DNA from: Rubrobacter calidifluminis
GTDB lineage: Bacteria; Actinomycetota; Rubrobacteria; Rubrobacterales; Rubrobacteraceae
DNA: 39,898 nucleotides
Direction of reading: 5' to 3'
Assembly (NCBI RefSeq): GCF_028617075.1
Contig: NZ_JAQKGV010000022.1
Span: forward strand, 1-39,898
Position 1 is the first letter of the stretch; every line of letters begins with the position of its first letter. Both the position numbers and the translations under genes were made by a program. The notes beneath the pieces are model-generated. The model had not been told where the DNA came from. It worked only from the letters and a program-made list of their open reading frames with translations, and searched no databases. Positions 1-39,898 of this stretch are shown here, piece by piece.

Positions 1-87
1 ACACCCCCCCATCCCCACCAGCGCCAGGCCCGCAACACCCGCTCCACCCACCTTCACAAACTCTCGACGGCTCAGATCTCTTCTCAT
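1..87 (-). CDS. N-terminus of a Tat-exported lipoprotein (partial)
   Basis: Reading leftward from the ATG at 85-87, 29 codons run to the window edge with no stop. They encode a twin-arginine signal (MRRDLSRREFVKVGG, RR at residues 7-8), a hydrophobic stretch and a cysteine at residue 29 in a lipobox-like context (VGMGGC). A purine-rich GGAGAG sits about 5 nt before the ATG, and a good promoter lies at 141-170. The mature protein is outside the window, so its function is unknown. Tat lipoproteins of this look are often solute-binding proteins or secreted enzymes. The call that this is a real gene start is firm; anything more specific would be guesswork. Confidence 0.75.
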   Translation of the reverse strand, partial: MRRDLSRREFVKVGGAGVAGLALVGMGGC

Positions 88-140
88 CGATCTCTCCAAT
101 CCCCATGCCCGGTTTTGCATTACGAAACCGTTGCATAGCA

Positions 141-170
141 AGTTTAGTAGCATACGCGCCCCTCGGTCAA
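141..170 (-). promoter_or_regulatory. Sigma-70-type promoter for the Tat lipoprotein
   Basis: On the minus strand TTGACC (165-170) and TAAACT (141-146) are separated by 18 nt. The start codon is about 54 nt downstream. The assignment rests on the match to the consensus and on the position upstream of a supported start. Confidence 0.5.
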
Positions 171-277
171 GGCACGCTGGATGGAATATGCTATCTGACC
201 GTGCAAAGCGAGAAAGGTGCGCCCGCATGGGGCAGGACGACCAACCCTGATAAGGTGTCCGGCGCTGCGAGGCTCGG

Positions 278-865
278 GTGACGGACAAAGAAACTCTGAG
301 GGCGCGCATCCTGCGGCGTCGGGACGAGATGCCATCAGCCGGGCGTCTCGAGCTCAGCGCCGGCATCATGCGCCAGATAGCGTCCCTCGATCCCTACCGC
401 CGCGCGAGGACGGTCCTCGCCTACAGCAGCTTCGGCAGCGAACCGGACACCTCTCCGCTGCTGCAGAAAGCGCTCGAAGAAGGCAAAACCCTGCTCCTGC
501 CAAGGGTAGACCGCGCCTCCAGACGCCTCAGCCTCCATCGCGTGCGCAACCCGGAGAAAGAGCTCGTACCAGGAACGTGGGGCATCCGTGAACCAGACCC
601 GGACCTCTGCCCGGAAGCTTCTCCCTCCCTGGTAGACTTCGTGCTCGTCCCCGGCGTCGCCTTCGACCCCGGCGGCGGCCGCCTCGGCTACGGTGGCGGC
701 TTCTACGACCGGCTCATCTCAGAAGAACTCACCCACCACCCCCCACTCGTCGCCGCCGCCTTCGAGGCCCAGCTCGTCCCCAGAATACCCCTCGACGAAC
801 ACGACATCCCGGTAGACATCATCGTCACCGAAAAACATGTGTACCGCCAGCCCCCCACCCCTTGA
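278..865 (+). CDS. 5-formyltetrahydrofolate cyclo-ligase
   Basis: 195 residues, the usual length of the 5-FCL/MTHFS (YgfA-like) family. It converts 5-formyl-THF to 5,10-methenyl-THF with ATP in the cytosol. The C-terminal half carries the family signature: PGVAFDPGGGRLGYGGGFYDR-like sequence around residues 128-148, the glycine-rich substrate and ATP site. The N-terminus has the basic helix (LRARILRRRDEM) typical of the family. The start is GTG at 278, with only a weak purine run (GCGAGG) before it. It is the first gene before a set of folate-dependent demethylation enzymes, and recycling of formyl-folate would fit that context. A 90-bp gap with dyad symmetry separates it from the next gene, so co-transcription is not certain. 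Confidence 0.9.
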   Translation: MTDKETLRARILRRRDEMPSAGRLELSAGIMRQIASLDPYRRARTVLAYSSFGSEPDTSPLLQKALEEGKTLLLPRVDRASRRLSLHRVRNPEKELVPGTWGIREPDPDLCPEASPSLVDFVLVPGVAFDPGGGRLGYGGGFYDRLISEELTHHPPLVAAAFEAQLVPRIPLDEHDIPVDIIVTEKHVYRQPPTP

Positions 866-886
866 CCTTCCCTTACAACACATGTT
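834..886. repeat. 9-bp inverted repeat at the end of the cyclo-ligase gene
   Basis: AACATGTGT (834-842) is repeated as its reverse complement ACACATGTT (878-886) across a 35-nt loop. Each arm contains the palindrome ACATGT. A TTTT run follows at 891-894. It could be a weak terminator or a pair of protein half-sites; the long loop argues against an efficient terminator. Confidence 0.3.
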
Positions 887-907
887 ACGGTTTTGTATGG
901 AGGATCG

Positions 908-942
908 GTTGCTCTATGAGCAACAAACGTCCCGGAGGGGAC
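908..942 (+). promoter_or_regulatory. Two adjacent dyads in the leader of the demethylation operon
   Basis: GTTGCTC-TAT-GAGCAAC (908-924) is a perfect 7-3-7 dyad. Four bases later GTCCC-GGAG-GGGAC (929-942) forms a second stem with the GGAG in its loop. The ribosome binding site of the next gene (GGAGG, 944-948) follows immediately. The first element has the form of a repressor operator. Both could also fold in the mRNA leader. I see no conserved core of a known riboswitch class. Confidence 0.45.
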
Positions 943-955
943 CGGAGGCGGAGAG

Positions 956-3397
956 ATGAGGAGTCGGGCTGAAGCCGTGATCGTCGGTGCCGGCATCGTG
1001 GGATGCGGCATCGCCGAGGCGCTGACGAGGCTGGGCTGGCGGGAGGTGGTGGTCCTGGATCAGGGGCCGCTGCCGCGGGCCGGGGGGTCGACGTCGCACG
1101 CGCCGGGGTTGATGTTCCAGACCAACCCCTCGAAGACGATGACTGAGCTTGCGAAGCGCAGCGTGGCCCGCTACCGGGCGCTCGAGCTCGACGGGGAGCC
1201 GTGCTGTCTGCAGGTGGGGGGGATGGAGGTCGCGGCCACGCCCGAGCGGTGGGAGGATCTAAAGCGCAAGCACGGTCTCGCCACCTCCTGGGGTGTGGAG
1301 TCGCACCTTCTCTCCCCCTCCGAGTGCGTCGAGAAGGTGCCGCTCCTGGACGGGAGCAGGATCCACGGCGGGTTCTACGTTCCGACCGACGGGCTCGCCA
1401 GAGCGGTGCGGGCGTGCGAGGCGCTCAGGAGGCTGGCAGAGGGGCGTGGGGCTGAGTTTTGCGGCGAGACGGAGGTCACCGGTATCGAGGTGAGGGGCGG
1501 CCGGGTCGCAGCCGTCGAGACCGACCGCGGGAGGATCGAGACCCCGCTCGTGGCGAGCTGCGCCGGGATGTGGGGGCCACGGCTCGGGCGGATGGTCGGG
1601 GTCACGGTCCCGCTCGTCCCGATGCAGCACCAGCTCGTCTGGACCACACCCGTAGAAGAGCTCACGGGCGAGAGCGAAGAGGCCCAGCATCCGATCCTGA
1701 GGCACCAGGACTTCTCGATGTACTTCCGTCAGCGGCACGAGCGCTACGGGATCGGCACCTACCGCCACCGGCCGATGCCCGTCTCCCCCGACGAGATCCC
1801 GCGCAGCAGGCCCTCCGGCGGGATGCCTTCGGTCATGCCGTTCACCCCGGAGGACTTCGAACCCTCATGGCGGGAGGCGCGGAGGATGCTCCCCGCGCTC
1901 GAAGGCGCCCGGATAGAGGAGGGGATCAACGGCCTCTTCTCGTTCACGCCGGACGGAATGCCGCTCCTCGGGGAGGCGCAGGAGGTCAGGGGATTCTGGG
2001 TCGCCGAAGCCATCTGGATCACCCACGCCCTGGGAATCGCGGAGGTGATGGCCGCCTGGATCACCGGGAGCGATCCGGAGATGGACGTGAGCGGTTGCGA
2101 GCTCTCCCGCTTCGAGGCGCACGAGCTCTCCCCCTCCTACGTCCTCGCCCGCAGCTGCCAGTCCTTCCGCGAGGTCTACGACATCATCCACCCCCTGCAG
2201 CCGATGGAGGAGCCGCGCCCGCTGCGCACCAGCCCCTTCTACCCGCGGCAGAAAGAGCTCGGGGCGTACTTCCTCGAGGCCCACGGGTGGGAGCGCCCGC
2301 AGTGGTTCGAGTCCAACAGGGAGCTTCTTAAGGGGCGGGAGATCCCGGAGCGCGATCCGTGGTCCGCCCGCTACTGGTCGCCGGTGGTCGGAGCGGAACA
2401 TCAGGTCACCCGCGAGCGAGTCGCGCTCTACGACATGAGCCCGCTGAAGCGGGTCGAGGTGACGGGACCGGGCGCGCTGGAGTTCCTGCAGCGCCTCACG
2501 ACGAACGACCTTGACAAACCACCCGGCAGGATCACCTACACCCTCATGCTCGACAACCGGGGCGGCATCCGCAGCGACATCACCGTGGCCCGGCTCGGCG
2601 AGGAGCGCTTCCAGCTCGGGCTCAACGGCCCCCGCGACGTCGAGTGGATGGGTAGACACCTGCCCAAAGGAGGCTCCGTCAGCGTGCGCGACATCACCGG
2701 CGGGACCTGCTGCGTCGGCGTGTGGGGTCCGGAGGCGCGCGAGGTCGTCCAGTCGCTCTCCGAAGACGACCTCTCGAACGAGGCCTTCCCCTTCTACCAC
2801 GCCCGGCGAACCTGCCTGCGGGAGGTACCCGTCCTCGCGCTGCGCCTCTCGTATGTCGGCGAGCTCGGCTACGAGCTGTATACCACGGCCGATATGGGCC
2901 TGAGGCTCTGGGACCTCCTCTGGGAGGCCGGCAAGCCTTACGGGATCATCGCCGCCGGCAGGGGCGCGTTCGAGTCCCTCCGGCTCGAGAAGGGCTACAG
3001 GATGTGGGGCAGGGACATGACCTGTGAGCACGACCCCTACGAGGCCGGGCTCTCCTTCGCCGTCAGGCCCGGCAAGGGAGACTTCATCGGCCGCGAGGCG
3101 CTGCTGCGGCGCAGGGAGGAGGGGCCGCGCCGGAGGCTCTCCTGCCTGGTCCTCGACGACCCGGAGAGGGTGGTCATGGGTGCGGAGCCCGTCTACCACG
3201 AAGGTTCCGCCGTCGGGTACGTCACCAGCGCCGCCTACGGTTACTCGATCGGGCGCGGGATAGCCTACGCCTGGCTCCCACCGGGGCTCGCCCGGCCCGC
3301 AACCCGGGTACAGATAGAATACTTCGTGGAGCGGCTCGGGGCTGAGGTCGCCGAAGAACCGCTCTTCGACCCCGCGATGAAGCGGCTGCGGAGCTAG
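956..3397 (+). CDS. Dimethylglycine/sarcosine dehydrogenase-like flavoprotein
   Basis: 813 residues, close to bacterial dimethylglycine oxidase/dehydrogenase. Residues 1-400 form a DAO-type FAD domain (VIVGAGIVGCG, GxGxxG at 11-16; GSTSHAPG with His48 at the position that is covalently flavinylated in mammalian DMGDH). A linking FAO_M-type segment follows, then a GcvT-like folate domain from about residue 480. Asp541 in GGIRSD corresponds to the catalytic acid of the T-protein family, and a GcvT C-terminal barrel ends the protein. The expected reaction is oxidative N-demethylation, with the methyl carbon passed to THF as 5,10-methylene-THF. The start is supported by GGAGG/GGAG just upstream. 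It heads a tight run of four genes (gaps of 16, 66 and 13 nt). The exact N-methylated substrate cannot be read from sequence. Confidence 0.88.
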   Translation: MRSRAEAVIVGAGIVGCGIAEALTRLGWREVVVLDQGPLPRAGGSTSHAPGLMFQTNPSKTMTELAKRSVARYRALELDGEPCCLQVGGMEVAATPERWEDLKRKHGLATSWGVESHLLSPSECVEKVPLLDGSRIHGGFYVPTDGLARAVRACEALRRLAEGRGAEFCGETEVTGIEVRGGRVAAVETDRGRIETPLVASCAGMWGPRLGRMVGVTVPLVPMQHQLVWTTPVEELTGESEEAQHPILRHQDFSMYFRQRHERYGIGTYRHRPMPVSPDEIPRSRPSGGMPSVMPFTPEDFEPSWREARRMLPALEGARIEEGINGLFSFTPDGMPLLGEAQEVRGFWVAEAIWITHALGIAEVMAAWITGSDPEMDVSGCELSRFEAHELSPSYVLARSCQSFREVYDIIHPLQPMEEPRPLRTSPFYPRQKELGAYFLEAHGWERPQWFESNRELLKGREIPERDPWSARYWSPVVGAEHQVTRERVALYDMSPLKRVEVTGPGALEFLQRLTTNDLDKPPGRITYTLMLDNRGGIRSDITVARLGEERFQLGLNGPRDVEWMGRHLPKGGSVSVRDITGGTCCVGVWGPEAREVVQSLSEDDLSNEAFPFYHARRTCLREVPVLALRLSYVGELGYELYTTADMGLRLWDLLWEAGKPYGIIAAGRGAFESLRLEKGYRMWGRDMTCEHDPYEAGLSFAVRPGKGDFIGREALLRRREEGPRRRLSCLVLDDPERVVMGAEPVYHEGSAVGYVTSAAYGYSIGRGIAYAWLPPGLARPATRVQIEYFVERLGAEVAEEPLFDPAMKRLRS

Positions 3398-3413
3398 CGG
3401 CGAGGAGGAGAAG

Positions 3414-4346
3414 ATGAGGCAGGAGCAGAGCCCGGTCCAGAGCAAAACCCCCACCGTGCTCGACGCGATCGGCGACACCCCGCTCGTGCCGGTGGAGGAG
3501 GGCATCTGGGCCAAGCTGGAGTACCTCAACCCCTCCGGTTCGATCAAGGCGCGCATTGCCAGGTACATGGTCGAGAAGGCGGAGCAGGAGGGGTTGCTGA
3601 AGCCGGGGGACACCATCGTCGAGGCCTCGAGCGGCAACACCGGCAACGCCCTCTCGATGGTCGCCGCGGCCAAGGGGTACCGGATGGTCGTCGTCATGCC
3701 CGAAGGGATGAGCAAAGAGAGGGTCGCGATCAGCCGGGCCTTCGGCGCCAGGGTGATGGAGGTGGGGCACTTCCACGTCAACGAGGCGCTCGCAAAAGCG
3801 AAGGAGCTCGGGCAGAAGGAGGGCTATTACTGCCCCTCGCAGTTCGACAACGAGTACAACGTCGAGGAGAACCGCGAGTGGCTCGGGCGTGAGATCCTCG
3901 AACAGCTGCCGGACGGGGTCGTCCCCGATGCCCTGGTCATGGGCGTCGGGACCGGGGGCACGCTCATCGGGGTGGGGCAGGCCTTCCGGGAGGTCAACCC
4001 GAGGGCGCTGCTCGTGGCCGTGGAGCCCGACGAGTCGTGCACGATCCTCTGCGGCGAGACCGGGCGGCACCTCATCGAGGGCATCTCCGACGGGTTCATC
4101 CCCGGCATCTACCAGCGCCACGGCGGGATGGTGGACGAGGTCCGGCCGGTCGGCAGCGAGGAGGCCGTCTCGGCGATGCGTGAGATCGCCCGCCGGTGGG
4201 GGATGTTCGTCGGGCCCTCGAGCGGAGCACACCTCGCGGTCGCGCGCAGGCTGAAGGAGGAGCGCCCCGAACTCAAGACCATCGTCACCCTCTTCTGCGA
4301 CGAGGGGGAGAAGTATCTGAGCGAGCACTTCTCGGGGAGGGGGTGA
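3414..4346 (+). CDS. Cysteine-synthase-like PLP enzyme
   Basis: 310 residues, fold type II PLP family (CysK/CysM length). Lys45 in NPSGSIKARIA is the expected Schiff-base lysine. The loop SSGNTG (72-77) binds the substrate carboxylate, GTGGT (179-183) binds the PLP phosphate, and QFDNEYN (143-149) resembles the QFxNPxN stretch of O-acetylserine sulfhydrylases. GPSSGAH supplies the late serine near the PLP ring nitrogen. The family reaction is beta-replacement on O-acetylserine, but paralogues use other nucleophiles or act as beta-synthases. AGGAGGAG precedes the ATG. Its position between two folate-dependent demethylases, with no serine acetyltransferase or sulfate-assimilation gene visible, suggests a role in that pathway rather than general cysteine synthesis; this is inference. 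Confidence 0.82.
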   Translation: MRQEQSPVQSKTPTVLDAIGDTPLVPVEEGIWAKLEYLNPSGSIKARIARYMVEKAEQEGLLKPGDTIVEASSGNTGNALSMVAAAKGYRMVVVMPEGMSKERVAISRAFGARVMEVGHFHVNEALAKAKELGQKEGYYCPSQFDNEYNVEENREWLGREILEQLPDGVVPDALVMGVGTGGTLIGVGQAFREVNPRALLVAVEPDESCTILCGETGRHLIEGISDGFIPGIYQRHGGMVDEVRPVGSEEAVSAMREIARRWGMFVGPSSGAHLAVARRLKEERPELKTIVTLFCDEGEKYLSEHFSGRG

Positions 4347-4412
4347 GGCCGCAGAAAAAAGAGCGCCGCACATCGAAGAGCTTTCGTAAGAGAGAACCTT
4401 TCGGAGGAGAAG

Positions 4413-5627
4413 ATGACCCGGGTGCAGACGCCTCAGGAGAGCCATACGGCACAGGCCCCGCAGATACTTCTGTACACCAGGATAAAGAAGAGCCCCTACT
4501 TCTATGCTTCGCGCCGGCATGGGCCCGTGATGTACAGCACCTACAACCACCACTACCACCCTCGCCACTACGGAGATCCGGTGCAGGAGTACTGGGAGCT
4601 TCTGAACGGGGTGACGCTGTGGGACGTCGGCGGGGCCGAGCGGCAGGTCGAGATCACCGGCCCCGACGCCTTCGAGTTCACCAACATGCTCGTCCCGCGA
4701 GATCTGGGCAAGTGCGCCGTCGGGCAGTGCAAGTACGTCTTCCTCACCGCCGAGGACGGGGGCATCGTCAACGACCCGGTGTTGCTGCGGCTCGGGGAGA
4801 ATCACTTCTGGCTCTCCCTGGCCGACAGCGACGTCCTGCTGTGGTGCCGGGCGCTCGCCTACAACTCCCGCTTCGACGTCGAGATAAAGGAGCCGGACGT
4901 GGGTCCTGTGCAGGTGCAGGGGCCGAAGTCCCGCGAGGTGATGGTCGAGCTCTTCGGGGAGAAGATCCTCGAGATCCCCTACTACTACCTCTCGCACGAG
5001 GAGCTCGACGGGATGGAGGTCGTCGTCTCGCGCACCGGCTACACCTCGGAGCTTGGGTTTGAGATCTACCTGAAGAACGCCAGCCGCGACGGCGAGAAGC
5101 TGTGGGACGCGATCCTGGAGGCGGGCGAGCCACACGGCCTGAAGGTCACCGGGCCCTGCCACATCCGCCGCATCGAAGGCGGCATCCTCGCCTACGGCTG
5201 CGACATGGACCTCTCGACGAACCCCTACGAGGTGGACTACGGCTACGAGTGGATGGTCGACCTCGAGCAGGAGGCCGACTTCATCGGCAAGGAGGCCCTG
5301 AAGAGGATCAGGGAGGAGGGCGTGCGGCGCAAGCTGGTCGGGGTCGAGATCTCAGGAGAGCCGCTCGGCTCCTACAACGACGGCTCGATGATAGACTTCT
5401 TCCCCGTCTACGACGGCGAGAGGCGCATCGGCGAGGTCACCTCGGCCTGCCATTCCCCGCGCCTGCAGAAGAACATCGGCTACGCGATGGTCCCGATAGA
5501 GTACGCCGGGCTGGGCACCGCCCTCACCGTCGAGACCCCGCGCGGCCGGGAGCGGGCCACGGTGGTCCGGCGGCCGTTCATAGACCCGCAGAAGGAGATC
5601 CCGAAGCAGGATCTCACGGCGTCGTAA
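4413..5627 (+). CDS. DmdA-like folate-dependent aminomethyltransferase/demethylase
   Basis: 404 residues of the GcvT superfamily with the pattern of the DMSP-demethylase (DmdA) branch rather than true glycine-cleavage T protein. The features are MYSTYNH near residue 40, LWDVGGAERQVEI, VGQCKYVFL, GGIVNDPVLLRL (Asp121 in the catalytic-acid position), HFWLSLADSDVLLW and a folate-side RIEGGILAYGCDM. The C-terminal barrel with FIGKEAL follows. DmdA moves a methyl group from dimethylsulfoniopropionate to THF, giving 5-methyl-THF. Many DmdA-like relatives have other, unknown methyl donors, so I do not assign the gene symbol. It is about 35-40 residues longer than marine DmdA, mostly at the N-terminus. 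The start has a clear GGAGGAG. It shares the operon with a DMGDH-like enzyme and a sarcosine-oxidase-like enzyme. Confidence 0.8.
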   Translation: MTRVQTPQESHTAQAPQILLYTRIKKSPYFYASRRHGPVMYSTYNHHYHPRHYGDPVQEYWELLNGVTLWDVGGAERQVEITGPDAFEFTNMLVPRDLGKCAVGQCKYVFLTAEDGGIVNDPVLLRLGENHFWLSLADSDVLLWCRALAYNSRFDVEIKEPDVGPVQVQGPKSREVMVELFGEKILEIPYYYLSHEELDGMEVVVSRTGYTSELGFEIYLKNASRDGEKLWDAILEAGEPHGLKVTGPCHIRRIEGGILAYGCDMDLSTNPYEVDYGYEWMVDLEQEADFIGKEALKRIREEGVRRKLVGVEISGEPLGSYNDGSMIDFFPVYDGERRIGEVTSACHSPRLQKNIGYAMVPIEYAGLGTALTVETPRGRERATVVRRPFIDPQKEIPKQDLTAS

Positions 5628-5640
5628 GGTTCGGGCCCGG

Positions 5641-6816
5641 ATGACGAGCGGTTTCTCCTACACCGGCAGCTACGACGTGATCGTCGCCGGGGTGGGGGCC
5701 ATGGGCAGCGCCACCTCCTACCACCTGGCCAGGAGGGGCAGAAAAGTCCTCGCCCTGGAGCGATTCGGCATCCCGCATGCGATGGGCTCCTACCACGGGC
5801 ACACCCGCATCATCCGCCTCGCCTACTACGAGGACCCATCCTACGTGGTGCTCCTCAGGCGCGCCTACGAACTCTGGCGCGAGATACAGGACGTGCTCGG
5901 CGAGCAGCTCCTGTACATCACCGGTTCCGTGGACGCGGGGCCGGAGGACTCGTGGGTGTTCAGGGGTTCGTGGGAGTCGTGCCGGCTGCACGATCTGCCG
6001 CACGAGGTGCTCACCGGCGCAGAGCTCAACAGGCGCTACCCCGGCTACCGCCTGCCCAGGGACCATCTGGCCCTCTTGCAGCCCGAGGGGGGATTTCTGG
6101 CCCCCGAGCGGTGCATCGTCTCGCACGTGATGGCCGCCCAGGCCCGTGGAGCAGAGGTGCACGCCCACGAGAAGGTTCTGGAGTGGCAGCCGCTGCAGGA
6201 CGGCGTCAGGGTGCGCACCGAGCGCGGCAGCTACGAGGCGGAGAAGCTCGTCATCACCGCCGGGACGTGGGATGCAGAGCTACTGGATGTACTCGACGGG
6301 CTCGCCGTCCCCGAGCGGCAGGTTCTGGCCTGGCTGCAGCCCACCCGCCCCGAGTACTTCCGCCCGCAGAACTTTCCGGTGTTCAACGTGCTGGTGGAAG
6401 AGGGGCGCTTCTACGGCTTTCCGGTCTTCGGGGTGCCGGGCTTCAAGTTCGGGAAGTACCACCACCTGCAGGAGACGGTCGACCCCGACACCCTGGACCG
6501 CGAGGCGCGCCGCGAAGACGAGGAGCTCCTGAGGAGCTTTGCGGAGAGGTACTTCCCGGAGGGGTGCGGGCCGACGATGAGCCTTGCGACCTGCATGTTC
6601 ACCAACACGCCGGACAACCACTTCATCATCGACCTGCATCCCGAGTACCCTCAGGTTGTGGTGGCCTCGCCGTGCTCGGGGCACGGCTTCAAGTTTGCGA
6701 GCGTGGTGGGTGAGATCTTGGCGGACCTCGCCGAGAGCGGCACGACCCGCCACGACATAAGCCTCTTCCGGCTCGAGAGGTTCGCCCGGGAAGAAGCGGG
6801 GCGCGCCTCCCCTTAG
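5641..6816 (+). CDS. Monomeric sarcosine oxidase / N-methyl amino acid oxidase
   Basis: 391 residues, standard MSOX/SolA length. FAD motif at VIVAGVGAMGSA (GxGxxG 17-22). GSYHGHTRIIR near residue 50 is the conserved MSOX-family loop. CMFTNTPDNHFIID places Cys318 where MSOX carries its covalent 8-alpha-S-cysteinyl FAD. SPCSGHGFKF closes the FAD site. The reaction would be oxidation of sarcosine or another N-methyl amino acid to the free amine, formaldehyde and hydrogen peroxide. It follows the DmdA-like gene by 13 nt with a poor ribosome site, so translational coupling is likely. Placed last, it could take the final methyl from a substrate demethylated by the upstream enzymes. The alternative is another secondary amine oxidase of the same family. 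Confidence 0.85.
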   Translation: MTSGFSYTGSYDVIVAGVGAMGSATSYHLARRGRKVLALERFGIPHAMGSYHGHTRIIRLAYYEDPSYVVLLRRAYELWREIQDVLGEQLLYITGSVDAGPEDSWVFRGSWESCRLHDLPHEVLTGAELNRRYPGYRLPRDHLALLQPEGGFLAPERCIVSHVMAAQARGAEVHAHEKVLEWQPLQDGVRVRTERGSYEAEKLVITAGTWDAELLDVLDGLAVPERQVLAWLQPTRPEYFRPQNFPVFNVLVEEGRFYGFPVFGVPGFKFGKYHHLQETVDPDTLDREARREDEELLRSFAERYFPEGCGPTMSLATCMFTNTPDNHFIIDLHPEYPQVVVASPCSGHGFKFASVVGEILADLAESGTTRHDISLFRLERFAREEAGRASP

Positions 6817-6825
6817 GAGGCGCGC
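6801..6825. terminator. Bidirectional terminator hairpin between convergent genes
   Basis: GCGCGCCTCC (6801-6810) and GGAGGCGCGC (6816-6825) form a perfect 10-bp GC-rich stem with a 5-nt loop. The loop region contains the stop codons of both convergent genes, which overlap by 4 bp. There is no U-tract. The placement makes it a plausible two-way terminator or transcription barrier. Confidence 0.5.
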
Positions 6826-7589
6826 GCCCTGCGGTACTCCTCCACCACCAGCTCGGTCAGCTCCTCCATCGAGGTCTCGGCGGTGGGCTTGTCGTAGGTG
6901 ATCTCGCCGTGCTGGATCAGGTTGATCCGGTCGCAGATCCCGAAGATGTGCGCGTAGTTGTGGTCGATCATGATGATCGAGACCTCCCCGTCGCGCCGGA
7001 GGCGCTGGATGAGGTCCATGATCATCGTCGCCTCCTTCGCGCCCATCGCGGCCAGCGGCTCGTCCAAAAGCAGGATCTTCGGGTTCGCCGAGTAGACGGC
7101 CCGGGCGACGGCGATCGCCTGGCGCTGGCCGCCCGAGAGGCGGGCGACCGGCTCGTCTATCGAGGGGATGTTCACCCCGATGTCGTCCAGGTACTGGCGG
7201 GTCTTCCGCTTCATCTCCCGCTTGTTCAAGAAGCGGAAGGGCCGGTGGGTGATCTCGCGGTTCAGGAACATGTTCTCGTAGACGGTCATGTCGTTGGCGA
7301 GCGCGAGATCCTGGTAGACCACCTGGATGCCGAGCGACTGGGCGTGAGAGACGCTTTTGAGCTCGATCTCCTGGCCCTCGAGGAAGATCTTGCCCGCATC
7401 CGGTTTGTGGAAGCCGGTGAGGATCTTCATCAGGGTGGATTTGCCCGCCCCGTTGTCCCCGACGATGCCGAGCACCTCACCCTTCTTGAGGTGCATCGTG
7501 ATCCCGCGCAGCGCGACCACCGAGCCGAACCGCTTGACGATGCCCTCGGCCCTCAGGATGTCTTCGCCAGTTGCACCGTTCTCGCTCAT
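6813..7589 (-). CDS. Sugar ABC transporter ATP-binding protein (CUT2, single-domain)
   Basis: 258 residues with one nucleotide-binding domain. Walker A is GDNGAGKST, the signature is LSGGQRQAIAVARA, Walker B is ILLLDEPLAAMG, and the H-loop is IIMIDHNYAHI. It powers uptake through the permease encoded next to it. Canonical RbsA/XylG proteins have two fused ATPase domains; this one is the FrcA-type single domain. An in-frame start 33 nt upstream is possible, but the ATG at 7589 overlaps the permease stop (ATGA) and has an AAAGGA ribosome site, which fixes the start. The substrate is not predictable beyond 'sugar-like'. Confidence 0.88.
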   Translation of the reverse strand: MSENGATGEDILRAEGIVKRFGSVVALRGITMHLKKGEVLGIVGDNGAGKSTLMKILTGFHKPDAGKIFLEGQEIELKSVSHAQSLGIQVVYQDLALANDMTVYENMFLNREITHRPFRFLNKREMKRKTRQYLDDIGVNIPSIDEPVARLSGGQRQAIAVARAVYSANPKILLLDEPLAAMGAKEATMIMDLIQRLRRDGEVSIIMIDHNYAHIFGICDRINLIQHGEITYDKPTAETSMEELTELVVEEYRRARAS

Positions 7590-8626
7590 GTCGATCCTTT
7601 CTTCTCGGGCCGGCTGAACCAACGGAAGCCGCCGCGCTCACGCACGGTTCCGAGGTAGATGTTGAAGATCATCAGGATCAGGATCGCCACACCCAGGATC
7701 ACGTCGAAGGTGTTGGCGTTGACCCCGAGGAGGGTGAACCCCTGCCGGAGCTCGGCCAGGACCACGGAGCCCAGGAAAGCCCCGATCATCGTCCCGACCC
7801 CGCCGGTGAGCGCGGTACCACCGATGACCCCGGCCGAGATCGCGAGGAACATGGTGTTCGCTCCGCCGGCCAGCGGGTCTATCGATCCTACCCGCATCGC
7901 CTCCAGGATCCCCGCGAAGCCGGCAAGGACCGCGCAGATCATGAAGTTGACGATCCTTATCCTGTTCACCCGAATACCGGCCTCCCTCGCCCCGATGAGG
8001 TTGCCCCCGGTGGCGAAGGTGTGCATCCCCCAGCGGGTGTTCTTGAGCAAAAGGTGCATCATGACGAAGATGATGAACGCCCAGACTATCTCCGAGTAGG
8101 GGTAGCTTCCGAGCCACTGCTGAACGGTCCCGCCCGGCGCGTTCTTCGGGAAGCCGTTGAGGAGGATAACGTTCAGCCCGCCGAGCAGGAAGAAGGTGCC
8201 CAGCGTGACCACGAACGAGGGCACCCTGAAGTAGACGTGCACCACCCCGTTGACGAGCCCGACCGCCGCGCAGGCCAGGAGCCCTATGGCGACGGAGATC
8301 GGGAGGATCAGGCGCAGATCCGCGTAGGCGAGCCACATTATTATCGGGGCGAACCCGAACGTGGAGCCGACCGAAAGGTCTATCTCACCCAGGATCATCA
8401 CCATCACCAGCCCCGTCGCCATGATCACGTACGGGGCCACCGTCTGCGAGAGGGTGGTCAGGTTGCTCTGGCTCCAGAAGCCCTGGTTGGTGAACTGGAA
8501 GTAGAAGAACAGCACCACCGCGATGACGAAGATGCCGATCTCGCGTTGCATGAGCAGCCTGCGGGCTCCCTGCAGCAGGCCGCCTCCTCCCGCGCTTTCT
8601 CGCCTGCTGGCCGCGTTATCCGTCAT
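7586..8626 (-). CDS. Sugar ABC transporter permease (RbsC/FrcC-like)
   Basis: 346 residues with about 9-10 hydrophobic segments and the BPD_transp_2 family features. These include MATGLVMVMILGEIDLSVGS near the middle, and AGGANTMFLAISAGVIGGTALTGGVGT with the conserved GG(A/T)xxTGG stretch. It forms the membrane channel of the CUT2 transporter. The start ATG has GAGGTGAGGA upstream and lies 25 nt after the binding-protein stop; its own stop overlaps the ATPase start. The three genes form one operon in the order binding protein, permease, ATPase. Confidence 0.9.
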   Translation of the reverse strand: MTDNAASRRESAGGGGLLQGARRLLMQREIGIFVIAVVLFFYFQFTNQGFWSQSNLTTLSQTVAPYVIMATGLVMVMILGEIDLSVGSTFGFAPIIMWLAYADLRLILPISVAIGLLACAAVGLVNGVVHVYFRVPSFVVTLGTFFLLGGLNVILLNGFPKNAPGGTVQQWLGSYPYSEIVWAFIIFVMMHLLLKNTRWGMHTFATGGNLIGAREAGIRVNRIRIVNFMICAVLAGFAGILEAMRVGSIDPLAGGANTMFLAISAGVIGGTALTGGVGTMIGAFLGSVVLAELRQGFTLLGVNANTFDVILGVAILILMIFNIYLGTVRERGGFRWFSRPEKKGST

Positions 8627-8651
8627 TGGTCCTCACCTCTTTGTCTTTGCC

Positions 8652-9758
8652 TCAAGCGGTGGGTGGGGTGATCTTCGAGGGCGGCTTGATGAGCTTCTCC
8701 TTCTTGGAGCTCCCCTCGTAGCGGGACTTGGTGGTCAGGTAGGGCTTGACGTTCTCTTTGGTGACGAACTTCAGACCCGTGCTGGTCGAGGAGGGGCTCA
8801 TCAGACCACCCGAGATCCTCCACAGATAGAGCTGCATCACCGGCCAGAATCCCTGCTCGTAGGGCTGCTGGTCTATCGTGAAGTCGAGGATCCCTTCATC
8901 AATGTACTGCAGCGTCTTGGGCAGGAGGTCGTACCCCCCACCCTTTACCCCCTTCTTGTGCAGCCCGTACTTCTTCATGACCTGCCCGACGCTCTGGGTC
9001 GAGCCGGCGTCGACGGCGAACATGCCGTTTACGTCCTTGTGCCCCTGGTAGTAGGCGTCGATCCTGTTGAGCTCATCGTTGACCTGCGCGCCGGTGGCGA
9101 CCTCCGAAACCTGTATCGGCGCGCCGGACTGCTTTATACCGGCCTTCGCCCCGTCTATCCTCGGCTGGATGTTGAGCTGACCCGGCGTGGCGATGAAGAG
9201 CGCGACCTTGCCCTTCTTGACGAGCTTGGCGATCCTCTTGCCCATCTCCACCCCGGACTCGTAGAGATCCTGCCCGATGTACGCGAGCGCCGGGTTGGGC
9301 TTGCCCGGAGCACCGTTGGCGTTGTAGGCGACGACGGGGATGCCCTTCTGGTAAGCCCGGAGGATGGGCTCGTTGAACGCCTTTGGATCGACGATTGAGA
9401 CGGCGATCCCGTCAGCGTTGCCGTCTATGGCGGTGTTCATCGCGTTGACCATCTCGGAGACCACCGAATTCTCCGAGCCGGTCCACTGATACTTGCAGTT
9501 CAGGATCGCGCAGGCGTCCTGGATGCCATACTGAGTGGCGGTGAAGAAGGGGTTGGTGGTCACGTGGTTCACGAAGACGAAGTTGTACTGCGGGGTAGTG
9601 GGGAAGTTGCCGACACCACCTCCGCCGCCTCCACCACCGGTCGCGCCTCCCTGCCCCCCACCGCGGCACCCGGCCAGAAGCAGCGCAGTCGCAGCGGCCG
9701 CACCGCCACCGAGGAACTTACGCCGCGAGATCCCCATCTCTTCTGGATTTCCGCTCAT
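8652..9758 (-). CDS. Sugar ABC transporter substrate-binding Tat lipoprotein
   Basis: 368 residues. The start at 9758 is chosen because GGAGGAG lies just before it and because upstream codons run through the promoter. The N-terminus has a twin-arginine signal (SRRKFLGGG, RR at 12-13) ending in the lipobox LLLAGC with Cys31. A flexible linker rich in glycine follows (about residues 32-50). The rest is a Peripla_BP_4 sugar-binding fold: NFVFVNHVTTNPFF, NADGIAVSIVDPKAF, GIPVVAYNANG, LAYIGQDLYESG, and a late GYDLLPKTLQYIDEGILDFTIDQQPYEQG. It delivers substrate to the downstream permease. Tat rather than Sec export for such a lipoprotein is known in high-GC actinobacteria. The ligand is unknown. 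Confidence 0.9.
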   Translation of the reverse strand: MSGNPEEMGISRRKFLGGGAAAATALLLAGCRGGGQGGATGGGGGGGGVGNFPTTPQYNFVFVNHVTTNPFFTATQYGIQDACAILNCKYQWTGSENSVVSEMVNAMNTAIDGNADGIAVSIVDPKAFNEPILRAYQKGIPVVAYNANGAPGKPNPALAYIGQDLYESGVEMGKRIAKLVKKGKVALFIATPGQLNIQPRIDGAKAGIKQSGAPIQVSEVATGAQVNDELNRIDAYYQGHKDVNGMFAVDAGSTQSVGQVMKKYGLHKKGVKGGGYDLLPKTLQYIDEGILDFTIDQQPYEQGFWPVMQLYLWRISGGLMSPSSTSTGLKFVTKENVKPYLTTKSRYEGSSKKEKLIKPPSKITPPTA

Positions 9759-9829
9759 CTGCTCTTCTCCTCCTTCCCTCGATCCATGATCCCGAATCGC
9801 CTTCCTGAAGAGATCGTGGATTATGCCAG

Positions 9830-9859
9830 AATATTCCTCCTCCACCCGAGCCCTGTCAA
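9830..9859 (-). promoter_or_regulatory. Promoter of the sugar ABC operon
   Basis: TTGACA (9854-9859, perfect -35) and AATATT (9830-9835) lie 18 nt apart on the minus strand, in the gap between the ROK gene and the binding-protein gene. About 70 nt of leader follow. GATC-ATG-GATC symmetry on the minus strand around 9781-9791, between promoter and start, might be an operator, but it is short. Confidence 0.55.
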
Positions 9860-9862
9860 CGA

Positions 9863-11137
9863 TCATGCGCTGCGTCTCCCAGCCATCTCCCCGCCACCTC
9901 CACGCACGGCCCACCCGCAGAACAGCCGGCTGAGCACCAGCGAGGCGGCGCCTATGGCCCCGGCATCCTCCCCGAGTCTCCCCTCGACGATACGCACCCT
10001 GCGCGCCATCTCGGAGAGCGCCCGGCGTTCGAAGACCCTGCGCGCGGGGTCCAGGACGAGAGGTCCAGCCCTCACCGTCACACCGCCCACCACCACAACC
10101 TCCGGGTCGAGCAGGTTGACGGCGTTGGCGATGCCTATCCCCAGATACTTTCCGGTCTCTTCGAGTACCCCCCGTGCCAGACCGTCGCCCGCACGGGCGG
10201 CGTCTATCACATCATCGACGGTCAGCCGCTCGAGCTCCCGGCCCGCCAGCTCCCGCTCCCCCGCCAGCCTGAGTACCCGGACGGCACGCCGGACTATGGC
10301 AGCATGACCTACGAGGGCCTCCAGACATCCGTACCGCCCGCACCCGCACCTGGGCCCCTCGACGTCCACGAGCGTGTGTCCGATCTCACCTGCCCCTCCA
10401 CTCGCCCCCCGGTAGAGAGCCCCGTCTATGACCACCGCACCCCCGACTCCCCGGTGGGCGATGACGTAGAGCATCTGACGAAACCCCCGCCCCGCCCCGA
10501 ACAGATGCTCCCCGAGTGCCGAGGCGTTGGCGTCGTTGTCGGCTACCACCGGCAGCCCATACTCCTGCTCTACCTTTTCCACCAGCTCGAAACGTCCCCA
10601 TCCGGGATAGCTCGGCGGGCTGAAGCCCCTATCCCCCGAGAAAACCGGTGCCGGGAGAGCAAGCCCGATACCGACGACGTCCCCACTCTCGAGCTTACCC
10701 GCCTCGGCAAGCACCCCCTCCAGCACGGACCGCACCCTCGCCCAGAGCTCCTCTGGCCCCCGCTCCATACACGAAGGCGTCGCAGAACGTACGAGGACTC
10801 TGGCGTTGAGGTCGGTGACCACGGCCATGAGCCAGCGGGGCCCCACCTCGAGCCCCACCGCGCTGTACGCCCGCGGCACGAGCTCCAGCAACATCGGCGG
10901 CCTCCCGCCAGTGGATACCCCAACCCCCGCCTCCCGCACGAGCCCCCGCTCCATGAGCTCCTCACAGATCTCCACCACGGCAGCCATGCTCAACCCGCTC
11001 GCCTCCACGATCCCAGAACGTGAGATCGGACCGTGGTTCCGGATAACCCTGAGAACCAGGCTCCGGTTGTGCCGCCGCAGATCCCGTGTCCCCCTGCCAG
11101 ACACCTCTCGCCCCACTCCACCTCTCACCCACTTCAT
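9863..11137 (-). CDS. ROK-family transcriptional regulator
   Basis: Up to 424 residues. The N-terminus has a winged-helix motif (RRHNRSLVLRVIRNHGPISRSGIVEASGLSM, roughly residues 21-52), followed by the ROK sugar-kinase fold. The catalytic-type ADNDANASALGE, GEIGHTLV and the zinc motif CGCGRYGCLEA are present. The first phosphate loop is degenerate (GLEVGPRW instead of DxGGT), so it is a sensor rather than a kinase. ROK regulators are usually repressors released by a sugar or sugar phosphate. It lies directly upstream of the sugar ABC operon in the same direction, so that operon is the likely target. The ATG at 11137 has no ribosome site; GTG codons at about residues 4 or 13 are alternatives. 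Confidence 0.87.
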   Translation of the reverse strand: MKWVRGGVGREVSGRGTRDLRRHNRSLVLRVIRNHGPISRSGIVEASGLSMAAVVEICEELMERGLVREAGVGVSTGGRPPMLLELVPRAYSAVGLEVGPRWLMAVVTDLNARVLVRSATPSCMERGPEELWARVRSVLEGVLAEAGKLESGDVVGIGLALPAPVFSGDRGFSPPSYPGWGRFELVEKVEQEYGLPVVADNDANASALGEHLFGAGRGFRQMLYVIAHRGVGGAVVIDGALYRGASGGAGEIGHTLVDVEGPRCGCGRYGCLEALVGHAAIVRRAVRVLRLAGERELAGRELERLTVDDVIDAARAGDGLARGVLEETGKYLGIGIANAVNLLDPEVVVVGGVTVRAGPLVLDPARRVFERRALSEMARRVRIVEGRLGEDAGAIGAASLVLSRLFCGWAVRGGGGEMAGRRSA

Positions 11138-11165
11138 TCATAGCTCATAACAACTAAGCTGGTTT

Positions 11166-11194
11166 ATGTTAACTCTCAGCGTATTTGTGGTCAA
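11166..11194 (-). promoter_or_regulatory. Promoter of the ROK regulator gene
   Basis: TTGACC (11189-11194) and TAACAT (11166-11171) on the minus strand with an ideal 17-nt spacer. A transcript would start about 20 nt before the annotated ATG. Confidence 0.6.
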
Positions 11195-11324
11195 TATCAA
11201 CATTTGTACTCAGAAGGCGCTGGCAGTGAAAAAGATCGGTGTGCAAAAGTGCGTTCTATTCCACATCCGGAAATCGCTTTTTATCCATCGCTTTATAAGT
11301 ATGTTCTCTCTTCGGGTAGAGCGT
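11195..11324. other. AT-rich intergenic stretch with a direct repeat
   Basis: No gene is seen between the GT-C gene's stop and the ROK promoter. ATCGCTTT occurs twice (11273-11280 and 11287-11294), 14 nt apart. The stretch is unusually AT-rich for this DNA. No convincing terminator hairpin for the glycosyltransferase genes was found here. Confidence 0.4.
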
Positions 11325-12527
11325 TCAGGCGACGAAGCGCCAGCTGACGAACAGGGCGCACAGGAAGAGCGAGAAGGCAATGCTCACGGTGAGCCAGAGG
11401 CACAATGTGGTCTTTCTTTTCCCGACGAGGGCACCGAGCGTGATGAAGATCGGGAAGGCCACGAGGACGAAGCGCGGCATGCCCATGAGTGGGCTCTGCG
11501 GGGTGCCGAAGAGCGCGGGGACGGCGACGAGCAGGAAGGCGTAGGCGCTCATCCCCGGCGGGAGGATCCGCACCCCGGCCGCGAGGAGCGCCAGGGCGAG
11601 CAGCAGGAAGAGCAGGCTGTACGTTGCGTTGGTCGAGGCCAGGTGATCCATGAGGCTCCCGGAGCCGGAGCCGGGGCGCATCCCGGAGAGTTGTGCGAGC
11701 CCCCAGCCGGCCTGCTCGAACGCCGTTACGAGGGCGTGGAGAGGTCCGGTGGGTTCCCTTCCCCAACGCCTCTGTCCTGTGTAGAAGAGGAGCAGGTTGC
11801 CGAAGCGCCACCAGAGGTAGGCGGCGTAAAGGAGAAGTCCGGAGGGGGCGAGAGCGAGGCAGGCGGCACCCCGCAGGCCGTACTCACGGCGGCGGCGCAG
11901 CCACTCCAGGGCCAGAGGCACGAGGAGGAAGACGCCCACGTTGCGGGTGGCGCAGGCGAGACCGGCCAGGACGCAGGCGAGCAGGAGGTTCTTCCGCACC
12001 CTCACGGCCCACAGCGAGCCCGCCGAGAGGGCGAGGAAGAGGCTCTCGGTGTAGACGGCGTTCAGGAAGAAAGCCGTCGGGAAGAACGCGAGCACGAGCA
12101 CGGAGGCCCGCGCCGTCCGCGGGCCTCCGAGGTCCTCCGCCAGGCGGTAGACGAAGTAGAGCGCGAACGGCAGCGCGGCGAGAGAGACGATAACGCCCCA
12201 CACCCCGAGGGCGGGGAGGGAGACGGGACCGCCGGAGAGGGAGTCGAGGGCGCGCACCAGCAGCGGGTAGAGGGGGAAGAAGGCCGGCGACTCGTCGTAG
12301 GGTGGGTTCAGGTAGCCGGAGGCGGCGAGGTGGATGTAGTGCTCGCCGTCCCAGTGCGACCACGTGTTCAGTCGGCCGTAGGGGACGTCCGAGGTCCGCC
12401 TCTGGAAGGAGCTTATGGGGAGAGCGTGGGCCATGATCGCCCCGGCGGCGAAATAGAGGAGGCGGCTTGCGGCGTAGACGCCGAGGACGAAGGCGAAAGG
12501 ACGCCTGGCTGCCGCCTTGTGGCTCAT
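11325..12527 (-). CDS. PIG-V-like GT-C mannosyltransferase
   Basis: 400 residues, with about 10 or more membrane segments. Family features are SHWDGEHYIHLAASGY near residue 60 (an acidic loop after the first helix, as in GT-C enzymes), FFPLYPLLVRAL, and AFFPTAFFLNAVYTESLFLAL, which is the hallmark of PIG-V/bacterial mannosyltransferase relatives. Such enzymes use lipid-phosphate sugars (for example polyprenyl-phosphate-mannose) on the outer face of the membrane. It starts one base after the stop of the 726-residue membrane protein, so the two are co-translated. Donor and acceptor are not determined. Confidence 0.82.
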   Translation of the reverse strand: MSHKAAARRPFAFVLGVYAASRLLYFAAGAIMAHALPISSFQRRTSDVPYGRLNTWSHWDGEHYIHLAASGYLNPPYDESPAFFPLYPLLVRALDSLSGGPVSLPALGVWGVIVSLAALPFALYFVYRLAEDLGGPRTARASVLVLAFFPTAFFLNAVYTESLFLALSAGSLWAVRVRKNLLLACVLAGLACATRNVGVFLLVPLALEWLRRRREYGLRGAACLALAPSGLLLYAAYLWWRFGNLLLFYTGQRRWGREPTGPLHALVTAFEQAGWGLAQLSGMRPGSGSGSLMDHLASTNATYSLLFLLLALALLAAGVRILPPGMSAYAFLLVAVPALFGTPQSPLMGMPRFVLVAFPIFITLGALVGKRKTTLCLWLTVSIAFSLFLCALFVSWRFVA

Positions 12528-12528
12528 C

Positions 12529-14709
12529 CTATCCCGTATGCGAGAAGTGGCGCGGCGCGACGATCAGGACGTCCTGGTTTTCGAAGACCGTGCGGTAGAG
12601 GTTCGGGTACCGCTTGAAGAGCGTCCAGTAGGGAATCACCGGCCGGTCGGGCTCCCACTTGTAGAGGACGATGTAGCGCACGTCGTATCTCTTCAGTATC
12701 TCCTGGGTCTTCTGGCCCTGAGGATGCCCCATGACCCACAGCACGTCCCAGTAGCGCTGTGGGGGATGGGGGGGGAGATCCCGCGGGTGGGCGACCTGCC
12801 CGGCGGTAAACGACTGCAGAGCGCTGTAGTGTCCCATCGCGAGCATCATCCTGCTCGGGACCTGGTTCGACTGCGGGCTGACCATGATGTTGCCGCCGGT
12901 GTTGTGCTCCTTGAGCCACTCGCCGGCCGCCGCTATCTGCGGGGTCATGGTGACCTCAGGGCTGGGGCCTGCGGCCTGCTCGATGCTTTGTACCGCACGC
13001 AGCCCGACGAGCCCGCCGACGAGCAGCACCGCGGCCGCGGCGGCGTAGACGGAGAGCGGCCCCCGCAACCACAGCAGGGAACGCAGCAACATGACCAGAG
13101 AAAAGGCGGCGAACAGCGCAAGTGGGACGCTTATGTCGCGCCCGAAGCGCTGGGGGAATCCGGAGAGCGAAGTACTGCTACCCGCCAGCATCACCAGGAA
13201 CCATACGAGCAGCGTCACCTTCGAGAGCACCGCCGCACCCTCGCGTCTGCGGGCGACGAACAGGAAACCCGTGCTCAAGACCACGCCCAGGAGCCCGAGC
13301 CAGGCTATCGGCTGGGAGATGGTGGTGGCTATCATCACAGCATAGCCGTAGGGAAGCTGGGTGCCTATGGCCATCTCGACCGCGCTTGCCGTCTTGCCGG
13401 TCCCGGAAGCTCCCTCAAGGAGATGGGCGACGAGGCGGGGGATGTGGTAGGTGTCCCAGGCGTAGGCCACCGAGAGAACCGCCAGTAGAACGAGGCTGAA
13501 GAAGAGCGTCGCGGCATCCTTCCTCTGGCGGGTGAGGAGGAGGTAGACCAGGGCGAAGACCGCTACGGGCGCGAGCAGCACGACCAGATAGAGGGTCGTC
13601 ACCTGATGGTAGAGGACGACCCCGGAACCCAGGATGGCGAACGCGAGCCCGCTGCGCCAGCCGGGACTGGAGTAGAGCGAGACCAGGGCGCAGACGGTCA
13701 TGACCAGCAGGATCTGGGCGGCGGTGAGGTTCGGGTACATCGCGTCGTCGAAGTAGTAGTAGATGCCCCCGGCGAGGAAACCACCGAAGAACGCCGCTGC
13801 GACCCCTGCCTCCCACCCCCACATCCTGCGCCCGAGCGCGTAGAGGGCGAGCGTGGGACCGAGCATCATCAGCGGGGCCATGACGGGGAAGGTGTCGAGC
13901 GGCTCGACTCCGCTCAGGCGCGAGATCTCCGCGGTCAGCAGATGGAATCCCGGCGGGTAGATAAGGTAGGAGGAGTCGTTGCCCGTGGAGAGCATCAGGT
14001 TGGCCATCACCGCGTGCGAGTAGTTGTCCACCCCGCGGATGAACGGCCAGTCGTGCAGCACTGGGCCCGAGTAGCCGCGCACGAGCACCGCGAGCAGGAC
14101 CAGCCCGAGCAGCACTGTTTTCGTCCGGCCGCCAGAGTCCACGCTTCGCTCTCCCGCATCCTCCCCCCCCGATCCGGCCCAGGAGAGCCGGCGGGAGCTC
14201 CACACCTGCACGACCCCGGCGAGCACCACGAGCGCTGCCACCGGGATCATGAACAGCTGTGCCTCGCCGCCAGCCGTGCAGGCCGGGGATGGCCAGCCCC
14301 AGCACGAGCCCGCGGTCCAGAAGAGCCCCTGGTAGAGGAAATCCCCGGCCAGCACCAGCGCCGCCGCCAGCGCGAGCGGGACCAGAGAAGGGGCGGCGAG
14401 CGGAACGGGTACTCCAGCCACCGGCCTCTTCTCAGGCTTCCCCGCCGCTCCGAACGTCAAGAAGAATCCAACTCCCACGAGAAAGACCACCGCAGGAGCA
14501 GTCACCGCCAGCGGCAGCGTCAGCCCTCCGTCGGTCAGGCGCACCTCGATCAGGGCCGCAGCCGGGACCAGCACCATCGAGAAGGCGACGGCGTGGATCA
14601 CCCTCCCTGCCAGGTCACCGCCGTCAGCCAGCCACCGTGCCCAGAACCAGCCCGGAACCAGCACGAGCACCAGGGCGATCGGCACCACACGAACGAGATC
14701 GAGGATCAC
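12529..14709 (-). CDS. Large GT-C-like integral membrane glycosyltransferase
   Basis: 726 residues with about 13-15 hydrophobic segments. A soluble C-terminal part begins near residue 575. FIRGVDNYSHAVMANLML near residue 225 is an acidic extracytoplasmic loop of the GT-C type, and YPPGFHLLTAEISRLSG follows, a common arrangement in large bacterial membrane glycosyltransferases (DUF6541-like). The C-terminal domain (AAAGEWLKEHN, VRYIVLYKWEPD) resembles the periplasmic domains of such proteins. The start is GTG with ACGGAGG upstream. It precedes the PIG-V-like gene in an operon and is divergent from the UDP-sulfoquinovose synthase operon. The sugar and acceptor are unknown; the family assignment rests on topology and loop motifs only. 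Confidence 0.65.
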   Translation of the reverse strand: MILDLVRVVPIALVLVLVPGWFWARWLADGGDLAGRVIHAVAFSMVLVPAAALIEVRLTDGGLTLPLAVTAPAVVFLVGVGFFLTFGAAGKPEKRPVAGVPVPLAAPSLVPLALAAALVLAGDFLYQGLFWTAGSCWGWPSPACTAGGEAQLFMIPVAALVVLAGVVQVWSSRRLSWAGSGGEDAGERSVDSGGRTKTVLLGLVLLAVLVRGYSGPVLHDWPFIRGVDNYSHAVMANLMLSTGNDSSYLIYPPGFHLLTAEISRLSGVEPLDTFPVMAPLMMLGPTLALYALGRRMWGWEAGVAAAFFGGFLAGGIYYYFDDAMYPNLTAAQILLVMTVCALVSLYSSPGWRSGLAFAILGSGVVLYHQVTTLYLVVLLAPVAVFALVYLLLTRQRKDAATLFFSLVLLAVLSVAYAWDTYHIPRLVAHLLEGASGTGKTASAVEMAIGTQLPYGYAVMIATTISQPIAWLGLLGVVLSTGFLFVARRREGAAVLSKVTLLVWFLVMLAGSSTSLSGFPQRFGRDISVPLALFAAFSLVMLLRSLLWLRGPLSVYAAAAAVLLVGGLVGLRAVQSIEQAAGPSPEVTMTPQIAAAGEWLKEHNTGGNIMVSPQSNQVPSRMMLAMGHYSALQSFTAGQVAHPRDLPPHPPQRYWDVLWVMGHPQGQKTQEILKRYDVRYIVLYKWEPDRPVIPYWTLFKRYPNLYRTVFENQDVLIVAPRHFSHTG

Positions 14710-17175
<2,466 letters not shown>

Positions 17176-17180
<5 letters not shown>

Positions 17181-17208
17181 CACGCCGTCCGTCCCCCGGC
17201 GTGCTACC
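17176..17208 (+). terminator. Perfect 12-bp hairpin after the GT2 gene
   Basis: GGTAGCACGCCG (17176-17187) pairs fully with CGGCGTGCTACC (17197-17208) around a 9-nt loop. The GT2 stop codon TAG lies in the left arm. The run CTCATCTT follows, so there is no proper U-tract. It lies only 12 nt before the flippase start. It may be a partial terminator, an mRNA-stabilising stem or a processing site that sets lower flippase expression. Confidence 0.55.
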
Positions 17209-17217
17209 CTCATCTTC

Positions 17218-18492
17218 GTGATGTTCTCCTCCCTACGGAGCATGCTCAAGGCCCGTCAGCAGGGTGTGGGCGCGGGCAGCGCCTACATGATCGTCTCCCT
17301 GGGCATCTCCGGCGTCCTGACCTACGCCTTTCAGAGCTTCGCGGCTCACACCCTCGGCAGGAGCGGCTACGGGCCGCTCGCGCTGCTCTGGTCCGCGACC
17401 TTCCTCACGGTGCAGGTGCTCTGGATCGCCGGCACCCAGACCCTCGGGCGCTACGTCTCCGAGCGGGCCGCCCGGGGCGAGGACTGGCGTCCCGTGGTCG
17501 CCTCGGTGCGCCGCTGGCAGGCGGGACTCGCCGCCGGCTTCGTAATCCTGGCGGCCGCCGCGAGCCCGATCCTCACCAGGGAAGTCTTCCAGGGGCACGC
17601 CTGGCTGAGCTGGACCTTCATAGCAGCCGTGGTCGCCTACGCGCCGGAGTACTTCCGGCGCGGCATCTTCAACGGCCACCGCCAGTTCTCCCGCCTCGGG
17701 GCCCAGCTCGTCTCCGAGCAGACCGGCAGGCTCGTCATAGCTGTGGTGCTGCTCGCCGCGGGGCTGGGCGTCTTCGGGGCGGCGGTCGCGATCGTACTCG
17801 CCCCGATCATCGGGGTGCTCGCCGTGAGACCCACCCCGGCCGACCCGCCGCAGAAGGAGGGCGAACCCTTCTCCGCTGGGCGGGCGGCTCGCTTCGCCGC
17901 GCCCGTGCTCGTCTGCATGGCCGTCGCGCAGGCCTTCGCCAACGGCGGCGTGATCCTGGTGAGCCTGCTCGGCGGCACCCTCCCGCAGGTCAGCGTCTTC
18001 GCCGCGGCCCTGATCCTGACCCGCATCCCACAGTACGTGCTGAGCCCGGCCGTCGAGAGCCTGCTGCCGCACGCGAGCCGTATCCTCGCCTCCGAGGGCC
18101 GCGCTGCCTTCGAGCGCTTCGTCGGGAGGGCGCTCGGCCTCGTGGCGCTCGTCGGGCTGCTCATGGTCGCCGGGACCTGGCCGCTCGGGCAGTGGGCGGT
18201 GCGGCTCTTCGCCGGTTCGGACTTCCACGCCAGCAGAGGGCTGCTGGTCATGCTGGCCGCCCTGGCCGCCTTCTACCTGGTCTGCGACATGTTGAACCAG
18301 GCGCTCTTCGCCCGCGGGCTGGCCAGGCTCGCCGCGCTCGCCTGGGTGCTCGGGCTGCCCGTGGCGGGCGCGTCTCTCGCGCTCTCGGGCGCCGGGGTGA
18401 TGAGCCGGGTCGCCCTCGCGCTGCTCGCCGGGATGGTCGCCGTCTCGCTCTTCCAGGTCGCCTTCTACCTGCTCAGCGGCTCCCGCGAATAA
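17218..18492 (+). CDS. Polysaccharide/lipid flippase (MOP superfamily)
   Basis: 424 residues with about 12 hydrophobic segments in the Wzx/MATE-like MOP pattern. An early amphipathic stretch SAYMIVSLGISGVLTYAFQSFAAHTLGRSGYGPLALL resembles the N-terminal helix pair of Wzx-type flippases. The predicted role is translocation of a polyprenyl-linked sugar or glycolipid across the membrane. GTG at 17218 and ATG at 17221 are both possible starts; neither has a ribosome site, and a perfect hairpin ends 9-12 nt upstream. A further ATG at 17242 has GGAG very close. It follows the sqdB-GT2 pair and ends in a 20-bp convergent overlap with the epimerase gene. Confidence 0.75.
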   Translation: MMFSSLRSMLKARQQGVGAGSAYMIVSLGISGVLTYAFQSFAAHTLGRSGYGPLALLWSATFLTVQVLWIAGTQTLGRYVSERAARGEDWRPVVASVRRWQAGLAAGFVILAAAASPILTREVFQGHAWLSWTFIAAVVAYAPEYFRRGIFNGHRQFSRLGAQLVSEQTGRLVIAVVLLAAGLGVFGAAVAIVLAPIIGVLAVRPTPADPPQKEGEPFSAGRAARFAAPVLVCMAVAQAFANGGVILVSLLGGTLPQVSVFAAALILTRIPQYVLSPAVESLLPHASRILASEGRAAFERFVGRALGLVALVGLLMVAGTWPLGQWAVRLFAGSDFHASRGLLVMLAALAAFYLVCDMLNQALFARGLARLAALAWVLGLPVAGASLALSGAGVMSRVALALLAGMVAVSLFQVAFYLLSGSRE

Positions 18493-19486
18493 ACCACTCC
18501 GCCGTGCGCCTCAGGCCCTCCTCCAGGCTCACCTCGGCCTGCCAGCCGAGCATCCGGCGGGCCTTAGAGGTGTCCGAGTAGTTGCGCTTCACGTCGCCCG
18601 GTCTGGGCGCGGCGTGTCGGATCTCCACGTCCTCTATCCCGAAGTCGGAGAGCACCGGAATGAGCTTCTCGACGAGCTCCAGCACCGTCGTCTCCGAGCT
18701 GGTCGCGATCTGGAAGATCTCACCACCCACGCCCGGCCTCTCGGCCGCGAGCCGTACCGCGCGCACGAGATCTTCTATGTAGATGAAGTCCCGGGTCTGG
18801 GTGCCGTCGCCGTAGATCTCGAGCGGCTCGCCCCGCATCGCCCGGCTGATGAAGCGCGGGACCGCGTTCAGGACCTTGTGCCCCGAGCCCGGGCCGTAGA
18901 CGTTGCCGAAGCGCAGCGCCACGGTCTCGAGCCCGTAGGCGAGGAAGTAGGCCGAGCAGTAGCCCTCACCGGCGAGCTTGCTCGCCCCGTAGGGGCTCGC
19001 CGGGTGCGGGGCGAGGTTCTCGTGTATCGGGGGCTCGACCTCCCCGACCGCAGCCCCGCTCGAGGCGAAGACGAACCTCCCCGCCCCCGCGTGACGGGCG
19101 GCCTCCAGGTAGTTGAGCGTCCCCACGACGTTGGTGAGGCAGTCCTTGCGCGGGTTCTCGACCGAAGGGGCGACGCCGGTGTTCGCCGCCAGATGCACCA
19201 CCACCTCAGCGCCCCGCGCCGCCCGCAGCGCGAGCTCGTCGTCGAGGATGTCCCCGACGACGAGCTCCACCCCCTCCCCCGCCATCTCCCCGACCTCTTC
19301 TGCCGGGGTCTCCGAGAACCCGCACACCCCGGCGAGATCCTCCTGGCTTCCCACCGAGAGGTCGTCGAGGACCCTGATCGAGTGTCCCCCCTCCGAGACG
19401 AGCGCCCCCACGAGCGCGGAGCCTATGAAACCGCAACCCCCGGTGATGAGCCAGTTCAAGGAAGCCCCCTTCTCACTCTGAGCCAT
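18473..19486 (-). CDS. NAD-dependent sugar epimerase/dehydratase (GalE-like)
   Basis: 337 residues of the extended SDR family: ITGGCGFIGSALV (NAD site), VVHLAANTGV, FASSGAAVGE, YGASK (catalytic Tyr/Lys), RFGNVYGPGSGH, GDGTQTRDFIYIEDLVRA. These are the hallmarks of UDP-glucose 4-epimerase-like enzymes, but the substrate within the family cannot be settled. The ATG at 19486 lacks a ribosome site. A TTG ten codons in is preceded by AAGGGGGG at good spacing and also keeps the full NAD-binding strand, so the true start may be there. It lies downstream of the Nudix gene on the same strand, and its 3' end overlaps the flippase gene by 20 bp. Confidence 0.85.
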   Translation of the reverse strand: MAQSEKGASLNWLITGGCGFIGSALVGALVSEGGHSIRVLDDLSVGSQEDLAGVCGFSETPAEEVGEMAGEGVELVVGDILDDELALRAARGAEVVVHLAANTGVAPSVENPRKDCLTNVVGTLNYLEAARHAGAGRFVFASSGAAVGEVEPPIHENLAPHPASPYGASKLAGEGYCSAYFLAYGLETVALRFGNVYGPGSGHKVLNAVPRFISRAMRGEPLEIYGDGTQTRDFIYIEDLVRAVRLAAERPGVGGEIFQIATSSETTVLELVEKLIPVLSDFGIEDVEIRHAAPRPGDVKRNYSDTSKARRMLGWQAEVSLEEGLRRTAEWFIRGSR

Positions 19487-19492
19487 CCGACA

Positions 19493-19513
19493 CGGTGGCG
19501 GAGTTTACCACCG
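19493..19513 (-). other. Small hairpin between Nudix and epimerase genes
   Basis: CGGTGG and CCACCG (19493-19498 and 19508-19513) form a 6-bp stem with a 9-nt loop in the 32-nt gap between two same-strand genes. It is too weak to be called a terminator. Confidence 0.3.
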
Positions 19514-19518
19514 GCAGA

Positions 19519-19998
19519 CTACTCCAGCACCACCGGCCCCCGGGCCCCGGAGAAGTACGCCGCGAGCACCGGTCTTCCGGTCTCTATGACGTCGAGCTCC
19601 TCGATCTCCTCCCGGCTGAAGAACGCGAGATCGAGCGACTCCGGGCTGCGCCGGAGACCCGAGAAGTCCTCCACCGAGACCCGGTAGGCGAACGAGATCA
19701 CCCGCACGACGTTCCCGTCGGGGTAGGCGACGATCTTCGACGGATCGGAGAAGACGCAGAAGAGTTCCGAAGAGCTCACCGAGAGCCCGGTCTCCTCGCG
19801 CACCTCGCGCCGGAGCGCCTCCCCGAGCGGCTCGTCGACCTCAACCGCCCCGCCCACCATCCCCCACCGTCCGCAGTCGCTACGCCGCTCCAGGAGCAGA
19901 CGCTCCTCGCGCTCGATGAGCGCCATCACCCCAACCATTATCGGGCGGTTGGGGCGCGGAGCGCCGGGGTTTCTGTAGAAGAATCTGGCCGGTGGCAG
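19519..19998 (-). CDS. Nudix hydrolase with probable CTG start
   Basis: 159 residues if started at CTG 19998, 139 from ATG 19938. The Nudix box is complete (GAVEVDE then REVREETGL, residues 50-72 in the longer form), giving metal-dependent hydrolysis of a nucleoside-diphosphate-linked compound. The ATG has no ribosome site. In frame, 20 codons upstream, CTG is preceded at 6 nt by AAGGAGGG, the best ribosome site in this area, with a TAA in frame just before it. The extra residues (FFYRNPGAPRPNRPI) look like the N-terminal strand common to this Nudix subgroup. The substrate is unknown. Confidence 0.75.
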   Translation of the reverse strand: MPPARFFYRNPGAPRPNRPIMVGVMALIEREERLLLERRSDCGRWGMVGGAVEVDEPLGEALRREVREETGLSVSSSELFCVFSDPSKIVAYPDGNVVRVISFAYRVSVEDFSGLRRSPESLDLAFFSREEIEELDVIETGRPVLAAYFSGARGPVVLE

Positions 19999-20060
19999 AG
20001 AGCTCCCTCCTTACTCGTAGCCAGGAGCCGATTCTAGCAAAGCCGGGATCTCCACCGGAG

Positions 20061-20082
20061 GTTACCGATCTGTTACCCGATT
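20061..20082 (+). promoter_or_regulatory. 11-bp-period direct repeat (PHO-box-like)
   Basis: GTTACCGATCT (20061-20071) is followed directly by GTTACCCGATT (20072-20082). A 7-bp unit GTTACC(G/C) repeats with a 4-bp spacer. The site is 83-104 nt before the start of the cis-prenyltransferase-like gene and about 50 nt before the Nudix ribosome site on the other strand. TCTCAAGAAAA (20082-20092) overlaps its end by one base. This spacing is the binding geometry of PhoB/PhoP-type regulators. Confidence 0.4.
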
Positions 20083-20164
20083 CTCAAGAAAACTTAAGGT
20101 AGACGTACGATCATGCTGGTATCAAGGGGCTTGGCGGAAGAGCGCGAAAAGGAGTGAGCCCTTC

Positions 20165-20839
20165 TTGAAGCTGATCCGGAGAAAGCCCACACGAAGCAAG
20201 CGCAGGAGACCCAAGGCCTCGCCGGCCCGCGTGGCGCTGGTGGCCGAACGCAGCGGCCCGCGGGAGGCCCCACCCCTCGTCCCCCTGCTGGAAGCCGCCG
20301 GAGAACTCGGGATGAGGACGCTCATGATCTGTCCGCCGCCCGGCGGCGAGGGCGGCGTCATCTCCGAAGTCGGTGCGGGGGAGGCGCTCCGGCTCGGGGT
20401 ACGCCTGCGGTTCTGCGGCCTCCCGGAGGAGCTCCCGGAAGAGCTGCGGCGCGAAGCCGCGCGGGCGGAGAGCCTGACGGCCCGCGCCCGCGGCCTGGAG
20501 GTGTGCATGACCCCGGGACACCACGGGGGCCGGGCGGAGATCGTCGCGGCGGTAAAGTCCCTCGCCGCGGAGGGCGTCCCACCCGAGAAGATCGACGAGG
20601 CCGCCATCTCCGGACGTCTCGCCGCTCCCGCCGCCTGCGATCTGGACCTGATCGTCTACGCCGGAGACCGCCCGCGCTTCTCGGACCTCCTGCTCTGGGA
20701 GATGGCCTATGCCGAGTTCTACGCCGCCGGCCGCCCGTGGCCGGAGCTCACCGCCGCGGACCTGGAGCGGGCGGTCGAGTCCTACGCCTCCCGGTCTCGC
20801 CGCCGCGGAGGCGTAGAGCCCGCGGACACCGGCTCCTAG
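20165..20839 (+). CDS. Degenerate cis-prenyltransferase (UppS-like) paralogue
   Basis: 224 residues. The C-terminal two thirds aligns well with undecaprenyl diphosphate synthase: VRLRFCGLPEELPEELRREA, ARAESLTARARGLEV, GGRAEIVAAVKSLA, DLLLWEMAYAEFYAAGRPWPEL. The catalytic parts are changed. The MDGNGRWA motif with the essential Asp is replaced by VALVAERSG; the FSxENWxRP segment is missing; and IRTGGExRxSNF becomes VYAGDRPRFSDL, keeping only the second arginine (Arg171). It is about 30 residues shorter than UppS. Enzyme activity is therefore unlikely; it may be a partner subunit, as NgBR/Nus1 is for eukaryotic enzymes. The start is TTG with AAGGAG 10 nt upstream. A normal UppS would be needed elsewhere in the genome. 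Confidence 0.75.
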   Translation: MKLIRRKPTRSKRRRPKASPARVALVAERSGPREAPPLVPLLEAAGELGMRTLMICPPPGGEGGVISEVGAGEALRLGVRLRFCGLPEELPEELRREAARAESLTARARGLEVCMTPGHHGGRAEIVAAVKSLAAEGVPPEKIDEAAISGRLAAPAACDLDLIVYAGDRPRFSDLLLWEMAYAEFYAAGRPWPELTAADLERAVESYASRSRRRGGVEPADTGS

Positions 20840-21795
20840 AGCTCCTTCAGCGCCCCCGCCAGCTCGCGCTCGTAGAAGGAGCAGAACTCTTTCTGTTGCT
20901 CGCCTATCTGGATGAGCGCCACCCTTCTGAAGCCGGCCCCGGCGAATTCCCTCACGCCCTCGACGATCCCCTGCGGGTCCGGCCCGCAGGGGATCATCTG
21001 AGCAACGTCCTCCTCCCGGACGCTTGCGGCGAAGGCCTCGAAGTTGGTCGTGTTCGGAAGCTCGGACTGTATCTTCCAGCCGCCGAGAGCCCAGGCGAAC
21101 TGCTCGTGGGCCAGCCTGCGGCATTCTTCTTCGTCTTCGCCCCAGCACACCGGAAGCTGCGCGACACCGGGCTTCCCCTCGCCGCCCCCCGCCTCGAACA
21201 TCTCGACGAGCTCCCGCCGCGGCTCGATGGCGATGAGGAAATCCGCCAGGTTTCCGGCCAGCTCGCAGGAGCGCGGCCCGCTTGCCGCGATCCCGATCGG
21301 CACCTCCCCTTCCGGCGCATCGAAGAGCCTGGCCCCCTCGACGTCGAAGTACATCCCGCGGTGGGTCACGTAGCGCCCGGTGAAGAGCTCCCGGATTATC
21401 TCTACGGCCTCGGCGAGCATCTCGTGCCGGACGTCCACCTGCGGCCAGCCCCGCCCGACGACGTGCTCGTTCAGGTTCTCCCCGGCCCCGAGCCCGAGCG
21501 AGAACCGCCCGCCCGAGAGCAGCGAGACCGTGGCGGCTTTCTGCGCCACGATCGCCGGGTGGTAACGGATGGTGGGACAGGTGACGTAGGTCATGAGTGG
21601 GATGCGCTCCGTCACCTGCGCCACGGCCCCCAGCACCGCCCAGGCGTAGCCGGAGTGACCCTGCGCCTCGAGCCAGGGATGGAAGTGATCGCTCATCACC
21701 GCGAAATCGAAGCCCGCCCGCTCGGCGAGAACCGCATCCTGCACGAGCTCGCGCGGCGAACGCTGCTCGCACATCAGCGTGTAGCCTATCTCCAT
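20836..21795 (-). CDS. F420-dependent LLM-class oxidoreductase (G6PDH-like family)
   Basis: 319 residues of the luciferase-like monooxygenase barrel in the F420-dependent glucose-6-phosphate-dehydrogenase-like subgroup. Diagnostic sequence: MEIGYTLMCEQRSPRELV, AGFDFAVMSDHFHPWLEAQGHS, YVTCPTIRYHPAIVAQKAATV, GLGAGENLNEHVVGRGWP, VRHEMLAEAVEIIRELF. It would catalyse hydride transfer between F420 and an alcohol-type substrate. The open frame continues far upstream, but the ATG at 21795 has GAGGAGGGA before it and starts exactly at the conserved first strand. It converges on the cis-prenyltransferase-like gene (4-bp overlap of ends) and diverges from the E1-alpha gene. F420 use supports an actinobacterial host. 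Confidence 0.88.
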   Translation of the reverse strand: MEIGYTLMCEQRSPRELVQDAVLAERAGFDFAVMSDHFHPWLEAQGHSGYAWAVLGAVAQVTERIPLMTYVTCPTIRYHPAIVAQKAATVSLLSGGRFSLGLGAGENLNEHVVGRGWPQVDVRHEMLAEAVEIIRELFTGRYVTHRGMYFDVEGARLFDAPEGEVPIGIAASGPRSCELAGNLADFLIAIEPRRELVEMFEAGGGEGKPGVAQLPVCWGEDEEECRRLAHEQFAWALGGWKIQSELPNTTNFEAFAASVREEDVAQMIPCGPDPQGIVEGVREFAGAGFRRVALIQIGEQQKEFCSFYERELAGALKEL

Positions 21796-21927
21796 CCGGA
21801 ATCCCTCCTCTACTCGTTCTCCACCGACAGCCGCTTTGTACCCGCCCGGAGGAGAAGCTATCCACCGCTCCCTTCCCGGAGCCGGCCGTTTATGAAACAA
21901 TATGCACATCAGAGGAAAGGAGGAGTG

Positions 21928-22905
21928 ATGGACGCGAGTACACGCCTCTCGCTGTACAGGACGATGGTACGCATCCGGGCCTTCGAGGAGGCGATAAGAC
22001 GGGAGTACTACGTGGGCAAGCAGCCCGTCTTCGACATCGGGGCCGGCCCGGTACCGGGCGAGATGCATCTCTCGGCGGGCCAGGAGCCGGTGGCCGCCGG
22101 GCTGTGCGCCCATCTCGGGCCCGACGACGCCCTCACGGGGCCTCACCGCCCGCACCACATCGCGCTCGCCCACGGGGTGGACATGAAGCGGATGACCGCT
22201 GAGATCTTCGGGCGCGAGAGCGGCCTGTGCCACGGCAAGGGCGGTCACATGCACCTCTTCGCCCCGGAGGTCCACTTCGGATGCTCGGGGATAATCGCGG
22301 AGGGCATGCCGACAGCCTGCGGGCAGGCGCTCGCGTTCAAGAAGCGCGGTACAGATCAGGTGGCGGCCGCCGTCGTCGGGGAGGGGGCCGTAAACCAGGG
22401 CGGCTTCCACGAGTCGCTCAACCTCGCCGCGCTGTGGAAGCTCCCGGTGATCTTCGTCGTTGAAGACAACGACTGGGGGATCTCGGTGCCCCGCTCGGCC
22501 TCGACTAGCAACTTCTCGGCCACCGACCGGGGCCGGGCCTACGGCATCCCCGGCGAGCGGGTCGAGGACAACTCGGTGGAAGGCGTCTACGAGGCGTGCG
22601 GACGCGCCGTACAGAGGGCGCGCCGGGGCGAGGGACCGTCGCTGGTAGAGGTGCACACCCTGCGGCTCTGGGGCCACTTCGAGGGCGACGCGCAGGGCTA
22701 CCGCCAGAGTGAGCTCGAAGACGTGCCGGGGCGCGACCCGATCCCGACCTACCGGAGGACGCTCATCGAAGAGGGCGTGCTCGACGAGGAGGAGGCCCAG
22801 AGGATCCGGGCCGAGGCCGAAGAGGAGGTCGAGGCGGCGATCCGGTTCGCCAAAGAAAGCCCCGAGCCCGCCCCCGATGAGGCGCTGGAGCACGTCTTCG
22901 CCTGA
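21928..22905 (+). CDS. 2-oxoacid/acetoin dehydrogenase E1 component, alpha subunit
   Basis: 325 residues, the length of PdhA/AcoA alpha subunits. GPVPGEMHLSAGQEPVAAGL at the N-terminal side, LCHGKGGHMHLF, and the thiamine-diphosphate motif VVGEGAVNQGGFHESLN...VVEDND are typical. RLWGHFEGDAQGYR near the C-terminus is the phosphorylation-loop equivalent. The enzyme decarboxylates a 2-oxoacid or cleaves acetoin using ThDP, with the beta subunit. The frame is open for more than 1.4 kb upstream, but AAAGGAGG before the ATG at 21928 and family alignment fix the start. It is followed by E1-beta and a lipoyl protein. The sequence resembles acetoin dehydrogenase as much as pyruvate dehydrogenase, so the substrate is open. 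Confidence 0.88.
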   Translation: MDASTRLSLYRTMVRIRAFEEAIRREYYVGKQPVFDIGAGPVPGEMHLSAGQEPVAAGLCAHLGPDDALTGPHRPHHIALAHGVDMKRMTAEIFGRESGLCHGKGGHMHLFAPEVHFGCSGIIAEGMPTACGQALAFKKRGTDQVAAAVVGEGAVNQGGFHESLNLAALWKLPVIFVVEDNDWGISVPRSASTSNFSATDRGRAYGIPGERVEDNSVEGVYEACGRAVQRARRGEGPSLVEVHTLRLWGHFEGDAQGYRQSELEDVPGRDPIPTYRRTLIEEGVLDEEEAQRIRAEAEEEVEAAIRFAKESPEPAPDEALEHVFA

Positions 22906-22923
22906 GGGAAAGGAGGACGGAAG

Positions 22924-23952
22924 ATGACGACCGCAGAGAGGACCCGCGAGAGGCGGTTAACCACCGCGCGGGCGATGGTCGAGGGCATCGCGCAGGAGAT
23001 GCGCCGCAACGAAGAGGTCTTCGTCATGGGAGAAGACGTCGGCGCCTACGGCGGCATCTTCGGCACCACCACCGGGCTCCTCGATGAGTTCGGTCCCGAG
23101 CGGGTGATGGACACCCCGATCAGCGAGACCGGGTTCATCGGCGCCGGGATCGGGGCCGCCATCGAAGGGATGCGCCCCATCGTCGAGCTGATGTTCGTCG
23201 ACTTCTTCGGCGTGTGCATGGACCAGATCTACAACCACATGGCCAAGATCCACTACGAGTCCGGCGGCAACGTCAGGGTGCCGATGGTCCTGATGACCTC
23301 GGTCGGCGGTGGCTACTCCGACGGGGCCCAGCACTCGCAATGCCTGTGGGCCACCTTCGCCCACCTGCCGGGGATGAAGATCGTCGTCCCCTCCAACCCG
23401 CGCGACGCCAAGGGGCTCATGATCTCCGCGATCCGGGACGACAACCCCGTCGTCTACATGACCCACAAGGGCATCATGGGCCTGGCCTGGATGGCCAAGA
23501 ACGCCCGCTCGGTCGGCCCGGTACCCGAAGAGGAGTACGAGGTCCCGATAGGCAAGGCGAGCGTGGCCCGCGAGGGCACCGACGCCACCGTCGTGACCCT
23601 CTCGCTCTCGGTCCACCACGCGCTCGACGTGGCCGAGCGGCTCTCGGGAGAGGGCATCGAGCTGGAGGTCCTCGACCTGAGGAGCCTGGTCCCGCTCGAC
23701 CGGGAGGCGATCCTGGAGTCGGTCGGCAAGACCGGCAGGGTGCTCGTCGTCGACGAGGACTACCGATCCTTCGGTCTCTCCGGCGAGATCGCCGCGACGA
23801 TCGTCGAGGAGGACCCCGCGATGCTCAAGGCCCCGCTCGCGCGCGTCGCGGTACCGGATGTCCCGATCCCGTACGCGAGGCCGCTCGAACGGGCGGTCCT
23901 GCCCACCCCCGAGCGGATAGAGGAGGCAGCGCGCGGGCTGGTGGGCGCTTGA
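22924..23952 (+). CDS. 2-oxoacid/acetoin dehydrogenase E1 component, beta subunit
   Basis: 342 residues, transketolase-like pyrimidine-binding domain followed by the C-terminal transketolase domain. Features: VFVMGEDVGAYGG, RVMDTPISETGFIGAGIGAA (with the conserved Glu that activates ThDP), MVLMTSVGGGYSDGAQHSQ, HLPGMKIVVPSNPRDAKGL, VLDLRSLVPLDREAI. It forms the alpha2beta2 E1 with the upstream gene (18-nt gap, AAAGGAGG ribosome site). Its stop TGA overlaps a TTG start of the lipoyl protein (TTGA), so the three are co-translated. Confidence 0.9.
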   Translation: MTTAERTRERRLTTARAMVEGIAQEMRRNEEVFVMGEDVGAYGGIFGTTTGLLDEFGPERVMDTPISETGFIGAGIGAAIEGMRPIVELMFVDFFGVCMDQIYNHMAKIHYESGGNVRVPMVLMTSVGGGYSDGAQHSQCLWATFAHLPGMKIVVPSNPRDAKGLMISAIRDDNPVVYMTHKGIMGLAWMAKNARSVGPVPEEEYEVPIGKASVAREGTDATVVTLSLSVHHALDVAERLSGEGIELEVLDLRSLVPLDREAILESVGKTGRVLVVDEDYRSFGLSGEIAATIVEEDPAMLKAPLARVAVPDVPIPYARPLERAVLPTPERIEEAARGLVGA

Positions 23953-24182
23953 TCGAGGTCCGCTTCCCTCTCCTCAACGAGAGCGAGCCCGACGCCGAGG
24001 GGGTGCTCGCCACCTGGTTCGTCGGCGACGGCGAAGAGGTCGGGGAGGGTCAGCTTCTGTGCGAGGTCCAGGTGGAGAAGACCTCCGAGGACGTCCACGC
24101 GGAGGGGGCGGGCACCATCCGGCTCGCGGTCTCCGAGGGAGAGGTGGTCCGTCAGGGAGAGGTGATCGCCCGCATAGAGTAG
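23949..24182 (+). CDS. Free-standing lipoyl-domain protein
   Basis: 77 residues, one biotinyl/lipoyl domain and nothing more. The N-terminal strand is IEVRFPLLNES. The hairpin turn LLCEVQVEKTSEDV puts Lys44 where lipoic acid is attached (EVETDKA in E2 proteins). The domain closes with GTIRLAVSEGEVVRQGEVIARIE. The TTG start is inside the E1-beta stop (TTGA). E2 proteins normally continue with a subunit-binding domain and a 230-residue acyltransferase core; here a stop follows at once and the next gene is convergent. It could act as a mobile lipoyl carrier for the E1 pair, using an acyltransferase and E3 from elsewhere. Biotinylation is less likely given the missing MKM motif. Confidence 0.85.
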   Translation: MIEVRFPLLNESEPDAEGVLATWFVGDGEEVGEGQLLCEVQVEKTSEDVHAEGAGTIRLAVSEGEVVRQGEVIARIE

Positions 24183-24190
24183 CCCTCGCG

Positions 24191-24643
24191 CTAGTGGTTG
24201 ATGCGCTCGGTGCTCTCCGGGAAGGCCTCCCGCACCCGACAAAGGGCGGCGGAGGCCCGGATCATATACAGCTCGAGCAGCAGGCGGCGCAGGATCCCGC
24301 AGCGGGCTCTCTGCTCCTCCACCATCCGGGCGAGCCTCAGCACGTCCTCCGTACAGCGCTGGTAGCCGAGGGCGCACATCTCGAGCTCGATCTCCGAAGG
24401 CGAGCCGCGGAGGGTCATCACCATCTCAGCGGCCCGCTCCGCCACGCTGCGGCTAATCCCCGCCACGCCCGGCCGGGCCCCCTCGCACGGCGAGGCGGAG
24501 GCTATCCGCCCCACCGAGGCCCGTCGCAGGCGGTGCAGGGTCCTCCTGCGCCCGAGGGAGACGGCAAGGTCCATGAGGAAGACCACGCCCCCCAACAAGA
24601 CTCGCGCCATAAAACGCCGAAGACCACCAGATCTCCCTTGCAC
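24191..24643 (-). CDS. Small uncharacterised protein downstream of the sigma factor
   Basis: 150 residues that I do not recognise. A basic N-terminus is followed by one hydrophobic stretch (RVLLGGVVFLMDLAVSL, about residues 14-30), then a basic segment and a helical, cysteine-containing C-terminal half (IELEMCALGYQRCTEDVLRLARMVEEQRARCG). The GTG start has GGAGGTGAGG upstream, and it begins 13 nt after the sigma-factor stop, so it is in the same operon. A membrane-anchored cytoplasmic helical domain beside a sigma factor could be a regulator of it, but nothing in the sequence matches a known anti-sigma fold. Confidence 0.6.
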   Translation of the reverse strand: MQGRSGGLRRFMARVLLGGVVFLMDLAVSLGRRRTLHRLRRASVGRIASASPCEGARPGVAGISRSVAERAAEMVMTLRGSPSEIELEMCALGYQRCTEDVLRLARMVEEQRARCGILRRLLLELYMIRASAALCRVREAFPESTERINH

Positions 24644-24656
24644 GGCCTCACCTCCT

Positions 24657-25553
24657 TCAGGATGCAGGGACCAGAGGCCGCCGGGTCATCCGTCGGCTCG
24701 CCACCCTCAACGACCTCTCCGCCTGGGTCTGCAGCTGGCGCACCCGCTCGCGGGAGAGGCCGAGCTCGCGGGCGAGTTCGGTGAGCGTCGCCGGCTCCCG
24801 GCCGTCGATACCGTACCTCCTGACCAAAACATAGTGCAGGTTCTCCGGCATCCGGCGCAGCGCCCCCTTGAGCCAGAGGCTCTCCACCCTGCTCATGGCG
24901 ATGCCGGGAACATCGGAGCTCTCCTCATCCTCGACGAAGTCGCCCGCGACGGCCCCCGGGTCATCCTCCGAGAGAGGCCGGTCGAAGCTCGTCACCTCGG
25001 GGGAGGCGCTCAGTGCGAAGACGACCTCCTCCACGCTCCACCCGAGCCTCTCGGCGATCTCCGCCTCCCGCGGTTCACGCCCGAGCTCGAAGGAGAGCTC
25101 CTCGCGGGCCCGGATCGCCTTGCGGATCTTCTCCCCCATCTGCACCGGGATCCTCACGACCCGGCCTTTGTCCGAGATCGCCCGCCCGACCGCCTGCCGG
25201 ATCCACCAGGTGGCGTACGTCGAGAAGCGGTAGCCCCGCTCGGGGTCGAACCTCTCGACCGCCTTCATCAGCCCGATGTTGCCCTCCTGGATGAGGTCCT
25301 CGAACGGCAGCCCCATCCCCCGGTACCTCTTGGCCACCGAGACCACAAGCCTGAGGTTGCGCTCTATCAGCTCCGCGCGCGCCTCCGCATCTCCGCCTCC
25401 CGCCCGACGGGAGAGGTCGACCTCCTCCTGGTGGGTCAGAAGGGGCAGGCGGCTGATCTTCTCCATGTAACCCTCCAGTAGAGAAGGGACACCACTCTCC
25501 TTCTCGGTCGCCTCCAGATGTCCCTCCGTCACATCCTGCTCGATAAGAGTCAT
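24657..25553 (-). CDS. Group 2 sigma-70 family RNA polymerase sigma factor
   Basis: 298 residues from the ATG at 25553, which has GAAGGGAAAGAG before it; an ATG 20 codons upstream lacks a ribosome site. Region 1.2 (LLEGYMEKISRLPLLTHQEEVDLSRR) and region 2 (NLRLVVSVAKRYRGMGLPFEDLIQEG, then RFSTYATWWIRQAV) are near identical to the primary-sigma pattern. Regions 3 and 4 follow, with the recognition helix LGLSRERVRQLQTQAERSLR. The long N-terminal extension of RpoD is missing, so it is a non-essential group 2 (HrdB/SigB-like) factor expected to read housekeeping-like promoters under stress or slow growth. Confidence 0.9.
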   Translation of the reverse strand: MTLIEQDVTEGHLEATEKESGVPSLLEGYMEKISRLPLLTHQEEVDLSRRAGGGDAEARAELIERNLRLVVSVAKRYRGMGLPFEDLIQEGNIGLMKAVERFDPERGYRFSTYATWWIRQAVGRAISDKGRVVRIPVQMGEKIRKAIRAREELSFELGREPREAEIAERLGWSVEEVVFALSASPEVTSFDRPLSEDDPGAVAGDFVEDEESSDVPGIAMSRVESLWLKGALRRMPENLHYVLVRRYGIDGREPATLTELARELGLSRERVRQLQTQAERSLRVASRRMTRRPLVPAS

Positions 25554-25852
25554 CTCTTTCCCTTCTTCGAGTAGATCCCTCGTCCACGAGGCTCCGGTCC
25601 ACCCCGTCGTCATCGAGTCTTATTCCCACCTGCTTTAAGGATTCAGTAAAGTCCGGTTAGAAAGCCGTAAAGAATCCCCCAAAACCCCGCCTCCGGCTCA
25701 ACAAGAGCGTGCCTGGATCACGCGCACTGCAACAAATACCTTCCCATTAACACCTCTTTACAGAAGCTTTATGAGAGGTTCACAGGCATGGAGCTATGCT
25801 TGGAAGAGAAGCCGGCCGGCACTGTCCAGCGATTCCACGAGGAGGCATCATG
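25554..25852. other. Divergent intergenic region, sigma factor / transporter
   Basis: 299 bp with no supportable gene. It must hold promoters for the sigma-factor gene (minus) and the transporter (plus). T(T/C)A triplets recur every 11 bp at 25747, 25758, 25769 and 25780 (TTAACA, TTACAG, TTATGA, TCACAG), a degenerate version of the 11-bp repeats elsewhere. GCATGGAGCTATGC (25786-25799) is an imperfect dyad. No promoter matches the consensus well in both boxes. Confidence 0.35.
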
Positions 25853-26572
25853 ATGAGTGATCAGAGCGCGAGGACAGAAAGGAGAGGGGCGGGAGGAGAA
25901 GCCGTGTCCAACGGGATCTCGCCGGCCCGCACGTTTTTGCAGCCGATAGCCGCCCCTTCGATAGTCGGGCTCTTCGGCTTCGCCGTCTCGACCTTCATGG
26001 TCGCGGCGAACCTGGCCGGGTGGTACGGCAGCTCCTCCGAGCCGGTGTTCCTGTTCCCGCTCGCGTTCGCCTTCGGCGGGATAGCGCAGTTCGCCGCCGG
26101 GATGTGGTCCTTCAAGGCGCGGGATGCGGTGGCGGCCGGGATCCACTCGACGTGGGGTGCGTTCTGGATCGGCTACGGCATCCTCTGGTACATGGTGGCG
26201 AGGGGGATGGTCAGTACCGGCAGGGCCTTCGACCTGGGTCTCGGGTACTGGTTCATCGGGCTGACCGCCGTGACGTTCCTGGGCGCCATGATCATCGGCA
26301 CCGACAACATCGCCCTGTCGGCGGTGCTAAACACGCTGTGGCTCGGCGCCGGCGCGCTCGCCGTGGGACTCCTCACCGCGACCCACTTCTGGGTGGTGAT
26401 CGCCGGGTATCTGCTGATCCTCTCGGCCATAGCCGCCTGGTACACGGGCGGCGCGCTGATGGCCGCCGGGATGGGCAAGCCGATGTTCCCGATGGGGCTG
26501 AGCCGGCGCGAGCGGGAGAAGGCCGGGTTCAGCGCGGGCTTCGGCGAGCCCGGCGTCAAGCGCGGGCAGTAG
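25853..26572 (+). CDS. GPR1/FUN34/YaaH-family acetate/succinate transporter
   Basis: 239 residues with six hydrophobic segments. PIAAPSIVGLFGFAVSTFMVAANLAGWYG is the family's first helix (NPAPLGLxGF type), and FAAGMWSFKARDAVAAGIHSTWGAFWIGYGILW is its most conserved region. SatP-like members take up acetate and succinate with protons. GAGGAGG at 25839-25845 suits the second of two tandem ATGs (25853); the first is at 25850. A strong two-way terminator follows. A C2-compound importer close to an acetoin/2-oxoacid dehydrogenase may be coincidence. Confidence 0.87.
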   Translation: MSDQSARTERRGAGGEAVSNGISPARTFLQPIAAPSIVGLFGFAVSTFMVAANLAGWYGSSSEPVFLFPLAFAFGGIAQFAAGMWSFKARDAVAAGIHSTWGAFWIGYGILWYMVARGMVSTGRAFDLGLGYWFIGLTAVTFLGAMIIGTDNIALSAVLNTLWLGAGALAVGLLTATHFWVVIAGYLLILSAIAAWYTGGALMAAGMGKPMFPMGLSRREREKAGFSAGFGEPGVKRGQ

Positions 26573-26578
26573 GCCAGA

Positions 26579-26609
26579 GGATCCCCGCATGTCCCGCATG
26601 CGGGGATCC
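26579..26609. terminator. Strong bidirectional terminator hairpin
   Basis: GGATCCCCGCATG (26579-26591) and CATGCGGGGATCC (26597-26609) form a perfect 13-bp stem with a 5-nt loop. It lies between the transporter (ending 26572) and the convergent response regulator (ending 26611). Only a short TT follows, as is common for terminators in high-GC genomes. Confidence 0.7.
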
Positions 26610-26610
26610 T

Positions 26611-27309
26611 TCACCGCTCGGTGAACCTGTACCCGACCCCGAACACCGTCTGTATGTAGCGGGGATTCTCGGGGTCGGGCTCTATCTTGTGCCGGATGTG
26701 CTGGACGTGAACGTCGACCACCCGGGGTTCGCCGTAGAAGCTCCCTCCCCAGATGTGCCTCAGGATACGCTCCCGGTCGCACACCTCTCCAGGGCGGGAG
26801 GCGAGGAAGGCGAGTATCTCGAACTCGCGGTTGGTAAGCCGGATCGGCTCCTCCCCGCGGAACACCCTGCGCCGGGCCAGATCTATCTCGAGCCCGTCGA
26901 ACTTCAGCGTCTCGCTCTGGGGTGCAGACCTGGCCCGCCGGCGCCTGAGGTGCGCCCTTACCCGGCTCGCGAGCTCGCGCGGGCTGAAGGGTTTGGTGAC
27001 GTAGTCGTCGGCCCCAATCTCGAGCCCGACGACGATGCTGGTCTCGTCGTCTCGGACGGTGAGCATGATGATCGGGACGTTCTCCACCCCGGAGCCGCTC
27101 GAGCGTATCATGCGGCACAGCGTGAGCCCGTCGGTGTCCGGGAGCATCCAGTCCAGGATCACAAGATCAAAGGGCCTCTCGCCCTCCAGAAGCTCGGTGG
27201 CCTCCCCGCCGCTGGAGGCCGCCTCGACCTCCATCCCCTCGCCTTCGAGCGCGTACTCGACGACCCTGCTCACCGCCGGGTCGTCCTCTACCACCAGTAT
27301 CCTTGGCAT
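26611..27309 (-). CDS. OmpR/PhoB-family response regulator (PhoP-like)
   Basis: 232 residues. The receiver domain carries acidic residues Asp9/Asp10, phospho-acceptor Asp53 (LVILDWMLPD), Thr84 and Lys106 (TKPFSP). The winged-helix effector domain covers about residues 135-232 (RLTNREFEILAFLASRPGEVCDRERIL, VDVHVQHIRHKIEPDPENPRYIQTVFGVGYRF). Regulators of this type bind 11-bp-period direct repeats. It sits one base after the stop of the histidine kinase gene, so the two are a cognate pair. The kinase's PhoR-like layout favours a phosphate role, but the sensed signal is not shown by sequence. Confidence 0.9.
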   Translation of the reverse strand: MPRILVVEDDPAVSRVVEYALEGEGMEVEAASSGGEATELLEGERPFDLVILDWMLPDTDGLTLCRMIRSSGSGVENVPIIMLTVRDDETSIVVGLEIGADDYVTKPFSPRELASRVRAHLRRRRARSAPQSETLKFDGLEIDLARRRVFRGEEPIRLTNREFEILAFLASRPGEVCDRERILRHIWGGSFYGEPRVVDVHVQHIRHKIEPDPENPRYIQTVFGVGYRFTER

Positions 27310-27310
27310 C

Positions 27311-28384
27311 CTAATCTGTCTCCTCGAGCTCTATCTCGAAGGTGGAACCCTCGCCCTCGCGGGAGCTGACCCGCACGGTCCCCCCCATCCCCTCGACGAG
27401 GTCCCGGCAGATGGAGAGCCCGAGCCCGAATCCGCCCGATCCGGGGCTCTTGTAGAACCGCTCGAATATGCGGGGTAGCTCCTCGGGGCTTATCCCCTCC
27501 CCCTCGTCCTCGACGGCCACCCGCCCCCCGCCGACTCGCACCAGGACCCGCCGTCCCTCTGGGGAGTGCTTTACGGCGTTGTTCAGCAAAACCAGGAGCG
27601 CCTGCTCCAGCTGCTCCGGGTCCGCGAGGACCGACCTCCGGTCGTGGATCTCGAGGCGGAGCTCGACCGAAGCGCTCTGCGCGATGGGCTCCATCCTGTC
27701 TATGGCCCTCCCGGCCACCTCCGGGAGGTCGGTCCGACGTATCTCAGGGTCCCTCCTTTCGGCCCCGATGCGGGCGAGGCGCAACAGGGTCTCCGAGAGG
27801 CGCTGCATCCTGATGGCCTCCGCCCGCACGTCCTCGAGCAGCCGCCGCCGGCGCCCGGCCTCCTGCCCGCCGGTGAGGAGGAGCTCGGTCGCGCCGAGGA
27901 TCGCAGTGATCGGCGTCTTCAGCTCGTGCGCTGCGTTGGCCAAGAACCGCTGCTGATTTGCCTCCAGGCGCTGCTCCTGTGAGAGGTCTCGCATAAGGAC
28001 CAGCACCCCTCCCCGGTGGTCGTCGAACTTCGGAAGGTGGTTGAGCCTGATCTGCACCGCCGTATCCCCGGCGCGCGCGTAGCCGCCCTCGCATCGGAGG
28101 GTGCGGGCGCAGCGCTCGACGGCTCGCCCGAGGTCGAAGTCCTCGAAGGGGTTGGGAACGGCCCGGCCGAGCAGCGCGTCCTCGTCCATGCCGAGGATGC
28201 TGCAAGCTGCGGGGTTGACGAACATCACCCGGCACTTGAGGTCGGTGGCGAGGACCCCCTCCCCCATGTTCTCCAGGATGACCTCGAGGGTCTCCTCTTT
28301 CTCCTCAAGCAGTCTCCGGGAACGGGCCGGCAGCACGCCTCCCAGGGCCTCCCCCAAAGACCCGAAAAGCCTCCGGAAAGCCAA
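27311..28384 (-). CDS. Soluble PAS-containing sensor histidine kinase (PhoR-like)
   Basis: 357 residues: a short N-terminal helix, PAS domain (about 32-138; MGEGVLATDLKCRVMFVNPA), HisKA with His153 (NAAHELKTPITAI), and an HATPase domain with the N box (LLVLLNNAVKHS), G1 (VEDEGEGI), F box and G2 (GGFGLGLSI). The catalytic half resembles PhoR. Unlike classical PhoR there is no transmembrane segment, so it must sense inside the cell or through a partner such as a transporter complex. The start is TTG with AGGAGG 5 nt before it. It is the first gene of the two-component operon. Confidence 0.88.
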   Translation of the reverse strand: MAFRRLFGSLGEALGGVLPARSRRLLEEKEETLEVILENMGEGVLATDLKCRVMFVNPAACSILGMDEDALLGRAVPNPFEDFDLGRAVERCARTLRCEGGYARAGDTAVQIRLNHLPKFDDHRGGVLVLMRDLSQEQRLEANQQRFLANAAHELKTPITAILGATELLLTGGQEAGRRRRLLEDVRAEAIRMQRLSETLLRLARIGAERRDPEIRRTDLPEVAGRAIDRMEPIAQSASVELRLEIHDRRSVLADPEQLEQALLVLLNNAVKHSPEGRRVLVRVGGGRVAVEDEGEGISPEELPRIFERFYKSPGSGGFGLGLSICRDLVEGMGGTVRVSSREGEGSTFEIELEETD

Positions 28385-28413
28385 TCAAACCTCCTGTCGC
28401 CGCCTCCCGGTGC

Positions 28414-28419
28414 ATTATA
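28414..28419 (-). promoter_or_regulatory. Perfect -10 box before the two-component operon
   Basis: TATAAT on the minus strand, about 30 nt before the TTG start of the histidine kinase. No acceptable -35 hexamer lies 16-18 nt further up. A consensus -10 with no -35 is typical of promoters that need an activator. Confidence 0.5.
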
Positions 28420-28475
28420 TCCGCAGCCTGGATCCCAAACCCCTCCTGCGCGGCGGACCTCCAGCCCTGGTCCCC

Positions 28476-29096
28476 TCAGCGCAGAGAGGCGCGCTGCCTT
28501 CCCGTACGGCGACTTCCCTGGGGGAGCGGGAGGTGGAGGGCAAGTATCATCCTGTCGGCCAGGCGGCTCAGCGCCCGCATCGCGGGCTCGAGCCAGAGGA
28601 CGAGCACCGTGGCGACGACCGTTCCCACCACGAACCCGCCGGCGATGTCCCCCGGGTAGTGCTCCCCCACGTAGACGCGGGCGTAGCTCATCAGGGCGGC
28701 GTAGAGGAGCGCGAGAACGCCCAGCCGGCGATGGAAGGCGAGGAGCACGAACGAGATCGCGAAAGCCGCCGAGGCATGGTCGCTGGGAAACGAAGCATCG
28801 GCCGGATGGTGGGTCAGGAGGTGAACGGAGAGCGGATGGCTCACGAACGGCCGCGGCCTGTACCACAAGTGGCTTATGACCACGTTGGCCAGCAGCGCAA
28901 CCCCGGCCCCGATGAGCGCGGTTATCGCGCCGCGGCGCTCACGTTCGAGCCCCCTCACCCAGCCGATCAGAAACCACAAGACGATCAGGCCGACGAATAT
29001 CCCGACGGCCCATCCCGCGGCGCGTACCATCACGGCGTCGAGCAGCGGATGATGCCCGGCCGGTGCGTTGATCAGATGCTCCACACGATAGTCCAA
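28476..29096 (-). CDS. PAP2-family membrane phosphatase
   Basis: 206 residues with about five to six hydrophobic helices and the three acid-phosphatase motifs: YRPRPF (C1), FPSDHASAAFA (C2) and ARVYVGEHYPGDIAGG (C3, catalytic His and Asp). Bacterial relatives dephosphorylate undecaprenyl diphosphate (BcrC type), phosphatidic acid or phosphatidylglycerol phosphate. The start is TTG with GAGAGGA 6 nt before it. It is divergent from the MGDG-synthase-like gene and shares with it an intergenic region carrying two sets of 11-bp direct repeats. Phosphatidate phosphatase activity would supply diacylglycerol for that glycosyltransferase; this is inference. Confidence 0.86.
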   Translation of the reverse strand: MDYRVEHLINAPAGHHPLLDAVMVRAAGWAVGIFVGLIVLWFLIGWVRGLERERRGAITALIGAGVALLANVVISHLWYRPRPFVSHPLSVHLLTHHPADASFPSDHASAAFAISFVLLAFHRRLGVLALLYAALMSYARVYVGEHYPGDIAGGFVVGTVVATVLVLWLEPAMRALSRLADRMILALHLPLPQGSRRTGRQRASLR

Positions 29097-29122
29097 TTTT
29101 CGTCCTCTCTCTCGAGACGAAC

Positions 29123-29144
29123 GTTAAACCCATGTTAAACGAAA
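29123..29144 (+). promoter_or_regulatory. 11-bp-period direct repeat GTTAAAC (PHO-box-like)
   Basis: GTTAAACCCAT (29123-29133) followed by GTTAAACGAAA (29134-29144): an exact 7-bp direct repeat with a 4-bp spacer. It lies 27-48 nt before the PAP2 start and about 100 nt before the MGDG-synthase-like start. The form matches actinobacterial PHO boxes (GTTCACC-like units every 11 nt). Confidence 0.45.
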
Positions 29145-29156
29145 ATGATAGGTCCG

Positions 29157-29204
29157 TTCCCTGAGAAGCCGGTAAGAATGCCTCTCAGGGAAATCTCAGG
29201 AAAA
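29157..29204 (+). promoter_or_regulatory. 10-bp inverted repeat plus 11-bp direct repeat in the leader
   Basis: TTCCCTGAGA (29157-29166) and TCTCAGGGAA (29183-29192) are perfect inverted copies with a 16-nt loop. The right arm starts a tandem pair, TCTCAGGGAAA (29183-29193) and TCTCAGGAAAA (29194-29204), that is 7-bp units with A-rich 4-bp spacers. It lies 41-88 nt before the MGDG-synthase-like gene. A similar tandem pair occurs at 32595-32616. Confidence 0.45.
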
Positions 29205-29244
29205 CCTTCCATCCTCCGTGCATGGCAGGTAGAAGGACCGACGG

Positions 29245-31023
29245 ATGAATCTCTATCTCCTCCTCGCGCTGTCCGCCGCCGTCCTCCTCGTTGGGCTCCG
29301 ACCGCCGCGCGCCCGAACGGTCCGGGAGCCGGTGGCGGGGCGGGTGCTCGTGCTCAGCGCCTCGGTCGGCGGGGGGCACGATGCGGCGGCCCGCGCGCTG
29401 GGCGGGAGGCTGGAGGAATCCGGGCTCGTGGTGACGGTGGAGGATGGTCTGCGGGCGATGAGTCCTGCGCTCGAGATCCTTCTGCGGCGCGGGTACATGA
29501 AACAGGCCCGGGGCGGCGGCCGGTTGCTGGCGTTCATCTTCGGCCTCACCTCACGGCGGGTCTGCGTCTCGGTGGTCCGGACGCTGTGCGGGCTGCTCTA
29601 CGCCGGCCGGCTGCGGCGCCTCCTCCTCTTCCACCGACCCGAGATGGTGATCTCCACCTACCCGCTCGTCACCCAGGCCCTGGGGAGGCTGCGCCGCCGG
29701 AACCTCATCCCCCCGGTGATCGCGGCCATCGCGGACTACGGCGTACACCCGCTCTGGGTGCACCCGGACGCGGACCTGCACCTGGTCGTCTCGGAGCACT
29801 CGGCCGGGCTCGTCCGGCAAGCCGGGGGCCGGGCGGAGGTGGTACGTTTCCCGGTGAGACCAGATCTTCACCAGAACCTCGACCGGAGGGAGGTCCGGAA
29901 GACGCTGAAACTCCCCCAGGAGAGCAGGCTGGCGCTGATCGTCGGTGGAGCGTGGGGGATAGGGGACCTGGAGACCGCCGCCCGGTGTGTCGCCGGGAGC
30001 GGGGTCCACACCGTGGTGGTGACCGGCAAGAACACCGCCCTCAAAGAGCGGCTCGGGTGGGCATTCTCCGGCCGGCGGGACGTCACGGTCTTCGGCTGGC
30101 GCGATGACATGCCCCTGCTCATGGCCGCCTCGGACGTCCTGGTGCAGAACGCCGGAGGCATGACCTGCCTGGAGGCGCGGGAAGCCGGGCTCCCGATAGT
30201 GATGTTCGACCCGGTGCCCGGCCACGGCGAGTTCAACGCGCTCGCGATGGAGCGGGCCGGAGCCGCCCTCTGGCCCCGCACGGCCGAAGAGCTCGTCTCG
30301 ATCCTCGAGAGCGGCACCTACAGCGAGCTCCGGGCACCGGAATCCTCCAGAGCCACGGATTCGGCAGAGGCCCTCCGCGAAATCCCCCGGGAGCGCCCAC
30401 TCCCCGCCGCCGGCTCCACGCCCCTGCGCCCGGTGCTCGCCCCCCTCTTCGCGCTCGGGATGCTCGTCTGGCTCGTCTTCGCCTCCCCCGGCGCGGCGCT
30501 CGCCGTCGAGACGCTGCACCTGAAGATACCGGGGTACGACCCGCCCCCCGGCAAGATGGCCCTCGGGATAGAGACCTCGAGCCCGGCCACCGCGAGAGCC
30601 GCAGAGAGCTTCGCCCGGCGGCACGGTCTCCCGCTCACCATCTTCGTGCGAGGAGAAGCCGGGGAGGGCCTCGTCCCGGCGCGCGGGGTGAGCTTCGGGC
30701 TCGTCGCCCGGAGGGGGGAGGGGATCCCCTCCCCCTGGCGCAGCCGGGCGGCGCTGAAGCGCAAGGCGGAGAAGCTCCGCCGCGAGCGGGACATCCGGGT
30801 GCGCTATCTCCTCCCCGTCCCCAGGACGAACCTGGCCTCGCTCGCCACCGCCCCGCGGGGGATGCGGCCCGTGGCCCCGGAGAAGCCGGGCATGGTGGGC
30901 AACGGTCTCGTCGTGATAGACGCCTCGGGGACGAGCCCCGGGGCGGCGAGGGGGGCGCTGCGGGACGCGATGGCGCAGGCGAAGGCGAAAGGTCTCGGGT
31001 GCGTGCCGCTCGGAAAGCTGTAG
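29245..31023 (+). CDS. MGDG-synthase-like glycosyltransferase fused to a degenerate NodB domain
   Basis: 592 residues. After a short hydrophobic N-terminus, residues 33-370 are a GT28-type glycosyltransferase of the MGDG synthase/UgtP family: LSASVGGGHDAAARAL, EMVISTYPLVTQALGRL, VGGAWGIGDLETAA, VTGKNTALKERL, FGWRDDMPLLMAASDVLVQNAGGMTCLEA. A membrane helix (about 399-421) leads to a C-terminal domain (about 430-592). Its strand-helix-strand order matches a polysaccharide deacetylase (KMALGIETSS in place of xxLTFDDGP; SFARRHGLPLTIFVRG in place of LxxHGVxATFFVxG) without any metal ligand. The enzyme probably glycosylates diacylglycerol or a lipid-linked acceptor. The fused domain looks like a pseudo-deacetylase. 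The 3' end overlaps an intact deacetylase gene by 25 bp. Confidence 0.78.
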   Translation: MNLYLLLALSAAVLLVGLRPPRARTVREPVAGRVLVLSASVGGGHDAAARALGGRLEESGLVVTVEDGLRAMSPALEILLRRGYMKQARGGGRLLAFIFGLTSRRVCVSVVRTLCGLLYAGRLRRLLLFHRPEMVISTYPLVTQALGRLRRRNLIPPVIAAIADYGVHPLWVHPDADLHLVVSEHSAGLVRQAGGRAEVVRFPVRPDLHQNLDRREVRKTLKLPQESRLALIVGGAWGIGDLETAARCVAGSGVHTVVVTGKNTALKERLGWAFSGRRDVTVFGWRDDMPLLMAASDVLVQNAGGMTCLEAREAGLPIVMFDPVPGHGEFNALAMERAGAALWPRTAEELVSILESGTYSELRAPESSRATDSAEALREIPRERPLPAAGSTPLRPVLAPLFALGMLVWLVFASPGAALAVETLHLKIPGYDPPPGKMALGIETSSPATARAAESFARRHGLPLTIFVRGEAGEGLVPARGVSFGLVARRGEGIPSPWRSRAALKRKAEKLRRERDIRVRYLLPVPRTNLASLATAPRGMRPVAPEKPGMVGNGLVVIDASGTSPGAARGALRDAMAQAKAKGLGCVPLGKL

Positions 31024-31697
31024 GGGCCGGGCTGGCACTCGCCGCGGCCTACGCCGCCCCGGCAGCCTTCCGGCTTCCACCGGCCGGGGTCCTCTTCCGA
31101 CCCCTGACCCGGGTGGAGGGGAACCGCGTGGCGCTGACCTTCGACGACGGTCCGGCTCACTCCACGGAACGCTTCCTGGAAGTCCTGCAGGAGCACGGGG
31201 TGCGGGCCACGTTCTTCGTCGTCGGAGAGCAGGTCGAAGCCAACCCGGGCATCCTCGAGGAGATCGCTTCCTGCGGGCACGAGATCGGACTGCACTGCCA
31301 CCGGCACCGCAACCACCTGCGCCTGGGTCCGAAGGCGACGCTCGAGGACCTGCGAAGGGGAGCCGGGATCATCGAAGAGAGCCTCGGCCGGCGGGTCGCA
31401 CTCTACCGTCCACCCTACGGGGTCTTCAACGCCGCCTCGTGGTCGTGGTGCGGCAGGAGGGGTTACCGCCGGGTGCTCTGGTCGCGCTGGGGGAAGGACT
31501 GGGAAGAGGGAGCCACGCCGTCGAGCGTGCTGCGCAACCTCGGATCTCCGGAAGCAGGAGAGATCGTGCTGCTGCACGACGCCGACCGCTACTCCGCGCC
31601 AGGCTCCTGGCGCAACACGCTGGCCGCGCTGCCGGAACTCCTGGAGCAGCTCTCCGAGAGAGGCATCGGGGCGGGGCCGGTGGGGAGGTCGGGCTAG
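30999..31697 (+). CDS. NodB-type polysaccharide deacetylase (CE4)
   Basis: 232 residues. A hydrophobic N-terminus (AVGAGLALAAAYAAPAAF) serves as signal or anchor. The NodB domain has ALTFDDGPAHS (Asp49/Asp50), HGVRATFFVVGEQVE, and HEIGLHCHRHRNH, where His99 and His103 have the metal-binding H-x3-H spacing. LYRPPYG and GEIVLLHDAD are motifs 3 and 5. It removes N-acetyl groups from an amino-sugar polymer or lipid at the cell surface. The start is GTG within the preceding gene, with an AAAGG site. It is co-translated with the glycosyltransferase whose C-terminus is a dead copy of the same domain. Confidence 0.86.
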   Translation: MRAARKAVGAGLALAAAYAAPAAFRLPPAGVLFRPLTRVEGNRVALTFDDGPAHSTERFLEVLQEHGVRATFFVVGEQVEANPGILEEIASCGHEIGLHCHRHRNHLRLGPKATLEDLRRGAGIIEESLGRRVALYRPPYGVFNAASWSWCGRRGYRRVLWSRWGKDWEEGATPSSVLRNLGSPEAGEIVLLHDADRYSAPGSWRNTLAALPELLEQLSERGIGAGPVGRSG

Positions 31698-32584
31698 TGC
31701 ATGCCAGCCTCCTTCTGGGCATCGCGCTCGCGCTCGCCTCCACCTTCGCGTACAACGGCTCGGCGGTGCTGCTCGCGGTGGCGGCTCGCCGCCGTTCGCG
31801 GGGCAAGCCGCTCGTGCTGGAGGCCGGCAGGGACACCAGCGGCGTGGGAGGGGTGCTGCTCGACGCCTCCGGGTGGGTGCTCGAAGCCGCCGCGCTCGCG
31901 CTCATCCCGCTCACGCTGGTGCGGGTGTTGAGCTCCGCCGGGCTCGGGGTGCTCCTGGCTCTGAGCGGCAGGACGCTCGGAGAACCACTCGGGCGGACGA
32001 AGCTCACCGGAGCCGCGCTCGTCGGGGTCGGGGTGGTCGCGGTCGGCATCTCACCGCCCCGCTACGGGGGGGCGGCGCCTGCCGCCTGGGAATGGGGGGT
32101 GATGGTCGCGCTGGTGGTGCCGGTCGCCCTCTGTTACTACGTGCTCCGGGCGCTCGGCCGGCCCCAGGCCTCCCGCCTCTTCGGCGCCGTCTTCGCCGGG
32201 GTGGCCTTCGCGACGAGCGGCATCTTCACCAAGGGGGCGGTGGACCTCTTCTCCTCCGGAGCCCCCCTCTTCTCCGCGAGCCCGGACCATCCGCGAGGGC
32301 TCGCCCTCCCGCTCGCCCTGCTCGGAGTCGGGATGCTCGCAAGCGGGGTGCTGGCCTTCGAGGCGCAGATGAAATCGCTGCGCCACGTCCACGCCTCGGT
32401 CGTCACCCCGGTCGTGCTCGCGCTGCACACCGTGATCCCGATAGCCGCGGCCCCCTTCCTCTTCGACGAGCGGTGGCCGTCGAGCCCGCTCCTGCAGGCG
32501 GTGCTCGGCCTCGGCGTCTTCCTCACCCTGCTCGGCACGCTCGTGCTCTCCGCGGACGGCTCGAAGGAGCTGGACGTCCCCTGA
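31697..32584 (+). CDS. DMT-superfamily (EamA-like) membrane transporter
   Basis: 295 residues with about nine hydrophobic segments. The GTG start shares its G with the preceding TAG (TAGTG), and GGAGG lies 8 nt before it; the open frame extends upstream but runs inside the deacetylase gene. FAYNGSAVLLAVAARR, LALIPLTLVRVLSSAGLGVLLALSG and FLFDERWPSSPLLQAVLGLGVFLTLLGTLVLS show the paired-repeat layout of drug/metabolite transporters. The EamA group covers amino acid, nucleotide-sugar and lipid-carrier transport. Context (glycosyltransferase, deacetylase, GtrA) favours an envelope-lipid or sugar-carrier role, but the substrate is unknown. Confidence 0.72.
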   Translation: MHASLLLGIALALASTFAYNGSAVLLAVAARRRSRGKPLVLEAGRDTSGVGGVLLDASGWVLEAAALALIPLTLVRVLSSAGLGVLLALSGRTLGEPLGRTKLTGAALVGVGVVAVGISPPRYGGAAPAAWEWGVMVALVVPVALCYYVLRALGRPQASRLFGAVFAGVAFATSGIFTKGAVDLFSSGAPLFSASPDHPRGLALPLALLGVGMLASGVLAFEAQMKSLRHVHASVVTPVVLALHTVIPIAAAPFLFDERWPSSPLLQAVLGLGVFLTLLGTLVLSADGSKELDVP

Positions 32585-32594
32585 AAGGCATTTC

Positions 32595-32616
32595 TCTCAC
32601 GAACCTCTCAGGAAAG
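32595..32616 (+). promoter_or_regulatory. 11-bp-period direct repeat TCTCAnGAA before gtrA-like gene
   Basis: TCTCACGAACC (32595-32605) followed by TCTCAGGAAAG (32606-32616) in the 49-bp gap between the transporter and the GtrA-like gene. The units match the pair at 29183-29204 (TCTCAGGxAAA) in sequence, spacing and orientation. Confidence 0.4.
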
Positions 32617-32633
32617 AGAGGGAAAATCCCGGC

Positions 32634-33131
32634 GTGGCACGGATGAGAAGAGAGTTCTTCGCCAGCTACGCCCGGTTCTCGCTCGTCGGGCTCTCCAACG
32701 GCGTCGTGGACTACGGAGCGCTGAACCTGCTCATGCTCCTCTTTCCCACCCGCCACCCGGTCCTGCTCGCCTCCTACAACGTCGTCGCGCTCATCCTGGC
32801 CAACGCGAACAGCTACGTCTGGAACAGCCGCTGGACCTTCCGGGGCCGCAGCGACCGCTCCCCGAGAGAGCTCCTGCTCTTCTCCAGTCAGGCCGCCCTG
32901 AACATCCTGGTGGCGGGCGGCGTGATCTGGGGCGTCTCCTCGCTGCTCTTCGCGTACACCAACCTGCCCTCCCTCGTCGTCGGCGACGCGGCGAAGGTCA
33001 CCTCGAGCGTGGTCGCGACGACCCTGAGCTTTCTCGTGCTGCGCTACGTGGTCTTCCGGGAGCGCCCGCGGGGCGAACGGATGCCGGGCCTGCGGGAAGC
33101 CACCACGCCACCCTGCCGGAGCTCCCGCTAG
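32634..33131 (+). CDS. GtrA-family membrane protein
   Basis: 165 residues, four hydrophobic helices, with the GtrA pattern: FARFSLVGLSN-type start (YARFSLVGLSNGVVDYGALNLL), NVVALILANANSYVWNSRWTF and LSFLVLRYVVFR. GtrA proteins are thought to move polyprenyl-linked sugars across the membrane or help glycan modification. The GTG at 32634 is preceded by GAGAGGG at 11 nt; an ATG at 32643 is an alternative. It ends in a 4-bp convergent overlap with the rhamnose reductase gene. Confidence 0.85.
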   Translation: MARMRREFFASYARFSLVGLSNGVVDYGALNLLMLLFPTRHPVLLASYNVVALILANANSYVWNSRWTFRGRSDRSPRELLLFSSQAALNILVAGGVIWGVSSLLFAYTNLPSLVVGDAAKVTSSVVATTLSFLVLRYVVFRERPRGERMPGLREATTPPCRSSR

Positions 33132-33137
33132 AGCTCC
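33118..33137. terminator. Small two-way hairpin over convergent stop codons
   Basis: GGAGCTC (33118-33124) and GAGCTCC (33131-33137) form a 7-bp stem with a 6-nt loop covering both stop codons of the GtrA and rhamnose reductase genes. It is weaker than the hairpin at 26579 and has no U-tract. Confidence 0.35.
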
Positions 33138-33952
33138 CTCGAGAGGTAATCGGAGAGCGCCTCGCGCCAGTGGCGCATCGCCGGCCCGTCCGGCGAGGAC
33201 AGGACGCCGTTGGCGGGCCGGGCGGCGGGGAGGGGGTACTCGGAGCTCTTGATCGGGGAGAGGTCGGCCTCGATCCCGGCGAGGGTGAAGATCTCGCGGG
33301 CGAAGTCGTACCACGAGCAAGAGCCGGAGTTGGTCGCGTGGTAGAGCCCGTAGAGGCCGCGTGAGACGATCTCCGCTATCGCCCCGGCGAGGTCGCGGGC
33401 GTAGGTCGGGGAGATGTACTCGTCGTCCTTCACCTTAAGTGATCTTCCCTCCCCCGCGGCCCGCAGCATCGTACGCACGAAGTTGTGTCCTTCGCCGTAG
33501 ACCCCGGCGGAGCGGACCACGTACCAGCGGCGGCACAGACGCATCACGTACTCCTCCCCGGCGAGCTTGGTCCTCCCGTAGACGCTCAGGGGGTTGGGCG
33601 GGTCGAAGGGTTCGTAGGGGCTCTCCGAGGTGCCGTCGAAGACGTAGTTGGTGCTCACGTGCAAGAGCTCGATCCCCCGCCGCTCGCAGAGCTGGGCCAG
33701 GTTGCGCGGCCCGAGCGCGTTCACCCGGTAGGCGAGCTCCCGCTCCGTCTCGCAACCGTCGACGTTGGTGTAGGCAGCGGCGTTGATCACGAGCTCCGGC
33801 GCGTGCTCCTCCAGCGCCGCCTCGACCGCCGGACAGTCCGCCACGTCGAGCTCCGCGTGCGAGAACGGCACGACCTCCCTCCCCTCCTCGGGCAGGACTC
33901 GGGCGAGCTCCCGCCCGAGCTGTCCCGCTGCACCGGTAAGAAGAACCTTCAT
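33128..33952 (-). CDS. rmlD: dTDP-4-dehydrorhamnose reductase
   Basis: 274 residues, slightly short for RmlD. LLTGAAGQLGRELAR (NADPH site), SHAELDVAD, VINAAAYTNVDGCE, VSTNYVFDG, YGRTKLAGE (catalytic Tyr/Lys) and VVRSAGVYG are all family features. It makes dTDP-L-rhamnose, the last step of the pathway. GAGGAGGAG precedes the ATG. It is third in an operon behind two glycosyltransferases; RmlA, RmlB and RmlC are not in the window. Confidence 0.9.
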   Translation of the reverse strand: MKVLLTGAAGQLGRELARVLPEEGREVVPFSHAELDVADCPAVEAALEEHAPELVINAAAYTNVDGCETERELAYRVNALGPRNLAQLCERRGIELLHVSTNYVFDGTSESPYEPFDPPNPLSVYGRTKLAGEEYVMRLCRRWYVVRSAGVYGEGHNFVRTMLRAAGEGRSLKVKDDEYISPTYARDLAGAIAEIVSRGLYGLYHATNSGSCSWYDFAREIFTLAGIEADLSPIKSSEYPLPAARPANGVLSSPDGPAMRHWREALSDYLSREL

Positions 33953-33967
33953 CCCGTCTCTCCTCCT

Positions 33968-35302
33968 CTAGCCTCCGGCGAGTGAATCGTAGAGCGCCTC
34001 GAGCTCGGCGGCGTACTCGCTGGTGGTCTTGACCGGTCCTATCCCCTCCCGCAACCTCGCGAGCAGCCCTGGCTCGGAGGCGAGCCGGCGCAGCTGCCGG
34101 ACGAGGTCTTCGGCGTCGTCCGCCGCGAAGAGGAGGCCGTTCTCGCCCGGACGCACGAACTCGGACATCCCGCCGAGGTCCGCGGCGAGGACCGGAATCC
34201 CGGCGGCGAACGCCTCGAAGACGACGCCGGGGGCGTTCTCGTACCAGCGGGAGGGAACCGCGAGCACGTCCATCCCCGCCAGGACCCTCCCGATCTCCCG
34301 GCGCACGAAGGGACCGGCGAACTCGATCCTGCCGTCCGGGGTCGCGAGCTCGCGCAGCCTCCGCACGTACCCCGCGTCGGGGCCGGGGGAGCCGTGGAGC
34401 CTCAGCCCGGCCGGCAGGTCCGGCGCCCGGAGGAACGCCTCGATCAGGAGATCGGGGCCCTTGTGCGGCGCGAGCGTCCCGACGAACCCGACCCGGAGCG
34501 GGGGCACCTCGTGCGGCGGGACCTTCTCTATCCCGCCGGTGTCTATCCCGTAGACCGAGACCGAGATCCTGCCCCGCCCGAGGCCGTTGGCCTCGAGCAG
34601 CTCGCGCGTGAGCCGGGTGTAGGCGAGGATGTGGTCGACGAGAGCGAGCTGCCGCCGGACGTACCCGGCCCGCTCCCGCAGGTCGCGCACCTGCCCCAGA
34701 GGAAAGATCCTCCGGGCGAGCGGGGTGCGCGAGGCCAGCCCCACGGCCCGCAGGGCCGCGTCCGGCATCAGCCCCACCGCACGCGAGAGCCCGCCGTCCG
34801 GGCTGCGCGAGGCCAGGCACCTCAGGCAGTGGTGGAGCTCGGGTCCCCGGCAGAGGACCCCGTCGTGGCGGTAGAGGTCGACCACCGGGCAGATGCTCCA
34901 GAAGTCCGCCGCGGTGAAGACGACCGGCAACCCCAGCCCCTTGAAGGCCGGGACGACGGAGGCCGAGAGCCCCTGCAGGTGCATCGCGTGCACCACGTCC
35001 GGCCCGAACTCCCGGGCGCAGGCGCGCGCCACCTCCGCCATATGCGGGTTCTCGTAGTTGAGCCGGTAGGGGCGGGAGAGACCCTCCCGGGGCCGGCCCA
35101 CCCTGCGGACGGGCACCCCCTCGTAGACGTAATCGCGCACCTCCCCGGGCTCGATGTCGCCGTGCGGGGCGCTGCGCTGCGCCGCCAGGACGAAGACCTC
35201 GTGCCCCCGGGAGCGCAGCTCGCGCGCCAGGTTCAGCGTCACCACCTCGACCCCGGCCGAACTCTCCGGGAAGAACTGATGGGCGCAGAAGAGTATCCTC
35301 AC
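33968..35302 (-). CDS. Family 4 glycosyltransferase
   Basis: 444 residues, GT-B fold. The N-terminal domain starts VRILFCAHQFFPESSAGVEV with GVEVVTLNLARELRSRGHEV, as in GT4 enzymes. The C-terminal domain has LRVGFVGTLAPHKGPDLLIEAF and the nucleotide-binding EX7E-like stretch in ENAPGVVFEAFAAGIPVLAADLGGMSE. A four-cysteine segment (CPVVDLYRHDGVLCRGPELHHCLRC) in the N-terminal half is also seen in some GT4 relatives. The GTG start overlaps the previous stop (GTGA), giving coupling to the GT2 gene. It would add a sugar in surface-glycan synthesis; rhamnose as donor is suggested by the adjacent rmlD. Confidence 0.85.
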   Translation of the reverse strand: MRILFCAHQFFPESSAGVEVVTLNLARELRSRGHEVFVLAAQRSAPHGDIEPGEVRDYVYEGVPVRRVGRPREGLSRPYRLNYENPHMAEVARACAREFGPDVVHAMHLQGLSASVVPAFKGLGLPVVFTAADFWSICPVVDLYRHDGVLCRGPELHHCLRCLASRSPDGGLSRAVGLMPDAALRAVGLASRTPLARRIFPLGQVRDLRERAGYVRRQLALVDHILAYTRLTRELLEANGLGRGRISVSVYGIDTGGIEKVPPHEVPPLRVGFVGTLAPHKGPDLLIEAFLRAPDLPAGLRLHGSPGPDAGYVRRLRELATPDGRIEFAGPFVRREIGRVLAGMDVLAVPSRWYENAPGVVFEAFAAGIPVLAADLGGMSEFVRPGENGLLFAADDAEDLVRQLRRLASEPGLLARLREGIGPVKTTSEYAAELEALYDSLAGG

Positions 35303-36225
35303 AGACCGCCCCCGATCAGACGCTCCAGACGCGGGCCGTCCGACGCGGCGAGCAGAGTCCCGAGGCCGTTCGCCGCGGCGTACGAGGCGGCCCGGGGCGC
35401 GTGCCGCAGCGTCCCGAGGGGCCCCGCCTCGCACCAGAGCCCGCGCAGGAGGTGGGCCAGATCCGCCACCCCCGAGAGGAGGGCTGCCGGGGGGGAGACC
35501 TCGACCCCGAAGAGCTCCCGCAAAAGACGCGCCTCGGTGTAGCGTCGCCTCAGGTCGTAGCGAAATCCCCGCTCGTGCGAGTGGTAGACGACGGAGCGCG
35601 GCTCGTAGACGAGGGCGTATCCCGCCTCGACGACGCGCCGCCCCCACCGGAGATCCTCCCCGAAACCGCCCTCCTCGAACGGGATCTCCTCCCAGACCGA
35701 CCGCCGGATGCAGGAGCTGACGTCGTCGAATGCGGCGGCGAGCCGCCGCTCGGCCGGAGTCAGCGCCCCGAGTCCCCGCGGGGCCCGCTGCACCCTGCGC
35801 CTCTCCGACGAAGCGAGGGAGCCTCGCGCCAGTACCCGGGTGAGCGGGGTGGCCTCCGGACGCGGTAGCTGCCTGCCGTAGACCCCGGCGACCGAAGGGT
35901 CTCCTTCGAGATCCTCGACCATCGCGGAGAGCCAGCCGCCGTCCGCCGGGAGCGCGTCCTGCACGACGAACGCCACGTACTCGCCGCGCGAGAGCGAGAC
36001 CCCGAGGTTGCGCGCGGCCCCGTGGTCGAAGCTCCCCGGCGGGATCTCGTGCACCAGCGCCCCGAACCTCCGGGCCGTCTCGACCGTCCCGTCGTCGGAG
36101 CCCGAGTCGACCACGACGACCTCGACGACGAAATCTCCCCTCTGCGCGGCCATCCTCTCAAGGAGCAGCCCGAAGCCCGGTCCGGCGTTGCGGGTGAGCA
36201 CCACCACCGAGACCTCTCCTCTCAC
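35299..36225 (-). CDS. Family 2 glycosyltransferase (rhamnosyltransferase-like)
   Basis: 308 residues. GT-A domain: VSVVVLTRNAGPGFGLLLERM, VVVDSGSDDGTVETAR, GSFDHGAARNLGVSLSRGEYVAFVVQDALPADGGWL, and FDDVSSCIRRSVWEEIPFEEGGFGEDLRWGRR. The FDHGAARN and QDALP motifs are those of bacterial rhamnosyltransferases (RfbF-like). The start is GTG without a strong ribosome site. It is first in the GT2-GT4-rmlD operon, which supports a dTDP-rhamnose donor. Confidence 0.87.
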   Translation of the reverse strand: MRGEVSVVVLTRNAGPGFGLLLERMAAQRGDFVVEVVVVDSGSDDGTVETARRFGALVHEIPPGSFDHGAARNLGVSLSRGEYVAFVVQDALPADGGWLSAMVEDLEGDPSVAGVYGRQLPRPEATPLTRVLARGSLASSERRRVQRAPRGLGALTPAERRLAAAFDDVSSCIRRSVWEEIPFEEGGFGEDLRWGRRVVEAGYALVYEPRSVVYHSHERGFRYDLRRRYTEARLLRELFGVEVSPPAALLSGVADLAHLLRGLWCEAGPLGTLRHAPRAASYAAANGLGTLLAASDGPRLERLIGGGL

Positions 36226-36321
36226 CGGGGATCACGCCCCCCCCGGACATCACGGCCGCGCATCAGGGAGGCATTCTATCTTCCCGGTATGGATTTCACA
36301 CCGGAAGACGGCTCTCGGGGC

Positions 36322-36350
36322 TTAAGTTTCGTTCACTTTTGTCCGATAAT
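36322..36350 (+). promoter_or_regulatory. Candidate promoter of the amidase gene
   Basis: TTAAGT (36322-36327) and GATAAT (36345-36350) with a 17-nt spacer. The -10 is a close match and the -35 is partial. GTTCACTTTTG lies within the spacer. The translation start is about 36 nt downstream. Confidence 0.45.
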
Positions 36351-36385
36351 TCTTTCAGTACTTCGCAATGTTTCGGAGGGGGAAT

Positions 36386-37897
36386 ATGCGATCGAAGACA
36401 TTCATCCTTCTTGCTCTCTGTGCGGCGGTCGTATGCCTCGCCGCCGGCAGCCACCCGGTCGGGGCCCGGCAGCAGGGCGCCGCGGCACGGACGATCTCCG
36501 GTGAGGTGAGCGCGGCCTCGCACCGCTACGGCGTGCCGGCGAGGCTGCTGCTCGCGATGGGTTACGTCAACACCCGCTGGGAGACCCCGCCGCCGAGCCC
36601 GTACCGGAAGGGCGACCCGGAGGCGAGGGGCACCTTCGGGGTGATGCAGCTCGCCGACAACCCCTACCAGCACACCCTCGGGCTGGCCTCGGGGATCACC
36701 GGCATCTCCCAAAAGCGCCTCGAGCAGAACCGGGCGGCGAACGTGATGGGGGCCGCGGCGGTCCTCGCTCACTATGCCGGCAAGCCGGGACCGCAGAACA
36801 TAAACGGCTGGCGCGGCGCCGTGGCGCGCTACGGGGGCGGCGAGGCGTACGCCGAGCAGGTCTACCAGACGCTCAGGCAGGGCGCGAGCACGAGGACTTC
36901 CTCGGGCGAGAGGGTCGTCGTCCCCCGGACGCCGGGGGCACGGGCACCCCAGGCCTCCTACGCGCCCTCGGCGGTGCGGGCGGACTACAGCAGGGCCCGC
37001 TGGTACGGGACCAACGGGAACAACTTCACCCCGGCGAACCGGCCCCACGACCTGAGGATAAACAGGATAATAATCCACGTCACGCAGGGATCGTGGGCCT
37101 CCGCGATAAACTGGTTCAAGGATCCGAGAGCCCAGTCCTCGGCGCACTACGTCATACGCTCGAAGGATGGCTACGTCGGCCAGTCGGTGAGGGAGAAGAA
37201 CATCGCCTGGCACGCGGCCAACTGGGACTACAACCAGCACTCCATCGGCATCGAGCACGAGGGGTACATCAACGATCCCAGGTGGTTCACCGACGCGATG
37301 TACCGCTCCTCGGCGAGGCTGGTCGCCCACCTGTGCCGCAAGTACCACATCCCGATCGACCGCAAGCACATAATCGGTCACAACCAGGTCCCCGGGGCCG
37401 ACCACACCGACCCCGGACCCTACTGGAACTGGACGAAGTACATGCGCTATGTGCGCAGCTACGCGGGCGCCACGGGAGGCAAGCCTGTCTACCAGCAGGT
37501 GGTGGACAACGCCTCGGTCCGCTTCCACGCCTCGAAGGACTGGCACTACAACACCTGGAACAAGGCGAAGTACGGCAGAAACTACCGGGCAGCACGTCCG
37601 AAGAGCGTCTCCGACCCGGCAACCTTCTACGTCAAGGTCCCCACGACCTCCGACTACGCGGTCTACGCCCGCTGGCCGGCTTCGAGCGACTACAACGACC
37701 GCACCCCGATCCTCATCCGCACCACCTCGGGCTTCAGGAAGGTCGTCGTCAACCAGCGGCGCAACGGGGGAAAGTGGGTGAAGCTCGGGACCTTCCAGAT
37801 GCCCGAGGGCAAGAAGCGGAGCATCATGATCTCCCGCTGGACGAGCGGGCGTGGCTGGGTGATAGCCGACGCCGTCATGATCCGGCGCTACAGGTAG
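36386..37897 (+). CDS. Secreted N-acetylmuramoyl-L-alanine amidase with golvesin-like C-terminus
   Basis: 503 residues from the ATG with GGAGGGGG just before it. Signal peptide (residues 1-27, ending PVGA). An N-terminal lysozyme-like helical domain (about 35-165; HRYGVPARLLLAMGYV, GTFGVMQL) appears to lack the usual catalytic Glu-Ser. An Amidase_2 domain follows (about 220-360), with zinc ligands His231, His332 and Asp342 and catalytic-type Glu290, matching AmpD/T7-lysozyme spacing. The C-terminal golvesin-like beta domain (about 395-503) is probably for surface or glycan binding. It should cut the amide between muramic acid and L-alanine in peptidoglycan. It stands alone between two convergent or divergent glycan gene sets. 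Confidence 0.87.
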   Translation: MRSKTFILLALCAAVVCLAAGSHPVGARQQGAAARTISGEVSAASHRYGVPARLLLAMGYVNTRWETPPPSPYRKGDPEARGTFGVMQLADNPYQHTLGLASGITGISQKRLEQNRAANVMGAAAVLAHYAGKPGPQNINGWRGAVARYGGGEAYAEQVYQTLRQGASTRTSSGERVVVPRTPGARAPQASYAPSAVRADYSRARWYGTNGNNFTPANRPHDLRINRIIIHVTQGSWASAINWFKDPRAQSSAHYVIRSKDGYVGQSVREKNIAWHAANWDYNQHSIGIEHEGYINDPRWFTDAMYRSSARLVAHLCRKYHIPIDRKHIIGHNQVPGADHTDPGPYWNWTKYMRYVRSYAGATGGKPVYQQVVDNASVRFHASKDWHYNTWNKAKYGRNYRAARPKSVSDPATFYVKVPTTSDYAVYARWPASSDYNDRTPILIRTTSGFRKVVVNQRRNGGKWVKLGTFQMPEGKKRSIMISRWTSGRGWVIADAVMIRRYR

Positions 37898-37898
37898 T

Positions 37899-38858
37899 TC
37901 ATCTCGCGGCCCGTTTCCGAGCGCCCACCCCGGCCGCGAACCAGCGGATGGTGCGCGCGAGGCCCTCTTCCAGGTCCACCACGGGCTCCCACCCGAGGGA
38001 GGCGCGAGCCCGGCTTATGTCCGGCGAGCGCCGCCTCGGGTCGTCCTCCGGCGGTGGCAGGCGGACGATGCGGCCCTCGCCCCCGGCGAGGCGGGTGATG
38101 AGCTCTGCTATCTCGAGCACGCTCCTCTCCTCCGGGTTGCCCAGGTTCACCGGGCGTGTCTCGTCGGAGCGCATGAGGAGCAGGAGACCTTCGACGAGGT
38201 CGTCCACGTACTGCAGGCTCCTGGTCTGGGTGCCGTCCCCGTAGACGGTCAGGGGTTCCCCTGCGAGGGCCTGCCGGACGAGGTTCGGGACGAGCCGGCC
38301 GTCGTCGGGGCGCATCCGGGGCCCGTAGGTGTTGAAGATGCGGGCTATGCGGGTCTGAAGCCGGTGGCGCCGGCGGTAGGCCGCGGTGAGCGCCTCGGCG
38401 TAGCGCTTCGCCTCGTCGTAGACGCCGCGCACCCCCGTGGTGCTCACGTTGCCCCGGTAGTCCTCGTGCTGGGGGTGGACCAGGGGGTCGCCGTAGACCT
38501 CGGAGGTTGAGGCCAGGAGGAAGCGGGCCTTCTTGCTCCGCGCCAGCTCGAGGACGTTCCTCGTCCCGGCCGAGCCACTCTCCAGGATCTCGATCGCGAG
38601 CGGCCCGAAGTCCTTCGGGCTCGCCGGGGAGGCCAGGTGGTAGACCTCGTCCACCCTGCCGGGGATACGGATCGGGCGCCGCACGTCGCGCTCGAGCAGG
38701 AAGAACCTTCCCCCGAGGTGTGAGACGTTCTGCGGGGAGCCGGTGATGAAGCTGTCGACGCAGACGACCTCGCAACCTTCGGCGAGGAGCCTCTCGGAGA
38801 GGTGGCTCCCGACGAAGCCTGCCCCGCCGGTGACGAGCGCGACGCGCCTCCTAGCCAC
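37899..38858 (-). CDS. UDP-glucuronate decarboxylase (UDP-xylose synthase)-like SDR
   Basis: 319 residues, length of [23 protein letters not shown] (NAD site), [28 protein letters not shown] (the xYHLASPAS motif is diagnostic of UXS), [27 protein letters not shown] (Tyr/Lys pair), [32 protein letters not shown]. It turns UDP-glucuronate into UDP-xylose. The GTG start overlaps the stop of the UDP-glucose dehydrogenase gene by 8 bp; together they make UDP-xylose from UDP-glucose. The ribosome site is weak, as expected for a coupled gene. Confidence 0.9.
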
Positions 38859-39898
38859 GGCCGAAACCCGAGTAGAGAAGCCCGGCCGCCCGCGCCGCCT
38901 CCGGGTCGAGGGCGTTCCTCCCGTCCACGAGAAGGCGGGGATCGCGCATGATGGCGGCGGCGCGCACGAGGTCCAGGGCGCGAACCTCCTCCCACGCCGT
39001 CGCGACGACGGCGGCCCGGGCGCCCTCGAGCGCCGAATAGGGGTCGTGGCAGGGCTCCAGGCCGGGCATGCGGCGGGCGGCCTCCTTCGCCGAGACCGGG
39101 TCGTATCCGGCAACACGCGCCCCCTTCCCCAGAAGCAGCGCGGCGATCTCGAGCGCCGGGGAGCCCCTCAGATCCTCCGTCCCAGGCTTGAAGGAGAGAC
39201 CGAGCAGGGCGACCCGCTCCCCCTCCAGCGACCCACCGAGCGCCGAGCGCACCCGGCGCACGGCCTCCCGCCGCCGCTCCAGGTTCACCTCTTCCGCGGC
39301 CGCGAGGAGCGGCATCCCCAGACCCCGTCCTTCGGCCATCGCCCTGAGCGCCGCCACGTCCTTCGGGAAGCACGAACCTCCCCAGCCGATCCCGGCCTCG
39401 AGGAACTCCCCACCTATCCTGTGGTCGAGCCCGATCCCCCGGGCCACCTCCCCGACGTCCGCGCCCACCAGCTCACAGAAGCGAGAGATCTCGTTGATGA
39501 AGCTGATCCTGGTGGCGAGGAAGGCGTTGGCGGCGTACTTTATCGTCTCGGCGCTCGCGAGGTCGGTGACGATGAGCGGAACCTCCCGCTTGGGCCTGGG
39601 TTCTATCGGGGACGGGAAGCTCTGCTCGACGATCGGGCGGTAGAGCTCGCGCATGATCTCGAGCGCCTCCTCCGACTCCCCGCCGAGCACGATCCTGTCC
39701 GGGAAGAGCGTGTCCAGGACGGCGCTCCCCTCGCGCAGAAACTCCGGGTTGGAGACGACCCGGAAGCTCTCCTTCCCGGCGCCGCCCTCGCGCAGCAGGC
39801 GCGAGACGTAGTCACCGCCTCCCACCGGCACGGTGCTCTTGTTCACCACCACGAGCGGGCGCTCCCTGCCGGCGCCCCCGAGAACCCGGCCCACACCC
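38851..39898 (-). CDS. UDP-glucose 6-dehydrogenase (partial, 5' end outside)
   Basis: About 349 codons visible, ending at 38851; the N-terminal Rossmann part continues beyond the window. [69 protein letters not shown] and [12 protein letters not shown] (catalytic Cys) are family signatures. The C-terminal UDP-binding domain has [21 protein letters not shown]. The reaction is two-step oxidation of UDP-glucose to UDP-glucuronate, the substrate of the following gene. Confidence 0.93.

Follow-up and report, generated by a model that had tools for sequence, protein, structure and literature searches.

Heteromeric cis-prenyltransferases (cis-PTs) with one catalytically dead subunit have already been described from eukaryotes, and one heteromeric cis-PT has been described from archaea. 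In the human enzyme, the RxG motif is reported to reach across the dimer interface and enter the partner's active site; transverse contacts of the RxG type are also made in homodimeric cis-PTs, and the motif is present in NgBR, while its arginine is missing from Nus1 (PMC7573591). Non-catalytic subunits resemble other cis-PTs solely in their C-terminus (PMC7839719). The archaeal case, MM_0618/MM_1083 of Methanosarcina mazei, is a heteromeric cis-PT thought to make a glycosyl carrier lipid (cited in PMC8131916); it would resemble the arrangement considered here as a prokaryotic two-gene cis-PT and differs in being archaeal. Bacteria do have two-subunit prenyltransferases, such as HexA/HexB, with HexA as the presumed determinant of chain length and HexB as the catalytic subunit, and HepS with its partner (PMC7839719), but these are trans-type enzymes with another fold. 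A bacterial heteromeric cis-PT was not found in the literature searched, which covered few subscription papers.

The UppS of bacteria is regarded as homodimeric. Here we describe a UppS paralogue from Rubrobacter calidifluminis that has lost its catalytic residues in all three genomes of its genus, and we weigh the roles that it might have. The stretch of DNA analyzed, hereafter the window, comprises the 39,898 nucleotides of contig NZ_JAQKGV010000022.1.

Gene and family assignment

The window genome (G000; 3.09 Mb in 54 contigs, 96% complete) encodes one normal UppS, located on another contig (G000:C23:30846-31496, 271.6 bits), plus the paralogue, a cis-PT-fold pseudoenzyme of 224 amino acids at 20165..20839 on the forward strand. 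The paralogue begins with TTG, and a likely ribosome-binding site, AGGAG, lies 10 nt 5′ of this codon (20150..20154, forward strand); both elements are identical in all three genomes of the genus. GC content by codon position is coding-like (0.76/0.58/0.88), which, together with a frame that is open in all three genomes, argues that the reading frame is not a product of chance. Orthologues with 97% identity occur in both other genomes of the genus (G001 and G002), each of which likewise carries one normal UppS.

The paralogue matches the PF01255 profile with 93.5 bits (E value, 1.7e-26), exceeding the Pfam gathering cut-off of 27, with the match confined to profile positions 78-219. Its score against the UppS equivalog TIGR00055 (70.0 bits) falls below the cut-off of 109.55. 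Searching PDB sequences returned bacterial UppS as the best matches (about 1e-21) and DHDDS at an E value of 0.014; NgBR/Nus1 was absent from the matches listed up to an E value of 1. A viral or plasmid origin was considered and rejected: the viral contigs searched held no relative, and the plasmid search gave no match covering 80% of the query.

Conservation of catalytic residues and predicted structure

We compared the paralogue with active enzymes in an alignment of 48 UppS sequences, including that of Escherichia coli, and scored 45 invariant or near-invariant positions. Retention is uneven: 3 of the 21 near-invariant residues in the N-terminal half are kept, compared to 16 of 24 in the C-terminal half (Fisher P = 0.0007). 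Changed or deleted positions in the N-terminal half include Met25, Asp26, Gly27, Asn28, Arg30, Trp31, and His43 along with Phe70, Ser71, Glu73, Asn74, Trp75, and Arg77. The C-terminal half has lost Arg194, Thr195, Gly197, and Glu198, and from Arg200 to the C-terminal end 13 of 14 near-invariant residues remain, the exception being Asn203, now Asp. Losses and retentions are the same in all three orthologues, in each of which Asp26 is Glu, Asn28 is Ser, and Arg30 and His43 are deleted.

These changes fall at recognizable motifs. The catalytic motif MDGNGRW is reduced to AERSG followed by an 8-residue gap; the degenerate loop AERSGPREA (residues 27-35; 20243..20269, forward strand) stands in place of MDGNGRWAKRRLLPRTAGHRAG, with the substitutions D26E and N28S, deletion of R30, W31, and H43, and loss of two helices. 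The FSTENW segment falls inside a 7-residue deletion, whose site is marked by CPPPG (residues 56-60; 20330..20344, forward strand), and R77 is replaced by proline. Farther downstream, IRTSGELR of UppS corresponds to VYAGDRPR, so that VYAGDRPRF (residues 164-172; 20654..20680, forward strand) replaces IRTSGELRV, with R194Y, T195A, G197D, and E198R and with R200 kept. The segment that follows, SDLLLWEMAYAEFYAAGRPW (residues 173-192; 20681..20740, forward strand), retains the equivalents of S202, E213, and W221, and the C-terminal RxG motif is kept as Arg213-x-Gly215 within RSRRRGG (residues 210-216; 20792..20812, forward strand). At the other end of the protein is a basic tail, MKLIRRKPTRSKRRRPK (20165..20215, forward strand), in which 10 of 17 residues are lysine or arginine and which is identical in the three genomes.

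An AlphaFold2 model of the paralogue (mean pLDDT, 79.3) matches cis-PT structures with Z scores of 17 to 19.6 (best match 1f75, 190 residues at 2.4 Å), a UppS-like fold that is partly expected because the input alignment consisted mostly of UppS. The basic tail is modeled at low confidence and without secondary structure. For comparison, the normal UppS of the genome was modeled in the same manner (pLDDT 84.6). In that model, strand 1 is followed by two helices (17-23 and 28-36), and helix 3 spans 24 residues (68-91). The paralogue model is without both post-strand-1 helices, and its helix 3 is broken into two short helices. From the third strand onward, the elements of the two models match closely.

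The preliminary description had held that the C-terminal parts of UppS are well kept while the catalytic Asp motif and FSxENW are gone and the IRTGGE site is altered. The alignment bears this out on every point, with the refinement that the aspartate is replaced by glutamate ahead of the gap, and the structure modeled alone, as had been suggested, agrees with it. It is therefore well supported by the motif losses and the model that the paralogue is an intact, UppS-derived pseudoenzyme whose own UppS active site is no longer functional.

A protein of this kind could have taken on a stand-alone role, for example by binding a phosphorylated isoprenoid or other ligand at Arg200/Ser202 or by using the glutamate in place of Asp26 in a new reaction. 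R200, S202, E213, and the glutamate at position 26 do remain, and His/Tyr differences between genomes at residues 119-120 would also be compatible with such a role. Yet the helices of the N-terminal half, which line the product tunnel in UppS, are deleted or broken, and R194, R30, H43, N74, and R77, which bind substrate in UppS, are all gone; we regard a stand-alone role as decidedly unlikely.

Origin and distribution

Apart from the three orthologues, a protein search at E values of ≤1e-34 recovered a single UppS, from G004, which has the full catalytic motif. The search took in 39 genomes of the family and 396 of the phylum and found no orthologue outside the genus; the phylum census of PF01255 covers the best matches listed, with low-scoring copies outside its view. 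In FastTree phylogenies, which contained no eukaryotic or archaeal subunit, the three orthologues cluster with Rubrobacteraceae UppS (support, 0.81 for the C-terminal part and 0.76 for the full alignment), in a basal position and on a long branch of 1.2 to 1.5 substitutions per site. Two histories are compatible with this position: an ancient duplication whose copy was lost in other lineages, or a more recent duplicate that evolves quickly and is pulled toward the base by its long branch. Rubrobacteraceae UppS (TIGR00055/PF01255) shares with the paralogue the fold, the RxG tail, and 39 to 46% identity across the matched, mainly C-terminal part; the paralogue differs in lacking the catalytic Asp, FSxENW, RTGGE, and N-terminal helices and in having an extra basic N-terminal tail and a short C-terminal extension. 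As a separate observation, the UppS reading frame of another genome (G023, L033) is interrupted in its assembly downstream of the FSTENW motif; a sequencing error is the probable cause, as this is the only copy found there among the matches listed.

Frame integrity and selection

None of the three genomes carries a stop codon or frameshift in the paralogue; the sole length difference among the orthologues is an in-frame 12-bp repeat unit. A pseudogene created by frameshift is therefore rejected, and the decay that the preliminary description had named as a refuting sign is not seen. It had also called for a look at selection across orthologues; the signal within the genus is weak. Pairwise dN/dS is 0.29 to 0.45 for the paralogue; neighbouring genes give 0.06 to 0.22, and UppS gives 0.12 (comparisons with G000). 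Nine of 18 variable codons change the amino acid, which is marginally low against neutral expectation (P = 0.045 to 0.08) in a test whose power is small because the genomes are exceptionally alike across the block at ∼15 to 24 kb.

These values raise the prospect of a duplicate under relaxed selection, with no cellular role and a frame that is still open for want of time. The elevated dN/dS and the share of amino acid-changing codons would suit it, as would confinement to one genus and the loss of about 815 bp from the adjacent LLM gene in two of the three genomes, a sign that genes decay at this spot. Its difficulty lies in the length of the branch: by a rough estimate, which assumes that 2 to 3% of mutations make a stop and uses a JC distance to UppS of 0.65, an unconstrained gene should have acquired several stops, whereas none is present. 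The long branch and the open frame thus argue for constraint through most of the gene's history. All gaps, moreover, are in frame, and losses are concentrated at the catalytic pocket, with the C-terminal end spared, so that we judge relaxed decay to be unlikely.

Two side observations concern divergence across the locus. G001 and G002 are near-identical across most of it, and within window positions 19500-21000 the NUDIX hydrolase gene and the paralogue differ more (7 and 11 changes, respectively) than do their neighbours. Within window positions 15000-24000, G000 and G001 differ by about 1 to 5%, compared to 19 to 24% in the flanks (at about 11, 14.5, 25.5, and 28 kb), and the high similarity of this block may reflect either recent exchange or strong constraint.

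Proposed role

Our best explanation, which we consider a serious possibility that stops short of being probable, is that the paralogue is a non-catalytic cis-PT subunit derived by duplication of a Rubrobacteraceae-type UppS, which dimerises with the genome's UppS and thereby alters its activity, product length, or location. Among conceivable uses of such a protein, dimerisation with UppS appears most likely because the C-terminal half is kept and the rest lost, as in described non-catalytic subunits. The paralogue would pair with the single active UppS through this conserved half, and its RxG tail would enter and complete the UppS active site, its own site being dead; the basic N-terminal tail may keep the complex at the membrane. 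The genome's UppS, unlike DHDDS, keeps an RxG tail of its own and should therefore function unaided as a homodimer, so any effect of the paralogue would be modulation rather than rescue.

The mechanism would be NgBR/Nus1-like but separately evolved from bacterial UppS. The preliminary description had raised such a partner role, in which a bacterial counterpart could tune carrier-lipid chain length or activity, and its interpretation is partly supported: the anatomy (C-terminal dimer half and RxG tail kept) is a close fit. Like NgBR/Nus1, the non-catalytic subunit of eukaryotic dehydrodolichyl diphosphate synthase, the paralogue combines the cis-PT fold with the absence of an active site, is similar to active enzymes mainly at its C-terminus, and has the RxG motif as in NgBR. 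It differs in that its nearest relatives are bacterial UppS, its presumed partner has an RxG motif of its own, and it has no transmembrane anchor. In NgBR the transmembrane part does the membrane holding; reading the paralogue sequence by eye, we found no hydrophobic or transmembrane segment, and the basic tail is there instead.

The same anatomy would suit a negative regulator, whose heterodimers with UppS leave fewer working sites and thereby damp carrier-lipid synthesis, and a UppS that requires no helper sits comfortably with such a function. A pure poison subunit would not need an RxG motif, yet the motif is present in all three orthologues, and we think a negative-regulator role quite unlikely. 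The partner-subunit explanation has points against it as well. The dN/dS values are above those of neighbours and UppS, with a marginal signal of purifying selection inside the genus; also counted against it are the RxG tail that UppS has of its own, a location away from uppS, the lack of a promoter in consensus scans, the restriction to one genus, and the missing transmembrane segment. The scans, for promoters and terminators alike, returned nothing at this gene, a result of little weight in a GC-rich genome.

It is possible, and we put this forward tentatively and with some doubt, that the pair represents the first bacterial heteromeric cis-PT, in which a dead UppS-derived subunit acts in trans to complete the cognate UppS site and governs the output or length of the carrier lipid. 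If so, it would be a separate bacterial invention, and the split between catalytic and helper subunits would have evolved more than once. It would also offer a small, apparently soluble system for testing what a helper contributes (RxG in trans, chain length, membrane placement).

Genomic surroundings

The paralogue gene stands alone, flanked by a divergent NUDIX hydrolase gene and a convergent F420-type oxidoreductase gene, and is not adjacent to uppS. The adjoining oxidoreductase is an F420-dependent LLM protein (TIGR03557; window 20836-21795, reverse strand); in G001 and G002, about 815 bp (21042-21855) are missing, so that most of the LLM gene is gone and the adjacent paralogue is intact. 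Other genera do have relatives of the NUDIX gene and of the LLM gene, and a neighbourhood conserved beyond the genus was considered and rejected: in the sole genome where both have close relatives (G012), these are on different contigs.

Upstream, at 11325-19486, lie genes encoding a PIG-V-like mannosyltransferase, a DUF6541-like membrane protein, two sugar epimerases, a polyprenyl-phosphate-type glycosyltransferase (GT2 with DUF2304), and a weakly flippase-like membrane protein, which likely form a polyprenyl-linked glycan locus. A pathway of this kind would presumably require a polyprenyl carrier, a suggestive link to the paralogue, with which it shares no operon. Elsewhere in the window, a PAP2-superfamily phosphatase (28476-29096, reverse strand) is a possible lipid-diphosphate phosphatase.
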